Of a stretch of 64,000 bases of DNA, positions 1 through 64,000 are shown piece by piece. Numbering within the stretch: the stretch's first letter is position 1; every line of letters begins with the position of its first letter. The position numbers and the translations under genes are program-made. The notes under the pieces were generated by a model. That model was not told the origin of the DNA, ran no database searches, and worked only from the letters and a program-made list of their open reading frames with translations. This DNA comes from Tepiditoga spiralis (lineage in GTDB: Bacteria > Thermotogota > Thermotogae > Petrotogales > Petrotogaceae), in NCBI RefSeq assembly GCF_014701195.1, contig NZ_AP018712.1, positions 62,001-126,000 on the forward strand, given 5' to 3'.

Positions 1-592
1 ATTGATATGGTTTTACTGGAGCAACCATAAATCTCTTTATTATTCCTAGCTTTTTATATCTTCCAAAAACATTTATCACAGAAAACATTCCACCAGAAAG
101 TATTGAAATAGCTATTATTCCTGTTAACAAATATTCCATTGGATTTGTTTGAGTTTTCCCTAATTTAATTAGTTTTTCATCAACACTTATATAATCTTTT
201 TTTAATTTCAATAAGTATTTTTTTACTCCACTATTTGCTCCATACTTTATCCACTGAATATTTGAATTCATATTTGAAACATAATAATATTTAACTTCAT
301 TATTGTTCATATAGATTCCATAATCAACTTTATTATTATTAACTGCTTCTTTTAATTTTTCTTCATTTTCATAAATTAAAATCTTGTTTGGTTTAAAGTA
401 ATTTTTTACATCATCGTTTATAGTTCCAGAAATACCATAAGTATAAGTTTTAACTATATTATTTTGAGTAAATAAAAAACCAAAAATCACTAAAAACAAA
501 ACTGGAAAAAACAAAGTAAAAAAAACTTCAATTTTGTTTTTAAAGGTTTCAAGAAAAAAAACTTTTATCATTGTTTTAAAAGATTTATTCAT
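1..592 (-). CDS. ABC-2 type transporter permease, partial (C-terminus off the window)
   Basis: The reading frame starts at an ATG at 590-592 and stays open to the left edge, about 197 codons, so the C-terminus is missing. The N-terminus has basic residues, then a membrane segment at about residues 21-41 (rich in FFPVLFLVIFGFLF), a soluble extracytoplasmic stretch of about 110 residues, and a second membrane segment at about 155-175. This is the layout of ABC-2 permeases and matches the neighbouring permease. Its start overlaps the end of that gene by 8 bp, so the two are translationally coupled and probably form a heterodimeric channel with the ATPase at 1728. The substrate cannot be read from sequence; drugs, lipids or peptides are typical. 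Confidence 0.85.
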   Translation of the reverse strand, partial: MNKSFKTMIKVFFLETFKNKIEVFFTLFFPVLFLVIFGFLFTQNNIVKTYTYGISGTINDDVKNYFKPNKILIYENEEKLKEAVNNNKVDYGIYMNNNEVKYYYVSNMNSNIQWIKYGANSGVKKYLLKLKKDYISVDEKLIKLGKTQTNPMEYLLTGIIAISILSGGMFSVINVFGRYKKLGIIKRFMVAPVKPYQ

Positions 593-1715
593 ATTTCATC
601 ACCCTTTTATAATTTATAGAAAATGTAACTATCCCAATAACAAACCATATTGCAGGTATAAGATAATTGATACCTCCAACACTTTTTCCTTCTAATAAGT
701 TTCTCATACCGTCAACTAAATAAGTTGCAGGATTAAAATATACATACCACCTTATAAACCAAGGCGTTGTTTTTACACTAAAATATAAACCACTCAAAAA
801 TATTGTCATTTGATAAGCTACATTTGAAACAACTGAAATTGTAGAAATTTTTTTAAAAAATGATGCAAACAATAATCCAAAAGAAAGAGCTGTTATAGCA
901 CTATAAATTAAAAAAATTATAAATTGAATAGAATAAATTACATTAGTAACTTTTAATAAATATGCTTCAAAATAAAATAATGAAATTGACAGTATTAAAA
1001 CTAAAAAATTTGATAAACCAAATGCAAAAAAATAATGATAGGACTTTATGGGTGATGTGTTTAATTTTTTTATAATACCACTTTCAACGTCTGTTATTAT
1101 ACCAATTGGCATATTAAAAATTGAAATAGTCAAGATCGACATCATTAAAATACCTGGAAATAAAAAATCTTTATATTTGAGTGATTTTTTTAGGTTTATT
1201 GCTTCTTCTGAAGAATTTACTTTAAACTCTTTTCCTTTATTTGCAATTCTAACATTCATTTCATCTACAATAGATTTAAAAATATTTTTAGAAAAAATAG
1301 AATCATTGCCAGGATAATAATAAAATTCAATGGATGGTACTTTAACCAAATTAAAAACCATATTCAAATTTAAACTGTTAAAATTTTTTGGAAATACTAT
1401 AAAACTATCTATTTTCTTTTCTTTTATTAAATTTATTCCTTCATTTTTAGACTTTAAAGTCGAAAATTTTATCATATTTGATTTAGAAATTTCTTTGAAT
1501 GTACCTTCAAATATTTGTTCAGCCATGCCAGTTAAATTTTCTTCATAATAAACACCAATTTTTAAATTTGTATTCATGTCTCCATTTTGAACTCCACTAA
1601 AAAGAGCATTAAAAAATAAAAAGAAAACTGCTGGAAAAACTATAGACCAAAAAACTATCTCAAATTGTCTAAAATTATCCGTTATCATTGTTTTTGTTAA
1701 AGAAAATAATTTCAT
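585..1715 (-). CDS. ABC-2 type transporter permease
   Basis: The 376-residue protein has one N-terminal membrane segment at about residues 20-40, a polar extracytoplasmic region to about 180, then five hydrophobic segments to the C-terminus. The late motif NPATYLVDGMRNLL is typical of ABC-2 exporter permeases (YhgE/DrrB-like). The start is preceded by a GGGGGATGG ribosome site, 12 nt after the ATPase stop. It is the middle gene of a three-gene operon and should form the membrane channel with the permease that begins in its last codons. The exported substrate is unknown. Confidence 0.9.
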   Translation of the reverse strand: MKLFSLTKTMITDNFRQFEIVFWSIVFPAVFFLFFNALFSGVQNGDMNTNLKIGVYYEENLTGMAEQIFEGTFKEISKSNMIKFSTLKSKNEGINLIKEKKIDSFIVFPKNFNSLNLNMVFNLVKVPSIEFYYYPGNDSIFSKNIFKSIVDEMNVRIANKGKEFKVNSSEEAINLKKSLKYKDFLFPGILMMSILTISIFNMPIGIITDVESGIIKKLNTSPIKSYHYFFAFGLSNFLVLILSISLFYFEAYLLKVTNVIYSIQFIIFLIYSAITALSFGLLFASFFKKISTISVVSNVAYQMTIFLSGLYFSVKTTPWFIRWYVYFNPATYLVDGMRNLLEGKSVGGINYLIPAIWFVIGIVTFSINYKRVMKYE

Positions 1716-1727
1716 ACATCCATCCCC

Positions 1728-2621
1728 CTATTCTCTAAGTGTTCTTCCAGTAAGTTGTAAAAAAACATCTTCTAAATTTGGTTTTCTTATGGATATATCT
1801 TCTATTTTATGCCCTTTTTCTTTTGAATATTCAAGAATTTTTATTATATCACTTTCTACATCATTTGTCTCTAACTCATAAAATCCATTTATATTTTTTA
1901 AATCTAACATATCAATTTTAATATTTTTTTCTGAATAAAATGTAATAACCGACTTCATTTTAGTATTTTCAATCAATTCTTTTACTGTACCTTTTAATAT
2001 AATTTTTCCGTGGTCAATTATATAAATCATATCTGCAAGTTTTTCAGCTTCTTCCATGTAATGCGTTGTAAGAATTATTGTTTTTCCATTCTTTTTCAAT
2101 TCAATTATTGCATCCCATAAATTTCTTCTTGCTTGTGGATCAAGACCTGTTGTTGGTTCATCTAAAAATACTATTTCTGGATCATTAACAACAGCTGTTG
2201 CAAGTGCAACTCTTTGCAATTGCCCACCAGAAAGATTTTTTATTCTTGATTTCTTTTTTTCTATTAAATTAAATTTTTTCAAAAGTTCATTTACATCAAC
2301 AGTTTTTTTATACAAACCAGAAAAAGCTTTTAAGGTTTCGTGAACAGTTAAATTAGTAAAAAAATTAGTACTCTGAAGCTGAACTCCAATTTTTTCCTTT
2401 ATTTTTTCATCAACAACATTAATTTTTTCTCCAAAATAGTAAATTTCTCCAGAAGTTGGAACTCTTAGTCCTTCAAGAGTTTCTACTGTTGTAGTTTTTC
2501 CTGCTCCATTTGGTCCCAATATAGCTACAACATACCCCTTTTTTACTTCAATATTTATTCCATCAACAGCTTTTATACCTTTATAATATTTTTTTAAATT
2601 TTTAACCTCTATTATATTCAT
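1728..2621 (-). CDS. ABC transporter ATP-binding protein (DrrA/CcmA type)
   Basis: The 297-residue ATPase shows Walker A (GPNGAGKTT, about residues 35-43), the signature LSGGQLQR, Walker B with EIVFLDEPTTGLDP, and the switch histidine in TTHYMEEA. The C-terminal 80 residues resemble the extension seen in DrrA-type exporter ATPases. It energises the two permeases downstream. An AAGGAGGGG ribosome site precedes the ATG. It is the first gene of the leftward operon, and about 200 bp of AT-only sequence separate it from the divergent small ORF at 2911. Confidence 0.95.
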   Translation of the reverse strand: MNIIEVKNLKKYYKGIKAVDGINIEVKKGYVVAILGPNGAGKTTTVETLEGLRVPTSGEIYYFGEKINVVDEKIKEKIGVQLQSTNFFTNLTVHETLKAFSGLYKKTVDVNELLKKFNLIEKKKSRIKNLSGGQLQRVALATAVVNDPEIVFLDEPTTGLDPQARRNLWDAIIELKKNGKTIILTTHYMEEAEKLADMIYIIDHGKIILKGTVKELIENTKMKSVITFYSEKNIKIDMLDLKNINGFYELETNDVESDIIKILEYSKEKGHKIEDISIRKPNLEDVFLQLTGRTLRE

Positions 2622-2747
2622 AAAAATCCCCTCCTTATAAAATATTTTAACACAAAAACTAAAAAAATTTATTTATTTTGATATTATGGTATATTTAGTA
2701 ATAAAATATATAAATTTAACCGAAAAAAGAAAAAACTTTATTTTATA

Positions 2748-2783
2748 TTTTAATTTTTTATATAATTTTATAAAAAATTAAAA
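2748..2783. repeat. Perfect AT-only inverted repeat, 15-bp arms
   Basis: Arm TTTTAATTTTTTATA at 2748-2762 is the exact reverse complement of 2769-2783, with a 6-nt loop. It lies in the 290-bp gap between the divergent ABC operon and the 2911 small ORF. The context is so AT-rich that chance is a fair explanation; a protein-binding dyad is the alternative. Apart from this dyad and the promoter at 2831, I see nothing in 2622-2910. Confidence 0.35.
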
Positions 2784-2830
2784 TTTATACAATAAATTTT
2801 ATATAAAAATAAAAAAAATTAAAATATCTC

Positions 2831-2859
2831 TTGACTTTTTTAAAAAAATAATGTACAAT
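2831..2859 (+). promoter_or_regulatory. Sigma70-type promoter for the 2911 small ORF
   Basis: TTGACT at 2831-2836 and TACAAT at 2854-2859 are separated by exactly 17 bp. Transcription would begin near 2866, giving a leader of about 45 nt that carries a strong ribosome site (AAAAAAAGGAGGGG) before the ATG at 2911. Confidence 0.7.
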
Positions 2860-2910
2860 ATTATTGAATTTAAATTTTATTATAAAAAACTAAAAAAAGG
2901 AGGGGTTTTT

Positions 2911-3009
2911 ATGAAAAAATATAAAGAAAAAAGATGTACATCATACTCTGAAGGTTTTGATAGAATCGTAGAATTAAAAGATTACTTTAATTATATTATT
3001 AAATTTTAA
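2911..3009 (+). CDS. Small ORF, 32 residues, unknown function
   Basis: ATG at 2911, TAA at 3007-3009, with AAGGAGGGG placed about 6 nt upstream and a near-consensus promoter 50 bp further up. The product starts MKKYKEKRCTSYSEGF, continues with an acidic-hydrophobic tail containing ELKDYFNYII, and holds a single cysteine. It has no clear membrane segment. It stands alone between a divergent ABC operon and a convergent GGDEF gene, with a stem-loop and a strong terminator after it. I do not recognise it. The promoter and ribosome site are better than those of most genes here, which argues that it is really expressed, as protein or as a structured RNA. Confidence 0.5.
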   Translation: MKKYKEKRCTSYSEGFDRIVELKDYFNYIIKF

Positions 3010-3020
3010 TTAATTTTTTT

Positions 3021-3051
3021 AAACATGATGCCCTCACCCTAATTCATGTTT
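3021..3051 (+). other. Stem-loop after the small ORF
   Basis: AAACATGA at 3021-3028 pairs with TCATGTTT at 3044-3051 around a 15-nt, C-rich loop (tgccctcaccctaat), unusual in this AT-rich DNA. It lies between the small ORF stop and the terminator and would be part of its transcript. Confidence 0.35.
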
Positions 3052-3060
3052 TAAACTAAA

Positions 3061-3088
3061 AAAAAGATTCCTTAAAAGGAATCTTTTT
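3061..3088. terminator. Bidirectional rho-independent terminator
   Basis: AAAAAGATTCCTT / AAGGAATCTTTTT with a 2-nt loop forms a 13-bp stem flanked by A and T runs on both sides. It serves both the small ORF transcript (rightward) and the GGDEF gene, whose stop codon is directly adjacent (leftward). Confidence 0.85.
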
Positions 3089-5125
3089 TTATTTTTCCAT
3101 TACTTCTATTCTATTTCTTCCGTTTTCCTTTGCTTTATAAAGTTGTTCATCTACATATAACAATAAAGTTGATAATTCAATTTTTCTATTTGTAAAAATA
3201 ACTCCCAAACTAACTGTAACTCTCAAAGAATTATTATTAACAATTATTGGAAAATCAGAAATATTTTTTAATATTTTTTCACTGACTTCCATTAATCTTT
3301 GTTTTGATATATTTGGTAATATTATAACAAATTCTTCTCCGCCATATCTACCTAAAATATCTGTTTTTCTTATACAACTTTGAATTCTTTCAACAATAAT
3401 TTTTAATACTATATCTCCTATTAAATGTCCATAAGTATCATTAATTTTTTTAAAATAATCAATATCCACCATTATGGAACTATAATTTTTATATTTATTA
3501 CTTTCTACAATTTTTTCAGTTTCCTTAAAAAAAGCATACCTATTATAAATTCCTGTAAGGCTATCTATTTTTGATAATTTTTCTGTTTTTAAAAATAATT
3601 TGTTATTTTCTATAATTACTCCTCCATAATTCATAAATTCATTTAGTATTTTAACTTCTTCTTTTGTATATTGTGACTTTTTTAATGAAAATAAGATTAT
3701 TTTTCCATTTTTTATTTTAAAAAGATAAACAGTTTTATATAAAGTATTTTCTATATAAAAATCATTTAAAATACAACTTTCTTTATTATTATCAAAAACT
3801 TTATTTAATAAATAATTAAAATCTATAATTTTTTCTTTAAAATTTTTAGAAATATAAGTATTATTATCTTCTAAATAAATTATTCCTCCATCTAACTCTA
3901 ATTCATTTATTAATTGATCTAATAATTTTTCGGGTATTTTTTCATTCTTTATCTCTGTTAGAATTTTAGAAACTTTATGAAGTTTCAACAAAAAATTTTT
4001 CATTTTTTGATTTAATTCTTTTTCTCTTCTTATTATATTAATTTTATTTCCTAATGATAAAGAAAGTAAAATAACTTCTAATGTAGATCCTATTTTAGGA
4101 AAATAAATAGTTAAAATATTTGTTGGAATAATCTTTAAAGCTGCTAAAATATTTATAAAAATACCTAAAACAAAAAAAAACCAAGCATATGTAAAAAGTT
4201 TTATTGTTAAAGTTTTCATCTTTAATTTTATCATTAAAAATGACAATAAAAACACGCTAATCAATCCAGAAATAGTAGCAATATTTGTACTCAAGGTAGA
4301 GCTTAAAAATAATGAAATAAAAAGCATAATTGAGAAAATTTGTATAGAAAAAATAAATATTTTATTTAAAGATTTTTTTATTTTTGATAAATTTATAAAC
4401 TTTTTTACAAATAAAAGATAAAAGATTATAGTTAAAAATATAAAAAACGAGTTTGAATGTTCAAACCACCATATATTTTTTGAAAAAATATCATTTGTAA
4501 GTCCATCCCAAACTAATTGCATCATTACAAAATTAAATAAATAAAGTATATAATAAAAATATGAAATATTTTTGGTTGAGATAAAAATAAAAAAGTTATA
4601 TAAAATCATTGATATTATTATCCCATAATACAAACCTAAAACTATGTTTTCATTTATTTTTTTATAAAAAAAATCGTTTTTTTCCAAAACTTTTATAGGA
4701 ACAGTCATATAACTACTTGTTTTTACTTTTATTAATATATTTGTTTTTTTACTTTCTATTTTAACTGGAAAAACAAATGTATTAACCTTTAAAGGTTTAG
4801 AATCATAACCTCTATTAATTCCTGTTTTTATACATGTTTTTATAGAATTGTTTTCTATTACATAAAAGTCAATATAAGATAATTGTGGTTTATTTATTTC
4901 AACAAAAAATTCTTTGTTTTTTTCATAATTTTCTAAAGAAAAAAAATACCAATAAGAAGAATTAGTTAAACCAAAAGTTGTTTGATTTAACACTTTTTTA
5001 TCCATTTTCAAAACTTCTAATGGAGTATATAAATCCTTTTTATCTTCTACATAATAAATTTGTGTAAAAGAAAAACTTGATATAATTAAAATTATAATAA
5101 AAAATATAATCTTTTTATAACTCAA
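3089..5125 (-). CDS. 7TM-DISM receptor diguanylate cyclase (GGDEF)
   Basis: This membrane sensor should make c-di-GMP from GTP. Order: signal or anchor (residues 1-20), an extracytoplasmic 7TMR-DISM beta domain (about 20-150), seven membrane segments (about 165-370), a linker that may be GAF-like, and a GGDEF domain from about 520. The active site GGEEF lies near residue 595, with the inhibitory-site motif RKTD five residues before it, so both catalysis and product inhibition look intact. I chose the TTG at 5123-5125 because AAGGAAG lies 6 nt upstream; a TTG at 5141-5143 is possible with a weaker site. The gene overlaps the end of the preceding YiiX-like gene, implying coupled translation. 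Confidence 0.9.
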   Translation of the reverse strand: MSYKKIIFFIIILIISSFSFTQIYYVEDKKDLYTPLEVLKMDKKVLNQTTFGLTNSSYWYFFSLENYEKNKEFFVEINKPQLSYIDFYVIENNSIKTCIKTGINRGYDSKPLKVNTFVFPVKIESKKTNILIKVKTSSYMTVPIKVLEKNDFFYKKINENIVLGLYYGIIISMILYNFFIFISTKNISYFYYILYLFNFVMMQLVWDGLTNDIFSKNIWWFEHSNSFFIFLTIIFYLLFVKKFINLSKIKKSLNKIFIFSIQIFSIMLFISLFLSSTLSTNIATISGLISVFLLSFLMIKLKMKTLTIKLFTYAWFFFVLGIFINILAALKIIPTNILTIYFPKIGSTLEVILLSLSLGNKINIIRREKELNQKMKNFLLKLHKVSKILTEIKNEKIPEKLLDQLINELELDGGIIYLEDNNTYISKNFKEKIIDFNYLLNKVFDNNKESCILNDFYIENTLYKTVYLFKIKNGKIILFSLKKSQYTKEEVKILNEFMNYGGVIIENNKLFLKTEKLSKIDSLTGIYNRYAFFKETEKIVESNKYKNYSSIMVDIDYFKKINDTYGHLIGDIVLKIIVERIQSCIRKTDILGRYGGEEFVIILPNISKQRLMEVSEKILKNISDFPIIVNNNSLRVTVSLGVIFTNRKIELSTLLLYVDEQLYKAKENGRNRIEVMEK

Positions 5126-5726
5126 TGATAACTTCCTTATCAAAAGAACCTTTTAATAATGAAATATTACCATAAGAAGAAAAATCTTTTGGCATATATG
5201 AATTTATAACTTTTTTAGTGCCTAATAATCCCATTTTTATATAAGATTCAGCAATCAATTCACTGCAGGTATAATTATCTTTTTTTGATGGTAAGTTAAA
5301 TATTTTTCCTTCAAAAACTTCCCAAATCATTTTTAATTCGCCTGGATTGGGTATTCCATAAACATTATAAAATAATTTGTATAAATCATCTAACATTTCA
5401 GATGTTCTTTTCAAATTTAATTTTCTAAAAGAATAAATCGGTGGTTTATATGGAGTTACATCATTTCCATATGATTTTAATCTTTTATAAAGTTCAACTA
5501 ATTTTGGACCTTTTTTATGATCATCAAATAAAACATCTTTTAAATTAGTTAAAGATGTTGATTCCCATAAAAAAGGTTCTGAAATCTCATCAAACTTAAC
5601 TACCATTGCAACATGTGACCAAGGACATTCTTCTAATTTTTCTACAAGTTTACTCATTTCATACTGCCCACTAAATAGTATTAAATCCCCTGTTTCCATA
5701 ATTTTTTTTACTTCATTATATTTCAT
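5115..5726 (-). CDS. YiiX/permuted NlpC-P60 papain-fold protein
   Basis: The 203-residue protein resembles the circularly permuted papain-like family (YiiX, YaeF, LRAT-like). The presumed catalytic His is in WSHVAMVV, and the nucleophile Cys comes later in YTCSELIAESY, the reverse of the order in ordinary NlpC/P60 hydrolases. The opening GDLILFSG is also typical. There is no signal peptide when started at the ATG at 5724-5726, which has a GGGGGGA ribosome site; a longer in-frame start at 5777 lacks one. Family members act on lipids, acyl groups or peptides; the substrate here is unknown. It is co-transcribed with the GGDEF receptor that overlaps its end. Confidence 0.8.
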   Translation of the reverse strand: MKYNEVKKIMETGDLILFSGQYEMSKLVEKLEECPWSHVAMVVKFDEISEPFLWESTSLTNLKDVLFDDHKKGPKLVELYKRLKSYGNDVTPYKPPIYSFRKLNLKRTSEMLDDLYKLFYNVYGIPNPGELKMIWEVFEGKIFNLPSKKDNYTCSELIAESYIKMGLLGTKKVINSYMPKDFSSYGNISLLKGSFDKEVIIEL

Positions 5727-5776
5727 AAAATCCCCCCTATCAAAAGTTATTATACTATAATAAAAATTTTTTATCA

Positions 5777-5820
5777 ATAAGTAAAAGAGTAGAAGCTTAT
5801 GCTTCTACTCTTTTACTTAT
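5777..5820 (-). terminator. 20-bp perfect hairpin at the 3' end of ackA
   Basis: Arms 5777-5796 and 5801-5820 are exact reverse complements around the loop TTAT. The hairpin includes the last six ackA codons and the stop. On the minus strand it is followed by ATTGATAAAAAATTTTT rather than an immediate U run, so it may be a weak terminator, a 3'-end stabiliser or a processing site. Confidence 0.55.
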
Positions 5821-7005
5821 TATATCTTTTGTATCTCTTGCTATCATTAATTCTTCATTTGTTGGTACTATTAATACTTTTACCTTTGAATTTTCTGATG
5901 AAATAATTGCCTCACTTGAATTTAATTTTACATTCTTTTCTTGATCTAATTCAACTCCAAAAATCTTTAACCTATTGCAAACATGACGTCTTATAGAAGT
6001 TGAATTTTCTCCAACACCTGCTGTAAAAATAATTGCATCTACTCCTCCAAGTGCAGTTGCATAAGCTCCTATATACTTTGCAATTCTATAAACATATACG
6101 TCTATTGCAAATTTACAGTGTTCATCGCCCTTGCTTTTTGCTTCTCTAATATCTCTCATATCATTACTCAAATAATTAGAAAGGCCATACATTCCACTTT
6201 TTTTATTTAAAATATTATCAACTTCATCAGGAGTATAACCTTTTCTTATTAAATAAATAGGAATTGAAGGATCAATATCTCCACTTCTTGTACCCATAAC
6301 AACACCTTCAAGTGGTGTAAATCCCATTGATGTATCAATTACTTTTCCTCCATCAATTGCAGCTATTGAAGCTCCATTACCTAAATGAACAGTTATTATT
6401 TTTAGTTCTTTTATATTTTTATTCAAAATTTCAGCTGCTCTTTGAGAAACAAATCTATGACTCGTACCATGAAATCCATATCTTCTTATTTTATACTTAT
6501 GATATATCTCATAAGGTATTGGATATAAGTAAGCTTCTGGAGGCATTGTTTGATGAAAAGCAGTATCAAAAACTCCAACCATAGGTACACCTGGTAATAA
6601 TTTCTCAGCAGCTTCAATCCCTAAAAGATTTGGAGGATTATGAAGAGGTGCAAGTTCTATATTTTCTTCAAGTGCTTTTTTCACTTCATTAGTTATCAAA
6701 ACGGATGAAGCAAATTTTTCTCCCCCATGTACTACTCTATGACCAACAGCAACAATTTCTTTAATATCCTTTAAACAACCAAATTCATTATTAATTATTA
6801 ATTTTAAAACCTCATTCAAAGCTTTTTCATGATCCTTTATTTCAATGACTTCTTCATGTTTTTTCCCATCGATCTTATGAATTATTTTTGCATCTTTTCC
6901 ACCTATTCTTTCAACTAAACCCTTACACAAAAGTTTTTCATCTTTCATGTTCAATATTTGATACTTTAAAGAAGAACTTCCAGTGTTGATAACAAGAATT
7001 TTCAT
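5797..7005 (-). CDS. ackA: Acetate kinase
   Basis: Converts acetyl phosphate and ADP to acetate and ATP, the ATP-yielding last step of acetate fermentation. The 402-residue length is normal. Family motifs are all present: NTGSSSLKYQ at the N-terminus, VAVGHRVVHGG, RRYGFHGTSH, GNGASIAAIDGG and FTAGVGENS near the C-terminus. The start is the ATG at 7003-7005, with GGAGGA just upstream; a longer frame from 7020 would place its ATG inside the ribosome-site region. It fits with the por operon at 49.5-52.5 kb as a source of acetyl-CoA. No phosphotransacetylase gene is in the window. Confidence 0.97.
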   Translation of the reverse strand: MKILVINTGSSSLKYQILNMKDEKLLCKGLVERIGGKDAKIIHKIDGKKHEEVIEIKDHEKALNEVLKLIINNEFGCLKDIKEIVAVGHRVVHGGEKFASSVLITNEVKKALEENIELAPLHNPPNLLGIEAAEKLLPGVPMVGVFDTAFHQTMPPEAYLYPIPYEIYHKYKIRRYGFHGTSHRFVSQRAAEILNKNIKELKIITVHLGNGASIAAIDGGKVIDTSMGFTPLEGVVMGTRSGDIDPSIPIYLIRKGYTPDEVDNILNKKSGMYGLSNYLSNDMRDIREAKSKGDEHCKFAIDVYVYRIAKYIGAYATALGGVDAIIFTAGVGENSTSIRRHVCNRLKIFGVELDQEKNVKLNSSEAIISSENSKVKVLIVPTNEELMIARDTKDIISKRVEA

Positions 7006-7105
7006 TTTATTTCCTCCCATATATTTTAAATATAGAAACTCATATTTTTAATATTTTTTTAATAAAATTCGGAGGTTTAACTTATTTTTTTCAAGATGAA
7101 AAAAA

Positions 7106-7128
7106 ACGGTATCCTATTAGGATACCGT
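7106..7128 (-). terminator. Rho-independent terminator of the aldolase gene
   Basis: ACGGTATCC / GGATACCGT with loop TATTA, followed on the minus strand by a run of eight T. The stem reaches the aldolase stop codon. Confidence 0.85.
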
Positions 7129-8066
7129 CAAATTTTTCCTACAGAATCAAGAACTTCCATTCTGTCCATTATAACTTTTTTTGTATATTCTTTTGCTGTT
7201 GCAAAGTATTTCCTTGGATCAAATTCTTTTGGATTATTATTTAAAAATTCTCTTAAACCTGCAATGTATGCCATTCTTAAATCTGTATCTGTATTTACCT
7301 TATTTATTCCATATTTAACTGTTTCTTTTAATATATCAGAAGGAACGCCTTTTGAACCTCCAAAATCTGCACCGTTTGCTTCTGCAATTTTTACCATTTC
7401 TTGAACTACACTTGACGCACCATGAAGAACAAGAGGTATTTTTGTAAGTTCTTTAACTTCCTTTAATCTATCAAAATCTAACTTTGCTGTTCCTTTAAAT
7501 TTAAATGCACCATGTGATGTTCCTATTGCTGGAGCTAAAAAATCAACTTTTGTTTCTTCAACAAATCTTTTTGCTTCATTAGGATCTACAAGAACAGAAT
7601 GTTCAGCTACAACATCGTCTTCTATACCTGCAAGTTGACCTAATTCTGCTTCAACAGAAACATTTGCAGCATGTGCTATTCTAACAATATCTTTTGTTAT
7701 TGCAATATTTTCTTCTAAAGGTGAATGAGAAGCATCGATCATAACTGAAGAATATCCAGCTTGTATACAAGCCATTATGTTTTCTAATTTTGAACCATGA
7801 TCAAGATTTAGTGCAACTGGAATTTCTACAGAATCTGCAAATTCCCTAACCATTTTTACAAATAATCTTGCACCTCTATAAACATCACCATCACCTGCAT
7901 ACTTTAAAGCACCTTGTGAAGTTTGAATAATAACAGGTGATTTTTTTTCAACACCAGCTTCAATTATTGCATGAATAAACTCTAAATTATTTACATTAAA
8001 AGCTCCAACTCCATATCCTTCTTTGTTTGCCTTATCTAGTATAACCTTTGTATTTACATATGCCAC
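7128..8066 (-). CDS. fba: Class II fructose-1,6-bisphosphate aldolase
   Basis: Cleaves fructose 1,6-bisphosphate to DHAP and glyceraldehyde 3-phosphate in glycolysis, using Zn2+. The 312 residues carry the class II hallmarks: GVGAFNVNN near the N-terminus, NLDHGSK with a metal-binding His, SVMIDASHSPLEENI, VEAELGQLAG, LHGASSV, and KVNTDTDLRMAY for phosphate and substrate binding. The start is GTG (8064-8066) with GAGGGAGGG 7 nt upstream. That ribosome site sits in the loop of a small hairpin (ACGAG/CTCGT) reaching into the start codon. Monocistronic, with its own terminator. Confidence 0.97.
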   Translation of the reverse strand: MAYVNTKVILDKANKEGYGVGAFNVNNLEFIHAIIEAGVEKKSPVIIQTSQGALKYAGDGDVYRGARLFVKMVREFADSVEIPVALNLDHGSKLENIMACIQAGYSSVMIDASHSPLEENIAITKDIVRIAHAANVSVEAELGQLAGIEDDVVAEHSVLVDPNEAKRFVEETKVDFLAPAIGTSHGAFKFKGTAKLDFDRLKEVKELTKIPLVLHGASSVVQEMVKIAEANGADFGGSKGVPSDILKETVKYGINKVNTDTDLRMAYIAGLREFLNNNPKEFDPRKYFATAKEYTKKVIMDRMEVLDSVGKI

Positions 8067-8146
8067 GAGTTTTCCCTCCCTCGTAAAACTAAATTCATTT
8101 ATATTATACCATATTTTTAAATTCTTTCAATTCTTTTTAAATCGAT

Positions 8147-8653
8147 TTATTCATCTTTAAAGATATTTCTTTTGTAATGACAGTAAGATTTCTTCCCTGT
8201 TTTTTCATAATACTTTTGATGATAATCTTCTGCTTGCCAAAATTCTTTAGCCTTTTCAAGTTTGGTGGCAACATCATATCCTTTCTTTTTAAGAAAAGAA
8301 ATTATGTTTTCTGCTATTTGTTTCTGTTCTTCATTGATATAAAAAATTGAACTTCTATACTGTTCTCCAATGTCTACACCTTGTCTATTAATTTGTGTGA
8401 AATCATGAATATCAAAAAATATTTTTAATATTTGTTCATAAGTAATTTTTTCTTTATCATAAATTAATTCTATAGCTTCAGCATGACCTGTAAACCCATA
8501 GCATACTTGTTCATAAGTTGGATTAGGTGTTTTTCCACCTGTATATCCAACTCTTGTATCAATTATTCCTTCATAATTTTTTAATAAATCTTCAACTCCC
8601 CAAAAACATCCTGCTGCTAAAATAGCTTTATCGTATTTTTTTTCATTTTTCAT
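8147..8653 (-). CDS. msrA: Peptide methionine-(S)-S-oxide reductase
   Basis: Repairs oxidised methionine. The 168-residue protein begins with AILAAGCFWGVEDLL, where the Cys of GCFWG is the catalytic residue, followed by GYTGGKTPNPTYEQVCYGFTGHAEAIEL and DYHQKYY, all typical of MsrA. The start at 8651-8653 has AAAGGAATG upstream. A hairpin at 8671-8699 lies immediately before the ribosome site. No MsrB domain is fused. It follows the ferredoxin fusion gene on the same strand. Confidence 0.95.
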   Translation of the reverse strand: MKNEKKYDKAILAAGCFWGVEDLLKNYEGIIDTRVGYTGGKTPNPTYEQVCYGFTGHAEAIELIYDKEKITYEQILKIFFDIHDFTQINRQGVDIGEQYRSSIFYINEEQKQIAENIISFLKKKGYDVATKLEKAKEFWQAEDYHQKYYEKTGKKSYCHYKRNIFKDE

Positions 8654-8670
8654 AAAATCATTCCTTTCAT

Positions 8671-8699
8671 AAAACTCCACACTAATAGTGTGGAGTTTT
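8671..8699. terminator. Terminator between the ferredoxin-fusion gene and msrA
   Basis: AAAACTCCACACT / AGTGTGGAGTTTT, a 13-bp stem with loop AAT, 11 nt after the stop of the 8710 gene on the minus strand. The following T run is only four long, so some read-through into msrA is likely. Confidence 0.7.
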
Positions 8700-8709
8700 T
8701 ATTTTTAAA

Positions 8710-10566
8710 TTATATTTTAAACATATTCATAAGATCATTATCAATTTCAAAATTTAATATATCATTTTCAATTAGAAGTGAATAAAATTGATTTATTTTT
8801 TTAGTTAATTCTTCTCCTTCAACATATTTAAAAGTTACTCTATTTAAAAATTCTTCAACATTTTCAATATTTGCTCTCATCATATCAAAAGAAAGTTTTG
8901 CTGCTTCTTTTTTATTTTTATTCACCCATTCAATACTATTTTTTAATTCATCTAATACAACTTTGGATATTTCTGGATATTTTCTAACAAACTCTCCTTT
9001 AAATATAACTCCTGCATTTGGAAATAACCCAAAATTATTATTTATTTCATTCCAAAGTTTACCATAAGATAATTCTGAATATTTAATATTATTATTTTTT
9101 AATGTTTTTATAGCAAACCCTGCTTCAGGCTCTCTAAGTAATACAGTATCCACTTTTCCATTAATAAAATCATTCATAATTTGTTTAGGTCTTCCAAAAG
9201 GTTTACCAAACACAAATTCAAAATCATTTACATCAAATCCTTTTGATTGTATTAAATACTTTGTTATTTTAGCTGGTGGTGCATCTTCAAATAAAGGTAA
9301 ATAAAGTTTTTTACCTTTTAAATCTTCTATTGACTTTGCTTTATACCCTCTTGTTAAAATAGAAAAATTATCCCAAACAAATACAACTGGCATCTTTACA
9401 TCCATACCTTTAAATTTTGAAGCTGTTATTAATGCAGAAAAACTTATATCTGCTTTCCCATTTACAATCCAACCCAAATGTTTTTCTGTTTCTTCCCAAA
9501 CTTTTAACTCTTTTATATTTACTGCATTTTTAATTTTTTTAGACTGTAAAAGTTTCATAATTATAGGATAACCAACTGGTGTTGCTGATTGTATTGTAAT
9601 AGTAGGTTTATTTGAGTTTTCATTTTTTTCTTCTTCTTCAATTGTTTTTTTAAAATAAACCCAAACTTCAAATTCACTTTTAATTTCTGTTTTATGATCA
9701 AATCCCATTCCATTTAACATATTTATCAAAGGGGTTGGTTCAAAGGTTTGAACTAATATAAACTCTTCACCTGGTTTTATGCTATAGGCTTTTTTAATTA
9801 TTACATCAAATGGATCAACTTGCATAGTTCTAACATCTAAAATATTAAGATTATCTTTATTGCTCTTATTAAAAACAGATACTCTATATTCAAATTTGTT
9901 TATTTTTTTTACATTGTACAAATATTTTAACTCTTCAATATTTTTTATAAAAGGATCTATTACAAACTCTCCTTCAAATACAAATCCTTCACCACGTTTT
10001 AAATTTTTTAATTTATTTAAAACATTTTCAATACTTTCAAAATTATTATTTTCTACTTTTAAAACTTCATTTTCATCCCAAAATATATCTGTATTATTAA
10101 ATTTTTCTTCATTAAATTCTTTTATACATTCTGGAAATTTTTTTGACAATTCTTTTACTAAACCTAATTCTTCATTTAAAGTATGTAAGATTTCACACAA
10201 AGATATCTTTGTCATTTTAGAAGCATTTTCAAAAGTTGCAAATTTTGCAAGAGTATTCCACATAAACGGTGTTTGCATCTTTTTAAACTTTGGAGATAGT
10301 TCAATTAATTTTTCTTTTAACTTTGGATGTTTTTCAAGAGTTTCTTTTACATTAGAACTGCCAGTTATTAATTCAATATTTTTTATTTCAATAGCATTTG
10401 TTGGGCATGATTTTAATGCTTTAATTGATTTAGTTTCCTCTGTTTCATTTTCTGGTTGTTTATAAACTATAGCTTTTCCATCTATTATTTTAAAATTTTC
10501 TTCAGCAACTCTTTCACATGCTCTACAAGCTATACATTTCTCTTTTAAAACTTTAAACTTTTCCAT
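8710..10566 (-). CDS. Ferredoxin-DUF1858-DUF2249-substrate-binding fusion protein
   Basis: A 618-residue multidomain protein. Residues 1-60 are a ferredoxin-like domain with CIACRACERVAEENF and a later CPTNAI, so at least one Fe-S cluster is likely. Residues about 75-145 look like DUF1858 (helical, ScdA-like). About 230-310 resemble DUF2249 (LDVRTMQVDPFDVI...PGEEFILVQTFEPTPL). About 325-600 resemble NMT1/PhnD-type periplasmic substrate-binding proteins (ITIQSATPVGYPI, DVNDFEFVFG, DTVLLREPEAGFAI). No signal peptide or membrane segment is present, so the ligand-binding domain should be cytosolic. No ABC transporter is adjacent. The ATG at 10564-10566 with AAGGAG 8 nt upstream was preferred over an upstream GTG. 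The role may be sensing or redox; the ligand is unknown. Confidence 0.8.
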   Translation of the reverse strand: MEKFKVLKEKCIACRACERVAEENFKIIDGKAIVYKQPENETEETKSIKALKSCPTNAIEIKNIELITGSSNVKETLEKHPKLKEKLIELSPKFKKMQTPFMWNTLAKFATFENASKMTKISLCEILHTLNEELGLVKELSKKFPECIKEFNEEKFNNTDIFWDENEVLKVENNNFESIENVLNKLKNLKRGEGFVFEGEFVIDPFIKNIEELKYLYNVKKINKFEYRVSVFNKSNKDNLNILDVRTMQVDPFDVIIKKAYSIKPGEEFILVQTFEPTPLINMLNGMGFDHKTEIKSEFEVWVYFKKTIEEEEKNENSNKPTITIQSATPVGYPIIMKLLQSKKIKNAVNIKELKVWEETEKHLGWIVNGKADISFSALITASKFKGMDVKMPVVFVWDNFSILTRGYKAKSIEDLKGKKLYLPLFEDAPPAKITKYLIQSKGFDVNDFEFVFGKPFGRPKQIMNDFINGKVDTVLLREPEAGFAIKTLKNNNIKYSELSYGKLWNEINNNFGLFPNAGVIFKGEFVRKYPEISKVVLDELKNSIEWVNKNKKEAAKLSFDMMRANIENVEEFLNRVTFKYVEGEELTKKINQFYSLLIENDILNFEIDNDLMNMFKI

Positions 10567-10725
10567 TTTAAACACTCCTTTATCCAGATAATTTTTATCG
10601 TATATAAAAATTATATATTATTTTCATATAAAAATCCGTATCATATGTTACACTTTTTAATAGTAAAAATAAATAATTTTTGTTATAATCAGTTAGCTTA
10701 ACTAATAATTATATTGAGGTGATTT

Positions 10726-12069
10726 ATGTCAAAAAAATACTTTAAAGTATTGAAAATCGCTTTACCTGCTGTTGGAGAAATGCTTTTATATATGCTCGTT
10801 TTTGTATCAGACACAGCCTTTATAGGTCATTGGGGCGGGAATGATGCAGTAAGTGCTGTTGGATTGAGTACAGAACTAATATATACTATTACAGGTATAA
10901 TAATAACAATAGGGTTGAGTACTGCAATAACAACTATGGTTGCTCAAAGTTATGGAGCTAAAAAAATAAATACAGTTGAAAAATACTTATCTTCTGGTTT
11001 TTTCTTCGGCTTTTTCATATCATTAATTGTATCAACCTTTATTTTTTTATTTAGTAAAAATATATTAATTATTTTAGGAGCTAAAAAAATTGTATTATCC
11101 TATGGACTTTCTTACACAAAAATAGTAGCTTTTGGATCAGTATTTCAAATGTTAGTTTCATTACTTAGCTCAGGCTTAAGAGGAATAGGAAATACTTTTA
11201 TGTCAATGATTTCAGCATTAATTATAAACACTATAAATATAATTTTAGACTGGATTTTTATTTTTGGCAAGTTTGGATTTCCTGAAATGGGAGTTAAAGG
11301 TGCTGCCATTGCAACCTCTCTTGCAGCAATTATTGGATTTTTATTTTTAGTATTTTATTATGTATTTTTTTCAAAAGTAAAAATCAGATTTAAATATATA
11401 AAAAATTTAAACAAAAAATATATTTTAAAATTATTTTATCTTGCAGTTCCTTCTGGGCTTCAAGAAGGAGCTTTTAGCTTAGCAAGATTATTATCTGTTT
11501 CTTGGGTATTGAGTGGTCTTGGAAAATTATCTGCTTCCACTAATCAAATAGTTACAACAATAGAAAGCATATCTTTTATGCCAGGTTGGGGATTTAGTGT
11601 TGCAGCAACTGCTTTAGTTGGTCAAATGATTGGAGCTAAGGACTATAAAAAAGCTAAAGAGTACGCAAATATTTCTGCATTAATGGGAACTGTAATAATG
11701 AGTTTTTTTGGAATATTGTTTATATTAATTCCAAAACTTTTTATGAATTTTTTTATAACAGATCCAAAAACAATAGAACTTGGAGTACTATGCTTAATAG
11801 TAACAGCTTTTGAACAACCAACAATGGCAATAAGTATGATTTATGGTGGATCTTTAAAAGGAGCTGGAGATACAAAAACGCCTTTTAAGGTATCTTTATT
11901 TACTAATTGGGGAATAAGGCTTCCTTTAATATTTATTATAATCTTTATTTTAAAATTAAATCTAGTTTATGTCTGGGGAGCAATGGTTATACAATGGTTT
12001 ATAGATGCACTATTAAAATATAATTTCTTTAAAAATTTTTTATCCTCAAAAATAAAATTAAATATATAA
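10726..12069 (+). CDS. MATE family multidrug/Na+ efflux transporter
   Basis: The 447-residue membrane protein has 12 predicted segments in two halves. Motifs: ALPAVGEMLLYMLVFVSDTAFIGHWGG at the start, TMVAQSYGAKK, SSGLRGIGNT, and in the second half TALVGQMIGAKDY and GGSLKGAGDTKTP. This two-fold pattern is the MATE (NorM/DinF-like) signature. It should export cationic drugs or metabolites in exchange for Na+ or H+. The ATG has TGAGGTGAT upstream, and TATAAT precedes it in the divergent promoter region shared with the ferredoxin fusion gene. Substrate unknown. Confidence 0.93.
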   Translation: MSKKYFKVLKIALPAVGEMLLYMLVFVSDTAFIGHWGGNDAVSAVGLSTELIYTITGIIITIGLSTAITTMVAQSYGAKKINTVEKYLSSGFFFGFFISLIVSTFIFLFSKNILIILGAKKIVLSYGLSYTKIVAFGSVFQMLVSLLSSGLRGIGNTFMSMISALIINTINIILDWIFIFGKFGFPEMGVKGAAIATSLAAIIGFLFLVFYYVFFSKVKIRFKYIKNLNKKYILKLFYLAVPSGLQEGAFSLARLLSVSWVLSGLGKLSASTNQIVTTIESISFMPGWGFSVAATALVGQMIGAKDYKKAKEYANISALMGTVIMSFFGILFILIPKLFMNFFITDPKTIELGVLCLIVTAFEQPTMAISMIYGGSLKGAGDTKTPFKVSLFTNWGIRLPLIFIIIFILKLNLVYVWGAMVIQWFIDALLKYNFFKNFLSSKIKLNI

Positions 12070-12116
12070 CAATTACACAAACAACTAAATTTGTTTCAAT
12101 TTTACACACTCCTACT

Positions 12117-12172
12117 ATTTTGGTAATTTACATATAAAAAATTTTTTTATATACTTTATATGTTATCAAAAT
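12117..12172. promoter_or_regulatory. Imperfect dyad upstream of oleate hydratase, candidate operator
   Basis: ATTTTGGTAATTTACATATAA (12117-12137) is mirrored by TTATATGTTATCAAAAT (12156-12172), differing by one base and a 3-4 nt insertion. It ends about 10 nt before the oleate hydratase ribosome site. It could be an operator or an AT-rich hairpin. It does not match the dyad beside the TetR gene at 14533. Confidence 0.35.
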
Positions 12173-12194
12173 GAACTGAAAGGAGTTGTAAAAT

Positions 12195-13895
12195 ATGGGA
12201 AACTATCAAAGAATAAATCCAAAAAAACCAGAAGGTATTGAAACTAAAAAAGCTTATTTAGTTGGTTCTGGAATAGGAGCACTTTCAGCAGCTTTTTATT
12301 TAATTCGTGATGGACATATGGATGGAAAAAATATAACAATATTAGAAAGAAAAAACATTAATGGTGGTGCTTTAGACGGAGCAGGAAATGCAGAAGAAGG
12401 ATATGTTATTCGTGGTGGAAGAGAAATGGAAGCTCATTATGAATGTACTTGGGATATGTTTGGAGATATTCCATCTTTAAAAAGACCTGGTAGAACTATT
12501 TTAGATGAATTTCACGAAATAAATGTTTGGGATCCAAATGAGTCAGTTTGTAGATTACTTCATAACAGAGGTGAAAGAGCAGATTCTTCTACTTTAGGCT
12601 TAGAAGAAAAACACATTAAACAATTAACAAAACTTTCTTTAGCAACTGAAGAAGCACTTGGAAATATTACTGTAAAACAATTTTTTGATCCATCATTTTT
12701 TGAAACAAATATGTGGTTATTTTGGAGAAGTATGTTTGCTTTTGAAACATGGCATAGTGTTGTAGAAATGAAAAGATATATGCAAAGATTTATTCATTTA
12801 TTACCTGGTATGAATAAATTAAAAGGCATATTATTCTCTGAATACAATCAATATGATTCATTTGTTTTACCTTTGTTAAGTTGGTTAAAAGAACGTGGAG
12901 TTAAATTTGAAAATGAAACATTGGTTACTGATTTAGATATGGATATAACTGATTCCGAAAAAGTAGTTACAGGTATACATATTATAAAAAATGGAAAAGA
13001 AGAAATAATAAAAACTACAAGAAATGACTTAGTTTTTGTTACCAATGGTTCAATGACAGAAAATTCAACAATTGGAAGTATGAATAAAGCTCCAGAACTC
13101 AATAGAGAACCTGGACCAGTTTGGAATTTATGGAAAAACATTGCAAAAAAAGACAAAGCTTTTGGAAACCCTGAAGTTTTTTGTGGTAATATAGACAAAA
13201 CCAAATGGGAATCATTTACTATGACATTCAAAGATTCTAAAATGGAAGATGTTTTGAAAAAATTAACAGGTAATGATCCTCGTTCAGGAAGAGGTATTAC
13301 TGGAAGTGTTGTAACTTTTAAAGATTCAAACTGGGGAATGAGTTTTACTGGCAGTAGACAACCACATTTTGCAAATCAACCAGACAATGTAATCGTATTG
13401 TGGGCATATGGATTATTCCCAGATAATGAAGGAGACTTTATAAAGAAAAAAATGAGTGAATGTACAGGAGAAGAATTATTAAGAGAAGTTTTGTACCACT
13501 TAAACGTTGAAGGCGAATTAATGGAAGAAATTGTTGATAGTGCAATAGTAATTCCAGTAATGATGCCATACATCACAAGTCAATTCATGCCAAGAGTAAA
13601 GGGAGACAGACCTGATGTTGTTCCAGAAGGTAGTGTTAATTTAGCATTTTTAGGACAATTTGCAGAAATAAAAGATGATTGTGTATTTACAGTTGAATAC
13701 TCTGTTCGTTCTGCAATCATGGGTGTATATAAATTATTAAATCTTGAAAAAGAAGTACCAGAAATTTATCCAAGTCAATATGATGTTAGAGCACTTACAG
13801 CAGCTACAAAAACATTGTATAGCGGAAAACCTTTACCAGGCGAACCTATAATAAAAAAATTAATAAAAGATACAACATTAGAAGGATTAATTTAA
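12195..13895 (+). CDS. ohyA: Oleate hydratase (FAD-dependent)
   Basis: Adds water to the cis-9 double bond of unsaturated fatty acids, giving 10-hydroxy acids. The 566-residue length fits the family. The FAD-binding motif is VGSGIGALSAAFYL near residue 25, followed by the characteristic block with NINGGALDGAG, GYVIRGGREME and HYECTWDMFG, which contains the conserved glycine-rich turn and the glutamate implicated in catalysis. The C-terminal half has PRSGRGITGSVVTFKDSNWG and FLGQFAEIKDDCVFTVEYSVRSA, also conserved. AAAGGAGTTG precedes the ATG. Oleate hydratases are known mainly from Firmicutes, Actinobacteria and Proteobacteria, so acquisition by transfer is possible. Likely role: detoxifying unsaturated fatty acids. 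Confidence 0.95.
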   Translation: MGNYQRINPKKPEGIETKKAYLVGSGIGALSAAFYLIRDGHMDGKNITILERKNINGGALDGAGNAEEGYVIRGGREMEAHYECTWDMFGDIPSLKRPGRTILDEFHEINVWDPNESVCRLLHNRGERADSSTLGLEEKHIKQLTKLSLATEEALGNITVKQFFDPSFFETNMWLFWRSMFAFETWHSVVEMKRYMQRFIHLLPGMNKLKGILFSEYNQYDSFVLPLLSWLKERGVKFENETLVTDLDMDITDSEKVVTGIHIIKNGKEEIIKTTRNDLVFVTNGSMTENSTIGSMNKAPELNREPGPVWNLWKNIAKKDKAFGNPEVFCGNIDKTKWESFTMTFKDSKMEDVLKKLTGNDPRSGRGITGSVVTFKDSNWGMSFTGSRQPHFANQPDNVIVLWAYGLFPDNEGDFIKKKMSECTGEELLREVLYHLNVEGELMEEIVDSAIVIPVMMPYITSQFMPRVKGDRPDVVPEGSVNLAFLGQFAEIKDDCVFTVEYSVRSAIMGVYKLLNLEKEVPEIYPSQYDVRALTAATKTLYSGKPLPGEPIIKKLIKDTTLEGLI

Positions 13896-13900
13896 AAAAT

Positions 13901-13934
13901 AAAAAGAGAAATCATTTATTTGGTTTCTCTTTTT
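13901..13934. terminator. Bidirectional terminator between oleate hydratase and the TetR gene
   Basis: AAAAAGAGAAATCA (13901-13914) pairs with TGGTTTCTCTTTTT (13921-13934), one wobble pair, loop TTTATT. It ends both convergent genes; the TetR stop codon lies inside it. Confidence 0.8.
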
Positions 13935-14481
13935 CATATTTTAATAAAGCTCTATAAAGATCTCCATCTAATATTTTAGTTAAATTATCTACTATTTCTT
14001 TTGGATCTTCTTCCATATGTTCCTTAACCCAATCAATAATTGTATTAGTAAGTGCTATTTTATAAAATTTTGCTACATATTTTTTATCTTTTTCAGTTAT
14101 ATTCATATCTTTTGAAAGTTCATTTATAACCCCAAAAATAAGTTTATATACGCTTTCATCCAAATGATTTTCTAAATGATCTCTATCAATTGAATTATAT
14201 GCATTTAAAACTATTTTTTTATTTTCACGTAAATAATAAAGTATTTTTAAAAAACCCTTTTGCCAAGTTTCATAAGTTCTATTTTTTCCAAGAACATTAA
14301 GTATTTCCGTTTTAAAAGTCCATTCTAAAAGATCATATATATCATGAAAATAATAATATAAAGTTCTTCTGTTTAATCCACATTCTTTAACAACATCATT
14401 AACCGTTATTTTAGATAATGGTATTGTTTGCATTAGTTTTTTTAATGATTCAGATAAAGCTTTTTGTGTAAGTTTAGACAT
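13912..14481 (-). CDS. TetR/AcrR family transcriptional regulator
   Basis: The 189-residue protein has an N-terminal helix-turn-helix (ITVNDVVKECGLNRRTLYYYFHDIYDLLEW, about residues 20-50). This is the TetR pattern with the NRRTLYYYF recognition helix also seen in DhaS-type regulators with a TetR_C_8-like C-terminal domain. The ATG at 14479-14481 has AGGAGG upstream, so a longer frame reaching 14535 is rejected. It is divergent from a DMT transporter, with a perfect 13-bp dyad between them, and convergent with oleate hydratase. Auto-repression and control of the transporter are likely; control of oleate hydratase is not shown. Confidence 0.9.
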   Translation of the reverse strand: MSKLTQKALSESLKKLMQTIPLSKITVNDVVKECGLNRRTLYYYFHDIYDLLEWTFKTEILNVLGKNRTYETWQKGFLKILYYLRENKKIVLNAYNSIDRDHLENHLDESVYKLIFGVINELSKDMNITEKDKKYVAKFYKIALTNTIIDWVKEHMEEDPKEIVDNLTKILDGDLYRALLKYEKEKPNK

Positions 14482-14532
14482 ATATGTTCCTCCTAGTATC
14501 AATTTTAAACTAATTATAAAATAAAAAATCAC

Positions 14533-14577
14533 CATTATAATTAATAGTATTATGTTATAATAACATTAATTATAATG
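14533..14577. promoter_or_regulatory. Perfect 13-bp inverted repeat, probable TetR operator
   Basis: CATTATAATTAAT (14533-14545) is the exact reverse complement of ATTAATTATAATG (14565-14577), separated by 19 bp. It covers the intergenic region between the divergent TetR and DMT genes and contains candidate TATAAT boxes, as expected for an operator blocking both promoters. Confidence 0.65.
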
Positions 14578-14594
14578 AAAGAGGGTAATATAAA

Positions 14595-15485
14595 TTGAAT
14601 TCAAAAAAATTTTTAGGATGGGCATATCTTTTTATAACAATTTTCTTTTTTAGTACTATTGAAGTAGCTACTAAACCTTTTTTAAATATTTTCAATCCTT
14701 TTCAAATAACTTTTTTAAGATTTTTTATTGGTGGACTATTTATTTTATTATATCTTTTTTTAACAAAACAAATTAAAAATTTTCAATTTTCATTCAAAAA
14801 TTTAATGTTGATGTGTTTTATAGGAAGTTTAAATTCTTTACTTTCAATGTCTTTATTACAGTTTTCTATAAAATTTTCAAATGCTTCAACTGCAGCAATT
14901 TTAATAAGTGCAAACCCAATTTTTGTTTTAATATTAGCATCAATTATTCTAAATGAAAAAATAACTTTAAAAAAAATTATTTCTCTAATAGTTGGTATAA
15001 TTGGCATTATAATAATATTACTTTCTAATAATACTGGAGATAGTTATTTAGGCCTTTTATTTGGACTTCTATCTACATTCAGCTTTGCTTTTTATACAGT
15101 AATGGTAAAAAGATATTTATCAAATATTCCTTCAAATATTTTTGTAGCTTTTTCTTTTTTAATGTCTTCAATACCTTTTTATATAGTATTAAAAATATTA
15201 AAAATACCTGTATTTGAATTCAATGGAAACTTTCAAATTTATTTGATGTTATTTTATATAAGTATATTTGTTACTGGTATAGCTTATATTACCTTCTTTA
15301 AAGCATTAACTATCTTAGATGCTTCTTTAGGTTCTTTTTCTTTTTTATTAAAACCTGTAATTTCAACAATACTAGCTTATTATTTTTTAAATGAAGTTCC
15401 AAATAAATTAAAATTAATTGGAACTATATTTGTTGTTTTATCTGTTGGGATTTTAGCTTTAAAATTCCAACAAAAAAATAACTAA
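14595..15485 (+). CDS. EamA/DMT superfamily transporter
   Basis: The 296-residue integral membrane protein has ten hydrophobic segments forming two EamA repeats. Typical motifs are FLRFFIGGLF in the first repeat, AAILISANPIFVLILASIILNEKI at its end, and FLLKPVISTILAYYFLNE in the second. It starts with TTG at 14595 behind GAGGG. It likely exports a metabolite or amino acid; the substrate cannot be inferred. It is divergent from the TetR gene and shares its operator, so TetR control is likely. Confidence 0.9.
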   Translation: MNSKKFLGWAYLFITIFFFSTIEVATKPFLNIFNPFQITFLRFFIGGLFILLYLFLTKQIKNFQFSFKNLMLMCFIGSLNSLLSMSLLQFSIKFSNASTAAILISANPIFVLILASIILNEKITLKKIISLIVGIIGIIIILLSNNTGDSYLGLLFGLLSTFSFAFYTVMVKRYLSNIPSNIFVAFSFLMSSIPFYIVLKILKIPVFEFNGNFQIYLMLFYISIFVTGIAYITFFKALTILDASLGSFSFLLKPVISTILAYYFLNEVPNKLKLIGTIFVVLSVGILALKFQQKNN

Positions 15486-15555
15486 AAAATATTTTACTAA
15501 ATTTAAATTTTTTTATAAATTTTTATATTCTTTTTATCAAAATCAAACTAAATAT

Positions 15556-15594
15556 CTCTTTATATGATATCATAACATGATACCATATAAAGAG
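15556..15594 (+). promoter_or_regulatory. Hairpin overlapping the lipase ribosome-binding site
   Basis: CTCTTTATATGATATCA (15556-15572) pairs with TGATACCATATAAAGAG (15578-15594), 16 of 17 pairs, loop TAACA. The 3' arm includes AAAGAG of the ribosome site AAAGAGGTG that serves the ATG at 15604. If it folds in the mRNA it would hide the ribosome site; as DNA it could be an operator. Confidence 0.6.
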
Positions 15595-15603
15595 GTGATT
15601 TAT

Positions 15604-17553
15604 ATGAAAAAATTTGTTCTTTTTATTTTTTTATTTATCAACATTTTTGTTTTTTCAAATCCTTTAGAAGATACATTTAAATTTTTAAATGTAAAATACG
15701 ATCCAAAAGAAATAAATACATCAAATAATTTTGAAGTATTATCAATAAAAGATATTAACTCTAATGAATGTTTTATAAAAATACATTGGAATATAAAAAA
15801 TATTTTTTTATCTGGGACAAGAGTTTTATTGAACAATGGAAATGGCTTTAAAATTATTAAAAGCTTATCAGCTTTTCAAAATTCTGTAAGTATAAAAGTT
15901 TTGAAAAACAAAAAAAATAGTTTCATAATTCAAAATTATGACAAAGATGGAAGTATCTACAATAGTACAATAAAAGACGTTTATATTTTCTACAACAATG
16001 AAAAAAACAAAATTATTTCATATAAAAATAAAAAGTTTTTAATATATAAAAATTTATTTGAAAAAAATAAAAATACTTTAATTTATTTTGGAAAAAAAGA
16101 AGAAGATTTTTTAGAAATAAACGCATTAAACTTAAAATCAAACTCAATAGTTTTCCCAATAGGATACACATCAGATTCAACAATTGCTTCTTTTGTAAAA
16201 GAACGAACTAAAGTTTCATTTATTAATAGCAATATATCATTTAACTTTGAAACGAAATATCCACTCATTTCTCCAGAAATAACTAAAAGTGGATTTCACG
16301 AAATATTTCCAATAATACCAGCATCATACATATCAAAAAAATTAAATTTAAACTTCAATTCAATAAATATAAGATTGTTTTATAAAAATGAATTTAAAGA
16401 TGAAAGTTATTCTGAACTTTGGAAAGTAAAACCAAAATTTTCAAGACAAACTTATGAAGAAGAAGCTATGATTTTACACAAAAAAATATCTGGTATAAGA
16501 TATGGTTATAGAATTCCAGAAAAATCTATAAATACTGAAGTTTATAATAAAAAAAGGAAAGCTATAATTTTTGTTCACGGAATTCAAATAAATAGATATT
16601 TAGAAAATTTTTTTAAAGAAAAATTTCCTTGGAGAACTTTACAACGGTTTGGAACCTTTAATAATTTCTTTAGATATATATACGAAAATGATGAAAAATT
16701 TAAAAATTTTGATTTTTACGAATTTATTTATGATTCTCATACCATGACAGCAAAAGAATTTGGAAAAAAACTTTATGAATTAATGGAAAAAGGAAAGTTT
16801 AAAGATTATAAAGAACTTTATTTTATATCTCACAGCATGGGAGGATTAGTTACTAGATATGCACTTAATTTTTCAAATTATACGAATATAGTTAATATAA
16901 TAAATATAGATGCAGTTAATTATGGCTCATCTTTACAAAATCTAATAGAACTTTTTGCTTATAAATCTTTTGATGAAAAAATTGATGAAAATATAGAAAG
17001 TGCTATTAAAATATTAGAAAATTCATTAAATGATACTATTTCTCAAAAAAAATTAAATTTAGATAATGAGTTAAAAATATTATTTAAAACTTATCCATAC
17101 TTAATACCAGCAATTCTTTCTGAATATAATATATTAGATACTTTTAATGGAGGATATTCTATACGAAGTTCAAATACTAAAAAATTAAATAAATTAAATA
17201 ATACACTTTTTAAAAAGAATTTATTTACACCTTCAAAAGACATAATTAATTTAAATAAAAATGATAAATACTTAAATAAATTACTCTTAATTTATTCAAA
17301 AATTGATGATTATGATCCAATAGTTACATTTAACTTTTCTCACTCAGTTTTAGAATTTTTTGGAAGAATAACAAATTCATCTAAATATGAAATAGAAAAT
17401 GATGGAGCAGTTACAGTTGCCAGTCAAATGATGTATGGATATAATGTAAGAAGAGATTCAAATTATATAAATGGAAGAAATCACGAAACTTTTTTTAATG
17501 ATTATAAAATGATAACAGAATTACTAAATAAATATGTTTTAATTAATTATTAA
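15604..17553 (+). CDS. Secreted alpha/beta-hydrolase, lipase-like
   Basis: The 649-residue protein has a signal peptide (MKKFVLFIFLFINIFVFSN). The first 320 or so residues are unrecognised and beta-rich. The C-terminal half is an alpha/beta hydrolase: IIFVHGIQ provides the oxyanion strand, YFISHSMGGLVTRYA holds the nucleophile Ser at about residue 411 (GHSMGG-like, with S before H), NDGAVTVASQM and GRNHETFFND hold a likely acid region and the catalytic His. The pattern suits a triacylglycerol lipase or esterase. It may supply fatty acids in the same region as oleate hydratase. The start at 15604 has AGAGGTGAT upstream; a frame from 15577 lacks one. Confidence 0.8.
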   Translation: MKKFVLFIFLFINIFVFSNPLEDTFKFLNVKYDPKEINTSNNFEVLSIKDINSNECFIKIHWNIKNIFLSGTRVLLNNGNGFKIIKSLSAFQNSVSIKVLKNKKNSFIIQNYDKDGSIYNSTIKDVYIFYNNEKNKIISYKNKKFLIYKNLFEKNKNTLIYFGKKEEDFLEINALNLKSNSIVFPIGYTSDSTIASFVKERTKVSFINSNISFNFETKYPLISPEITKSGFHEIFPIIPASYISKKLNLNFNSINIRLFYKNEFKDESYSELWKVKPKFSRQTYEEEAMILHKKISGIRYGYRIPEKSINTEVYNKKRKAIIFVHGIQINRYLENFFKEKFPWRTLQRFGTFNNFFRYIYENDEKFKNFDFYEFIYDSHTMTAKEFGKKLYELMEKGKFKDYKELYFISHSMGGLVTRYALNFSNYTNIVNIINIDAVNYGSSLQNLIELFAYKSFDEKIDENIESAIKILENSLNDTISQKKLNLDNELKILFKTYPYLIPAILSEYNILDTFNGGYSIRSSNTKKLNKLNNTLFKKNLFTPSKDIINLNKNDKYLNKLLLIYSKIDDYDPIVTFNFSHSVLEFFGRITNSSKYEIENDGAVTVASQMMYGYNVRRDSNYINGRNHETFFNDYKMITELLNKYVLINY

Positions 17554-17588
17554 ATTATGTTATAATAAAAAAAAGGTGGGGATTAATA

Positions 17589-18530
17589 TTGAACTCTAAT
17601 GAAAATATTAATGCAATTTACTATTCAGTAAAAATTTCTTTTGAAAAAAATATAAATAAAAATAAAAATTTTAATGAAAGTATTTATACTTTAATGAATA
17701 CTCTAAAAAATAAAAACAATGAAGATATATTAAATATGATTATTTTAAAATTTAATAAAACTTTTAATATAAAAATTAATTCAAAAAAAAATATGTTTAA
17801 AAACAAATCACAATATATAATTTCTAATAAAGTTTATAAAAATATAACTTCTTCTAGAAATAAAATAAATACACTTCAAATAAATTCTCAAAATGTACTG
17901 AATAACAAAATTTTAAAAAAAAAGCATACATTAAAAAATGAAAAAAGTAATTTAAAAACATGTTTTTATTATTTAAATACTAAATTTGATAAAAACAAAC
18001 CTCTCCCTAAAATCATAATTAAAGATTATTCTACATTATTAAAAAAGCGAATGAACTCTAAAAGTTTGTTTGTTTTATATGGTACATTAAATAATAAAAT
18101 TAATACATATATACAAAATGAATTAAAAAATAAAAAAGAAAAAAATAAAAATATTTTAAAAAATTCAAGGCTATATATAAATAAAAATTTTCAAAATATA
18201 CAAATAAAAAATTATGAAGAAATAAATTTAAAAACTGAATATTGCTTAAAAAGCATGAAAATAAATTTAAATAATATCATGAATAATACTTCTTTAATTT
18301 TAAAAAATAAAATTTTAAATTCAGAAATGATGTTAGCGGAAATTGGTTTATTTAAATTCGAAATAACTAATAGTTCCATATTTAAAATTAATTGCTTTAT
18401 AGTAAATAAAAAATATGACAATATAAAAAATATAACAAAAGATATTTTAAGCTTAATAAAAACAAAAGAGCTATCTGAAAAAAACAAAGAAAAAATAATA
18501 AATTCATTGGAGGGATTTGTAAATGCATGA
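17589..18530 (+). CDS. Lys/Asn-rich protein of unknown function
   Basis: 313 residues, started by TTG with AGGTGGGG upstream. Composition is dominated by Lys, Asn and Ile, with no membrane segment and no recognisable motif; the middle looks helical and possibly coiled coil. Its stop overlaps the start of the next gene (ATGCATGA), and the next gene resembles xseB. In many bacteria xseA, the large exonuclease VII subunit, precedes xseB, but I see neither the OB-fold N-terminus nor the conserved XseA core here. It may be a highly diverged XseA-like protein or something unrelated. Confidence 0.6.
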   Translation: MNSNENINAIYYSVKISFEKNINKNKNFNESIYTLMNTLKNKNNEDILNMIILKFNKTFNIKINSKKNMFKNKSQYIISNKVYKNITSSRNKINTLQINSQNVLNNKILKKKHTLKNEKSNLKTCFYYLNTKFDKNKPLPKIIIKDYSTLLKKRMNSKSLFVLYGTLNNKINTYIQNELKNKKEKNKNILKNSRLYINKNFQNIQIKNYEEINLKTEYCLKSMKINLNNIMNNTSLILKNKILNSEMMLAEIGLFKFEITNSSIFKINCFIVNKKYDNIKNITKDILSLIKTKELSEKNKEKIINSLEGFVNA

Positions 18531-18774
18531 AAATTTAAAAGAAATAATAGAATTAGAAAAATCTGATTTAATAGATTTGAAGTTTAAAGAAATAGTAAAT
18601 TATATGAAAACAATTGAAGAATATTTTAAAGAAAGTAGTGAAGACGAATTAGAAGAAGCAATAATGCTTTACGAAAAACTTCAAGAATTATATGTTGTTG
18701 CAAATAGAAAATTAGAAGAACTTGAAGCTAAGAAAAAAGCAATTGATAAAAAAATAAACTTTCAAAATAAATAA
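18523..18774 (+). CDS. XseB-like small helical protein (exonuclease VII small subunit?)
   Basis: 83 residues, two long charged helices. The segment with FKEIVNYMKTIEEYF, then EDELEEAIMLYEKLQELY and ANRKLEELEAKKKAID, follows the XseB pattern (a short helix, then LEEAI.LYE.G..L...C...L.EAE). XseB helps XseA degrade single-stranded DNA. The length fits. Translation is coupled to the preceding gene by an 8-bp overlap, with GGAGGG upstream. The match is by pattern only and is weak. Confidence 0.5.
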   Translation: MHENLKEIIELEKSDLIDLKFKEIVNYMKTIEEYFKESSEDELEEAIMLYEKLQELYVVANRKLEELEAKKKAIDKKINFQNK

Positions 18775-18776
18775 AA

Positions 18777-18798
18777 ATGGCTTGCAAATGCAAGCCAT
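18777..18798. terminator. Bidirectional terminator between the xseB-like and csp genes
   Basis: ATGGCTTGCA / TGCAAGCCAT with a 2-nt loop, a perfect 10-bp stem between two convergent genes. The flanking T and A tracts are short. Confidence 0.65.
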
Positions 18799-18807
18799 AA
18801 TTGATTA

Positions 18808-19005
18808 TTATGCAGATGTTACGTTAGAAGCTTGTGGTCCTTTTTCGCCGTCTACTACGTCAAATTGAACTTCTTGATTTTCTTCTAAAGTTCTAAAACC
18901 ATCCATTGTTATTGCTGAAAAATGTACGAATACGTCTTTTCCATCTTCTGCTGTAATAAATCCAAATCCTTTTTTTGCGTCAAACCATTTAACTGTACCT
19001 TTCAT
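18808..19005 (-). CDS. csp: Cold-shock protein, copy 1
   Basis: The 65-residue single cold-shock domain binds single-stranded RNA and DNA. RNP1 is KGFGFITA and RNP2 is VFVHFSAI; the protein begins [15 protein letters not shown] and ends [20 protein letters not shown] precedes the ATG. A near-identical copy with a near-identical leader lies at 19185-19385, so the pair arose by a recent tandem duplication. Confidence 0.97.
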
Positions 19006-19153
19006 ACTTTCACCTCGAAAATTAAAATTTGCTACGCTTATATAATACCATATATGATTCGTTTTCTTATTTCTTTTTAGTTAACTTATGATTAACCTTA
19101 AAGTTTATTTTTTTTAACTCATTAAGTATTTAGAAATTTAATTTCAATAAAAA

Positions 19154-19178
19154 AAAAGATGCACTAAGTGCATCTTTT
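19154..19178 (-). terminator. Terminator of cold-shock copy 2
   Basis: AAAAGATGCAC / GTGCATCTTTT with loop TAA, followed on the minus strand by a long T run. It separates the two cold-shock genes into independent transcripts. Confidence 0.8.
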
Positions 19179-19184
19179 CAATTA

Positions 19185-19385
19185 TTATTCAGCTGTTCTT
19201 ACGTTAGAAGCTTGTGGTCCTTTTTCGCCGTCTACTACGTCAAATTCAACTTTTTGGTTTTCTTCTAAAGTTTTGAAACCATCCATTGTTATTGCTGAAA
19301 AATGTACGAATACATCTTTTCCATCGTCAGAAGTAATAAATCCAAATCCTTTTTTTGCGTCAAACCATTTAACTGTACCTTTCAT
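19185..19385 (-). CDS. csp: Cold-shock protein, copy 2
   Basis: 66 residues, differing from copy 1 at only a few positions ([12 protein letters not shown] instead of [12 protein letters not shown], tail VRTAE). RNP1 and RNP2 are intact. The start is the ATG at 19383-19385 with CGAGGTG upstream; the longer frame is rejected because it lacks a ribosome site. The upstream 40 nt match those of copy 1 almost base for base, so promoter and leader were duplicated too. Confidence 0.97.
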
Positions 19386-19482
19386 ACTTTCACCTCGAAA
19401 ATTAAAATTTGTTACGTCTATATGATACCACAATGATTATCAAAATTAAATTACAAAAAGATTAATTTTTTATTAAAATAAT

Positions 19483-19755
19483 TTACTTTCTATTTGGTTT
19501 TATAGAATTAACAACTTGATTAACTAAAGGTTTTAACTCTTTTTTTGAAAGAGATTTTGCATACTCTGCATTCAACATTTCTTTAAACCATTTTTCTGTA
19601 TTAGACTTTGGAAATAGCTTATTATCTTTTACTAAAGGATTATCATTCATTGAATTTAATACCTTAGCAAATAATTCGGAAACAAATGCTTCTGCAGCTT
19701 TTTTTTCATTCATTCCCTTTGTATCATAAGATAAATTATATACAGGGCCTATCAT
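19483..19755 (-). CDS. flgJ: Rod-binding protein (FlgJ N-terminal domain type)
   Basis: The 90 residues fit the rod-binding domain of FlgJ: KKAAEAFVSELFAKVLNSM, then a loop with SNTEKWFKEMLNAEYAKSLSKK. FlgJ caps and helps assemble the flagellar rod. The muramidase domain found in enterobacterial FlgJ is absent, as in many phyla. The gene directly follows flgI (1 nt gap) and ends the leftward flagellar operon. Confidence 0.8.
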   Translation of the reverse strand: MIGPVYNLSYDTKGMNEKKAAEAFVSELFAKVLNSMNDNPLVKDNKLFPKSNTEKWFKEMLNAEYAKSLSKKELKPLVNQVVNSIKPNRK

Positions 19756-19756
19756 A

Positions 19757-20737
19757 TTACATCACCACAACTTCACCGTAAATATAACCGGCTTTAGATA
19801 AGTTTTGTATTATAGCTATAATATCTTGAGGAGTTGCTCCAGATGCCTTTAAAGCTGCAATTACATTATCTATAGTTGCAGGATTACCATTTATACTACC
19901 ATCATTTACACTAATTACAAAATTTCCATAACTCAACGAAAAATCAGCTAATTTTACTTTTCCACCAAGAACTATGGTTCCCGTTTTTTCATTTATTATT
20001 ATTTGTGCCTTTACATCTGGTTGTACTTCAATTTCTTCTATTAAAGCTAAGAAAGATACTACATCATCATAAAAAACATCTGGAATCTTTATTTTTATAG
20101 ATGATGAATCCATTGCTTTTGAAATTTTATCTGAAAAGGTTACATTAATAGCCATTGAAACTCTTGCCGCTGTAGAAAAATCAGGATGTTTCAAATTTAA
20201 AGTTATAGTATTATTCGAAACAATATTTGCTGGAATTTCTTTTTCAACAATAGCTCCTTGTGGAATATAACCTGAAACTTTGTATTTTTTTTGAAGATTT
20301 GTACTCTTTACTTCAGCACCACCAGTTAAAACATTACCTTGAGCAACAGCATATACATTATTATCTGCACCGTATAATGGTGTTTGAATTAAAACACCAT
20401 TTTCTATTGATTTTGAATCTCCAACAGCAGATACAGTTACATCAAGTTTCATTCCTTCTTTATAAAAAGATGGAATATCAGCTGTTATTATTACAACTGC
20501 AGTATTTTTAGAGGTGATTTGATTTTTTATTTGCATTCCAAGATTTTTAAATAAGTTATTTAACATTTCAGACGGAATATTTCCAGAATCTCCAGTTCCA
20601 TTTAAACCTGTTACTATTCCTATTCCAAATAGTTGATTATCTCTTGCACCTCTAAAATCAGAAATATCTTTTATTCTAACATTTGCAAAAGATAGTATAG
20701 ATACAATTAATATCAATACTAAAATTATTTTTTTCAA
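19757..20737 (-). CDS. flgI: Flagellar P-ring protein FlgI
   Basis: The 326-residue protein has a signal peptide (MKKIILVLILIVSILSFA) and the FlgI core: VRIKDISDFRGARDNQLFGIGIVTGLNGTGDSG, LKLDVTVSAVGDSKSI, PLYGADNNVYAVAQG and INEKTGTIVLGG. It forms the periplasmic ring around the rod. Its presence with FlgH implies a flagellum crossing an outer envelope, consistent with the Thermotogota toga. It lies between flgH and flgJ. Confidence 0.97.
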   Translation of the reverse strand: MKKIILVLILIVSILSFANVRIKDISDFRGARDNQLFGIGIVTGLNGTGDSGNIPSEMLNNLFKNLGMQIKNQITSKNTAVVIITADIPSFYKEGMKLDVTVSAVGDSKSIENGVLIQTPLYGADNNVYAVAQGNVLTGGAEVKSTNLQKKYKVSGYIPQGAIVEKEIPANIVSNNTITLNLKHPDFSTAARVSMAINVTFSDKISKAMDSSSIKIKIPDVFYDDVVSFLALIEEIEVQPDVKAQIIINEKTGTIVLGGKVKLADFSLSYGNFVISVNDGSINGNPATIDNVIAALKASGATPQDIIAIIQNLSKAGYIYGEVVVM

Positions 20738-20749
20738 AACACACCTCCA

Positions 20750-21355
20750 TTAATAAAATACATTAGCTATACCAGAAAGAATCCAAGATATCCAAGAAGG
20801 CTCTTTTGGATCTTGTTGAAATATTATATCTCCAGCATACCAAATTTTTGCATTTGCAATCTTTGAAGATTCTATGTATCCATCATTTATAGAGTCCTTA
20901 GCAAAGTCTCCTTCTATTATCATCTTTTTCCTTTGATTATCAATTTTTATTTCTTTTTCACCACGTATAGTATATATATTTTTATCAATTTTTGTAATTT
21001 TTGCTGTAATATACAAACTTACATTTGCTTTTGTAGAAGATTTAACTTTATTATTAGAAACTTTCAAAGATGATGGATCTGTTGATCCTAAAGGTAAAAA
21101 TTTTGTCAAGTCTGTTCCACCTATATTTTTAACAATGGAACCTAATGTATCAATGGTAGTTGATTTATAACCTGGAATATTATCATCCATTGAAAGTGTT
21201 GGTGATTCTCTTACTATAACTGTAATAAAATCTCCAACTGAATAATTTTTATTATTTGAAACAATAGAAGTTTTTGAAGATTTATTCCACAATGAATCTG
21301 AAAAAGAAATAGTAGTCAAAATAATTATTATTATTATTAAAAAAATTTTTTTCAA
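20750..21355 (-). CDS. flgH: Flagellar L-ring protein FlgH
   Basis: 201 residues with an N-terminal hydrophobic signal and the FlgH pattern: SLWN, then YSVGDFITVIVRE, STKANVSLYITAKI, YTIRGEKEIKIDNQRKKMIIEG and IANAKIWYAGDI. There is no lipobox Cys at the signal end, unlike proteobacterial FlgH lipoproteins. It forms the outer-membrane ring. Its start overlaps the flgA stop by 4 nt (ATGA). Confidence 0.9.
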   Translation of the reverse strand: MKKIFLIIIIIILTTISFSDSLWNKSSKTSIVSNNKNYSVGDFITVIVRESPTLSMDDNIPGYKSTTIDTLGSIVKNIGGTDLTKFLPLGSTDPSSLKVSNNKVKSSTKANVSLYITAKITKIDKNIYTIRGEKEIKIDNQRKKMIIEGDFAKDSINDGYIESSKIANAKIWYAGDIIFQQDPKEPSWISWILSGIANVFY

Positions 21356-22266
21356 TTTACATCACTCCCAAGATTTATTAAAAGATATGGTCCTTCTTTT
21401 AATAAGCCAGTAACTACTTTTTTTGTTTGAGTATTTTTAACAGAAATAATTTCGCCGTAATTAGCATCTTTTAAAACAATTCCCCAACTTTTAACTACGA
21501 CTCCGTTATATTTAACTACAATTGTTATAGTATTTCCTGCTAATACATCTGGAATTACTTTTAAAAAATTTTTATTTATTATTTCATTTTTTAATCCATT
21601 TTTTATTAATTTAAATTTTCCTTCTTTAAATTCTTTCAAATACAACGGTTGAAAATTTAAAGATAATATATTTACAGTACTCTCTTTTGTATCTTCTAAT
21701 TTTAAAATTTCATTTCTTAAAATATCTTTTGAAAACAAAAGAATTTTTTTTTCTTCAGAAATTTTAACTGATACATTAAAATAATGTTTTTGATTGTTTT
21801 TTAAATAAGAAGCAGAAATATACAATGTATTTCCGCTTCTAAATATTCTATTTATTGTTGGAGTAGAAGAAACAGTTATTTTTTTTTCTATTTTCAACAC
21901 TCTAAAATTTTTATTATAATTGTTTACTGTATTTATTATAAATTCATTAAAATTAAAGTTTGTTTTTTTTATTACATCAGATACTTCTTTTATAACTTTT
22001 ATTGTATTAGAATTAAAGCTTAATTGATAGTCCTTATAATAAATACTTAAAAATCCTTTCAATATCTTCTCTAATTCTTCTTTTTGATAAATTTTATAAT
22101 TATTAATATAACATATAGTTCTATCATATTGAATATCTTGAAAAATATCTTTAAGAGAAAATCTATTATCATTTGTAATAACAGTAGAAGGAACAGTAAA
22201 TACTGTTTTAGCATATATTAAAGAAATAAAAAAGATAAAAGTAATAAAAAAAACTTTAATTTTCAT
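21352..22266 (-). CDS. flgA: Flagellar P-ring assembly chaperone FlgA
   Basis: 304 residues with a signal peptide (MKIKVFFITFIFFISLIYA). The C-terminal SAF-like region holds VLAGNTITIVVKYNGVVVKSWGIVLKDANYGEIISVKNTQTKKVVTG, a FlgA signature. The N-terminal 130 residues are diverged. FlgA assists FlgI ring assembly in the periplasm. It follows flgG by 1 nt. Confidence 0.88.
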   Translation of the reverse strand: MKIKVFFITFIFFISLIYAKTVFTVPSTVITNDNRFSLKDIFQDIQYDRTICYINNYKIYQKEELEKILKGFLSIYYKDYQLSFNSNTIKVIKEVSDVIKKTNFNFNEFIINTVNNYNKNFRVLKIEKKITVSSTPTINRIFRSGNTLYISASYLKNNQKHYFNVSVKISEEKKILLFSKDILRNEILKLEDTKESTVNILSLNFQPLYLKEFKEGKFKLIKNGLKNEIINKNFLKVIPDVLAGNTITIVVKYNGVVVKSWGIVLKDANYGEIISVKNTQTKKVVTGLLKEGPYLLINLGSDVN

Positions 22267-22267
22267 T

Positions 22268-23053
22268 TTATCTCTTCAATGAAGCAACTGTTCTAAGCAT
22301 CTCATCAGCAGAAGTTATTGCTTTTGAATTCATATCATAAGCTCTTTGAGAAATTATCATGTTAACCATTTCTTTTACTGCCTCAACATTAGATTTTTCA
22401 AGATATCCTTGTTGTAAAGCTCCATATCCATCTTGACCAGATACACCTTCTATAGGAGCTCCAGATGCTTGTGTTTCAAGATAAATATTATTTCCTGTAG
22501 GTTCAAGACCTGCTGGATTTACAAATCTTACAAGTGTTAAATTACCTAAATTTTGTATAGTACCATCACCAAGTTTTACACTTATTATTCCGTCTGGTGA
22601 TATACTCAATCCAGATGCACTTTGAGGGATTGTTATATTTGGTACTACTAAAAGTCCATTGCTTGTAGTCAATCTGCCATTTGCATCTCTTTTAAACGAA
22701 CCGTCTCTTGTATATCCTATCTTTCCATCTTGTAACTGTACTTGAAAAAAACCATCTCCAGTTATTGCTATATCTGTAGAATTTCCAGTTTCTTCTAAGT
22801 TCCCCATAGTAAACAATCTATTTGTTGCAGCAAGTCGTGTACCATGTCCTATATACAAACCTGTTGGAAGTGTTGAATCTTGAGCAGTTGGAGTTCCCGC
22901 CTCTTTTACTGCTTGATACAACAAATCTTGAAATTCTGCTCTCATTGATTTATAACCAGTTGTATCTACATTTGATAAATTATTTGATATAATATCTAAC
23001 TTTTTTTGTTCAGCATTCATTCCTGAAGCTGCTGTATAAAGAGATGTTATCAT
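22268..23053 (-). CDS. flgG: Flagellar distal rod protein FlgG
   Basis: 261 residues, the standard length. The N-terminus has SLYTAASGMNAEQKKLDIISNNLSNVDTTGYKSMRAEFQDLLYQ and the C-terminus QQGYLEKSNVEAVKEMVNMIISQRAYDMNSKAI with the terminal helix MLRTVASLKR. These paired coiled-coil ends define rod proteins. It builds the distal rod, following the second rod gene by 14 nt. Confidence 0.97.
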   Translation of the reverse strand: MITSLYTAASGMNAEQKKLDIISNNLSNVDTTGYKSMRAEFQDLLYQAVKEAGTPTAQDSTLPTGLYIGHGTRLAATNRLFTMGNLEETGNSTDIAITGDGFFQVQLQDGKIGYTRDGSFKRDANGRLTTSNGLLVVPNITIPQSASGLSISPDGIISVKLGDGTIQNLGNLTLVRFVNPAGLEPTGNNIYLETQASGAPIEGVSGQDGYGALQQGYLEKSNVEAVKEMVNMIISQRAYDMNSKAITSADEMLRTVASLKR

Positions 23054-23067
23054 TATTACCCCTCCTA

Positions 23068-23781
23068 TTATGTTCTTGTTATTTCAATTGCTTTTGCATT
23101 CAAAGAATCTTGAGACTGAACAGCTTTTTGTAATATTTCAAACTCTCTGTTTGCACTTATCATATTAACCATTTCTTTGAGGGTATCAACATTAGATTTT
23201 TCAACATATCCTTGTTTTATTTTGGAGATTGTATCTTTTACTTCAGTTCCAATAAAATAATTTGTACCTTTTTTTGATAAATTCTTCAATTCAACAATAC
23301 CTATTTTATTGGATGTGTTATTAATATTTCCATTTTCATTAATTTCAAGGTTCTTTTGAACTCTTATAGGATTATTAGTTTCATCTAAAATTTTATTTCC
23401 ATTATTATCAACTAAATATCCATCAGCTGAGAGTTTAAATTCTCCATCTCGTGTATAAAAAATATCTTTTCCAGATTGAACTTTAAAAAAACCTTTACCT
23501 AAAATTGCCATATCAAAATTGTTATTGGTTTCAACTAATTTTCCTTGTGTCATTTCGGGAACAACTTTATCTAATACTACTGCTGTTTCTGTTTTTCCAA
23601 TACCAATTCCTTTTTGTGAATTTTTAGGAAAAGAATAAAATTCTTTTTCCAAAATGGCTTTAAAAAGAGACGTGTCTTTTTTATAACCATTCGTATTGAC
23701 GTTGGCAAGATTGTTAGAAATTGAGTTCAATCTTTGAAGAGAATTCAACATTCCCATTCCAGCACTATAGATACCCCTCAT
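23068..23781 (-). CDS. flgF: Flagellar rod protein, FlgF-like
   Basis: 237 residues with a rod-type N-terminus (GMGMLNSLQRLNSISNNLANVNTNGYKKDT) and C-terminus (IKQGYVEKSNVDTLKEMVNMISANREFEILQKAVQSQDSLNAKAIEI). The middle FFKVQSGKDIFYTRDGEFKLSADGYLVDNNGNKIL is the FlgF/FlgG insertion. It could equally be a second FlgG-like protein; gene order and shorter length favour FlgF. Confidence 0.85.
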   Translation of the reverse strand: MRGIYSAGMGMLNSLQRLNSISNNLANVNTNGYKKDTSLFKAILEKEFYSFPKNSQKGIGIGKTETAVVLDKVVPEMTQGKLVETNNNFDMAILGKGFFKVQSGKDIFYTRDGEFKLSADGYLVDNNGNKILDETNNPIRVQKNLEINENGNINNTSNKIGIVELKNLSKKGTNYFIGTEVKDTISKIKQGYVEKSNVDTLKEMVNMISANREFEILQKAVQSQDSLNAKAIEITRT

Positions 23782-23797
23782 ATTACTACCTCCACAT

Positions 23798-24799
23798 TCA
23801 GTCTACAGAAACTCTATTTAATAATTCTATATTATCTAGTAGAATTCCTGTACCTTTTGCAACAGTAAGATGAGGTTCTTCTGTAACCTTTGTTTTTACG
23901 CCTGTTTTTTCAAATATTAATTTATCTAATCCTCGAATTTTAGATGCCCCACCAGCAAGAATTATTCCATTTTTCATAACATCAGCTGCTAATTCTGGAG
24001 GAGTTTTTTCAAGTACATTTTTTATTTTTGATATTATTTCACCTAATACAGATTTTATTGCTTTAAATACATCATCTGAATTTATTATTAATGATGAAGG
24101 TAATCCAGTTTTTATATTTTGTCCAGTTATTTCTAATTCAATATTTTCCTCCATTGAATAAGCTTTTCCAATTTCTTTTTTTAATTGTTCAGCAGTTGCT
24201 TCACCTATTGAAAATCTATATTGTTTTTTTATGTACTTAATTATTTCATTATCCATTGCTTGACCAGCAACTTTTATTGATTCTCTCATAACACTTCCAC
24301 CCAAACTTATTACTGCTATATCTGTTGTTCCTCCACCTAAATCAACAACCATATGTCCATTTGGTTTTGTAATATCTATTTCAGTTCCAATAGCAGCAGC
24401 AACAGGTTCTAAAACTAAATACGCTTTTGAAGCTCCAACCTTTTCGGCAGCTTCTTTAACAGCTCTTCTTTCAACATCTGTTGTTAAAGCTGGAATTCCT
24501 ATAACAAAAATCGGTTTAGAAAATGAAATACCTTTTTTTGCTTTTTTTAAAAAATACCTCAAAACATCTTCTATTATTTCTGGTGTGTTTATAACTCCAT
24601 CTTGAACTGGTCTTATTATTTCAATTTCATCGGGAGTTTTTCCAAGCATTTCTTTTGCTTCGTGACCTATTGCAATAATTTGACCTTTTTTCTTATCTAT
24701 TGCTACAACAGATGGTTCTTCAATAAAAATACCTTCTGTTCTTGAATATACAACAAAAGTTGCTGTTCCCAAATCAATTCCGAGATCGTGTTTAGCCAT
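23798..24799 (-). CDS. mreB: MreB-family actin-like protein
   Basis: 333 residues with the actin-fold phosphate loops: DLGIDLGTATFVVYSRTEGIFIEEPSVVAID at the start, MVVDLGGGTTDIAVISLGG in the middle, and GIILAGGASKIRGLDKLIFE near the C-terminus. MreB filaments guide elongation of the cell wall. It heads the leftward flagellar operon, 16 nt before flgF, and may be a paralogue with a cell-pole or flagellar role, since no mreC or mreD is adjacent. Confidence 0.93.
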   Translation of the reverse strand: MAKHDLGIDLGTATFVVYSRTEGIFIEEPSVVAIDKKKGQIIAIGHEAKEMLGKTPDEIEIIRPVQDGVINTPEIIEDVLRYFLKKAKKGISFSKPIFVIGIPALTTDVERRAVKEAAEKVGASKAYLVLEPVAAAIGTEIDITKPNGHMVVDLGGGTTDIAVISLGGSVMRESIKVAGQAMDNEIIKYIKKQYRFSIGEATAEQLKKEIGKAYSMEENIELEITGQNIKTGLPSSLIINSDDVFKAIKSVLGEIISKIKNVLEKTPPELAADVMKNGIILAGGASKIRGLDKLIFEKTGVKTKVTEEPHLTVAKGTGILLDNIELLNRVSVD

Positions 24800-24822
24800 T
24801 TTTTTACCTCCCCGATTTTAGT

Positions 24823-24898
24823 TGGTGTGCCAGGCGGGATTTGAACCCGCATTTCTGGATCCGGAGTCCAACGCTTTATCCAATTAAGCTACAGGCAC
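24823..24898 (-). tRNA. tRNA-Arg (anticodon CCG)
   Basis: A 76-nt cloverleaf with encoded CCA. Acceptor GTGCCTG/CTGGCAC has one T-T mismatch, D-stem GCTT/AAGC, anticodon stem TTGGA/TCCAG, loop CTCCGGA giving anticodon CCG, T-stem GCGGG/CCCGC with loop TTCAAAT. Its first 10 nt overlap the end of the YqgF-family gene, whose TAG stop is formed by tRNA nucleotides 8-10. Confidence 0.95.
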
Positions 24899-25545
24899 AT
24901 TTTTTCATTGTATTTTAAATCGATATTTTTTTCTTCACTACAAATTAAAACATCATATTCTTCTAAATCTTTTTCTATATTAATACTTTTTATTCCTTGT
25001 GAAAAGTAATACCAAAATATCCAAGGATCTTTTGTAAAAATATAAAAATTTTCTATGTCTTTAATATTTTTTATTGCCGTTTCATATACCAGTGTTTTTT
25101 TTGATTTTATTTGATGCACAATATTATACACTTTTTTTTCTTTTAATTCAATACCAGCATTTTTGTTTGCAAGGTACACAGATAAAATTAATGAACTACT
25201 ATTCTGATCTTTAGTTTTTTTTATTTTTTTTGATTTAACAACACCTTTTAATTCTGTAAAAAGTGTTTTTGAAGTTAACCTTTCATCTATAAAAATTATC
25301 TTGCACCCATAAGTAGTCTTAACTTCTATAGCAGATTTTATGACATTGTATGTTTGATTTGAAAACCTACCAGACATAGATAATGGCAATCCATATACTA
25401 TTATTGTATCTTTATTTACTCCTTCTTTTTTGAAAAAAGTAATTAATTCATTATTTAATACCGTCTTATAAGGTGATGCAATATTAAAAACTGCATTTGC
25501 TATTCCACACTTTTTTTGTCCGTGATCTATACCAAGTATTTTCAT
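24889..25545 (-). CDS. YqgF/RuvX-family nuclease-like protein with C-terminal extension
   Basis: 218 residues. The first 135 match the RNase H-like YqgF family: MKILGIDHGQKKCGIA, IIVYGLPLSMSGRFSNQT, IIFIDERLTSKTL. The catalytic Asp residues (GIDHG, IDERL) are present. About 80 extra C-terminal residues have no known counterpart. YqgF proteins act in 16S rRNA 5' maturation or Holliday junction processing. The ATG at 25543-25545 overlaps the previous stop (ATGA). The 3' end runs 10 nt into tRNA-Arg. Confidence 0.85.
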   Translation of the reverse strand: MKILGIDHGQKKCGIANAVFNIASPYKTVLNNELITFFKKEGVNKDTIIVYGLPLSMSGRFSNQTYNVIKSAIEVKTTYGCKIIFIDERLTSKTLFTELKGVVKSKKIKKTKDQNSSSLILSVYLANKNAGIELKEKKVYNIVHQIKSKKTLVYETAIKNIKDIENFYIFTKDPWIFWYYFSQGIKSINIEKDLEEYDVLICSEEKNIDLKYNEKMCL

Positions 25546-25805
25546 CTTTTTAATAGCTCCCAAATTATGTCTTTATCCATTTTTATTTTTTCATACAAAA
25601 TACCTTCAAGAATATCTTTGACTTTTATTTCATCTTTTGATGAAACAACTAAAATAGGTGAGCAGCTTTCTAAAACAGATTTAGGTGCAGGATAAATTTT
25701 AGAAAATATTTTATTTTCATCTAATATAGATTTCACATCTATTATATTCATATTTTTAATAATTAATGCTAAATCTAAATCTAAAGTAGTTCTCAAATAT
25801 TTCAT
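25542..25805 (-). CDS. Small conserved protein, DUF3343/DUF4911-like
   Basis: 87 residues, soluble. It alternates beta and alpha segments with IYPAPKSVLESCSPILVV in the middle, resembling the PxPR...SCG element of DUF3343-type small proteins, but the match is weak. It overlaps recJ by 4 nt upstream and the YqgF gene by 4 nt downstream, so the three are one translational unit. Function unknown. Confidence 0.7.
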   Translation of the reverse strand: MKYLRTTLDLDLALIIKNMNIIDVKSILDENKIFSKIYPAPKSVLESCSPILVVSSKDEIKVKDILEGILYEKIKMDKDIIWELLKR

Positions 25806-28800
25806 CTCCTAATTTCTGTTATATTTGTTTTTAACATTTGCATAAATTTTTTCGTATCTACATCCTTAAAAAAATCAATCGTTTCTTTTATTATCCAATT
25901 GTCTAAAATACTTTCTTTTATTTTTATACTCTTATGAAGAAGTTTTAAATCAAATTCATCTAAAACCTCATATTTACCAGATGAATTTAAAATCAATCCA
26001 GAATCAATTAGTTCATCTAATACTATTTTCCCTATTTCTCTGTCATCTTTAAATAAATTTTTTATAATATCAGTTTCTTTCAAATCAGGATTATTTTTTA
26101 TAAAATCAAAAGATTGTTTCAAAATATTTTGTGATGGATACTCTTTTGCATACTCATAATTCAATCTCATTTTAAATTTATTATCATAAGCTAAAACTAT
26201 ATTCACATGATAATTATTTACATTCCAGTTTGAAACCAAATCAATTAATTCAAGTCGTGTTTTTGGTGGTTCTAATAATATAAAAACTGGTTTTTTATCA
26301 CTAATTTTCATACCTAAACCATTATTTGAATATGAAGTAATGAGTATATTAGAGGATGTTTTTTTCAATTTTTCTCTTAACATTAATTTTTTTGAAAACT
26401 CTATATCTTCATTAAATATTTTTATTGTTTCTTCGGGAATATTTAATTTTTCAACGATAAAATTTTTTATAAGTTCTTGTTTTTTTCTGTTGTTTATAAC
26501 AATGATTTTTTTATTATATGAATTCAAATAATCCTTTAATACTTCATTTAACTTCTTTTTTTCTTTTATAATTTCAAAGTTTGATTGATTGATATTTGAT
26601 ATTAATACTTTATAACCTGCAACTTTTAAAAATTCTTTTAAAGTTTCATGATATATTGATCCTAATATTGATATATTATCTTCTTTATAATTTAAAAATT
26701 TTCTAAACTCAGAGTATTCTTTTATAGACTTTACCGCTGGGTGTGCAACTGAATAGAATGGTTCGTCTACAATAAAATCAAATTTATTTCCCGTAAACAT
26801 TTTTAAATTTTTAAAAAAAGATGGAACGGTTATAAATATAATATTTTTTTCATTCAAATTTTTTATACTAAGTTTACTTTTTTTATTATAACAAATTATC
26901 GTTGGTGAAATATAAGAAGATATTATATTATAAGTATGTTTTAAATTAACATGAGAAGATCCAACAATAATAATCTTTTTATTTTTATTTAAAGATTCTA
27001 CTATTTTTTTCATTATAACTGCATACTTTACCTTACTTGGTAAAAACATAGCAACTTTTTTACTATTTAAATTATTTATAATAGCTTTGATTTTCGATAC
27101 CTTTGAAATTTCTTCATTTAACAATGAATTAACATCAAATTCATTTAATGACAAGTACTTATTATTTTTTTCTATTAAAGATAAATCTTTTAAATAAAAC
27201 TTTAAAAATGTTCTTTTAGAATTAAACGCTGGTTCTTCTCTAAAATTTCCAACAGCATCTATATTTATGCTTGTTGGTCCATTAAATCTTATATCTTTTA
27301 ACTTTTGAGAAAGTCCATACCCTATAGTATCCATAATATAATCTTTATCTCTTGATTTTCCAGCAAAACTTTCAACCGCTGTTCCAAAAAATTTTAAATT
27401 TTCAATATGCATATTTTTAATAAAAAAAGTTGGTTCAGGGTTTTTATAACCATAAGGTTCAAGTTTTTTTATATCATCAAAAAAATTTGACCAAATTTTA
27501 TCTATTTCTGAATCAATTGAAACTTCAAGAGTTGGTTTACTATCTCCATAAATTTCTTTATAAGCATTATTTACCGCTATCCTTAATTCTTCTATTTTTG
27601 AAGAGTATGTAGTAAAGCCAGCTGCAAGTTCATGACCACCAAATTCTTTAAAAACACCTTTTTCAGATGCTCGTTTAAAAATTTCTATTAAATTAATTCC
27701 TTGTGGACTTCTTGAAGATCCTTTTCCAAATTCGCCTTCTTTTGATATCATCAACACAGGTTTATTAAATTGAGCAGACAATTTTGAAGCAACAATCCCT
27801 AAAACACCCAAATGCCAATTTTCACCACTTAAAACTATTACTTTATCGTTTTTTAATTTTGGATTAACATCCATAAGGCTCAACGCAAATAAATAAATTT
27901 CTTTTTCTTTTGCTTGCCTTTTAGTATTGAGTTTTAAAAGTGCTAATACATACTTATTTATTTCTTCTTTATCTTTTGAAATAAGCAAATTAAAGGCAGT
28001 AACTGCATCTGCCATTCTTCCAGCTGCATTTATTTTTGGTGCAACCTTATAAGCTATTATATTTGATTTTATTTCCGAATTAGATACTTTTAATTCTTTT
28101 AAAAGTCCATTTAACCCTGGCAAAGGATTGGTTTTCAATTTTTCTATCCCAAGTTTAACAAAGTATCTATTTTCTGATAATAAAGGCACTATATCAGCAA
28201 TAGTTCCCACTGCAACAAGATCTATATAATCATAGGGATTAAAATTAGATTTTATTTTTGATGAAATAGCCAAAAGTAATTTAAAAGCAACTCCTACTCC
28301 AGCTAATCCCCTAAATGGATAACTCGTATCTCTTCTCTTTGGATTAATAACAGCATCTGCTGGTGGAAGTACTTCTTGTTGTTCGTGATGATCTGTAACT
28401 ATTACTTTCATACCTAAATTTTTAGCATATTTAACTTCTACAATCGAAGTTATCCCACAATCAACTGTAATAATGTTATTAAACCCATTATTTTTAAACT
28501 CTTCAATAGCTTCAACATTTAAACTATATCCTTCTTCTAATCTACTTGGAATATATGCTTCAACATCATAACCTAAATCTCTTAAACCCAAATAAAGAGT
28601 AGATGCGGCAGTCACCCCATCTACATCATAATCTCCAAAAACTACTATTTTTTCTTTTTTTGATAAAATATTCAATAATAAATCAACAGCTTTATCCATA
28701 TCTTTTAATTTGAATGGATCAATAACATCTTTTTCAGATGGATTCAAAAATTTTATTGCTTCTTCTGTATTAGTAATACCTCTTGATACCATTAACTTAG

Positions 28801-28909
28801 CTAAAAACTCACTGACTTTAGCTCCATTAGAAATACTTCGAGAAACTTTTAAATTTCTCTCATAATTAGGATCATTTGTATCCCAAAAGATCCTCCATAT
28901 ACTTTTCAC
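25802..28909 (-). CDS. recJ: Single-strand-specific exonuclease RecJ with large C-terminal extension
   Basis: Degrades single-stranded DNA 5' to 3' in recombination and mismatch repair. Residues about 70-260 are the DHH domain with DYDVDGVTAAS and VTDHHEQ; the DHHA1 domain follows with GENWHLGVLGIVASKL and GKGSSRSPQGINL (about 350-430); an OB domain lies at about 460-570. The family usually ends there. Here another 450 residues continue, with short motifs (KKVAMFLPSKVKYAVI, IIIVGSSHVNLKHTY, DFIVDEPFYS) reminiscent of a helicase-like fold without a Walker A GKT. First gene of the recJ-DUF-yqgF unit. Confidence 0.93.
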   Translation of the reverse strand: MKSIWRIFWDTNDPNYERNLKVSRSISNGAKVSEFLAKLMVSRGITNTEEAIKFLNPSEKDVIDPFKLKDMDKAVDLLLNILSKKEKIVVFGDYDVDGVTAASTLYLGLRDLGYDVEAYIPSRLEEGYSLNVEAIEEFKNNGFNNIITVDCGITSIVEVKYAKNLGMKVIVTDHHEQQEVLPPADAVINPKRRDTSYPFRGLAGVGVAFKLLLAISSKIKSNFNPYDYIDLVAVGTIADIVPLLSENRYFVKLGIEKLKTNPLPGLNGLLKELKVSNSEIKSNIIAYKVAPKINAAGRMADAVTAFNLLISKDKEEINKYVLALLKLNTKRQAKEKEIYLFALSLMDVNPKLKNDKVIVLSGENWHLGVLGIVASKLSAQFNKPVLMISKEGEFGKGSSRSPQGINLIEIFKRASEKGVFKEFGGHELAAGFTTYSSKIEELRIAVNNAYKEIYGDSKPTLEVSIDSEIDKIWSNFFDDIKKLEPYGYKNPEPTFFIKNMHIENLKFFGTAVESFAGKSRDKDYIMDTIGYGLSQKLKDIRFNGPTSINIDAVGNFREEPAFNSKRTFLKFYLKDLSLIEKNNKYLSLNEFDVNSLLNEEISKVSKIKAIINNLNSKKVAMFLPSKVKYAVIMKKIVESLNKNKKIIIVGSSHVNLKHTYNIISSYISPTIICYNKKSKLSIKNLNEKNIIFITVPSFFKNLKMFTGNKFDFIVDEPFYSVAHPAVKSIKEYSEFRKFLNYKEDNISILGSIYHETLKEFLKVAGYKVLISNINQSNFEIIKEKKKLNEVLKDYLNSYNKKIIVINNRKKQELIKNFIVEKLNIPEETIKIFNEDIEFSKKLMLREKLKKTSSNILITSYSNNGLGMKISDKKPVFILLEPPKTRLELIDLVSNWNVNNYHVNIVLAYDNKFKMRLNYEYAKEYPSQNILKQSFDFIKNNPDLKETDIIKNLFKDDREIGKIVLDELIDSGLILNSSGKYEVLDEFDLKLLHKSIKIKESILDNWIIKETIDFFKDVDTKKFMQMLKTNITEIRR

Positions 28910-29042
28910 TTTTAAGAAGCTCCTTCCTTATTTTTTTTATTTTTATTATATTATACATTAAGATTTTTAAATTTTCAAAACAAAACAAAAAAAATAAAAA
29001 TTTATATATTTTATAAAAGCAAAAAGTATATTATTTTAATTA

Positions 29043-29543
29043 TTACTTTTTTATTTTATATTTTAAAACAATGGTTGAATCATTTAATTTTTTTATTTCT
29101 TCAAGAATCAAAGGAATATCTTTTTTTATATCTTTAAATAAAGTTATTTTACCATTTATTAACCATGGTTCAATAGTTAAATATATATAATCTATGAGAT
29201 TTTTTTCTAAAAACAAAGAATTTATAGTACTTCCTCCTATTAAAAATACTTCAGAATAATTTTTTAAAGACTTTAAAATATTTTCTGGACTATCATTAAT
29301 AAACTTTAAATTTTTTAAATTTTTATACTTTTGTGGATTTTTAGTCATAACTATATTTAATCTTTCAGGAAGAGCTTTCCCTATTGTTTCAAAAGTTTTT
29401 CTTCCCATTATTACAACTCCAGATTTTTTAGTTAAAGTAGAAAAAAACTTTAAGTCTTCTTTAGTATTCCAATACGGCTTTTCAATTTCTGTTTTTGAAA
29501 TAATTCCATTTATACTTGAAACCATGATTAAATTTAAAATCAT
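29043..29543 (-). CDS. folA: Dihydrofolate reductase-family protein
   Basis: 166 residues with the DHFR fold: LNLIMVSSINGIIS at the start, KSGVVIMGRKTFETIG (NADPH-binding), RLNIVMTKNP, and VFLIGGSTINSLFL. Either folate reductase or a RibD C-terminal-like reductase; the length and single domain favour DHFR. Monocistronic, divergent from the asparaginase gene. Confidence 0.8.
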   Translation of the reverse strand: MILNLIMVSSINGIISKTEIEKPYWNTKEDLKFFSTLTKKSGVVIMGRKTFETIGKALPERLNIVMTKNPQKYKNLKNLKFINDSPENILKSLKNYSEVFLIGGSTINSLFLEKNLIDYIYLTIEPWLINGKITLFKDIKKDIPLILEEIKKLNDSTIVLKYKIKK

Positions 29544-29641
29544 ATTTTTGCCCCCAATGTTTTCATAATTTTACAATTAATTATAACATTTCATGGTATA
29601 ATTTTAAACGAAATGTGATTTAAATTTTTAGGAGGTTTAAA

Positions 29642-30622
29642 ATGAAGAAAATTGCTATAGTAACAACAGGCGGAACAATTGCCATGACACAAGATCCTAA
29701 TTTAGGGGTTGTACCTTCAGAAAAAATAAATCAAAAGTTAAATGACATACCCTATTTAAAAAATATTGCAAAAACAGAATTAATAGAATTTGCAAATAAA
29801 CCAAGTCCCCACATAACCCCAAAAGACATGTTGGAACTTTCAAAATTAGTAAAAAAATTAATAAAAAACAAAGAATATGATGGAGTAGTAATAACACATG
29901 GTACAGATACTTTAGAAGAAACAGCTTATTTTTTAGATTTAACTATTGATACTGTTAAACCCGTAGTTTTAACAGCAGCTATGCGAAATTTAAGTGAACC
30001 ATCAGCTGATGGGCCCATGAATTTAATTGCATCTGTAAGAGTTGCAAGTTTAGAAAAATCTGCCGACAATGGTGTTTTAGTCTGTTTAAATGATGAAATA
30101 CATGCTGCTCGTGAAGTAACTAAAACTTATACAAGTAACGTTGCAACTTTTGATTCTCCAGGATATGGGCCACTTGGAATAGTTGATGAAGACACAGTTG
30201 TTTTTTTTAGAAGAACATTAGAAAGAATGCACATTGAAGCAGATGCAATAAATGATAAAGTAGCCTTAATAAAAACTTATACAGGAGATAATGGAGAAAC
30301 ATTAAAACATCTTCCAAAAATGGGATATAGCGCTGTTGTTGTAGAAGGATTTGGAAGAGGAAATGTTCCGCCTGCTGTTGGAAATGTTTTAAAAGAACTT
30401 GTAAAACAAAATTTCCCTGTAGTAGTTGTTTCAAGATGTTTTAAAGGTAGAGTTTTGGGTGTTTATGGCTACGATGGAGGAGGAGCTGATTTAAAAAAAC
30501 ATGGAATAATTTTAGGACAAGAAGTTTCTGGTCAAAAAGCACGAATAAAAATGATGGTAGTTTTAGCAAAAACAAAAGAAATAAATGTTATTAGAGATTA
30601 TTTTGAGTTTCAAAATAAATAA
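29642..30622 (+). CDS. ansA: L-asparaginase
   Basis: Hydrolyses asparagine to aspartate and ammonia. 326 residues. The two catalytic threonine motifs are present: TTGGTIAMTQ at the N-terminus and VVITHGTDTLEETAYFL at about residue 85. There is no signal peptide, so it is the cytosolic type I form. AGGAGG precedes the ATG, and TATAAT with an extended TG lies 40 nt upstream. It opens the operon continuing to tsaB. It opposes the asnA gene at 62.7 kb in asparagine balance. Confidence 0.95.
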   Translation: MKKIAIVTTGGTIAMTQDPNLGVVPSEKINQKLNDIPYLKNIAKTELIEFANKPSPHITPKDMLELSKLVKKLIKNKEYDGVVITHGTDTLEETAYFLDLTIDTVKPVVLTAAMRNLSEPSADGPMNLIASVRVASLEKSADNGVLVCLNDEIHAAREVTKTYTSNVATFDSPGYGPLGIVDEDTVVFFRRTLERMHIEADAINDKVALIKTYTGDNGETLKHLPKMGYSAVVVEGFGRGNVPPAVGNVLKELVKQNFPVVVVSRCFKGRVLGVYGYDGGGADLKKHGIILGQEVSGQKARIKMMVVLAKTKEINVIRDYFEFQNK

Positions 30623-30635
30623 GTGAGGTGTTTTC

Positions 30636-31646
30636 ATGACCAAAAATGCAAAAAGTTCAATTTATACTGGTATTTATTTAGCATTATTTTTTTCAATAGC
30701 TTTAATATCTATGCAAGTTTTTTCAATAATTGTATTTTCAATAGGTTCAATTTTAATAATAGATTTATTTGCAAAAATAATACAAAAATTTTTTAAACTC
30801 CCAAGGAAACTTTCAATATTATTTTCATTATTAGCATTATTTATTTTTATAGGTTTAGTTGTAGGGTTGTTAATACCAACTGTCATACATGAAGTTTCAA
30901 ATTTTTTAAATTTTTTAGAAAGTTTTTTTAACAATAAAGAATGGAAAAAACTTTTCAATAACTCATTTCCTCAACTAGAAAACAATATATCTGAATTTCT
31001 TTCAGGATTACAACCTAAATTATTTGAATTTTTAAACTATATAGCACTTCAAATACCTAATGTTGGTCAAAAAGCTGGAAGTTTTATATTTTATTTATTT
31101 TTATTAACTATATATGGAAGTTTTTTCTTTGATACCTTTAAAAACAAGCTTTTATTTATGTTTCCTAAATCAATAAGGAAAAACACTCTTTTATTTTGGA
31201 AAGATTTATACATAGATTTAGAAACTTTCGTTGTATCTACTGTTTTTGCAGCAATATTTGTTGGAGGTGCAGCTTTTGTTGCTACTAATATAATTGGAAT
31301 AAAATACTCTTTAATTTTGAGTGTTTGGGCAGCTTTAACTAATTTCATTCCTGTAGTTGGTGTAATTTTTGAATTTATTCCTTTAATAATAGTTGGTATA
31401 TCAAGCGGAATTACCAAAATGCTAATATTATTAATTGTAATGATAATAATACATGCAACTGCATTTGTATTTTTCTTGTATGTATTAAAAGGAAAAACAA
31501 GGATAAACTCTGTAGCTGTTATAGTATCAATTTTAATTTTTGGATACATATTTGGATTAATTGGCCCATTAATAGCTGTCCCAATAGGTATTTTACTTAG
31601 AACATATTGGAACCATTTTATTTCTCCCTACTTAGAAAGGAGTTAA
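30636..31646 (+). CDS. AI-2E family transporter (PerM/TqsA-like)
   Basis: 336 residues with eight hydrophobic segments. The soluble insertion at about residues 70-140 and the late motifs (FIPVVGVIFEFIPLIIVGISSG, FGLIGPLIAVPIGILLRTYW) match the AI-2 exporter superfamily. Members export autoinducer-2 or act as Na+/H+ exchangers; which applies here is unknown. 14 nt after asparaginase, with GTGAGGTG upstream. Confidence 0.9.
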   Translation: MTKNAKSSIYTGIYLALFFSIALISMQVFSIIVFSIGSILIIDLFAKIIQKFFKLPRKLSILFSLLALFIFIGLVVGLLIPTVIHEVSNFLNFLESFFNNKEWKKLFNNSFPQLENNISEFLSGLQPKLFEFLNYIALQIPNVGQKAGSFIFYLFLLTIYGSFFFDTFKNKLLFMFPKSIRKNTLLFWKDLYIDLETFVVSTVFAAIFVGGAAFVATNIIGIKYSLILSVWAALTNFIPVVGVIFEFIPLIIVGISSGITKMLILLIVMIIIHATAFVFFLYVLKGKTRINSVAVIVSILIFGYIFGLIGPLIAVPIGILLRTYWNHFISPYLERS

Positions 31647-31650
31647 ATAA

Positions 31651-32997
31651 TTGAAAAAAATAATACTTATATTTTTAATAATTTTTTCTATACAAATATT
31701 TTCAATTACTTTAGAAAATATATACAATCTATCAAAAAATTCTTCTACACTAGATAAATCTTGGAAAGAATTAGTTTTATATATTCAAAAAAATGGATCA
31801 AATCAACAATTAGAAAGATATGGCGAAATTATTTCTGCCAAAAAATATTTGTATAACAAATATAAAAATTTTAAATTCATAAACACAATAATCTCAGAAG
31901 ATTTAAAAGAATTTTTAATTGGTATAGGAATAATTGATTTTAACTTTTCTGAAGAAGACACAAAAAAAATATTATATATATTCAAAAATTTACCAAAAAC
32001 AATTCAAAATATACTTGAAAGTGGCAAAATGGAAGAAATAAATTTAAAGTATTCTTATAAAATAAAAGGTTTAAACTCTTATGTAAATCAAAAATCTGAT
32101 GATTTATTTTTAAAATATTTAATTGATAAAACTATACAAAACCCACCTTTTTTTGATAAAGATATGCAAAACTTTGTTAATACATTCATTTCTAAATCGC
32201 ACATCATAAAAATGAATGAAATAATAGAAAGTTCAAGGTATTATATACAAGAAAAAGATTTTATGGGGGGTTATAATTTATTAAAGTTCTTATATGAAAA
32301 AAATTATATTTCAGATAAAAATTTAAAACAGTATTATAAATTAAAAACATACTTTGAACTTAAAAATAAATTATCAACATACGCAAGTACAGTCTATACA
32401 TTTGAAAATCAAGAAATAGAAAAATATACATATGATGTTTTAAGTCTCATAAACTCCGTTTCTAATTTAACTTTATCAAAAAAAATGTTAGAAGATATTT
32501 TATACTCAATTGTAAAAGTCTTAAATACAAGAATAGAAAAATTAGATAAAAAGTTAAATGTCGATTTTTCAAATATACAAATAAACAATTTAAACGAAGA
32601 ACTCTCAAATGAAATAATAAAATTAAAACTCAAGCTAAACTATTCAAAAGATATTATAAAAAACGCTTCTAATAATAAAACAGAAAAAAGCAACAAAATA
32701 AAAACAAACTTTTTTATTGAATATTTATTTATCTTTTTAGTTATAATAACATTAATAATATTAATGTTATTATTTGAACTTTTCCCTTCTGAAAAAAAAG
32801 TTGAATTTCTATGTAAAATAGGAATGGGAAAGTATGGACTTAGACTTACTGAAAAATTAATATTAAAAAATCCAAATTATTATAAATATTATATATTGCT
32901 AGCAACAGTATACGAAGTCATTGGAGATTTTGAAAAATCAATATCTGCTTATAAAACAGCCACTAACTTAAAAAAGAAATCTGGAGGTAACGAATAA
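31651..32997 (+). CDS. Single-pass membrane protein with C-terminal TPR, unknown function
   Basis: 448 residues starting with TTG. A signal peptide or anchor (IILIFLIIFSIQIFS) is followed by about 325 residues of helical extracytoplasmic sequence, one membrane segment (YLFIFLVIITLIILMLLF, about 355-375), and a short cytoplasmic tail with a TPR-like unit (YYKYYILLATVYEVIGDFEKSISAYKTA). The architecture suggests an envelope scaffold or sensor. It sits between the AI-2E gene and tsaB, overlapping the latter by 1 nt. I recognise no family. Confidence 0.75.
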   Translation: MKKIILIFLIIFSIQIFSITLENIYNLSKNSSTLDKSWKELVLYIQKNGSNQQLERYGEIISAKKYLYNKYKNFKFINTIISEDLKEFLIGIGIIDFNFSEEDTKKILYIFKNLPKTIQNILESGKMEEINLKYSYKIKGLNSYVNQKSDDLFLKYLIDKTIQNPPFFDKDMQNFVNTFISKSHIIKMNEIIESSRYYIQEKDFMGGYNLLKFLYEKNYISDKNLKQYYKLKTYFELKNKLSTYASTVYTFENQEIEKYTYDVLSLINSVSNLTLSKKMLEDILYSIVKVLNTRIEKLDKKLNVDFSNIQINNLNEELSNEIIKLKLKLNYSKDIIKNASNNKTEKSNKIKTNFFIEYLFIFLVIITLIILMLLFELFPSEKKVEFLCKIGMGKYGLRLTEKLILKNPNYYKYYILLATVYEVIGDFEKSISAYKTATNLKKKSGGNE

Positions 32998-33659
32998 TGA
33001 ATACACTTATAATTAGCTCATCTTCAAAAGAAATATTTATTTTAATAACTAAAAATAAAAAAATATATTTAAAAACTATTACTGGAAAAGGAAGTGGATC
33101 AAAAATAGCTCCTGTTATAAAAAAGATGATAGATGAATTGAACATAAATATAAATGATTTTAATGAATTCGCAATCGATATCGGACCTGGATCTTTTACA
33201 GGAATAAGAATAAGTATAGCTTTTTTACAAGGTTTAATGATAAATAGTAACAAAAAAATAAAAACATTTTATTCAACAGATTTAATAAATATTTCTTTTG
33301 AAAAAGAAGTAAAAAAAAGAATGGTTTTAAAAAGAGCAAGAGAAGACGCAGCATACGTCTCACTATATGAAAACAAAAAAAGATTATTTGGTCCTAAAAT
33401 GATATCTGCAGAAGAATTAAAAAAATACGAAGATTATGCCTTACTTGGTGATGAATCATTATACTTTAAAGAAAAATATAATCTTAAAAATGAATATTAC
33501 GAAGTAAAAATAAATTATACAAAAATTTTAGAATTATTAGAAAATAGTAATTCTGTTGAAATTAAAGATTTAAAACCGCTTTATCTTCAAAAACCAATTG
33601 CTGTAGAAGTATGGGAAAAGAAAAACAATAAAAAAATGCCAGAAAAAAATTGGAATTAA
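32997..33659 (+). CDS. tsaB: tRNA threonylcarbamoyladenosine synthesis protein TsaB
   Basis: 220 residues, ASKHA fold. N-terminal NTLIISSSSKEIFILI and the core DFNEFAIDIGPGSFTGIRISIAFLQGL are TsaB signatures. It partners TsaD and TsaE in making t6A37 on ANN-decoding tRNAs. The start ATG overlaps the previous stop (TAATG). The C-terminal half is diverged, as is usual. Confidence 0.93.
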   Translation: MNTLIISSSSKEIFILITKNKKIYLKTITGKGSGSKIAPVIKKMIDELNININDFNEFAIDIGPGSFTGIRISIAFLQGLMINSNKKIKTFYSTDLINISFEKEVKKRMVLKRAREDAAYVSLYENKKRLFGPKMISAEELKKYEDYALLGDESLYFKEKYNLKNEYYEVKINYTKILELLENSNSVEIKDLKPLYLQKPIAVEVWEKKNNKKMPEKNWN

Positions 33660-33686
33660 AATAAGGATTCGCTGAATCCTTATTTT
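33658..33686. terminator. Bidirectional terminator between tsaB and the HD-GYP gene
   Basis: AAAATAAGGATTC / GAATCCTTATTTT with loop GCT, a 13-bp stem overlapping both stop codons. Confidence 0.85.
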
Positions 33687-34938
33687 AAAAATCTATTTCT
33701 ATTTCATCTATAAACTTGTCATACTTTTTTATAAGTTCTTTTTCTTTTGTTAAATTTTTTAATGTATCAAATACTTTTTTATCTAACTTATTTTTTTCTA
33801 CCATATCTTCAATTATTCCAAGTGCTTTTTCAACAGACATTCCTTCCCTATACGGTCTATCTTCTCTAAGCGCCACATACATATCAGCAATTTGCAAAAT
33901 TCTTGCTCCAATAGACAATTGAGATGCGCTTAAGCCCCATGGATAACCACTTCCATCTAATTTTTCATGATGCTGCGATGCAATTAAAACTATTTCTTTT
34001 AAAGAACAAAAGTTTTCAAAAATTCTAAATGTTTCTCCAACATGCTTTCTCATAATATTCATTTCATAATAACTTAAACCACCTTCTTTGTGTAAAATAT
34101 ATAAAGGTGTTTTTATTTTTCCTATGTCATGCATCAATCCTGCCATATACAATAAGTTTGCATCATAGTCATCAAGCATTTCCTTTGCTATTTCTTTTGC
34201 CACATTAGATACTGAAACAGTATGATTTAATGTATATGGTGATCTAAAATCTATAATCATTGAAATTAACTTTAAAAAATCCATGAATTCATAAAGAGTT
34301 AAACTTATATCTACATTAAAATACCTTTTTAAATTTAAGTTTCCATCAAAAAGATATAAATAATTCATATCATCATTTATAATGTTTTTTATTGAAGTTT
34401 TAAAAAATCCACAATTATCTATAAATTCATCCATTTTTTCCATACCAATTTCTGGGCTTTCTAAATTTACTCTATAAATAACAGATAACTTATCGGCAAC
34501 ATGAAATATTTTTGAAAGCATTTTTACTTCATCACTTTCATATATTAATTCATTATCTTCTTTATGATGATTTTCTATTGCAGTTAAATAATCATGTGGT
34601 ATAAATCTTTTAAAATATTTTAACACTGATGCAGATAAATACGAATGAAAATTCTTTTTATCTAATTCTTCAATACTTGCCAGTGTTTTATAATTTAAAA
34701 TATAATCTTTATCAATATCTATATTTTCTAAAATGATTTCTTTTAACAAAAATCCAATATCATGCATTAATCCACAAAAATAAACTATTGATTTCGAAAA
34801 CTTTCCCGGTGCAAGCTCTTCTGCTATCGATACAGAAAGTTTAGCTACATCAATAGAATGTTCTAAAAAATCTGAAAATTCATTTATTCTAAGATTTTGA
34901 AATATTTTTATTAAATCAGTTAATTTATATTCAAACAT
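33685..34938 (-). CDS. Tandem HD / HD-GYP domain protein, c-di-GMP phosphodiesterase
   Basis: 417 residues, soluble. An N-terminal HD domain (EHSIDVAKLSVSIAEEL, CGLMHDIGFLL, ENHHKEDNE) is followed by a full HD-GYP domain with HTVSVSNVAKEIAKE, MAGLMHDIGKIKTP, KHVGETFRIFENF and HHEKLDGSGYPWGLS. The second set has all metal ligands and the GYP motif and should hydrolyse c-di-GMP. The start at 34936-34938 has GGAGGTACAT. Divergent from the YtrA-type operon. Confidence 0.92.
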   Translation of the reverse strand: MFEYKLTDLIKIFQNLRINEFSDFLEHSIDVAKLSVSIAEELAPGKFSKSIVYFCGLMHDIGFLLKEIILENIDIDKDYILNYKTLASIEELDKKNFHSYLSASVLKYFKRFIPHDYLTAIENHHKEDNELIYESDEVKMLSKIFHVADKLSVIYRVNLESPEIGMEKMDEFIDNCGFFKTSIKNIINDDMNYLYLFDGNLNLKRYFNVDISLTLYEFMDFLKLISMIIDFRSPYTLNHTVSVSNVAKEIAKEMLDDYDANLLYMAGLMHDIGKIKTPLYILHKEGGLSYYEMNIMRKHVGETFRIFENFCSLKEIVLIASQHHEKLDGSGYPWGLSASQLSIGARILQIADMYVALREDRPYREGMSVEKALGIIEDMVEKNKLDKKVFDTLKNLTKEKELIKKYDKFIDEIEIDF

Positions 34939-35041
34939 ATGTACCTCCATTTTATATATATTATATTATTTTATTTTAAAAAAGATATATTTTCTTAACT
35001 ATATATTATAATTATACACTATTTATCAAAAAAATAAGCAT

Positions 35042-35085
35042 TTGACTTTTTGTTGTTATAGTGTTATAATTTTGTAGAACACTAT
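35042..35085 (+). promoter_or_regulatory. Promoter with overlapping dyad, YtrA-type operator candidate
   Basis: TTGACT (35042-35047) and TATAAT (35065-35070) are spaced by 17 bp. ATAGTGTT (35058-35065) and AACACTAT (35078-35085) form a perfect 8-bp dyad around the -10 box. GTGT...ACAC dyads are typical of YtrA-family GntR operators, so the regulator at 36068 probably represses here. A further ACACTAT half-site lies at 35016-35022. Confidence 0.65.
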
Positions 35086-35121
35086 GAAACAAATATTTTT
35101 GAAAAAAATCGGAGGTGTATT

Positions 35122-36078
35122 ATGGATAATATAACTAAAAAATATTCTATCGTTTTCAATTTACTCATTGCAATTTTAATTGCTTTTATTGGATTGTTGA
35201 TTTCAAACTTTTTTTTGAGGGGCTTAATCTTGATAGGTGCATTAATTTTTTTTGGAAAAAATTTCATCAGATTAAAAACGCTTTACTATACTCTAATAAT
35301 TTCTTTTGTAATAGTTCCTTTTTTTATTGCAATATCAATTAATCCTCTCATAAAACCTTTTTCTAATATTAAAAATTTCAATTGGTTTATTTATTCAAAT
35401 ACAGAAGTTTTAAAACCCGATAAATATATTGAAGGAAGTAAAAATTTAGAAATAAAATGTACTTCAGTAGAAATTAAATTTGATGACACTACAGAAAAGT
35501 TGTATATTCCTTCTAAAATCAAAGTATTAAAAGTTGGAAATACAACAAAATTAGAGTATAAAAAAATAAATTCAAAGATAATAATAACTATTGGAACAAA
35601 AAATAAATATTCTTCTTTTAAATTAAATACCGTTCACTCTAATTTAAATGGCAATTTAAACTCAGATAAAATAGAGATAAATGATGTACACATGGAATTA
35701 AATTCAACTTTAAAGGCAGATTCTATTATATTAAAAGGTGTTCATTCAGAATTATCCGGAAGTATAATTTCAAAAAACTTATTAGTTTCATGTGTTCATT
35801 TAGAAATATATTCCACTTTAAATTCAAATGATATTAAAATAAACGGCACTTCAATAAAATTTAATTCTGTAATTGAAAGAGGAGATAATCTATACATAAA
35901 TGGAACATCAATAAATGCTAAAATAAATTATACAAAACCTTGGGAAAATGCTTATCACTTAAATATAAATGGTACTTCAGGAAATATAGTTATCAATGAA
36001 CCAAAAGATAACACTGGAAATTTAATCATTGAAAGTTCAGGGAGTCTTTCAATTAAAAGGAATAGTAATGTTTACTAA
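35122..36078 (+). CDS. Membrane-anchored DUF4097-like beta-helix protein
   Basis: 318 residues. Three hydrophobic segments occupy residues 1-85. From about 105 there is a repetitive beta-strand region (NLEIKCTSVEIKF, KIEINDVHMELNS, SIILKGVHSELSGSI, DIKINGTSIKFNS, LYINGTSINAK, LNINGTSGNIVI), resembling the putative-adhesin DUF4097/LiaF-type stacked fold. First gene of a four-gene operon with a GntR regulator and an ABC transporter, suggesting envelope-stress sensing. GGAGGTG precedes the ATG. Confidence 0.75.
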   Translation: MDNITKKYSIVFNLLIAILIAFIGLLISNFFLRGLILIGALIFFGKNFIRLKTLYYTLIISFVIVPFFIAISINPLIKPFSNIKNFNWFIYSNTEVLKPDKYIEGSKNLEIKCTSVEIKFDDTTEKLYIPSKIKVLKVGNTTKLEYKKINSKIIITIGTKNKYSSFKLNTVHSNLNGNLNSDKIEINDVHMELNSTLKADSIILKGVHSELSGSIISKNLLVSCVHLEIYSTLNSNDIKINGTSIKFNSVIERGDNLYINGTSINAKINYTKPWENAYHLNINGTSGNIVINEPKDNTGNLIIESSGSLSIKRNSNVY

Positions 36079-36436
36079 AATAGATAAACACAGTGGTATT
36101 CCTGCTTATATACAAATTATGAATCAAATAAAAAAAGAAATTTATTTAGGTTATTTAAAAACCAATGAAAAACTCCCAACAATACGTGAAATGCAAAAAA
36201 TATTTTCTGTAAATATAAATACAGTATCAAGAGCCTTAGAAAAATTATCTTTAGAAGGACTAATTGAATCTCAACATGGAGTAGGATACTTTGTTCGTAA
36301 TAACGCACCAATAGATGAAAATTTTATAACTTTAATAAAAACACTCGTAAAAAAATTAAAAAACAACAAAATGTCTCTTGATACAGCAATACTAATATTT
36401 GAGGAGGTATGGAAAAATGAACAACATGATCAATAA
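36068..36436 (+). CDS. YtrA-type GntR transcriptional regulator
   Basis: 122 residues: a winged helix with GIPAYIQIMNQIKKEIYLGYL, LPTIREMQKIFSVNINTVSRALEKLSLEGLIES and HGVGYFV, then a short helical dimerisation tail. This is the YtrA subfamily, which regulates ABC operons in cis. The start at 36068 has AAAAGGAAT and overlaps the preceding gene by 11 nt. Confidence 0.92.
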   Translation: MFTKIDKHSGIPAYIQIMNQIKKEIYLGYLKTNEKLPTIREMQKIFSVNINTVSRALEKLSLEGLIESQHGVGYFVRNNAPIDENFITLIKTLVKKLKNNKMSLDTAILIFEEVWKNEQHDQ

Positions 36437-36986
36437 ATTAGAAGCATACTTTATGAAAGAATTTTTTGAAAAAAATGGAAAATTAATTGTTTTTTTTCTA
36501 TTAATGCTCATACCAAACTATGAATCAAAAACTATTTTTTTATTTTTATTTTCAGTTTCATTCTTAAGCTCTGACATATATCATGGAAGGTATTCCACAC
36601 TTGGAGCACTTCCGTTTTCAAGAATAGAAATTTTTGTTTCTGCATATACATTTTTAATCTCAATAGTATTTGTATCTCAATTATTAGCTGGAACTCTTGG
36701 AATGCTTTCTTTAACTGATACAATTACTAATTTACTTATTCCATCACTAATATTTGTAACTGCTTATTTTTCAATATCAATGATATTTGTTCAAAATTCT
36801 TTGAACAATTTGGTATTTCCATTATTAATATTTTTTGCCGATGGAATATTAAGCTCTTTGCCAAACAACATCTTCAAAAACATAAGCCCTTTTATTCAAG
36901 AAAACACACTGTACTCTTTGATATTTGCTTTTATTCTATTGATAATAGCAGGATATCTTTTTATTGAAAAGGGGGTGCAAAAATGA
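36417..36986 (+). CDS. ABC transporter membrane subunit of the YtrA-type operon
   Basis: 189 residues with about six hydrophobic segments (LIVFFLLMLIPNY, FLFLFSVSFL, FVSQLLAGTLGML, LIPSLIFVTAYFSIS, LVFPLLIFFADGI, LIFAFILLIIAGYLF). Weak resemblance to ABC-2 permeases; the role rests on its position between the regulator and the ATPase. The start has GGAGG upstream and overlaps the regulator gene. Confidence 0.75.
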   Translation: MNNMINKLEAYFMKEFFEKNGKLIVFFLLMLIPNYESKTIFLFLFSVSFLSSDIYHGRYSTLGALPFSRIEIFVSAYTFLISIVFVSQLLAGTLGMLSLTDTITNLLIPSLIFVTAYFSISMIFVQNSLNNLVFPLLIFFADGILSSLPNNIFKNISPFIQENTLYSLIFAFILLIIAGYLFIEKGVQK

Positions 36987-37813
36987 TAAATGTTATCAAG
37001 GTAAACAAAAGTTTTAAGAATAATCCTGTTTTAAACAACATAACCTTTCATGTAAAAAAAGGAGAAATATTCTCTTTAATAGGTCCAAATGGTGCAGGAA
37101 AAACAACAACTTTGAGATGTATATATGACGAACTCACACCAAACAGTGGAGAAATAAAGATAATGGATCAACATATAAGTTCAAAGTTAAAAGAAAAAAT
37201 AGCAGTTATGCCAGAAGATAGATTTACTTTTAAAAAATTTACAGGAACACAATACTTAAAAATTTGGAAACTTTTATATACAAACTTTGATTTAGAAGTT
37301 TTCAATAAATTTTTAATTCATTATAAATTCAATATGGAACAAACAATAGAAACTTATTCTATGGGTATGAAAACATTGTTTTACCTTGCTTTGACAATAG
37401 CGAGTAATGCTGATTTATTGATACTAGACGAACCAACTCAAAATTTGGATCCAGTTATAAGATACGATATATTGAATATATTAAAAAATTACGCAATAGA
37501 AAAAGGTAAAACAATAATATTATCTTCACATGAAATATATGAACTTGAAGAAATTTCTGATTCTTTTGCAATAGTAACTGAAGGAAAGGTTTTATACACA
37601 GATACGATAGACAACGCAAAAGAAACTCACAGAATATTAAACAAAGGAGAAAAAGTAGAAGGAGAAGTAATATCTTCTGTAAATGAAGAAATTCTTGTAA
37701 AAACAACTGAAAATATAGGAAGATATCCAAATTTTAAAGAAATTTCAATAGGCTATTTAAAACAAAACAAAACATTTACTCCTTTTGAGTCAACATCAAA
37801 AAAATTAATCTAA
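36983..37813 (+). CDS. ABC transporter ATP-binding protein of the YtrA-type operon
   Basis: 276 residues. Walker A GPNGAGKTT, signature region TYSMGMKTLFYLA (a degenerate LSGGQ typical of YtrB-like ATPases), Walker B LLILDEPTQNLDP, H-loop LSSHEIYE. The start overlaps the permease stop (ATGA). With the permease it forms a transporter of unknown substrate, possibly for antibiotic or cell-wall stress. Confidence 0.93.
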   Translation: MINVIKVNKSFKNNPVLNNITFHVKKGEIFSLIGPNGAGKTTTLRCIYDELTPNSGEIKIMDQHISSKLKEKIAVMPEDRFTFKKFTGTQYLKIWKLLYTNFDLEVFNKFLIHYKFNMEQTIETYSMGMKTLFYLALTIASNADLLILDEPTQNLDPVIRYDILNILKNYAIEKGKTIILSSHEIYELEEISDSFAIVTEGKVLYTDTIDNAKETHRILNKGEKVEGEVISSVNEEILVKTTENIGRYPNFKEISIGYLKQNKTFTPFESTSKKLI

Positions 37814-37814
37814 T

Positions 37815-37854
37815 AAAAAACTAATTCATAAGATAGCTTATGAATTAGTTTTTT
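37815..37854 (+). terminator. Terminator of the YtrA-type operon
   Basis: AAAAAACTAATTCATAAG / CTTATGAATTAGTTTTTT around loop ATAG, an 18-bp perfect stem ending in a T run, 2 nt after the ATPase stop. Confidence 0.9.
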
Positions 37855-37906
37855 ATTTATTAAATATTTTTTTAGTTTAAACTAAAAAAATTGTTACATA
37901 AAATGC

Positions 37907-37935
37907 TTGACTTTTGTTTGATTTCAAACTATAAT
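37907..37935 (+). promoter_or_regulatory. Promoter of the 38077 small ORF
   Basis: TTGACT (37907-37912) and TATAAT (37930-37935) with a 17-bp spacer. The leader to the ATG at 38077 is about 135 nt, long for such a small gene; an initial 17-codon ORF lies at 37944-37997. Confidence 0.75.
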
Positions 37936-38076
37936 ATAAGTGTATGGAAGTAAAAATAAAAAACAAGATAATTAATATCCTATTTGTAACTATTTAATAA
38001 AAACAAAAAAATTTTTAAATTAATGTGATTAAATTATCAATAAAGTTTTTTATCAAACTTTTTTGGAGGTGAGATA

Positions 38077-38193
38077 ATGGAAAAAGAAAACAGAAGATTT
38101 ATAGCTTATGATGAAGATTACGAAATAATAAAAGACCAATATAAAGACTTAGATTTAAAGTATGATGAAGAAGGCAACTATTGGTATATATAA
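38077..38193 (+). CDS. Small acidic ORF, 38 residues, unknown function
   Basis: Starts with ATG behind TTGGAGGTGAGATA and stops at 38191-38193. The product is highly charged and tyrosine-rich (begins MEKENRRFIAYDEDYEI, ends DEEGNYWYI), with no membrane segment or cysteine. It has its own consensus promoter, long leader and strong terminator, so it is a complete transcription unit. I do not recognise it. It parallels the 2911 small ORF in design but not in sequence. Confidence 0.55.
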   Translation: MEKENRRFIAYDEDYEIIKDQYKDLDLKYDEEGNYWYI

Positions 38194-38219
38194 AAAGCAC
38201 ACCTAAAGGTGTGCTTTTT
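38192..38219. terminator. Bidirectional terminator
   Basis: AAAAAGCACACC / GGTGTGCTTTTT with loop TAAA, a perfect 12-bp stem between the small ORF and the convergent HD-GYP receptor gene. Confidence 0.9.
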
Positions 38220-40728
38220 ATACTTTATTATACATTTTTTCATATATTTCATTTATTTTATCTCCATAGTATTCCATTATTTTCAATATTTTTTGATTAA
38301 AATGTTCAGGTTTAGTTTTATCATCACCAAAAATTAAAATATTCATAACTTCTTCATGCGTTAATTCTTTTTTATATGGTCTTTTTGATCTGAGTGCATC
38401 GTATATATCGGCTATACTAACTATTTGAGCTTCTATTGGAATATCATTACCCTTTTTCCCAAAAGGATATCCACTTCCATCAAATTTTTCATGATGATAA
38501 AGTGCCATATTTAAAGCTACTTTAAAATGTTCATCGTCTCCAATTAATTTTTTTGCATAAACTGTATGCTTCTTCATTTCTTCCCATTCTTCAGAAGTTA
38601 ACTTACCTTCTTTTTTTAACACAGTAGTTGGAATAAAAATTTTTCCAACATCATGAAGGGGAGCGAAGTTTCCGATTTCTTCGATCATTTGAACATTTAA
38701 CTTAAGTTTTCTTGCTATAAATTCCGAAATTTTTCCAACTCTATAAATATGATTACCCGTAATATCATCATAAGCATCTGCTATCATAGCAAGCTTATTT
38801 GCAAAGTTTAAATATGTATTTTTTAAAGAATTATTATACCTCTTTACTGTAAGAAATACACTTGCAATTTCTTTAAAAGCTTTAGCAATTTCTAAATCTT
38901 CATTAGAAAATACAGAAATTGAATTAATATCTAAGTCAAATGACATTCCACCAACTTTTATTCCATTAGAATAAAGAGGTATTATTATAGAATTTTTCAT
39001 TGTTCTGGTTGCTTCATTAAATTTTTTAGAAATATCTTTTGGTAATCTTCTCTCCTTATTTTCAAGTAAATAATTAATTATTTCAACATCATCACTTTCA
39101 ATAAAGTATTCCCTTTTTAAATTTAATTTTTTTAATTTTTTTATATCATGCCCTATTGCATCTACAAATTTCCAGTCTTTCCCACTATATCTATATACAC
39201 TTCCATAATCAGCTCCAATAGCACTAACAGCAACATTTAATAGTTTAGATAAAAATAATTCATCTCTTTGTTTTAAAGATTCAGAAATATTTTTTACAAT
39301 TCCAATTAAATTAATAAACCTATCTTTTTCTACTCTCGAAGCTATTAGAGCATCTTCAAGTTCTTTGTTAGTTTCTTCAAGCTCTTGATTTTGATCTTTT
39401 ATTTTTTTATTGGCTTTATAAACTTCCGTCATATCTATTGAAACACCAAGAACTGTAGGTTTATTAGTAAGATAACTTTCAAATGGCATTTTTATTGTAT
39501 TAAAAATTTTTTTGTCTCCAATTGGGCTTGTTAAAGTTCTTTCATATGATTTTATCTGTTTTGATTTTATAACTTCTATATTATCAATTAAAAATTGATT
39601 CAATTCATCTTTAGATATCTTCGAATGAACTTCTTGATGGTACTTATTTTCAAGATCTTCAACGGTTGTTCCATAAAAATCAGCATATGCTTTGTTTACA
39701 ACTAAAAACTTACCATCAATATCTTTTATATATATATAATGAGGAACAAGATCTATTATACTTCTAAGTTCTTTTTGCTTTTCTTCAAGTTCTAAGTTTG
39801 TAACTCGCAATTCTTCTTCTTGTGCCATTAATTCTTCATGAGTAGCCTCTAATTGTTCATAAGCTTCTGATAAACTTTGTGTCCTTTTTTCAACTTCTTT
39901 TTTTAATTTTTTAGAATAAAATACAAGACTAAATAATAAAATAATTACCATAAAAATAATATAAAACAAGATATTTCTTACATTTTCTGGTATTTTAAAA
40001 ATAACATTTTTAGAAATGTTATTTCCAATAGATGTATAATAAATTGATTTTTTATCTTTTTTCATACTTATTAATTCAGCATCTATTGAATCTATAAGTT
40101 TTTTATCAATATCATTTCTAAACATAAATTTTATATTTATAGGACTAAAAATAATATTTGTCTTTTTTATATCATAATTACTTTCAATTATTTTTCCGCT
40201 TAATCTTCCTATTACTCCAGCATCTACCTTTTTTCTTTGTAATAAATCAAAAATTTCTTGATAATTTTCAACACCTATTAATTCTGCTTCTATATTGAAT
40301 CTTTTTAAAATATTTTTTAAACCATTTTCTCCTTCGAAATACACATCAGTTTTCATATAAGCTATTTTTTTATTGTTCAAATCCATTATGGAGTTTATAT
40401 TTGATTTTTTTGAAGTGTATAATACTCCCCAATCTGGTATATAAACTTCAGAATTGAACTTAAAAAATTTAGCTCTTTCTGGTGTATAAGCCATATTAGC
40501 AAGAATGTCTATTTTTCTTTTTTTTAATTTATCCATCAAATCTCTTTGAGATGAATAAACAAATTCAATATTAATATTTAAATTTTTTTCGATTTCTTTA
40601 AAAAAATCTATAGTTGCACCCGTTTTACCATTTAATACTAAAGGTGGATATTCATAAATCCCAACTTTCAATGAAAATGATAAAATATTTAAAATAATTA
40701 AGATAAAAATAAAAATTTTATTTTTCAT
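38218..40728 (-). CDS. Receptor HD-GYP protein (SBP_bac_3-TM-PAS-GAF-HD-GYP)
   Basis: 836 residues. Signal peptide, then a type 3 solute-binding domain (about 20-245: VGIYEYPPLVLNGKTGATIDFFKEI, DILANMAYTPERAKFF), a membrane segment (about 257-277), a coiled coil rich in Glu, a PAS domain (about 320-430: IDLVPHYIYIKDIDGKFLVVNKAYADFYG), a second coiled coil, a GAF domain (about 480-640), and an HD-GYP domain with LHDVGKIF and HHEKFDGSGYPFG. It should hydrolyse c-di-GMP in response to a periplasmic amino-acid-like ligand. Confidence 0.93.
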   Translation of the reverse strand: MKNKIFIFILIILNILSFSLKVGIYEYPPLVLNGKTGATIDFFKEIEKNLNINIEFVYSSQRDLMDKLKKRKIDILANMAYTPERAKFFKFNSEVYIPDWGVLYTSKKSNINSIMDLNNKKIAYMKTDVYFEGENGLKNILKRFNIEAELIGVENYQEIFDLLQRKKVDAGVIGRLSGKIIESNYDIKKTNIIFSPINIKFMFRNDIDKKLIDSIDAELISMKKDKKSIYYTSIGNNISKNVIFKIPENVRNILFYIIFMVIILLFSLVFYSKKLKKEVEKRTQSLSEAYEQLEATHEELMAQEEELRVTNLELEEKQKELRSIIDLVPHYIYIKDIDGKFLVVNKAYADFYGTTVEDLENKYHQEVHSKISKDELNQFLIDNIEVIKSKQIKSYERTLTSPIGDKKIFNTIKMPFESYLTNKPTVLGVSIDMTEVYKANKKIKDQNQELEETNKELEDALIASRVEKDRFINLIGIVKNISESLKQRDELFLSKLLNVAVSAIGADYGSVYRYSGKDWKFVDAIGHDIKKLKKLNLKREYFIESDDVEIINYLLENKERRLPKDISKKFNEATRTMKNSIIIPLYSNGIKVGGMSFDLDINSISVFSNEDLEIAKAFKEIASVFLTVKRYNNSLKNTYLNFANKLAMIADAYDDITGNHIYRVGKISEFIARKLKLNVQMIEEIGNFAPLHDVGKIFIPTTVLKKEGKLTSEEWEEMKKHTVYAKKLIGDDEHFKVALNMALYHHEKFDGSGYPFGKKGNDIPIEAQIVSIADIYDALRSKRPYKKELTHEEVMNILIFGDDKTKPEHFNQKILKIMEYYGDKINEIYEKMYNKV

Positions 40729-41042
40729 AAACTTCTCCTTTAAAAAAGATCTCTTACATTAATCATAACTAATTGTTATTTTTCTTAATTATAATACATT
40801 TTACATTTTTTTACAAATAGATAAAAATAATTTATTGAAACTTTAAGTTAATAATTTGTTTCTTAATTATACGATTAAAAATAAATACATTATATTTTTT
40901 ATCAAAAGTTATTTAGAAATAAAATTGTATAAATAACACTTTATTTTATACGAAAAATTAATTTTTTATTGTGTTTTATAATATTCAAAAAATTGATAAT
41001 TTAATAAAAATTAAAAATAAAAATTGTTTGTACCTTCAAAAC
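40729..41042. other. AT-rich intergenic region, no gene seen
   Basis: About 314 bp between the divergent HD-GYP receptor gene and the pdxS control region. I see no ORF with a ribosome site, no tRNA and no stable GC hairpin. It should hold the leftward promoter of the receptor gene. Confidence 0.5.
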
Positions 41043-41125
41043 AAATTGTATTGTATAATTTTAAAATTTAAACACTATTGACAATACAATTTTTTTATGA
41101 GATAATACAATTAACAATACAATTT
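41043..41125 (+). promoter_or_regulatory. pdxST promoter with three copies of ACAATACAATTT
   Basis: TTGACA (41078-41083) and GATAAT (41101-41106) with a 17-bp spacer. The 12-mer ACAATACAATTT occurs at 41081-41092 and 41114-41125 as direct repeats 33 bp apart, and in reverse (AAATTGTATTGT) at 41043-41054. The middle copy overlaps the promoter, the last the transcription start. Direct plus inverted sites at about three helical turns recall PdxR (MocR-family) regulation of pdxST. No such regulator is in the window. Confidence 0.7.
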
Positions 41126-41144
41126 TTAAAAAGGAGGATTTTTC

Positions 41145-42032
41145 ATGGAAAATATAAACGAAAGATACAGAATAAATAAGAACCTTGCTCAAATGTTAAA
41201 AGGTGGAGTAATAATGGATGTTACAAATGTAGAACAAGCAAAAATAGCAGAAGAAGCTGGTGCGGTTGCAGTAATGGCGCTTGAAAGAGTTCCTGCAGAT
41301 ATTAGAAAACAAGGTGGAGTGGCCAGAATGTCTGATCCAAAAATGATAAAAGAAATAGTAGATGCTGTATCTATTCCTGTTATGGCAAAGGTTAGAATAG
41401 GACATTTTGTTGAAGCTCAATTACTCGAAGCTATAGGAATCGATTTTATAGACGAAAGTGAAGTATTGACACCAGCTGATGAAGATTTTCATATAGATAA
41501 AACGTCTTTCAAAATACCATTTGTTTGTGGTGCAAGAAACCTTGGAGAAGCATTAAGACGTATAGGCGAAGGCGCTGCAATGATTAGAACAAAAGGGGAA
41601 GCTGGTACTGGAAATGTTGTTGAAGCTGTAAGACATATGAGAACTATAAGTGCAGAAATGAAAAGATTAACAACTTTATCAAAAGAACAACTAATGGCAG
41701 AAGTAAAAAAAATACAAGCACCATACGATTTAATAATGTACGTTGCAAAAAATGGGAAATTACCCGTTGTAAACTTTGCAGCTGGTGGAATTGCAACTCC
41801 TGCTGATGCTGCCTTAATGATGCAACTTGGCTGTGATGGAGTTTTTGTTGGTTCAGGAATTTTCAAATCGGAAGATCCTGCAAAAAGAGCTAAAGCTATT
41901 GTTGAAGCAACAACCCACTTCAACAATCCAGAACTAATTGCAAAAGTTTCAGAAAATTTAGGCGAACCAATGTATGGTCTTGATATAAATGAAATACCAA
42001 AAGAACAAATATTAGCTGATAGAGGATGGTAA
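41145..42032 (+). CDS. pdxS: Pyridoxal 5'-phosphate synthase subunit PdxS
   Basis: Makes PLP from ribose 5-phosphate, glyceraldehyde 3-phosphate and ammonia supplied by PdxT. 295 residues, highly conserved: [93 protein letters not shown] and [40 protein letters not shown] precedes the ATG. pdxT follows at once. Confidence 0.98.
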
Positions 42033-42033
42033 T

Positions 42034-42597
42034 ATGAAAAAAGTAGGTGTTCTTGATTTACAAGGTGGTGTTGAAGAACATATAAATTTATTGGATAAAA
42101 TTGATAATGTTGAAAGCATAAGAATAAAAAAAGCAGAACAAATAGATAGTATAGATGCATTAATTCTTCCTGGTGGCGAAAGTACAACTATGAGTAAATT
42201 AATAAAAAAATACAATCTTTCTGAAAAAATTAAAAATTTTAAAGGTCCAATTTGGGGAACTTGTGCTGGTTTAATACTACTTTCTAAAAAAATAGAAAAC
42301 GATGAAAAAACAGAAACACTAAAACTTTTAGATATAACAGTAAAAAGAAATGCATTTGGAAGTCAACTAAACAGTTTTATAAAAAAAGAAAAAATTTCTG
42401 TTTTACAATATCCATTTGAAATGGTTTTTATTAGAGCTCCTATAATATCAAAAACAAATAACAATGTGGAAATAATCGCAAAAACAAATGATAAAATAGT
42501 AGGTATAAAACAAGGAAATATAATAGGAACATCTTTTCATCCTGAATTAACTAATGATAAATCATTTCATGAATATTTTTTAAGTTTAATAAAATGA
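42034..42597 (+). CDS. pdxT: Pyridoxal 5'-phosphate synthase glutaminase subunit PdxT
   Basis: 187 residues, class I glutaminase. GVLDLQGGVEEHINLL at the start, LILPGGESTTMSKL, the nucleophile Cys in GPIWGTCAGLILL, and the His/Glu pair in GTSFHPELTND. It releases ammonia from glutamine for PdxS. It begins 1 nt after pdxS. Confidence 0.97.
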   Translation: MKKVGVLDLQGGVEEHINLLDKIDNVESIRIKKAEQIDSIDALILPGGESTTMSKLIKKYNLSEKIKNFKGPIWGTCAGLILLSKKIENDEKTETLKLLDITVKRNAFGSQLNSFIKKEKISVLQYPFEMVFIRAPIISKTNNNVEIIAKTNDKIVGIKQGNIIGTSFHPELTNDKSFHEYFLSLIK

Positions 42598-42616
42598 GAG
42601 CAAAAGCTCTCATTTT
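42591..42616. terminator. Bidirectional terminator between pdxT and priA
   Basis: AAAATGAGAGC / GCTCTCATTTT with loop AAAA, overlapping the pdxT stop and 2 nt from the priA stop. Confidence 0.85.
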
Positions 42617-42617
42617 A

Positions 42618-44885
42618 TTATAATAAAGTACTTGGTGGATTTACATAAACTTTTATATTCCTAAAATTTTTTAAAACATTTCTTAAACTTTCTATATTTA
42701 TATTACCTCTCAATATTATTTGTTTTCTGTATTTATTTTTTATCCTTGAAATTATTGGATCAACTGGTCCCATAATTTCTCTTGTAATTTCTTTTACTTC
42801 ATTAAAAATTTCTCTTGAAATTTTTTCACAATTTTTTTTATCTTCTTCATAAACCATTATAATAATCATATCAGAAAATGGTGGATATCTAAATTCTTTT
42901 CTTTCTTTTATTTCATGGTTTAAAATCATAGTATAATCATGATTTTTTGCAGCTTTATACAACTCTTCTTCTGGTTTAAATGTTTGAATTAAAACTTTTC
43001 CTCTTTCTTTTCTTCCTGAACGTCCACCAACTTGTAAAATTAAAGCTCCAGTAGATTCATATGCGGAGTAATCTGGAAAGTTTGAATATCTATCAGAATC
43101 GAGGACAACAACCAAATGTAAGTCTTCTATATCCAAACCTTTTGTTATCATCTTTGTTCCTACTATTATTTTTTTTCCAGGTTCTTTCATATAATTAAAG
43201 GTTTTCTTAAGTTCTTCATAACTTCTAATAACTGTTCTATCAACTCTTAAAATTACTTCTGATGGAAATAGTTTCATTAATTCATTGACTACTCTTTCAG
43301 TTCCATATCCACGGCTTTGAAGATTCACATTTCCACAATTTGGACAAACACTTGGAACTTTTTCTTCTTTTCCACAATAATGACACTTTAATTTCATATC
43401 ATTTTTGTGAAAAGTTAAAGATACATCACATTCACTGCATTTAAAAATATATCCACAATCTGGACACATAATATAATTTGCATATCCTCTTGTCGGTGTA
43501 AAAATTATTATTTTTTTATCTTTCTCTAAAGTTTTTTTTATTTCTTTTATCACTTTTTTACTAAATATCCAGCTTATTTTTTCTTCTTCTTTCATATTTA
43601 TTATTTCCACTTCTGGCATCTTAGAAAATATTCTTTTTTCTATTTTTTCCATATAAAATTCATTGTTAATAGCTCTATAATAATCTTTTACTCTTGGAGT
43701 AGCCGAAGCTAATACTAATTTTATATTCTCTATTTTACTTCTAATGAAAGCAGCTTCAACTCCATCATAAATAGTTCCTTCACTTTGATAATAAGAAGTA
43801 TCGTGTTCTTCATCCATTATTATCATACCAAGTTCTTTAACTGGTATGAACAAAGCACTTCTTGTACCAACAATTATATCTGTTTTTCCATTTATCGAAT
43901 CATACCATGTTTTTAATTTTTCAGAGCTTGTTAAAGATGAATGATACAACGAAACATTGTATTCAGCAAATCTATTTTTTATTCTATTCACTAATTGTGG
44001 AGTTAGAGAAATTTCTGGTATTGTTATTAATATCTTTTTCCCATTTTCTAAAAGTGGTTTTGCAATTTCGAAAAAAACTTCTGTTTTTCCACTTCCTGTA
44101 ACTCCATAAAGTAAATGTGGTTTATCATTTAACGCATTTATTTCATTAACAACTTTTTGTTGTTCATCAGAAAGAATTATTTTTTTATATTGATAAATTT
44201 GAGATTCATTTACTTCACAAATTATATTTTTTTTCATTAATGTTTTTAAAACAGTAGTTCCATGTTTTAATATACCTAATTCATAAAGTTCTTTTTCATT
44301 TATAATATCTTTCATATTTAAGTAGTTAACAACTGACATCGCTGTATTAGATATTTTTATTTTCATAATTTCTTCAATACTTTTATTTAATTTAAAAAAA
44401 CTTTCTTTTTTTTCTTTTGTTCTTTTTATATGAAGTTCTAACTTTACAATTCCATTTTTAGATAATTCTCTAATCTTTTTATTTGCTACACTCTTACTTT
44501 TAAAATTTTTATAAAATTCATTTAAAAAGATTGGTTTTTGAAATGGTGCTAATGGACTAATTGGAACTACTTTTAATTTATACATATCAGAAGAAATAGG
44601 AGGAAAAAATAATTTTGAAGCTTCTCCAAGAGAAATAGCAAAATTTTTAGATATTTCTTCTATTATTTTTATATGTTTAAAAGTAATTAAAGGTAGTTCA
44701 TCAATTATAAACTCTATTTCTTTAACTTTAAATTCAGGTATTTTTTCAACTTTTTTATAAATTAAAGCTGGTATCATTTTATTTCTTAAGTTTATCATTA
44801 CTCTTTGTCCAACTTCAAGTTTTAATTCTGTTGAATATGTATAATAATCTAAATTTGTAAAAGGTATTACTTCATAATAATTCAT
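42618..44885 (-). CDS. priA: Primosomal protein N' / replication restart helicase PriA
   Basis: 755 residues, full length. N-terminal 3'-DNA-end-binding domain, Walker A LLYGVTGSGKTEVFFEIAK, DEEH box IIMDEEHDTSYYQSEG, ATPRVKDYY, the zinc-binding cysteines in MCPDCGYIFKCSECDVSLTFH and LKCHYCGKEEKVPSVCPNCGNVN, and helicase motifs VGTKMITKGLDI and LQVGGRSGRKERGKV. It reloads the replisome at stalled forks. Confidence 0.97.
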   Translation of the reverse strand: MNYYEVIPFTNLDYYTYSTELKLEVGQRVMINLRNKMIPALIYKKVEKIPEFKVKEIEFIIDELPLITFKHIKIIEEISKNFAISLGEASKLFFPPISSDMYKLKVVPISPLAPFQKPIFLNEFYKNFKSKSVANKKIRELSKNGIVKLELHIKRTKEKKESFFKLNKSIEEIMKIKISNTAMSVVNYLNMKDIINEKELYELGILKHGTTVLKTLMKKNIICEVNESQIYQYKKIILSDEQQKVVNEINALNDKPHLLYGVTGSGKTEVFFEIAKPLLENGKKILITIPEISLTPQLVNRIKNRFAEYNVSLYHSSLTSSEKLKTWYDSINGKTDIIVGTRSALFIPVKELGMIIMDEEHDTSYYQSEGTIYDGVEAAFIRSKIENIKLVLASATPRVKDYYRAINNEFYMEKIEKRIFSKMPEVEIINMKEEEKISWIFSKKVIKEIKKTLEKDKKIIIFTPTRGYANYIMCPDCGYIFKCSECDVSLTFHKNDMKLKCHYCGKEEKVPSVCPNCGNVNLQSRGYGTERVVNELMKLFPSEVILRVDRTVIRSYEELKKTFNYMKEPGKKIIVGTKMITKGLDIEDLHLVVVLDSDRYSNFPDYSAYESTGALILQVGGRSGRKERGKVLIQTFKPEEELYKAAKNHDYTMILNHEIKERKEFRYPPFSDMIIIMVYEEDKKNCEKISREIFNEVKEITREIMGPVDPIISRIKNKYRKQIILRGNINIESLRNVLKNFRNIKVYVNPPSTLL

Positions 44886-44888
44886 TTT

Positions 44889-46871
44889 CTACTCCTTGTA
44901 TAAAATCATAATGCTGCGTGGATTTGCATAATTAATTTTTGTATATTCATTTCCTGTAAGTATATCTTTGTACTTACCATCTAATGAAAGATCTATCTTA
45001 GTTTTTATTTTCTTTGAGTTTGTTATTATAATAACCTTATCCTCATTAAAAACTCTTTCAAAAACAATTGTACTTATTTTAGTTTTTAAAACTTTATAAC
45101 TTCCTTCTCTTAAAGCTTTATGATTTTTTCTAAATTCAATTAATTTTTTATAATAATTAAATATATCCATATTCCATTTAGTTTTATCCCAAGTAAAAGG
45201 TTTTCTACAAAATGGATCGTCACCGCCGGTCATTCCTATTTCATCACCATAATATATTACAGGTGCACCAACAAATGTCATTTGTAATCCAACTGCTATC
45301 TTTAAAGACCATAAGTTTTCATGAAGCATAGTAAATATTCTTTCAGTATCATGCGATCCCAACATATTCCATAAACTATTTAAAACTTGAGGTGGATATT
45401 TATTTAAATAAGAATTAGTTGTATTAACAAAATTTCTTGCATTCCCTCCATTTGCATATGATATTGCTGAATCCCTAAAGATATAATTCATAACGCTATC
45501 AAAAGAAGGGTCTTTAAAATAATCTGAAGCATCTTTCCAATATTCACCAACAATTAAAGCATCTTTATTTGTATTTTTTATTGCAGGATAAATAAAATTA
45601 GACCAAAAAGATGTTTGAATTTGATCAACTGCATCCAATCTCCATCCATCTATACCAAACGACATCCATTTTCCTAAAACTTCATCAAAATATCCTCTTA
45701 CTTGAGAATTGTTTATATTTAATTTTGGTAAATCTGAATAGTTCCACCAACATTCATAATTATCTGCAGATTTTATTATAGGAAACTTTTTTATAAAGTA
45801 CCAATCTAAGTAATTTGATTTTTTTTGCTTTTCAAAATTTTCTTTCATTGCAAAAAAATCAGATCCAGTATGATTAAAAACACCATCTAAAATTATTTTT
45901 ATATTTTCTTTTTTAAACGTATTTATTAAATCTTTAAAGACTTTTTCTGTTCCAAAGTGTGGATCTATCTTTAAATAATCTTTAGTATCATATTTATGCG
46001 TAGAATCCGCTTCAAAAATAGGATTAAAGTAAATTCCTTCTATACCCAATTCTTTTAAATATTCCTTAGAATCTATAACTCCCTGCAAATCTCCACCAAA
46101 AAAATCAAACAATAATTGATTTCTATTATATGGCCCATTCCAATTTTGTGTTGAAACATAGTCATTTGTTTTATCTCCATTTTTAAATCTTTCAGGAAAT
46201 ATCTGATAATAAATTCTTCCTTTTGACCAAGTTGGTACATCAAAGTATTTTATTTGTGGATGTTTAAAATCAAATGTAAAAAAAGAATCATTGTATCCAA
46301 ACTTTATTTTTTCTCCATCTTTTATATAAAATAAATACTTTAACTTATCTGATTTTGTAAAAATATGAAAAACATATTTGTCTTTATCTTTTAAACTATA
46401 AAAATTTTTTTCTACTTTATCTGCATTTGAGATTAAACTAACATCTTCAACATCACTTTTATCAAACTCAATAGATAAATATATTTCACCTGATTTTACA
46501 GGATTTATATACTTTCGTGATACATCAAAGTAAATATCTTTTATCTTTGAATCGCCTTTTTGAGGAATATACATCTCTTCAACTTTTCTAATATTATACA
46601 ATTTTCCATCATATTCTTCGTAATTTGTATTTAAAGGATCTAGTATTTCTTTTCCATCTACTATATATCTATAAAAATACTTTCCTACTTTCAAATCTAT
46701 TTCATACTTCCATATTCCCGTTGTTGTTTTTTTAAAGTTCTTTTCTTCAAAGTTTGTAAAATTTCCAATTATTTTAACCATACTTGCATCTTTAGTATAA
46801 AAAAATGCAACCTTATTACTAAATATAAAGGTTGATAAAAAAATCATGAATAAAGTTAAAAATTTTTTCAT
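44889..46871 (-). CDS. Secreted GH13 alpha-amylase/neopullulanase-type enzyme
   Basis: 660 residues with a signal peptide (MKKFLTLFMIFLSTFIFS). Two beta-sandwich domains precede the barrel: a CBM48/E-set-like one (about 20-95) and a cyclomaltodextrinase-N-like one (about 105-205). The GH13 conserved regions are LDGVFNHTG, GWRLDAVDQ (nucleophile Asp near 412), VGEYW (acid Glu near 442) and LGSHDTERI. The product should hydrolyse alpha-glucans outside the cytoplasm. It ends 3 nt before priA begins, an unrelated neighbour. GGGGGAGGG precedes the ATG at 46869-46871. Confidence 0.93.
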   Translation of the reverse strand: MKKFLTLFMIFLSTFIFSNKVAFFYTKDASMVKIIGNFTNFEEKNFKKTTTGIWKYEIDLKVGKYFYRYIVDGKEILDPLNTNYEEYDGKLYNIRKVEEMYIPQKGDSKIKDIYFDVSRKYINPVKSGEIYLSIEFDKSDVEDVSLISNADKVEKNFYSLKDKDKYVFHIFTKSDKLKYLFYIKDGEKIKFGYNDSFFTFDFKHPQIKYFDVPTWSKGRIYYQIFPERFKNGDKTNDYVSTQNWNGPYNRNQLLFDFFGGDLQGVIDSKEYLKELGIEGIYFNPIFEADSTHKYDTKDYLKIDPHFGTEKVFKDLINTFKKENIKIILDGVFNHTGSDFFAMKENFEKQKKSNYLDWYFIKKFPIIKSADNYECWWNYSDLPKLNINNSQVRGYFDEVLGKWMSFGIDGWRLDAVDQIQTSFWSNFIYPAIKNTNKDALIVGEYWKDASDYFKDPSFDSVMNYIFRDSAISYANGGNARNFVNTTNSYLNKYPPQVLNSLWNMLGSHDTERIFTMLHENLWSLKIAVGLQMTFVGAPVIYYGDEIGMTGGDDPFCRKPFTWDKTKWNMDIFNYYKKLIEFRKNHKALREGSYKVLKTKISTIVFERVFNEDKVIIITNSKKIKTKIDLSLDGKYKDILTGNEYTKINYANPRSIMILYKE

Positions 46872-46994
46872 ATTTCCCTCCCCCATTTTATTATCATCTT
46901 TAATTTTATCATAAAACTTCGATTTCTTTGTATAATATTAAATATACTATTTTCATACATAAATTTTAACAAAATATAATTTTATAATATATCA

Positions 46995-47027
46995 AAAAAT
47001 GAAGAGAGTACAACTCCCTTCATTTTT
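46995..47027 (-). terminator. Terminator downstream of the DUF1703 gene
   Basis: AAAAATGAAG-GAGT / ACTC-CTTCATTTTT with one mismatch and loop ACA, 46 nt after the DUF1703 gene's stop. Most of 46872-47072 is otherwise featureless. Confidence 0.65.
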
Positions 47028-47072
47028 ATCATTCAACAAATTAAAAAATTCTTATTATTTTTAAAATTTTAC

Positions 47073-48782
47073 TCATTCAACTTCATCAAGATACTTTAGC
47101 TCTCTACCAACAAATACCATCACTACTTTTTTTAATGGCCCATTGAACTCTTTGTTTATGGTTTTTTCATACCTCTTTATTTGATTTACTGCTTCTTTTA
47201 TCTTTTCTTGATATACTTTTTCTGTATAGTCTTTCTTTTTTATGTATTTTAATTCTATTATTGCATTGTAGGGTACTTCTTCATATCTTTTAAACATTGC
47301 TAAGTCTATGTATCCACCTTCTACTGGATACTCGCTTTTAACGTATGCCCATGGTGTTAAGATTAAATAACTAAACAATAGCATCTTTATGTGCTTTTCA
47401 CTAAAGCTTTGAAAGTCTCTGTCTGATAGTTTTTTCAATACATTTTCTATTTCATTTGCAAATGGGTTTATGTTTCCATCTATTACTATCCTTTTTACTG
47501 CAAGTTCTAACTTTTCAGTATTTATATAACTCTTTGCTCTATCTTCTATTGATTCTACAAAGTACTCTGAATATAACTTTTTCATTGAATAGTTTGGTAT
47601 CTTTAAGTATGTATAGAAGTTTTCTTTTTCAAAGGTTAAAAATCCTAAATAAAAGAGTAAGGTTTTTATATCTTTTATATCGAGTTTTCTTTCCATGTTA
47701 AAAGCTTGAGTTAATACTTCAATTTCTGTTTTTGAGTTTAATAGTATTTCATTCAAAAGTTCATTTACAACTTCATGACTATCTTTTTCTGTATTTATTC
47801 CAACGATTTCACCAAGTTTAAATAAATTTTGAATCTTTTTATAGTCACTTGCTATGTTCATATCTATTACATCTTTTGGTTTTCTTTTTTCTCTGTTGTA
47901 TTCAGAGATGAAGTATAAGACCATATCGCTGTTGTAAACCTTTTCACTTGCACGTTCATTAAACATGTATCCATTGTAGCTAAACTTCATGTCTTGTAAA
48001 ATATCATCATTTATTTGATACTCTTTTAGAATATCTTTGACTTCACTTTCAGTAAATCCCATCATTTCATTTAATTCTAAGGTTGTTGACATGTTTTTTG
48101 AGATGTTGAATCCACTCGTTAAACTATCTAAGGTTATTGGCGCTACTCCTGTTATGAATAGTCTGTCTATAACTGATCGTGTTCCTTCTTTTATGACTTC
48201 GTAGAACTTTCTAACAAATCCTGTTTTACTGACGATATTTTTGAATTCATCGAGTTTAAAACTCAAAAGTTCATTTGCAAAGTGGTCGTATTCGTCTATT
48301 AATAAGTAGATTTTTGTTTTTAAGTTTAATTCTTTATACTGATTTATAAATGTTCTCAAAAGAGTTGAAGGCTCTTTTATAGAATTATTTAATTTTATAT
48401 TTAAGTTATATCTATTAATAAAACTTGATAATTTTTCATAAACTTCTGAATTAAAGTCAAATTTCAACTCTTCTTTACTGTCTGTATTCAATCCAGAAAA
48501 ATTAAACTCTAAAATATGATAACTACTCTTTTTAGGTGTTGGATGTTTTTGAATGTACAAGTCTTTAAAGATAGTATCAAACTTATCTGAATACTTAACA
48601 TCATAGTATTTACTCATAGTGTCGAGCCACAAACTCTTACCAAACTTTCTTGGTCTTAAAAATGATATATATTTTTCCGGCATATTTTCTAATACTTCTA
48701 TATATTTAGTTTTATCTACATAATAATAATTTTCCAATATTAAATCTTCAAAATTTTGAAGTCCATATGGCACTTTTTTCAT
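47073..48782 (-). CDS. AAA-ATPase/PD-(D/E)XK nuclease-like protein (DUF1703 family)
   Basis: 569 residues. N-terminal AAA-ATPase-like domain: KVPYGLQNFEDL, YYVDKTKYIEVLE, the P-loop-like FLRPRKFGKSLWLDTMSKYYD (GKS), a Walker B-like YLLIDEYDHFANELL, and a sensor-like RLFITGVAPITLDSL. The C-terminal PDDEXK-like domain has VEGGYIDLAMF and NAIIELKYIKK, the D...ExK nuclease core. The family is often multi-copy in anaerobes and its role is unknown; mobile or defence functions have been proposed. The start at 48780-48782 has AGAGGTGATC. Confidence 0.93.
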   Translation of the reverse strand: MKKVPYGLQNFEDLILENYYYVDKTKYIEVLENMPEKYISFLRPRKFGKSLWLDTMSKYYDVKYSDKFDTIFKDLYIQKHPTPKKSSYHILEFNFSGLNTDSKEELKFDFNSEVYEKLSSFINRYNLNIKLNNSIKEPSTLLRTFINQYKELNLKTKIYLLIDEYDHFANELLSFKLDEFKNIVSKTGFVRKFYEVIKEGTRSVIDRLFITGVAPITLDSLTSGFNISKNMSTTLELNEMMGFTESEVKDILKEYQINDDILQDMKFSYNGYMFNERASEKVYNSDMVLYFISEYNREKRKPKDVIDMNIASDYKKIQNLFKLGEIVGINTEKDSHEVVNELLNEILLNSKTEIEVLTQAFNMERKLDIKDIKTLLFYLGFLTFEKENFYTYLKIPNYSMKKLYSEYFVESIEDRAKSYINTEKLELAVKRIVIDGNINPFANEIENVLKKLSDRDFQSFSEKHIKMLLFSYLILTPWAYVKSEYPVEGGYIDLAMFKRYEEVPYNAIIELKYIKKKDYTEKVYQEKIKEAVNQIKRYEKTINKEFNGPLKKVVMVFVGRELKYLDEVE

Positions 48783-48827
48783 TTTGATCACCTCTATTTT
48801 ATTATACACTAAAGATTTTCAAAAAAT

Positions 48828-48859
48828 AAATGTATGGTTTCTAAAGAAACCATACATTT
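48828..48859 (-). terminator. Terminator of the por-gntR operon
   Basis: AAATGTATGGTTTC / GAAACCATACATTT with loop TAAA, a 14-bp perfect stem, then a T-rich tract on the minus strand. It is 25 nt past the gntR stop. Confidence 0.85.
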
Positions 48860-48884
48860 ATTTAATATAATTTTGTTTATAAAT

Positions 48885-49517
48885 CTACATAAAAAATCTT
48901 TGAGATAATTCCTTTAAAAAATAAACAACATGTTCTTCTGCTTCTTTTGAAGCTTTTTTGGAATCTCTATCTTTAATAGCTTGAGCTATTAAGATTACCG
49001 ACTCTATATACCAAGTGCTATCAGAAACTACATACTGTATATATTGTAAAAATCTTTCTGTAATTATATTTAAATTTTCTAAGTATTCTATTAGCATTGA
49101 GTTTCTGGATGCATCTCTTGTTAACTTATGAAATAATTGATCCAATTCAATATACTTTTTATAATCTTTTTTAGGATTTAATTTTTTCAACTCTTCTATG
49201 ACTTTTAACATTTCTTCAACTTCTTCATCAGTTGCCCTTTCAGCCGCTAATGAAGCTGCTAAAGCTTCTAAATACATCTTTATTTCATATGTGTTTTTTA
49301 TTTTTTTTATATCTATTTGTGAAACATACGTTCCTTTTCTTGGAATTATTTCTACTAATTCTTTTTCTGCTAATTTCAATAAAGCTTCTCTAACAGGAGT
49401 TCTAGACACATCAAACTCTTGTGCTAATTCTTTTTCATTAATTATTTCTCCTGGTTTCATAGTTAACTCAATTATTCTTCTTTCTAATTCTTTGTAAATA
49501 GAGTCATTTTTTTTCAA
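48885..49517 (-). CDS. GntR-family regulator, FadR subfamily (FCD domain)
   Basis: 210 residues. Winged helix with PGEIINEKELAQEFDVSRTPVREALLKLAEKELVEIIPRKGTYVS, then an all-helical FCD domain with KMYLEALAASLAAERA, DQLFHKLTRDASRN and a late EEHVVYFLKEL, where His residues may bind a metal or an organic acid. Last gene of the por operon, 14 nt after porB, so it probably senses a pyruvate-related metabolite and controls that operon. Confidence 0.92.
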   Translation of the reverse strand: MKKNDSIYKELERRIIELTMKPGEIINEKELAQEFDVSRTPVREALLKLAEKELVEIIPRKGTYVSQIDIKKIKNTYEIKMYLEALAASLAAERATDEEVEEMLKVIEELKKLNPKKDYKKYIELDQLFHKLTRDASRNSMLIEYLENLNIITERFLQYIQYVVSDSTWYIESVILIAQAIKDRDSKKASKEAEEHVVYFLKELSQRFFM

Positions 49518-49531
49518 TAAAATTCATCCTT

Positions 49532-50437
49532 TCATGGAAGAATCCAGTTTTTTCTCATTTTTTCCCATTTTTTATCTCTTAATTCTTTGATCTTATTTAA
49601 ATCTTTTTCTTTAAGATGTTTGAATCTTCCTTGTTTTAATAAATAATCTTCAATTGGTTTAAAGTCTTTTGGATTTTTATTTAACTTAAATTCTTCATTT
49701 TCATACTCAGCTAAATACCATAATCCAGTTTCAACAGCATTTCTTGCAATTTCAATTGACTTATTTTCTGGTATACCCCATCCAGTAGGACAAGATGCAT
49801 AAATATGAATATAAGATGTTCCATTTATATTTTTTGCTTTAGTTAATTTATTTATAAAATCTTGTGGATATGCAATACTTGCTGTTGCAGCATACTCTAT
49901 ACCATGAGCAGCAACAATTTCAAACATGTTTTTCTTTGGTCTAATAGATCCAGGCAAATTTTCACCAGCAGGTGTAGTCGTAGTTTTAGCTCCATAAGGA
50001 GTCAATCCACTTTTTTGTATACCAGTATTCATATAAGCCTCATTATCATAACAAATATATATTACATTATCGTTTCTATCAATAGCGCCTGAAAGAGCTT
50101 GAAACCCTATATCTGCAGTCCCACCATCTCCTGCAAATCCAACTACTTGATAGTCTTTTACACCCAAAGCTTTTAGTCCAGCATTCATACCAGACATAAC
50201 AGCAGCAGTTGATGCAAATGGAGTTATAATAGAATTATTTTTAAAGGCCATTTGAGGATAAATAAACCCAACTGCCGACATACATCCTGCTGGTAATGCT
50301 GAAAAAGCACCAGGTCCTAACACTTTTAATGCAAGTCTAACTGCTAAACTACCTCCACATCCAGCACAAGCATAATGTCCGTAAAAAAATTCTTCATCTG
50401 TAATTGTTCTTGGATTTACTGGCTTTATATTATTCAT
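49532..50437 (-). CDS. porB: Pyruvate:ferredoxin oxidoreductase beta subunit
   Basis: 301 residues, TPP-binding subunit. HYACAGCGGSLAVRLALKVLG, VVGFAGDGGTADIGFQALSGAIDRNDNVIYICYDNEAYMNTGIQKSG with the TPP motif GDGG...N, and YASCPTGWGIPE. Cysteines in ACAGCGG and SCPTGW are conserved. Works with the alpha, gamma and delta subunits to convert pyruvate, CoA and ferredoxin to acetyl-CoA and CO2. Confidence 0.95.
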   Translation of the reverse strand: MNNIKPVNPRTITDEEFFYGHYACAGCGGSLAVRLALKVLGPGAFSALPAGCMSAVGFIYPQMAFKNNSIITPFASTAAVMSGMNAGLKALGVKDYQVVGFAGDGGTADIGFQALSGAIDRNDNVIYICYDNEAYMNTGIQKSGLTPYGAKTTTTPAGENLPGSIRPKKNMFEIVAAHGIEYAATASIAYPQDFINKLTKAKNINGTSYIHIYASCPTGWGIPENKSIEIARNAVETGLWYLAEYENEEFKLNKNPKDFKPIEDYLLKQGRFKHLKEKDLNKIKELRDKKWEKMRKNWILP

Positions 50438-50449
50438 ACATTAACCCCC

Positions 50450-51628
50450 TTATACTCTTGCCTTTAAATTTACAAATTGTACTCTATCTATCTTTTTTCC
50501 ATTATGAGCATCTATTAATTTTAAAATAATATCTTCTATATCTTCTTTTGATATATCTCTTCCACCCATTCCACCTAAAAAATTATATATTTGTGGTTGA
50601 TTTTCAAGTTTAGATAAAGCAGAAGATACATTTGTAAATACAGTTCCTTCATAACCAAAAGACACGTCCTTTTCAAGGACACCCAATACTTTTGCTTTTG
50701 AAGATATTTTTTGTAACTCTTCTTCTGGAAAAGGTCTTAAGTATCTCAATTTAATCAATCCAACTTTTTGACCATTTTTTCTTAGCTTATCAATAACTAC
50801 TCTTGCTGTTCCTGTTATACTACCAACAGTCAACAATAATACTTCTGCATCTGTTGTTTTGTATTCTTCAATTAAACCATCATAATATCTTCCAAACATG
50901 TCTCCATACTCTTTATCAACTTCTTCTATTACTTTCTTTGCATTCAACATTGCAACATGCTGTTTATATTTAAACTCCATATTGTGTTCTGGTGAAGTTG
51001 AAAAACACAAACTCTTTGGATCATTTATATCCATTTTAACTATACTATCTATAGGAGGTAAAAATTCATCTACCTTTTCTTGATTTGGAAGATTTATTAA
51101 TTCATATGTATGAGTTAATACAAAACCATCTAAATTTACCATCATTGGAGTTAAAACATCTTTATTTTCTGCTATTTTATATGCTTGAATTATCATATCT
51201 AAAGCTTCTTGAGCATCTTCAACATAAACTTGAATCCATCCTGAATCTAATTGAGACAATGAATCCCTTTGATCTCCATATATACTCCAAGGTACTGCTA
51301 TTGATCTATTTGCATTCATCATTACTATTGGAAACCTTGCACCAGAAACATAATGCATAACTTCACTCATATACAACAATCCTTGTGATGACGTAGCAGT
51401 AAAAGCTCTTGCACCAACAGAACTAACGCCCATTGCTGCAGCCATTGCAGAATGTTCTGATTCAACATGTAAAAACTCTGCCTTTAAAGATTTATCCTCA
51501 ACCATTTCTGATAATCTTTCAACTACAATCGTTTGAGGTGTAATAGGGTATGCCGATATAACATGTGGTCTTGCCAACCTAACTCCCATTGCAACTGCTT
51601 CATCTCCTGAAACAAATTTTTTCATCAT
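50450..51628 (-). CDS. porA: Pyruvate:ferredoxin oxidoreductase alpha subunit
   Basis: 392 residues, the same length as Thermotoga PorA. FVSGDEAVAMGVRLARPHVISAYPITPQTIVVERLSEMV, LHVESEHSAMAAAMGVSSVGARAFTATSSQGLLYMSEVMHYVSGARFPIVMMNANR and GLIKLRYLRPFPEEELQ are family signatures. The first MM pair leaves the start at 51628 or 51625; it overlaps the delta gene by 4 nt. Specificity for pyruvate over branched 2-oxoacids is inferred from gene order. Confidence 0.95.
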   Translation of the reverse strand: MMKKFVSGDEAVAMGVRLARPHVISAYPITPQTIVVERLSEMVEDKSLKAEFLHVESEHSAMAAAMGVSSVGARAFTATSSQGLLYMSEVMHYVSGARFPIVMMNANRSIAVPWSIYGDQRDSLSQLDSGWIQVYVEDAQEALDMIIQAYKIAENKDVLTPMMVNLDGFVLTHTYELINLPNQEKVDEFLPPIDSIVKMDINDPKSLCFSTSPEHNMEFKYKQHVAMLNAKKVIEEVDKEYGDMFGRYYDGLIEEYKTTDAEVLLLTVGSITGTARVVIDKLRKNGQKVGLIKLRYLRPFPEEELQKISSKAKVLGVLEKDVSFGYEGTVFTNVSSALSKLENQPQIYNFLGGMGGRDISKEDIEDIILKLIDAHNGKKIDRVQFVNLKARV

Positions 51629-51939
51629 TCTTCACCTTCCTTGACCATAGTTATTGCATTTACTCTACATTCATTTGCACATACACCACAACCTTTACAA
51701 AAATCATAGTCTACATCAACTTTATTTTCGGATTTATAAATAACTCCATCTGGACAAAAAATATAACAATTCAAACAATTAACGCAAACATCTTTATTTA
51801 TTACTGGTTTAAAGGTTCTCCAACCAGAATTTTTTTTAACCAATTGGCCAGATGGAACAGTTGTTCCTACAGGAAAATCATCTATATGTTCTGGATTCTT
51901 AAACTCTATTATTTTTGGCCTATTCTCTTTATAGTTCAT
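51625..51939 (-). CDS. porD: Pyruvate:ferredoxin oxidoreductase delta subunit
   Basis: 104 residues with two 4Fe-4S clusters: CVNCLNCYIFCPDGV and CKGCGVCANECRVNAI. N-terminal part has FPVGTTVPSGQLVKKNSGWRTFKPVI. It passes electrons to ferredoxin. Its start overlaps the gamma stop by 1 nt. Confidence 0.96.
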   Translation of the reverse strand: MNYKENRPKIIEFKNPEHIDDFPVGTTVPSGQLVKKNSGWRTFKPVINKDVCVNCLNCYIFCPDGVIYKSENKVDVDYDFCKGCGVCANECRVNAITMVKEGEE

Positions 51940-52484
51940 TATCTCACCGCCTTTTTTATTTCATTATAAGCAATTTCTAATATTTTTATATTTTTTTCTA
52001 TTAAAGACTCTTTCATTTCACTCTTTATAGCATTTTTTGCAGATTCCAAAGAAACAACTTCAGAAGCACCTATTAGTGCTCCAAGCATAGCAGTATTAGT
52101 TATTGGCCTTTTTAATATATTCAACGCCATTGTAGTTGCATCAATTGCATACACTTCATAATCATTAAAAATTGTATATTTAGATGCATCTTTTGTATTT
52201 ATAATAATTTTTGCTCCTTTTTTAATACCATTAAGAATATCCTTATTAATTAAAGTTTCATCTAAAATAATTACATAATCTGATTCTTTTACTTCACTTC
52301 TATCAAAAATTTTTGTATCATCTATCTTTGTAAAACCCAATACAGGAGCTCCTCTTCTTTCTGGTCCAAAACTTGGAAAAGATAAAGAGTATTTATTTTC
52401 AAATAATGCTGCAGCAGAACCTAAAAGTCTTGCAGCAGTAAAACTACCTTGTCCACCTCTTCCGTGCCACCTTACTTCAATCAT
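51939..52484 (-). CDS. porC: Pyruvate:ferredoxin oxidoreductase gamma subunit
   Basis: 181 residues: MIEVRWHGRGGQGSFTAARLLG at the N-terminus and GPERRGAPVLGFTKI, then NTAMLGALIGASEVV, all conserved in gamma subunits. The start at 52482-52484 has GGGAGGTAAAG; longer upstream extensions have no ribosome site. First gene of the por operon (gamma, delta, alpha, beta, gntR). Confidence 0.95.
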   Translation of the reverse strand: MIEVRWHGRGGQGSFTAARLLGSAAALFENKYSLSFPSFGPERRGAPVLGFTKIDDTKIFDRSEVKESDYVIILDETLINKDILNGIKKGAKIIINTKDASKYTIFNDYEVYAIDATTMALNILKRPITNTAMLGALIGASEVVSLESAKNAIKSEMKESLIEKNIKILEIAYNEIKKAVR

Positions 52485-52531
52485 AATCTTTACCTCCCGA
52501 TACATTATTTTTATTTTCATATGATATATAT

Positions 52532-52543
52532 GTGATATATCAC
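52532..52543. promoter_or_regulatory. Perfect palindrome upstream of the por operon
   Basis: GTGATATATCAC, a 12-bp perfect palindrome about 50 bp before the porC start, embedded in a larger dyad (TGATATA at 52522-52528 and TATATCA at 52536-52542). A candidate operator for the GntR/FCD regulator at the operon's end. Confidence 0.5.
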
Positions 52544-52559
52544 TAATATATTTAAAATA

Positions 52560-52776
52560 TATCATAATTTTATTTATATAAATAATCCAAAAAAATTTAA
52601 ATAAAAGAAATTATAAACGGTAAGATTAAATATTTAGTGATTAAAGTAAAAAATTATATAATTAAAAGCAAGAAAGATTTTAATTGAAAAGAACAAGATT
52701 ATATATAGAGAAGATAAGTAATATTTTTAGAAGTAGTATACGATTATGATTTTGATAAAACAAAATATAAAAAATA
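52560..52776. other. AT-rich spacer between por and the CRISPR array, no gene seen
   Basis: About 217 bp with no ORF of convincing length or ribosome site on either strand and no recognisable element. It may be decayed sequence at the edge of the CRISPR locus. Confidence 0.45.
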
Positions 52777-52801
52777 AAAAGACACTCTAAGAATGCCTTT
52801 T
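52777..52801 (-). terminator. Leftward terminator after the CRISPR array
   Basis: Read on the minus strand: AAAAGGCATTC, loop TTA, GAGTGTCTTTT, an 11-bp stem with two G-U pairs, then TATTTTTTAT. On the plus strand the same positions give A-C mismatches, so the element works only leftward. It lies 40 nt beyond the left end of the array and supports minus-strand transcription of it. Confidence 0.65.
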
Positions 52802-52841
52802 TTGTATAATTTTTCTATAAAAAATCTATTAACGAACAGAA

Positions 52842-53679
52842 AATTTATATTCCAAAAATTTATATTCCAATATGGTTTGATTATTATAGATAGAAACGTT
52901 GGAGGAAATAATATTGAAACTTATTTATATTCCAATATGGTTTGATTATTATAAAAAAGAATTTGGCTATTATTTAATCCGATTTCACATTTATATTCCA
53001 ATATGGTTTGATTATTATCAAAAGTAAAGGTTTTGCAATTAGTGAACAAATTTTATTTATATTCCAATATGGTTTGATTATTATTCTTAAAGCGTCTATC
53101 CAATGATTATTTTTGTCCTCATTTATATTCCAATATGGTTTGATTATTATAAAGATACTTTACATGACAATGAATTAAAATTATTGATTTATATTCCAAT
53201 ATGGTTTGATTATTATTCAGATGCACCATTTATTTTAATATGAAATATTTTATTTATATTCCAATATGGTTTGATTATTATAAATCCAGCTTCTTTTAAA
53301 TCATTATATAATTTTAAATTTATATTCCAATATGGTTTGATTATTATTTTTGGCAGATAAACCAGCAATTATGAAAATAACTACATTTATATTCCAATAT
53401 GGTTTGATTATTATGAATTAGACCAAGTTTTACCTGGAAATATTGTTGATATTTATATTCCAATATGGTTTGATTATTATTAATGAATGAAGACTATTTA
53501 CATGTAGAAATGTATTTATTTATATTCCAATATGGTTTGATTATTATGAAGAACTTCAAATGTATTTCACAATACCCCAGCAGATTTATATTCCAATATG
53601 GTTTGATTATTATTTGCTCTATTGCTCTGTTTAATGCTTTTTTATCTGAATTTATATTCCAATATGGTTTGATTATTAT
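52842..53679 (-). CRISPR. CRISPR array, 13 repeats of 30 bp, 12 spacers
   Basis: Thirteen identical 30-bp repeats start at 52858, 52923, 52989, 53055, 53121, 53187, 53252, 53318, 53385, 53451, 53518, 53584 and 53650. The plus-strand repeat begins ATTTATATTCCAATATGG and ends TTTGATTATTAT. Spacers are 35-37 bp and all different. A truncated repeat copy (ATTTATATTCCAA) lies at 52842-52854. Read on the minus strand the repeat ends GGAATATAAAT, like the AAT-ending 3' handle of clostridial I-B repeats. With the leftward terminator at 52777 and leftward cas genes this suggests leftward transcription with the leader at 53680-53858. The spacer targets are unknown. Confidence 0.97.
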
Positions 53680-53858
53680 ACGTAATTTTAAAATTTATAT
53701 TATATCTTAATTATAACTTGCTTATCTGTTGATTTATTCAAAATCCAATGTTTTATTTATTAATAAAATTTACATAAGAACATTTTTTATAGTATTAGCT
53801 ATTTTTAGAATCTGTCTATTACAGGTGTTTATTTGCTTAGTTAAGTTCAACAGATTTT
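53680..53858 (-). promoter_or_regulatory. Probable CRISPR leader
   Basis: About 180 bp of AT-rich, non-coding DNA between the cas3 stop and the first repeat. On the minus strand it contains TATAAT-like boxes (AAGTTATAATTAAG and GATATAATATAAAT) close to the first repeat. It ends with a short match to the repeat's 3' end (AATATAAAT at 53692-53700). Leader identity is inferred from position and orientation. Confidence 0.6.
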
Positions 53859-56123
53859 TTAAATAAAATTATCTTCCTCTACTTTTCCCAAATATTTTCC
53901 TATACCTTTTTCTTTACTATAGTCATAATTTAATATATATAACTTTTTATATTTATTTATTTCAATATTTTCTACTAAATTTAATTTTATATTATTTGAT
54001 TTAATCATATATGATGGTATATTAACTGAATATTTTTTTATATCTTCAATCAAATTATTAATCTCTATAAACCTTTTTTTATTTTCATAATCTTTCTTTA
54101 AATTTGTTATTTTGCTATATTTTTCTTCTATTATATCACTATATTTATTATATATAGTTTTTGGAATAATTGTACAATTATCTATTTCTCTTAAATTAAT
54201 ATACTTTTTTTCAACACTTCCTTTTTCAATCTCATTCCAATAATTTAAATAATTTTTTATATTTTTAAAATATTCTGTTTCTTTTAATTTCTCAGTATTA
54301 AAGATGCTTTTTATCATTTTCTGTTTATCTTCTTCTGAAATATACTTATTATCATATTTAAATATTTCTTCTTTTGAATACTCAAATATTTCTCTATCAA
54401 TAAATTCTTTTATATTTGTACCAGAAGGAGAATTTTTTTCATTTCCTATAAATATATTCACATTATTAAAACCTTCTTTTAATTCTCTTTTTCTGTAACA
54501 TCTTCCCATTCTTTGAAAAAGACTATTCAAATCTAATAATTCTGTATAAAGAATATCAAAATCAATATCTAAACTTGCTTCAACTATAGATGTTGAAATA
54601 AATATATATTTTCCATTCTTTTGTTTATTTCCAACTTTTATTATTAAATCTTCTTTTTCTTTTCTATCTTTATTTATAAATCTACTATGCAATAACTCAA
54701 TATTATATTCAGAATACTCTTCACTTTTACTTATTAAATCATATATTTCTTGAGATTTTTTTATAGTATTTGCAATAATTAATACTTTTTCTTTGCTTTT
54801 ATTTATTTTTAAATTTAAAATATCTTCTTTAAATACTTTAATCTTATGTCTTTTCTTATTTGACAAAAACATATTTTCAGATAATTCTATGTTTATATTA
54901 TAATTTTTCATTAAATCATATATAAAAGGAGGAAAAGTTGCTGTTATAATGCTAAATTTACCTCCAATTTTATCAATATATTTTAAAGCTATTATCAAAT
55001 AAGCTAACATTTTAGAATTATACATTTGAATTTCATCAATAATAATTTTTGAATATGATAAATGTGCTAAGTCATACTCATATCCGTTATATTTAAAAAT
55101 AAATTTTATTATTTGATCCAAAGTTGTTATTGTAAGTGGTAAACTTTTATTTTTTGTCAAATTATAATAATCTTCATCAAATTTATATGAACTTGCATCT
55201 TTTAATAATTCACTTAAAGTATCTGAATGTAACAATCCTACTTTTTCTTTTTTTAACTTAATCTTATTTAACAATCTTCTATAAATACTATTTATAGATA
55301 CTTTTACAGGTAAAGTAAAATAACCTTTATTTTTTCCTATCCATAATAATCCTGCTTCTGTTTTTCCATATCCAGTAGAAGCTATAACTACAATATTTTT
55401 ATTTTCATTTGCTTTCATATATTCTTGCAAATCATTCAAATTTGAATTATATTCTTTTTTTAAAAATTTAATTACATAATCTGATAAAGGTTCTGGAGAA
55501 ATTTCAATTGGCAGGCCTGCACTTGCAGAATAATCTATTTTATTTAATAATCCTTTATGTAAAATATATTCATATAATATATCTTCTCCATAATCTTCAA
55601 TTTGATTTTCAATAGGTTTAGAAACAAAACGACCTATTGATGGATTAAATTTCAGCTTCTCTTTATCTATTGCAAAAATATAATCTTTTATTAAATTTTG
55701 AATTTCTTCTTTATAATCTTTAAATAAATTAATTAAATTTTCTGGTTCTTCTCTTTCATGGTGCCAATATATACTTTGATAAATTATTATTAAATATTTA
55801 TTTATTTCCTGTTCATTATAGTTTTTGCTTTCTAATAATTTTTTAATTTTTTTCTTCGGTAAGAAACATGGACTTAAAAAATTATGTGGTATTTCTTTCA
55901 TATCTTTAAAATTATCTTCTATATAATTACCTATCTTAGTTTGAAATTTTGGGTTTATCTTTCCTAAATCATGATATTTACAAATAACATAAAGAATATC
56001 CCAATCAATATTCTTTATGTTAGGATATATTTCTTTTAGTAAGTTTAAATTATCTAATAGTTTTTCTGTATGCTCTTCAATAGTTTCCTTTGGATTACTT
56101 TTTGCATAGTAAAATTCAATCAC
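53859..56123 (-). CDS. cas3: CRISPR-associated helicase/nuclease Cas3
   Basis: 754 residues. N-terminal HD nuclease: EEHTEKLLDNL, VICKYHDLGKINPKFQ, IYWHHERE. Superfamily 2 helicase: Walker A VIASTGYGKTEAGLLW, DEIQ box IIIDEIQMYNSKML, SIITATFPPF, and motif VI FQRMGRCYRKRE. It unwinds and cuts DNA recruited by Cascade. Last gene of the effector operon, 6 nt after cas5. Confidence 0.97.
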   Translation of the reverse strand: MIEFYYAKSNPKETIEEHTEKLLDNLNLLKEIYPNIKNIDWDILYVICKYHDLGKINPKFQTKIGNYIEDNFKDMKEIPHNFLSPCFLPKKKIKKLLESKNYNEQEINKYLIIIYQSIYWHHEREEPENLINLFKDYKEEIQNLIKDYIFAIDKEKLKFNPSIGRFVSKPIENQIEDYGEDILYEYILHKGLLNKIDYSASAGLPIEISPEPLSDYVIKFLKKEYNSNLNDLQEYMKANENKNIVVIASTGYGKTEAGLLWIGKNKGYFTLPVKVSINSIYRRLLNKIKLKKEKVGLLHSDTLSELLKDASSYKFDEDYYNLTKNKSLPLTITTLDQIIKFIFKYNGYEYDLAHLSYSKIIIDEIQMYNSKMLAYLIIALKYIDKIGGKFSIITATFPPFIYDLMKNYNINIELSENMFLSNKKRHKIKVFKEDILNLKINKSKEKVLIIANTIKKSQEIYDLISKSEEYSEYNIELLHSRFINKDRKEKEDLIIKVGNKQKNGKYIFISTSIVEASLDIDFDILYTELLDLNSLFQRMGRCYRKRELKEGFNNVNIFIGNEKNSPSGTNIKEFIDREIFEYSKEEIFKYDNKYISEEDKQKMIKSIFNTEKLKETEYFKNIKNYLNYWNEIEKGSVEKKYINLREIDNCTIIPKTIYNKYSDIIEEKYSKITNLKKDYENKKRFIEINNLIEDIKKYSVNIPSYMIKSNNIKLNLVENIEINKYKKLYILNYDYSKEKGIGKYLGKVEEDNFI

Positions 56124-56129
56124 CTTCTT

Positions 56130-56906
<777 letters not shown>

Positions 56907-56910
56907 TTAT

Positions 56911-57795
56911 TTACTTAATATAATAATCTTTTACTTCTTTTTTTATTTCTTCAAAAAATTCACCTATTTTCTTAGCATTTAATTTTTCTTTTATATCATA
57001 ACCATTATTAAATTTACTTTCAATAACTCCAACTTTAGTTTTATTTTCAACTTCTTCATCATATGTATAAATATTTCTTATTGTATCTATATCAAAATTT
57101 CCATCTTTTAAAATCAATCTATTATGAAAAAATGGATTTTTTATATTATATACTCCCCCTATTGCAAGTATTGGAGATAAATTTTCTCTTCTTCCACGTA
57201 TGTCTCTATATAAAAATTTTATAGTATCTAGTAAATTGCAAACTCTATTTGATTTTTCAGAATTATCTATTTCAATATTTTCTACTTTATCTATACCTAT
57301 TTTATCTAAATCAATAGTAATAGTATATGTATAATAAGATTTATGTATTTCACTTTGAGCTAAATTAGAACCCTTTTTTTTATTTTCATTTTGCATATTA
57401 TATCTATCTAATAATCCTTTATTAGATAAAAAATCTAAATCTAAAGAGAATGGTTCTAATGCAATAGCATTACTTAATCTAACTACAGCAGACCTTGTTT
57501 TAGAATCTTCACCTTTTAAAGTTTTCATATATCCAAAAAAATCTATCTCTGGATATTCATCTATATGAGCATCTGGAGCATATTGTATAACTTCTTTATC
57601 TAAAGATAATTTTGTAGTATCATAACCACATTGATTTATAATATTATATCTTAATGCTTGCCTTGAAATATATGTATAGCTTTCACCTTGAGAACGAGTT
57701 AATTTTTTTAATGATGAAACATTGCCAATTCCTTCACCATAATTAGCACTTTCAGCTTCTATAATAAAAGATATAGTTAATCCTTTTTTATCCAT
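56911..57795 (-). CDS. cas7: CRISPR-associated protein Cas7 (Cst2/DevR type)
   Basis: 294 residues. Cas7/Cst2 motifs: GLTISFIIEAESANYGEGIGNVSSLKK, SYTYISRQALRYNI, KTRSAVVRLSNAIALEPF, and SPILAIGGVYNIKNPFFHNRL. It forms the crRNA-covering backbone of Cascade. It begins 2 nt after the cas8 stop, with GGGGGAAATT upstream. Confidence 0.95.
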   Translation of the reverse strand: MDKKGLTISFIIEAESANYGEGIGNVSSLKKLTRSQGESYTYISRQALRYNIINQCGYDTTKLSLDKEVIQYAPDAHIDEYPEIDFFGYMKTLKGEDSKTRSAVVRLSNAIALEPFSLDLDFLSNKGLLDRYNMQNENKKKGSNLAQSEIHKSYYTYTITIDLDKIGIDKVENIEIDNSEKSNRVCNLLDTIKFLYRDIRGRRENLSPILAIGGVYNIKNPFFHNRLILKDGNFDIDTIRNIYTYDEEVENKTKVGVIESKFNNGYDIKEKLNAKKIGEFFEEIKKEVKDYYIK

Positions 57796-57797
57796 TA

Positions 57798-59492
57798 TTA
57801 ATTTCCCCCTTTATCAATATTTTCTTTTTTTGTTGATTGAATACCTAAAATAAAAGCATATCCAATAGTTTGTAATGATTCTACATTTTTATTACATTCA
57901 AGAATTATACTTGGAATCTCTTTTCCTAAATACATATAACTATTAATTATTGTGTCTAAAAATAAATTTTTATTTTTAGTTTTTAATGAATTTAATAATT
58001 TATAAGTAATTCCATTTATTTTATTTTCAGAATTTTTTTGTTTATAATATTGTTTAAATTCTTCACCTTTAAACTTAGCCATAGTAATTAACTTTTCGTT
58101 CATTCCTCTTTCCCCCTTTGTATTTAAAAAAGTATTATTTATATATATAAGATTAATTAAAAAATCTTTTATAATACCATCATTTCTAAACTGTATATTC
58201 ATAGATTCATTTATTAAATTAAATAGTAACGAATTATTATATAAATTATTTATAGTAGCATCGTATAAACTAATATAATCATCATTTGAAACTTTAATAT
58301 ATTTATTTATAATAAATTCTAATCTCTTTTTTTCTTTTTTTAATACATTAATCATAGATTTAGATAAAATATTAAAAGTATAAGGTCTTAAAGAATTTTC
58401 TTTATCAAATTTTATAATTTGTATATTTTCTAATTCTAATCTTTTTTTGTTTATTTCTACGCTTTCTAAAGAATTAAGAATATTTCTATAAGTAAAGTTT
58501 TCTAAATCAAAATAAGAATGTATTCCCTCATCTTTTTTAAAAGAAATATTATTACTTTCAACTAATGATTTAAAATTATTATTTTTATTTATATATATAC
58601 CTTTTCCATAATAATTATTAAAACCTGCTGGAACACATGCATAAACCAAATTGCATACAGGACATATATAAGAAGTATTATTAAAATTCCAAAAATGAGA
58701 ACTTTTTCTATTTTGATCTACACCAATTTTATTAATCCATACCAAATCAAATGATTCTGGCTTTGATAATTTTGTTATTTTTCTATCACAAACACAACAA
58801 TTATATTTAGCTTTACTTATATCTTTTTTTAAATAATTTAAAGTTGTATCTACAAAATCATTTTTAAATTGAAGAAAATGATCATTCTTATTATTTTGTT
58901 TATGTAAAATACTAATATTGTTCCAAAAATTATTTATTATATTATAAATTACGTCCTTAGAACATAAGTATTTTTTTACTACTTTTTCTTTTAACTTACT
59001 ATTAATTAAAATAAGAGATTCAACTGTTTCTTTTATGACTTTTAATTTTTCTTCATCTGTATCATTTTTTTTAAATTTTATTTTTTTTAATTTTTTTCCT
59101 TCTTCAAAAAAATCAATATCTAAATCTTTTAATAAAGGATACGTGTTTGAATAAGAATTTGAAGTTAGTTTTTTCTTCAATAAACCTATATAATCGTTTA
59201 TATCTCCTATAAATTCACTATTTTCTTTAAAGTACTTTTCTTCAAAATTATTCAAATAATTTGATAAACTTTCAAATTTATTATAAGGTAAAATATATTG
59301 ATATTTATCCATAAAATATTCAAAATATTTCTCTTCAAAGTTATCTAATTCTTCAATATCAAATTCAAATCCATTATTATTTTTTTTTAAAGAACTTGCA
59401 TTACTATGATTTAAAATATTATAAAGTCCAACTAATCCTGCATTATATAGCCAATCATTCATTTCTAATCTTATAGTACTTATTATTAACAC
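57798..59492 (-). CDS. cas8b1: CRISPR-associated large subunit Cas8b1/Cst1 (CXXC-CXXC)
   Basis: 564 residues. The zinc-finger-like pairs are CCVCDRKITKL and YICPVCNLVYACVPAGFNNYYGKGIYIN, the mark of the Cst1/Cas8b1 family of I-B/Tneap systems. Early MNDWLYNAGLVGLYNIL is also typical. It is the PAM-recognising large subunit of Cascade. The start is uncertain: GTG at 59490-59492 lies right behind GGGGG, and ATG at 59460-59462 lacks a ribosome site. Confidence 0.93.
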   Translation of the reverse strand: MLIISTIRLEMNDWLYNAGLVGLYNILNHSNASSLKKNNNGFEFDIEELDNFEEKYFEYFMDKYQYILPYNKFESLSNYLNNFEEKYFKENSEFIGDINDYIGLLKKKLTSNSYSNTYPLLKDLDIDFFEEGKKLKKIKFKKNDTDEEKLKVIKETVESLILINSKLKEKVVKKYLCSKDVIYNIINNFWNNISILHKQNNKNDHFLQFKNDFVDTTLNYLKKDISKAKYNCCVCDRKITKLSKPESFDLVWINKIGVDQNRKSSHFWNFNNTSYICPVCNLVYACVPAGFNNYYGKGIYINKNNNFKSLVESNNISFKKDEGIHSYFDLENFTYRNILNSLESVEINKKRLELENIQIIKFDKENSLRPYTFNILSKSMINVLKKEKKRLEFIINKYIKVSNDDYISLYDATINNLYNNSLLFNLINESMNIQFRNDGIIKDFLINLIYINNTFLNTKGERGMNEKLITMAKFKGEEFKQYYKQKNSENKINGITYKLLNSLKTKNKNLFLDTIINSYMYLGKEIPSIILECNKNVESLQTIGYAFILGIQSTKKENIDKGGN

Positions 59493-59499
59493 CCCCTTT

Positions 59500-60237
59500 T
59501 TATAAAATTTCTACTAATCCAAATCCATTACTTCTTTTACTTCCAATTCCAGATTTATATAAATAATCTAATATCATTTCATTCCCTTTTACTTTGATCA
59601 CACCTAACGTAACAGGAATTTTAGCAGAATAATTTAAAACTATTGTCTTCTTAAAATTAACTATATCTATTTTGAGATTATCTACATATTTAACTAAATT
59701 ATTATATTCTGATTTTAATAAAGTATATTTAATATTTTCTTTTAAAATATTAATTGATTCTTTATTGTCCAAAGTATAATAAAAATCTTTATTATCTTTT
59801 TTTTCATGTTTTCTTATTATAACTGGACTCATGATTTTAAAATATATTTCATTCTTATTTATCCATTTTTCTTTTTCTAAACTTATATTAAATAAAGTCA
59901 TAGAATTAGAATTAGGTAAAGGGAATTTTTGGGTTTTCATGTTTAAAATAGAATTATAAAAATTAATTGCAAATTCATTATCAAACGAACTTAAAACCAT
60001 AAAAAATTTATTATTTTCCATCTTAATTTTTTGGTTTTCAAATTTACATTTTCCAAAATTTATACCAAAAGAAAAATGTTTTTGTATAGAATCTTTTTCA
60101 TTATAATATTTTTTTAAAATACTAACATCTTTTTCTGTAAAACTCTTTTTTATAAAACTCATAAAAATCCGTCTATAATCTAAAGGCATTTCTTTATTTT
60201 CTAATTCAAAAAATAATCTAAACCTCATTTTTTTCAC
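59500..60237 (-). CDS. cas6: CRISPR repeat endoribonuclease Cas6
   Basis: 245 residues, two RRM-like halves. The C-terminal glycine-rich loop GIGSKRSNGFGLVEIL is the Cas6 signature; early MRFRLFFELENKEMPLDYRRIFMSFI is also typical. It cuts the pre-crRNA within the repeats. First gene of the effector operon, before cas8. Confidence 0.95.
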   Translation of the reverse strand: MKKMRFRLFFELENKEMPLDYRRIFMSFIKKSFTEKDVSILKKYYNEKDSIQKHFSFGINFGKCKFENQKIKMENNKFFMVLSSFDNEFAINFYNSILNMKTQKFPLPNSNSMTLFNISLEKEKWINKNEIYFKIMSPVIIRKHEKKDNKDFYYTLDNKESINILKENIKYTLLKSEYNNLVKYVDNLKIDIVNFKKTIVLNYSAKIPVTLGVIKVKGNEMILDYLYKSGIGSKRSNGFGLVEIL

Positions 60238-60264
60238 CTCACTTTCATTTTGATTTTTCTTTTA

Positions 60265-60293
60265 TTAATAGTATAATTTTATTATAATGTAAA
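60265..60293 (-). promoter_or_regulatory. Promoter of the cas6-cas3 operon
   Basis: On the minus strand, TTTACA (60288-60293) and TATTAA (60265-60270) are separated by 17 bp, about 28 bp before the cas6 start. The divergent cas4-cas1-cas2 promoter should lie in 60300-60410, where TATAAT occurs at 60366-60371 without a good -35 box. Confidence 0.5.
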
Positions 60294-60433
60294 TGATTAT
60301 TTTTTTTTCAGAAATTAATATAAATAAAACATTTTAAAAATCCTATTTTAATATTACCATATTTATATAATATTTTCAATATAAAACTTGAATTTATCTA
60401 ATGTTTTTTAGGTGGTGACGAAAAATAAAAAAT

Positions 60434-60916
60434 TTGTCTGGAATGCATATATATTACTTTAATATTTGCAAGAGAAAGCTTTGGCTTTTTTCTCATAATT
60501 TAAATTTTGAAGATGAAAACATTAATGTAAAAATAGGTAAAATAATAGAAGAAGAATCCTATAGCAATCAAAAGAAAAATTATCTTATAGACAATATAAA
60601 CATAGATTATATAAAAAGAAATAAAACAATACATGAAATAAAAAAAAGCAATTCATTTGAAGAAGCTAATATTATGCAAATTAAATATTATTTGTATATA
60701 TTAACAAAATATGGATTAAATGATATAAAAGGTATATTAGAATATCCAAAGTTATATATAAGAAAAGAAATAAATTTAGATAAAAATGATTATATTATAA
60801 TTGAAAAACAAATATATGAAATATATAAAATAATAAATAATAAAAAAATACCTAATGTAATAAAAGATAACAAAATATGTAAAAAATGTGCATATTATGA
60901 ATATTGCTATATATAA
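60434..60916 (+). CDS. cas4: CRISPR-associated exonuclease Cas4
   Basis: 160 residues. The first cysteine of the Fe-S set is in YYFNICKRKLWLFSH; the other three are in KICKKCAYYEYCYI. The nuclease core has IHEIKKSNSFEEANIMQIKYYLYIL (E.K and Q...Y). It trims prespacers and helps PAM selection. The start is a TTG at 60434 or an ATG at 60443; GGTGGTGA is rather far upstream of both. Confidence 0.93.
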   Translation: MSGMHIYYFNICKRKLWLFSHNLNFEDENINVKIGKIIEEESYSNQKKNYLIDNINIDYIKRNKTIHEIKKSNSFEEANIMQIKYYLYILTKYGLNDIKGILEYPKLYIRKEINLDKNDYIIIEKQIYEIYKIINNKKIPNVIKDNKICKKCAYYEYCYI

Positions 60917-60927
60917 GAGGTGATTTT

Positions 60928-61917
60928 ATGAAAAGGTCTTATTATTTATTTTCTAACGGAGAATTAAAACGAAGAGATAATTCATTAATTATAAAAAATA
61001 CTCGAACATCAAAATATATTCCAGTAGAAGATGTAAATCAAATATATGTATTTGGAGAAATATCTTTTAATTCAAAACTTACTAATTTTTTATTTCAAAA
61101 TAACATAACTGTACATTTTTTTAATTACTATGGATATTATTCGGGAAGTTTTTATCCAAGAGAAAATTTATTGTCTGGTGATGTTCACTTAAAGCAAGCT
61201 GTAAATCATTTAAACTTTCACAAAAGATTATTAATTGCAAAAGAATTTATAAATTCAGCAAGTTTTAATATAAGCAGAAATTTAAAATATTATAATAGAA
61301 AAGGTATTACTCTAGAATTTCAAATAAAAGAAATAGATTTTTTAAGAAAGAAAATTAATAATGTAAATTCAATTGAAGAATTGATGGGAATAGAAGGTAA
61401 TATAAGAAAAATATATTATTCTACATGGGATTTTTTTATAAATCAAAATATAAATTTCAAAAAAAGAGAAAAACACCCTCCAAAAAACTGGATAAATTCA
61501 TTAATTTCATTTATAAATTCATTAATATATACTACAACTCTCACCGAAATATATCATACTCATTTAGATCCTACTATAAGTTTTTTACACTCTCCAAGTG
61601 AAAGAAGATATAGCTTAAGTTTAGATATATCAGAAATATTCAAACCTATTGTTGGAGATAGATTGATATTTTCGTTATTAAATAAAAATATGATAACACA
61701 TGAATCTTTTATAGAAGAGTTTAATCATATAATATTAAAAGACTCTGCAAAAAAAATTATATTAAAAGAATTTGATGAAAGATTAAAACAAACAATAAAA
61801 CACAAAAAACTTAATAAAAAAGTATCTTATAGAAGATTATTTAGATTAGAATGTTATAAATTAGAAAAACACGTAACAGAAGATACAAAATATGAAGGAT
61901 TCAAAATATGGTGGTGA
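60928..61917 (+). CDS. cas1: CRISPR integrase Cas1
   Basis: 329 residues. MKRSYYLFSNGELKRRDNSLII, YIPVEDVNQIYVFGEISFNSKLTNFLFQNNITVHFFNYYGYYSGSF, IEGNIRKIYYSTW, HTHLDPTISFLHSPSERRYSLSLDISEIFKP. Conserved metal ligands Glu (EG), His (THLD) and Glu/Asp (DISEIF) are present. The start at 60928 has AGAGGTGAT; the longer overlapping frame has none. Confidence 0.97.
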   Translation: MKRSYYLFSNGELKRRDNSLIIKNTRTSKYIPVEDVNQIYVFGEISFNSKLTNFLFQNNITVHFFNYYGYYSGSFYPRENLLSGDVHLKQAVNHLNFHKRLLIAKEFINSASFNISRNLKYYNRKGITLEFQIKEIDFLRKKINNVNSIEELMGIEGNIRKIYYSTWDFFINQNINFKKREKHPPKNWINSLISFINSLIYTTTLTEIYHTHLDPTISFLHSPSERRYSLSLDISEIFKPIVGDRLIFSLLNKNMITHESFIEEFNHIILKDSAKKIILKEFDERLKQTIKHKKLNKKVSYRRLFRLECYKLEKHVTEDTKYEGFKIWW

Positions 61918-61923
61918 TAAATA

Positions 61924-62211
61924 TTGTATGTAATATTAATTTATGATATAAACATAGAAGAAGATAATAAAAAGGGTCAAAGAATATTAAATAATTCATT
62001 TAAAATATGTAAAAAATATTTAAATCATGTACAAAAATCTGTTTTTGAAGGAGAAATAGACAAAGCTCAACTTGAAAAGCTTCATGCTGAATTAAATAGA
62101 TATATAAGAAAAGATTTAGACTCAGTAATAATATTTAAAAGTAATAATCCTAGATGGCTAATGAAAGATTTTTGGGGAATTAAAGAAGATAAGACATCTA
62201 ATTTCTTTTAA
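61924..62211 (+). CDS. cas2: CRISPR adaptation protein Cas2
   Basis: 95 residues starting with TTG behind GGTGGTGA. MYVILIYDINIEEDNKKGQRILNNSFKICKKYLNHVQKSVFEGEI and the later DSVIIFKSNNPRWL are typical. It forms the Cas1-Cas2 integration complex. Ends the adaptation operon. Confidence 0.96.
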   Translation: MYVILIYDINIEEDNKKGQRILNNSFKICKKYLNHVQKSVFEGEIDKAQLEKLHAELNRYIRKDLDSVIIFKSNNPRWLMKDFWGIKEDKTSNFF

Positions 62212-62256
62212 TCTTTTAACTTTTGTTTATATATAAACTACATAAATATATCAAAA

Positions 62257-62282
62257 AACTGCTCTCAATTATGAGAGCAGTT
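62257..62282 (-). terminator. Terminator after tRNA-Glu
   Basis: AACTGCTCTCA / TGAGAGCAGTT with loop ATTA; on the minus strand it is followed by TTTTTTGAT, so it stops the leftward tRNA transcript. It lies 27 nt past the tRNA 3' end. Confidence 0.8.
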
Positions 62283-62308
62283 CGTTATATGAATACATGT
62301 ATGCTGAC

Positions 62309-62383
62309 TGGTAGCCCCACGGGGAATCGAACCCCGATTCTCGGACTGAGAATCCGATGGATTAACCGTTATCCTATGGGGCC
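62309..62383 (-). tRNA. tRNA-Glu (anticodon CTC)
   Basis: 75 nt with encoded CCA. Acceptor GGCCCCA/TGGGGCT (one G-U pair), D-stem GGAT/ATCC, anticodon stem TCGGA/TCCGA, loop TTCTCAG giving anticodon CTC, T-stem CGGGG/CCCCG with loop TTCGATT. It separates the cas genes from the asnA region and is on the minus strand. Confidence 0.95.
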
Positions 62384-62457
62384 ATATTTACAACTATTAT
62401 TATAACATATAAAATATTCTTTGTAAAGATATTTTTTTACTACTAAAAAAATATTAC

Positions 62458-62486
62458 TTGACAAAATATTTTTTTTATGCTAAAAT
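62458..62486 (+). promoter_or_regulatory. Promoter of the asnA leader
   Basis: TTGACA (62458-62463) and TAAAAT (62481-62486) with a 17-bp spacer and an upstream TG (ATGC before the -10). Transcription should start near 62493, leaving a leader of about 257 nt before asnA. Confidence 0.8.
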
Positions 62487-62522
62487 TTAGAAAATTAATT
62501 AACGATAACAAGGGTGGTTAAT

Positions 62523-62603
62523 ATGAAATATTTTTCATTAATTGCAAAAATTAAATCAAATGTACAATTTAATAATAATAATAATTTACAGCGTCGGCAA
62601 TGA
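62523..62603 (+). CDS. Asn-rich leader peptide of the asnA attenuator
   Basis: A 26-codon ORF, ATG at 62523-62525, TGA at 62601-62603, with AGGGTGG about 6 nt upstream. Residue 13 and residues 17-21 are asparagine, the latter five consecutive AAT codons; it ends LQRRQ. An aspartate-ammonia ligase gene lies downstream, so the codon run matches the pathway product. The final codons form the 5' arm of an antiterminator. Read with the two competing stems below, this is a leader peptide for ribosome-mediated attenuation. Confidence 0.85.
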   Translation: MKYFSLIAKIKSNVQFNNNNNLQRRQ

Positions 62604-62638
62604 CACGCTGTCTGTTTTGACATATAATTGCCGATGCT
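62588..62638 (+). promoter_or_regulatory. Anti-antiterminator and antiterminator stems of the asnA leader
   Basis: ACAGCGT (62588-62594) can pair with ACGCTGT (62605-62611), 7 bp. Alternatively AGCGTCGGCAAT (62590-62601) pairs with ATTGCCGATGCT (62627-62638), 12 bp with one G-U. The two are mutually exclusive. The second also uses the terminator's 5' arm, so it is the antiterminator. Its own 5' arm ends at the first base of the leader stop codon: a ribosome finishing the ORF blocks it, and one stalled at the Asn run leaves it free. Confidence 0.8.
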
Positions 62639-62657
62639 TAATAAGCATCGGTTTTTT
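62631..62657 (+). terminator. Attenuator terminator of asnA
   Basis: CCGATGCT (62631-62638) and AGCATCGG (62644-62651) form a stem around TTAAT, extendable by inner T-A pairs, followed directly by TTTTTT (62652-62657). It ends 92 nt before the asnA ATG. It competes with the 62590-62638 antiterminator. Confidence 0.88.
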
Positions 62658-62661
62658 ATTT

Positions 62662-62728
62662 ATACCCGGGTATTTGAAGTAATCCCCAAAATTACTTCAA
62701 ATAAATATCAAAGTTGGGGCTTTGATAT
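62662..62728 (+). promoter_or_regulatory. Two hairpins with complementary loops upstream of asnA
   Basis: Hairpin A: ATTTGAAGTAAT (62672-62683) / ATTACTTCAAAT (62691-62702), perfect, loop CCCCAAA. Hairpin B: ATATCAAAG (62705-62713) / CTTTGATAT (62720-62728), perfect, loop TTGGGG. Loop bases CCCCAA (62684-62689) and TTGGGG (62714-62719) are exact complements, so a six-pair kissing interaction is possible. A palindrome ATACCCGGGTAT (62662-62673) abuts hairpin A and could compete. The fold ends 6 nt before the AAGGGAGG ribosome site, so it may act on translation as well. Confidence 0.7.
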
Positions 62729-62749
62729 AAAATTAAGGGAGGAATCAAT

Positions 62750-63688
62750 ATGAAAAAAGTAGATAGTTTAGAATTAGTAAAAAAATATACTGATGGAAAT
62801 TTTTTTAAAGATGTAACTTTTATACAAAGTCAAATTTTGAAAAGTGTAAGGCATGTTTTAGATGAAAAAGGTTTTATTGAAATTTTACCTGTAATTATTT
62901 CACCAATGACTGATCCACTAAACCATCCAGTTTTTAATGCTGATATTAATTATTATGGAAAAACATATTCTATAACTAAATCTATGATTCTTCATAAGCA
63001 AATAAGTACACTTGTTCATGAAAAAATTTATTCTGTTTCTCCAAATTTAAGACTCGAAACTGAAGAAAATTATGACAGTGGAAGACATCTTGTTGAATTT
63101 GTTCAAATCGATATGGAAAAACTTGGAGCAACTCGTGATGAAATAATGGATATTATGGAAGAAGCTATAAAGTATACTGTTAATACATTAAAAGATAGTT
63201 ACCCAGAAATAATTGAAAAATATCATCCATCACTTGATTTTTTGAATAAACCTTTTAAGAAAATAACTGTAAAAGAAGCTAAAAGTACTTATGGAGAAGA
63301 TTATGAAAAAATACTTTCAAAAAAATCAAAAGAACCATTTTGGCTCATTGACATGCCTTTACTTGAAAGAGAATTTTATGATAAACAAGATATGAAAAAT
63401 CCAGATGTTCTTCTTGATTTTGATTTAATCTTTCCTGAAGGTTTTGGAGAAGGTATTTCCGGTGGTGAAAGAGAACATGAATATGATCAAATAATAAAAA
63501 GAATGGATTTAAAGAGAACTTCATCAAAAATGTTTGAAGAATATTTAAGTTTAGCAAAAGAAGGTATATTAAAACCAACCGCTGGTTGTGGTATAGGTGT
63601 TGAAAGATTTACAAGATATATACTTGGTTTAGATCATGTTGAAAACGCAAGACTTTTTGCAAAAGCTCCAGGAAGATATTCTATTTAA
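62750..63688 (+). CDS. asnA: Aspartate-ammonia ligase (asparagine synthetase A)
   Basis: Makes asparagine from aspartate, ammonia and ATP (AMP-forming). 312 residues, class II aminoacyl-tRNA synthetase-like fold: LPVIISPMTDPLNHPVFNADINYYGKTYSITKSMILHKQ, VSPNLRLETEENYDSGRHLVEFVQIDME, GFGEGISGGEREHEYDQI and PTAGCGIGVERFTRYILGL. The last motif is the class II motif 3. It is shorter than E. coli AsnA (330) but complete. Controlled by the attenuating leader. GGGAGG precedes the ATG. glnA starts 87 nt after it. Confidence 0.96.
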   Translation: MKKVDSLELVKKYTDGNFFKDVTFIQSQILKSVRHVLDEKGFIEILPVIISPMTDPLNHPVFNADINYYGKTYSITKSMILHKQISTLVHEKIYSVSPNLRLETEENYDSGRHLVEFVQIDMEKLGATRDEIMDIMEEAIKYTVNTLKDSYPEIIEKYHPSLDFLNKPFKKITVKEAKSTYGEDYEKILSKKSKEPFWLIDMPLLEREFYDKQDMKNPDVLLDFDLIFPEGFGEGISGGEREHEYDQIIKRMDLKRTSSKMFEEYLSLAKEGILKPTAGCGIGVERFTRYILGLDHVENARLFAKAPGRYSI

Positions 63689-63775
63689 TTTAAAAAAACA
63701 GAAACTTCATTTTAACTTATGATACCCAATAATAGATTATAGTTTATTTATTACGGGGAATAAGGAGGGTGTTTT

Positions 63776-64000
63776 ATGACCAGAGAGGAAATTTTAAAAA
63801 AAATAGTCGAAGAAAAAATAAAATTTATAAGGCTTCAAATTACCGATATAAACGGTATGTTAAAAAATGTGGAGATTCCAGCAGATGAAATAGAAAGAGC
63901 CTTAGATGGGAAGGTTATGTTTGATGGTTCTTCCATTGAGGGAATGGCAAGAATAGATGAATCAGATATGTATCTCATTCCTGACCTTTCTACATTCACA
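63776..64000 (+). CDS. glnA: Glutamine synthetase, N-terminal part (runs off the right edge)
   Basis: The ATG at 63776-63778 has AAGGAGGGTG upstream; 75 codons are visible. [29 protein letters not shown] and [28 protein letters not shown] are the GS-I N-terminal beta-grasp domain; DGSSIEG and SDM are signature residues. It makes glutamine from glutamate and ammonia. No terminator lies between asnA and glnA, so co-transcription is possible. Confidence 0.95.

Follow-up and report, generated by a model that had tools for sequence, protein, structure and literature searches.

A predicted ribosome-mediated attenuator with asparagine codons upstream of asnA in Tepiditoga spiralis, and related leaders in its phylum and beyond

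The window analysed here, a 64,000-nucleotide stretch of the Tepiditoga spiralis genome, carries towards its right end an asparagine synthetase gene, asnA, followed by the start of a glutamine synthetase gene, glnA. The DNA upstream of asnA holds a promoter, a small open reading frame rich in Asn codons and a series of overlapping complementary arms that end in an intrinsic terminator. The features, all on the plus strand, are as follows.

62458-62486, plus: promoter, TTGACA (62458-62463), a 17-nt spacer and TAAAAT (62481-62486), with 11 of 12 consensus matches and a TG before the -10 element
62510-62518, plus: Shine-Dalgarno site of the leader ORF, AAGGGTGGT, as read in the sequence
62523-62603, plus: leader peptide ORF of 26 codons, MKYFSLIAKIKSNVQFNNNNNLQRRQ (then stop), kept as an Asn-rich ORF in all 47 assessable relatives
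62571-62585, plus: five regulatory Asn codons (AAT, in addition to one AAT at 62559), mixed AAT/AAC in orthologues
62588-62611, plus: competing hairpin ACAGCGT/ACGCTGT, 7 perfect pairs, 62588-62594 with 62605-62611
62590-62601, plus: antiterminator 5' arm (arm 2), with its last base, 62601, also the first of the TGA stop
62627-62638, plus: antiterminator 3' arm (arm 3), complementary to 62590-62601 and overlapping the terminator 5' arm
62631-62657, plus: intrinsic terminator CCGATGCTT-aat-AAGCATCGG with six T, stem 62631-62639/62643-62651, TTTTTT at 62652-62657
62750-63688, plus: asnA, asparagine synthetase paralogous to AsnRS (archaeal type), 312 aa (NF005054, 3p8t)
63776-64000, plus: start of glnA, type I glutamine synthetase, 440 aa, continuing past the window

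A preliminary description of this DNA had named the promoter, the 26-codon ORF with its five AAT codons, the 12-bp antiterminator, the terminator sharing an arm with it and the 7-bp stem, and had placed the end of the antiterminator 5' arm on the ORF stop; all of these were recovered at the positions listed above. The antiterminator (62590-62601 with 62627-62638) comprises 12 pairs, one of which is G-U. On neither strand does the asnA upstream region contain a second terminator-like site (shuffles give an expectation of 0.1), and the segment 62500-62670 folds better than its shuffled versions (z -2.3).

The same neighbourhood shows several further features. A promoter-like ATGACA-17-TATAAT lies within the leader, at 62600-62628, and transcription starting there could truncate the terminator and so bypass the attenuator. 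Between the terminator and the ribosome-binding site of asnA, at 62671-62728, stand two strong adjoining hairpins with complementary loops (CCCCAA at 62684-62689 with TTGGGG at 62714-62719), possibly a kissing-loop pair; this loop pattern occurs once in the genome and is not evident upstream of asnA in relatives. On the 5' side, cas4-like, cas1b and cas2 genes (60434-62211) end shortly before the asnA promoter, with a tRNA-Glu gene (62309-62383, minus strand) in between.

The asnA product scored 410 bits against NF005054 (curated cut-off 309), and its closest solved structures are 3p8t (E 2.6e-50) and 1nnh, both described as 'archaeal asparagine synthetase A'. Judged by these matches, the enzyme is an archaeal-type AsnA, an AsnRS paralogue (PRK06462), and not of the E. 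coli type (PF03590); a scan of the genome collection for AsnA matched distant synthetases only. A true AsnRS (NF003037, 554 bits) is present in the genome as well, so that charging of tRNA-Asn should depend on free asparagine. The start of glnA lies 87 nt beyond the end of asnA, and the two genes are neighbours in G046 too. It is probable that glnA is co-transcribed with asnA, and the attenuator may control both.

A search of the phylum set (103 genomes) found AsnA in 49 genomes (50 genes, as G024 has two). Upstream DNA could be read in 47 of these 49, G009 and G054 being excluded by contig ends. In all 47, which belong to five families, a GC-rich terminator hairpin comes after a leader ORF that contains Asn codons. 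In most of them the ORF is preceded by a purine-rich Shine-Dalgarno site at an equal spacing. The Asn runs of the orthologous leaders mostly count 3-9 residues; leaders of genus g12 often have only two consecutive Asn (DNN), and that of G017 alternates Asp and Asn (DNDN). The leader of G035 (MKISKLLKINNNNNNNTQRRQLTL, then stop), detected by a covariance model, lies 664 nt 5' of asnA; several hundred bases of repeat-like DNA separate attenuator and gene in this genome. Small ORFs with at least four consecutive Asn codons occur within 300 nt upstream in 33 of 48 regions, versus 0.11% of dinucleotide shuffles. Across the orthologues the Asn codons are AAT 166 times and AAC 50 times, a mixture which indicates that the amino acid, and not a triplet repeat, is what is kept.

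We examined the pairings in two alignments, A1 (the family of the window, 18 sequences) and A2 (the other families, 29 sequences). Within A1, 91.7% of the antiterminator cells are paired, a value that 0 of 500 shuffles reach, versus 86.5% after shuffling and at most 52% in slid versions, and four pairs have changed on both sides; the terminator of the same alignment is 97.5% paired, with three doubly changed pairs. The A2 terminator is 99.6% paired with six doubly changed pairs, and the A2 antiterminator 88.8% paired versus 86.8% after shuffling (3 of 500 shuffles reach the observed value). Antiterminator covariation is marginal across families f2, f4, f7 and f11, because arm 2 there relies on G-U pairs. 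Complementarity is nonetheless kept while the arm sequences vary from group to group (GCGTCGG/CCGACGC, CCAGCGTTGGTG/CACCGGCGCTGG, ATCGGTC/GGCCGAT and ACCGGCCTGTCTTT/AAAGACAGGCCGGT), and for 46 out of 47 leaders an arm search recovered an antiterminator that uses the 5' arm of the terminator. The competing hairpin is the least certain part of the device. Hairpins of this type occur in many of the leaders and exceed shuffles in 24 of 47, but show no covariation in a fixed alignment because their register shifts between families: they lie downstream of arm 2 in f1, whereas in f2 and f7 they are placed upstream of arm 2 or overlap with it.

In those families of the phylum that have no asnA, covariance models built from the two alignments (R1 from A1, R2 from A2) turned up no convincing Asn leader. 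Above an E-value of about 1e-3, several of their matches in the phylum were asnA leaders again or other leader attenuators, and many were ordinary terminators 3' of coding genes; in that range the model score alone never sufficed for a match to be counted as an Asn leader.

The arms are also placed where a translating ribosome could act upon them. In 46 leaders, the distance from the final Asn codon to the start of arm 2 has a median of 8 nt, and that from the end of arm 2 to the end of the stop codon a median of 9.5 nt; arm 2 overlaps the stop codon or lies close to it. We modelled the ribosome as a mask of assumed size (A-site -18 to +11) on a folded RNA that ended with arm 3. With the A-site at any of codons 13-19, the antiterminator has a probability of 0.98-0.99; the value falls to 0.83 at codon 20 and 0.58 at codon 21, and is 0.00 at codon 22 and all later ones as far as the stop. 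In this model, the antiterminator forms while the ribosome has gone no further than the third of the five AAT codons and is lost once the ribosome is beyond the run. Folding at 55 C left these values nearly unchanged. Pairing of arm 3 is greater when the ribosome is stalled than when it is at the stop in 36 of 47 leaders, the contrast being weak and not above shuffles in several leaders of f2, f4, f7 and f11. When the full-length leader is folded, nearly all states favour the terminator thermodynamically (0.4-0.9). As it wins at equilibrium once arm 4 is available, antitermination must be kinetic, like in the classical attenuators. The preliminary description had named a lack of conservation of the Asn run or of the alternative stems in relatives as a result that would refute it, and had proposed a stall/stop logic: the run is conserved, the antiterminator and terminator arms covary, so that the refutation failed, and both the arm geometry and the ribosome-masked folding fit the logic.

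We interpret the locus as a classical ribosome-mediated transcription attenuator of the trp/his type, with charged tRNA-Asn as its signal and asnA, probably together with glnA, as its target; we assign this interpretation a probability of about 0.93. We infer the following course from the order of the elements. The RNA would start near 62490, and a ribosome would translate the leader ORF behind the RNA polymerase. Were Asn-tRNA(Asn) scarce, the ribosome would stall on the five AAT codons and leave arm 2 free to pair with arm 3 before arm 4 exists, which would block the terminator and allow asnA to be transcribed. Were it plentiful, the ribosome would reach the TGA at 62601 and cover arm 2, arm 3 would pair with arm 4, and transcription would end in vivo at the T-run near 62657. 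With no ribosome on the leader, the local hairpin at 62588-62611 might re-sequester arm 2. At the arm-3 stage without a ribosome, the antiterminator has a probability of 0.98 and the masking model by itself predicts no termination, so that superattenuation by the local hairpin is a role that we infer.

The device is not restricted to asnA. Asn leaders stand directly before glnA alone in three genomes, where they end in RMNNNNNNNPIGTGRLG (G010), NFANNNNNPIDTGRLG (G008) and ANAANNNWPGSACSMP (G100), each followed by a stop, and where the identity of GlnA was confirmed. In five genomes of genus g7 (G047-G051), an Asn run, ISSNNNNNKQRRLKTL and a stop, forms the end of a 506-aa GltD within gltB-gltD-amtB-PII. 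The GltD family model TIGR01317 ends at residue 493, and a 13-residue Asn-rich tail, NNNNNKQRRLKTL, lies outside the conserved part; directly after the tail come the arms and the terminator, before amtB. The ribosome finishing GltD would thus decide whether amtB is transcribed, and a leader peptide added to the end of a functional enzyme would offer a route for internal attenuators to evolve within operons. A second Asn leader occurs in G019, ahead of an uncharacterised gene (MRSVLIDGQIAYNAVSQ..., no Pfam match) which follows asnA in G020-G022; this leader is possibly a relic of a lost asnA.

Leaders of other composition were also encountered in the phylum. His-codon leaders with terminators precede hisZ-like genes in G005 (KWHHHHSN) and G053 (NMNMHHTRR), and Met-codon leaders with terminators (VHMMMMW or VHMMMW) precede metQ in G039, G040 and G041, as candidate Met attenuators of the methionine transporter. 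A conserved aromatic leader, FVMNMYWYIFGR, with a terminator lies before the binding protein of a branched-chain-type amino acid ABC transporter in G020 and G021. In G054, a related attenuator whose leader (MVLSLIRPGFAEGLNFNICVMVIINSAGSRCVF, then stop) has no amino-acid run is found before an ABC transporter ATPase.

Other explanations of the asnA leader have to be weighed against this material. The run of AAT might be a triplet microsatellite of an AT-rich genome, the short ORF fortuitous and the hairpin an ordinary terminator; the intergenic DNA is indeed AT-rich, and the number of AAT repeats varies among species. We hold this to be highly improbable, since AAC is interspersed (50 of 217 codons), the run is always in frame with a start and a stop, also in the GC-richer families, a run of at least four Asn is expected by chance in only 0.11% of cases per upstream region, covarying arms follow the stop, and the same run recurs as the GltD tail before amtB. 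Just as little can be said for a T-box binding tRNA, or a riboswitch binding a ligand or protein, as the controller of the terminator with the ORF incidental. A terminator/antiterminator pair does exist, and the asn genes of Firmicutes are regulated by T-boxes, but upstream of the arms there is only the leader ORF, with strong coding conservation and no conserved structured domain. A scan with Rfam 15 matched no family, T-box (RF00230) included, at gathering threshold in the window, gave unrelated sub-threshold matches only at E<=10 in 62380-62760, and found neither a T-box nor any other known leader in ten related loci.

The leader is translated just 5' of asnA, and it might have been thought to act through translational coupling or re-initiation, and not through transcription termination. 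However, 146 nt and the strong T6 terminator separate the leader stop from the asnA start, the spacing grows to several hundred nucleotides in G035, and the terminator is kept in all 47 leaders, which makes such a mode of action very hard to credit. It also seems unlikely that the leader works as a general sensor of translation or growth, responding to any stall, to antibiotics or to the stringent state, without specificity for Asn-tRNA. Any stall on the run would free arm 2, and the device is also found before glnA and amtB, which are not Asn-biosynthetic, but Asn is common to all these leaders, and in the same phylum it is His that precedes hisZ and Met that precedes metQ. This match between residue and gene argues for an amino-acid-specific reading.

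We sought the canonical asnA (PF03590) in 198, then 292, genomes of the phylum of Candidatus Kapaibacterium, which we take to be Bacteroidota in GTDB, and found Asn-rich leaders upstream of it in 13 genomes, all of one order (L141, L143, L155, L156 and L158-L166). One of them reads MRFFSNNLPNNNSNNNPIRDWKAIAP, then TGGAAGGCT, then the terminator AGCCTTCC...GGAAGGCT-T7, that is, the shared-arm design. The same kind of control would thus act on asnA of a second synthetase family, and in a second phylum. The three PF03590 asnA genes of a Gammaproteobacteria sample have no upstream run of at least three Asn codons. Within the phylum of the window, glnA is found alone behind an Asn leader (G008, G010, G100) and after asnA (the genome of the window, G046). 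The presence of one Asn reader before asnA, glnA and amtB-PII, and again in a second phylum, suggests that tRNA-Asn charging serves as a signal of nitrogen sufficiency. On balance we lean towards the joint reading that it signals nitrogen status, with a family of Asn-codon attenuators controlling asnA, glnA and, in one genus, amtB, and that the Bacteroidota leaders arose separately.

Leader-peptide attenuation is a known mechanism, and the features of it that can be looked for in DNA are present here, the competing hairpin less certainly than the others. The trp, his, phe, leu, ilv and thr attenuators of E. coli and Salmonella likewise have a leader ORF rich in codons for the product, an antiterminator 5' arm over the leader stop, a terminator sharing the 3' arm and a gene of the same amino acid downstream; they also have a competing hairpin, the less certain feature here. 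The present system is unlike these in its predicted Asn specificity, its phylum and its predicted control of asnA (glnA and amtB in relatives), and in that the competing hairpin in the family of the window pairs arm 2 with a downstream partner, not in the upstream '1:2' form that is seen in f2 and f7. The Asn T-box of Firmicutes has the same signal, uncharged tRNA-Asn, and the same output, antitermination of Asn supply genes, but its RNA binds the tRNA directly, whereas here a translated ORF would read the tRNA level. Leader-peptide attenuation outside the Proteobacteria has reportedly been described in Actinobacteria as well, in a comparative study, with a specificity and phylum different from those considered here.

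Two further published cases can be compared. The His leader of bacillus hisS/hisZ was also recognised by comparative analysis outside the Proteobacteria, with another specificity and in another phylum; its authors knew of leader peptides shown before that only in Proteobacteria and Actinobacteria, and neither asparagine nor Thermotog- occurs in their text (Naville and Gautheret 2010, PMC2965389). The uORFC-8-2 motif of cysS in Rhodobacterales (PMC8632094) similarly combines a conserved uORF with tandem cognate codons and was read as ribosome-mediated attenuation, but it concerns Cys, an aminoacyl-tRNA synthetase and alpha-proteobacteria, and Asn or asparagine is not in that paper. In the limited open-access literature and Rfam 15 we found neither an Asn leader attenuator nor leader attenuation in this phylum. 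The system described here would thus place leader-peptide attenuation in a phylum for which that literature describes none, and would add asparagine to the amino acids that are read in this way.
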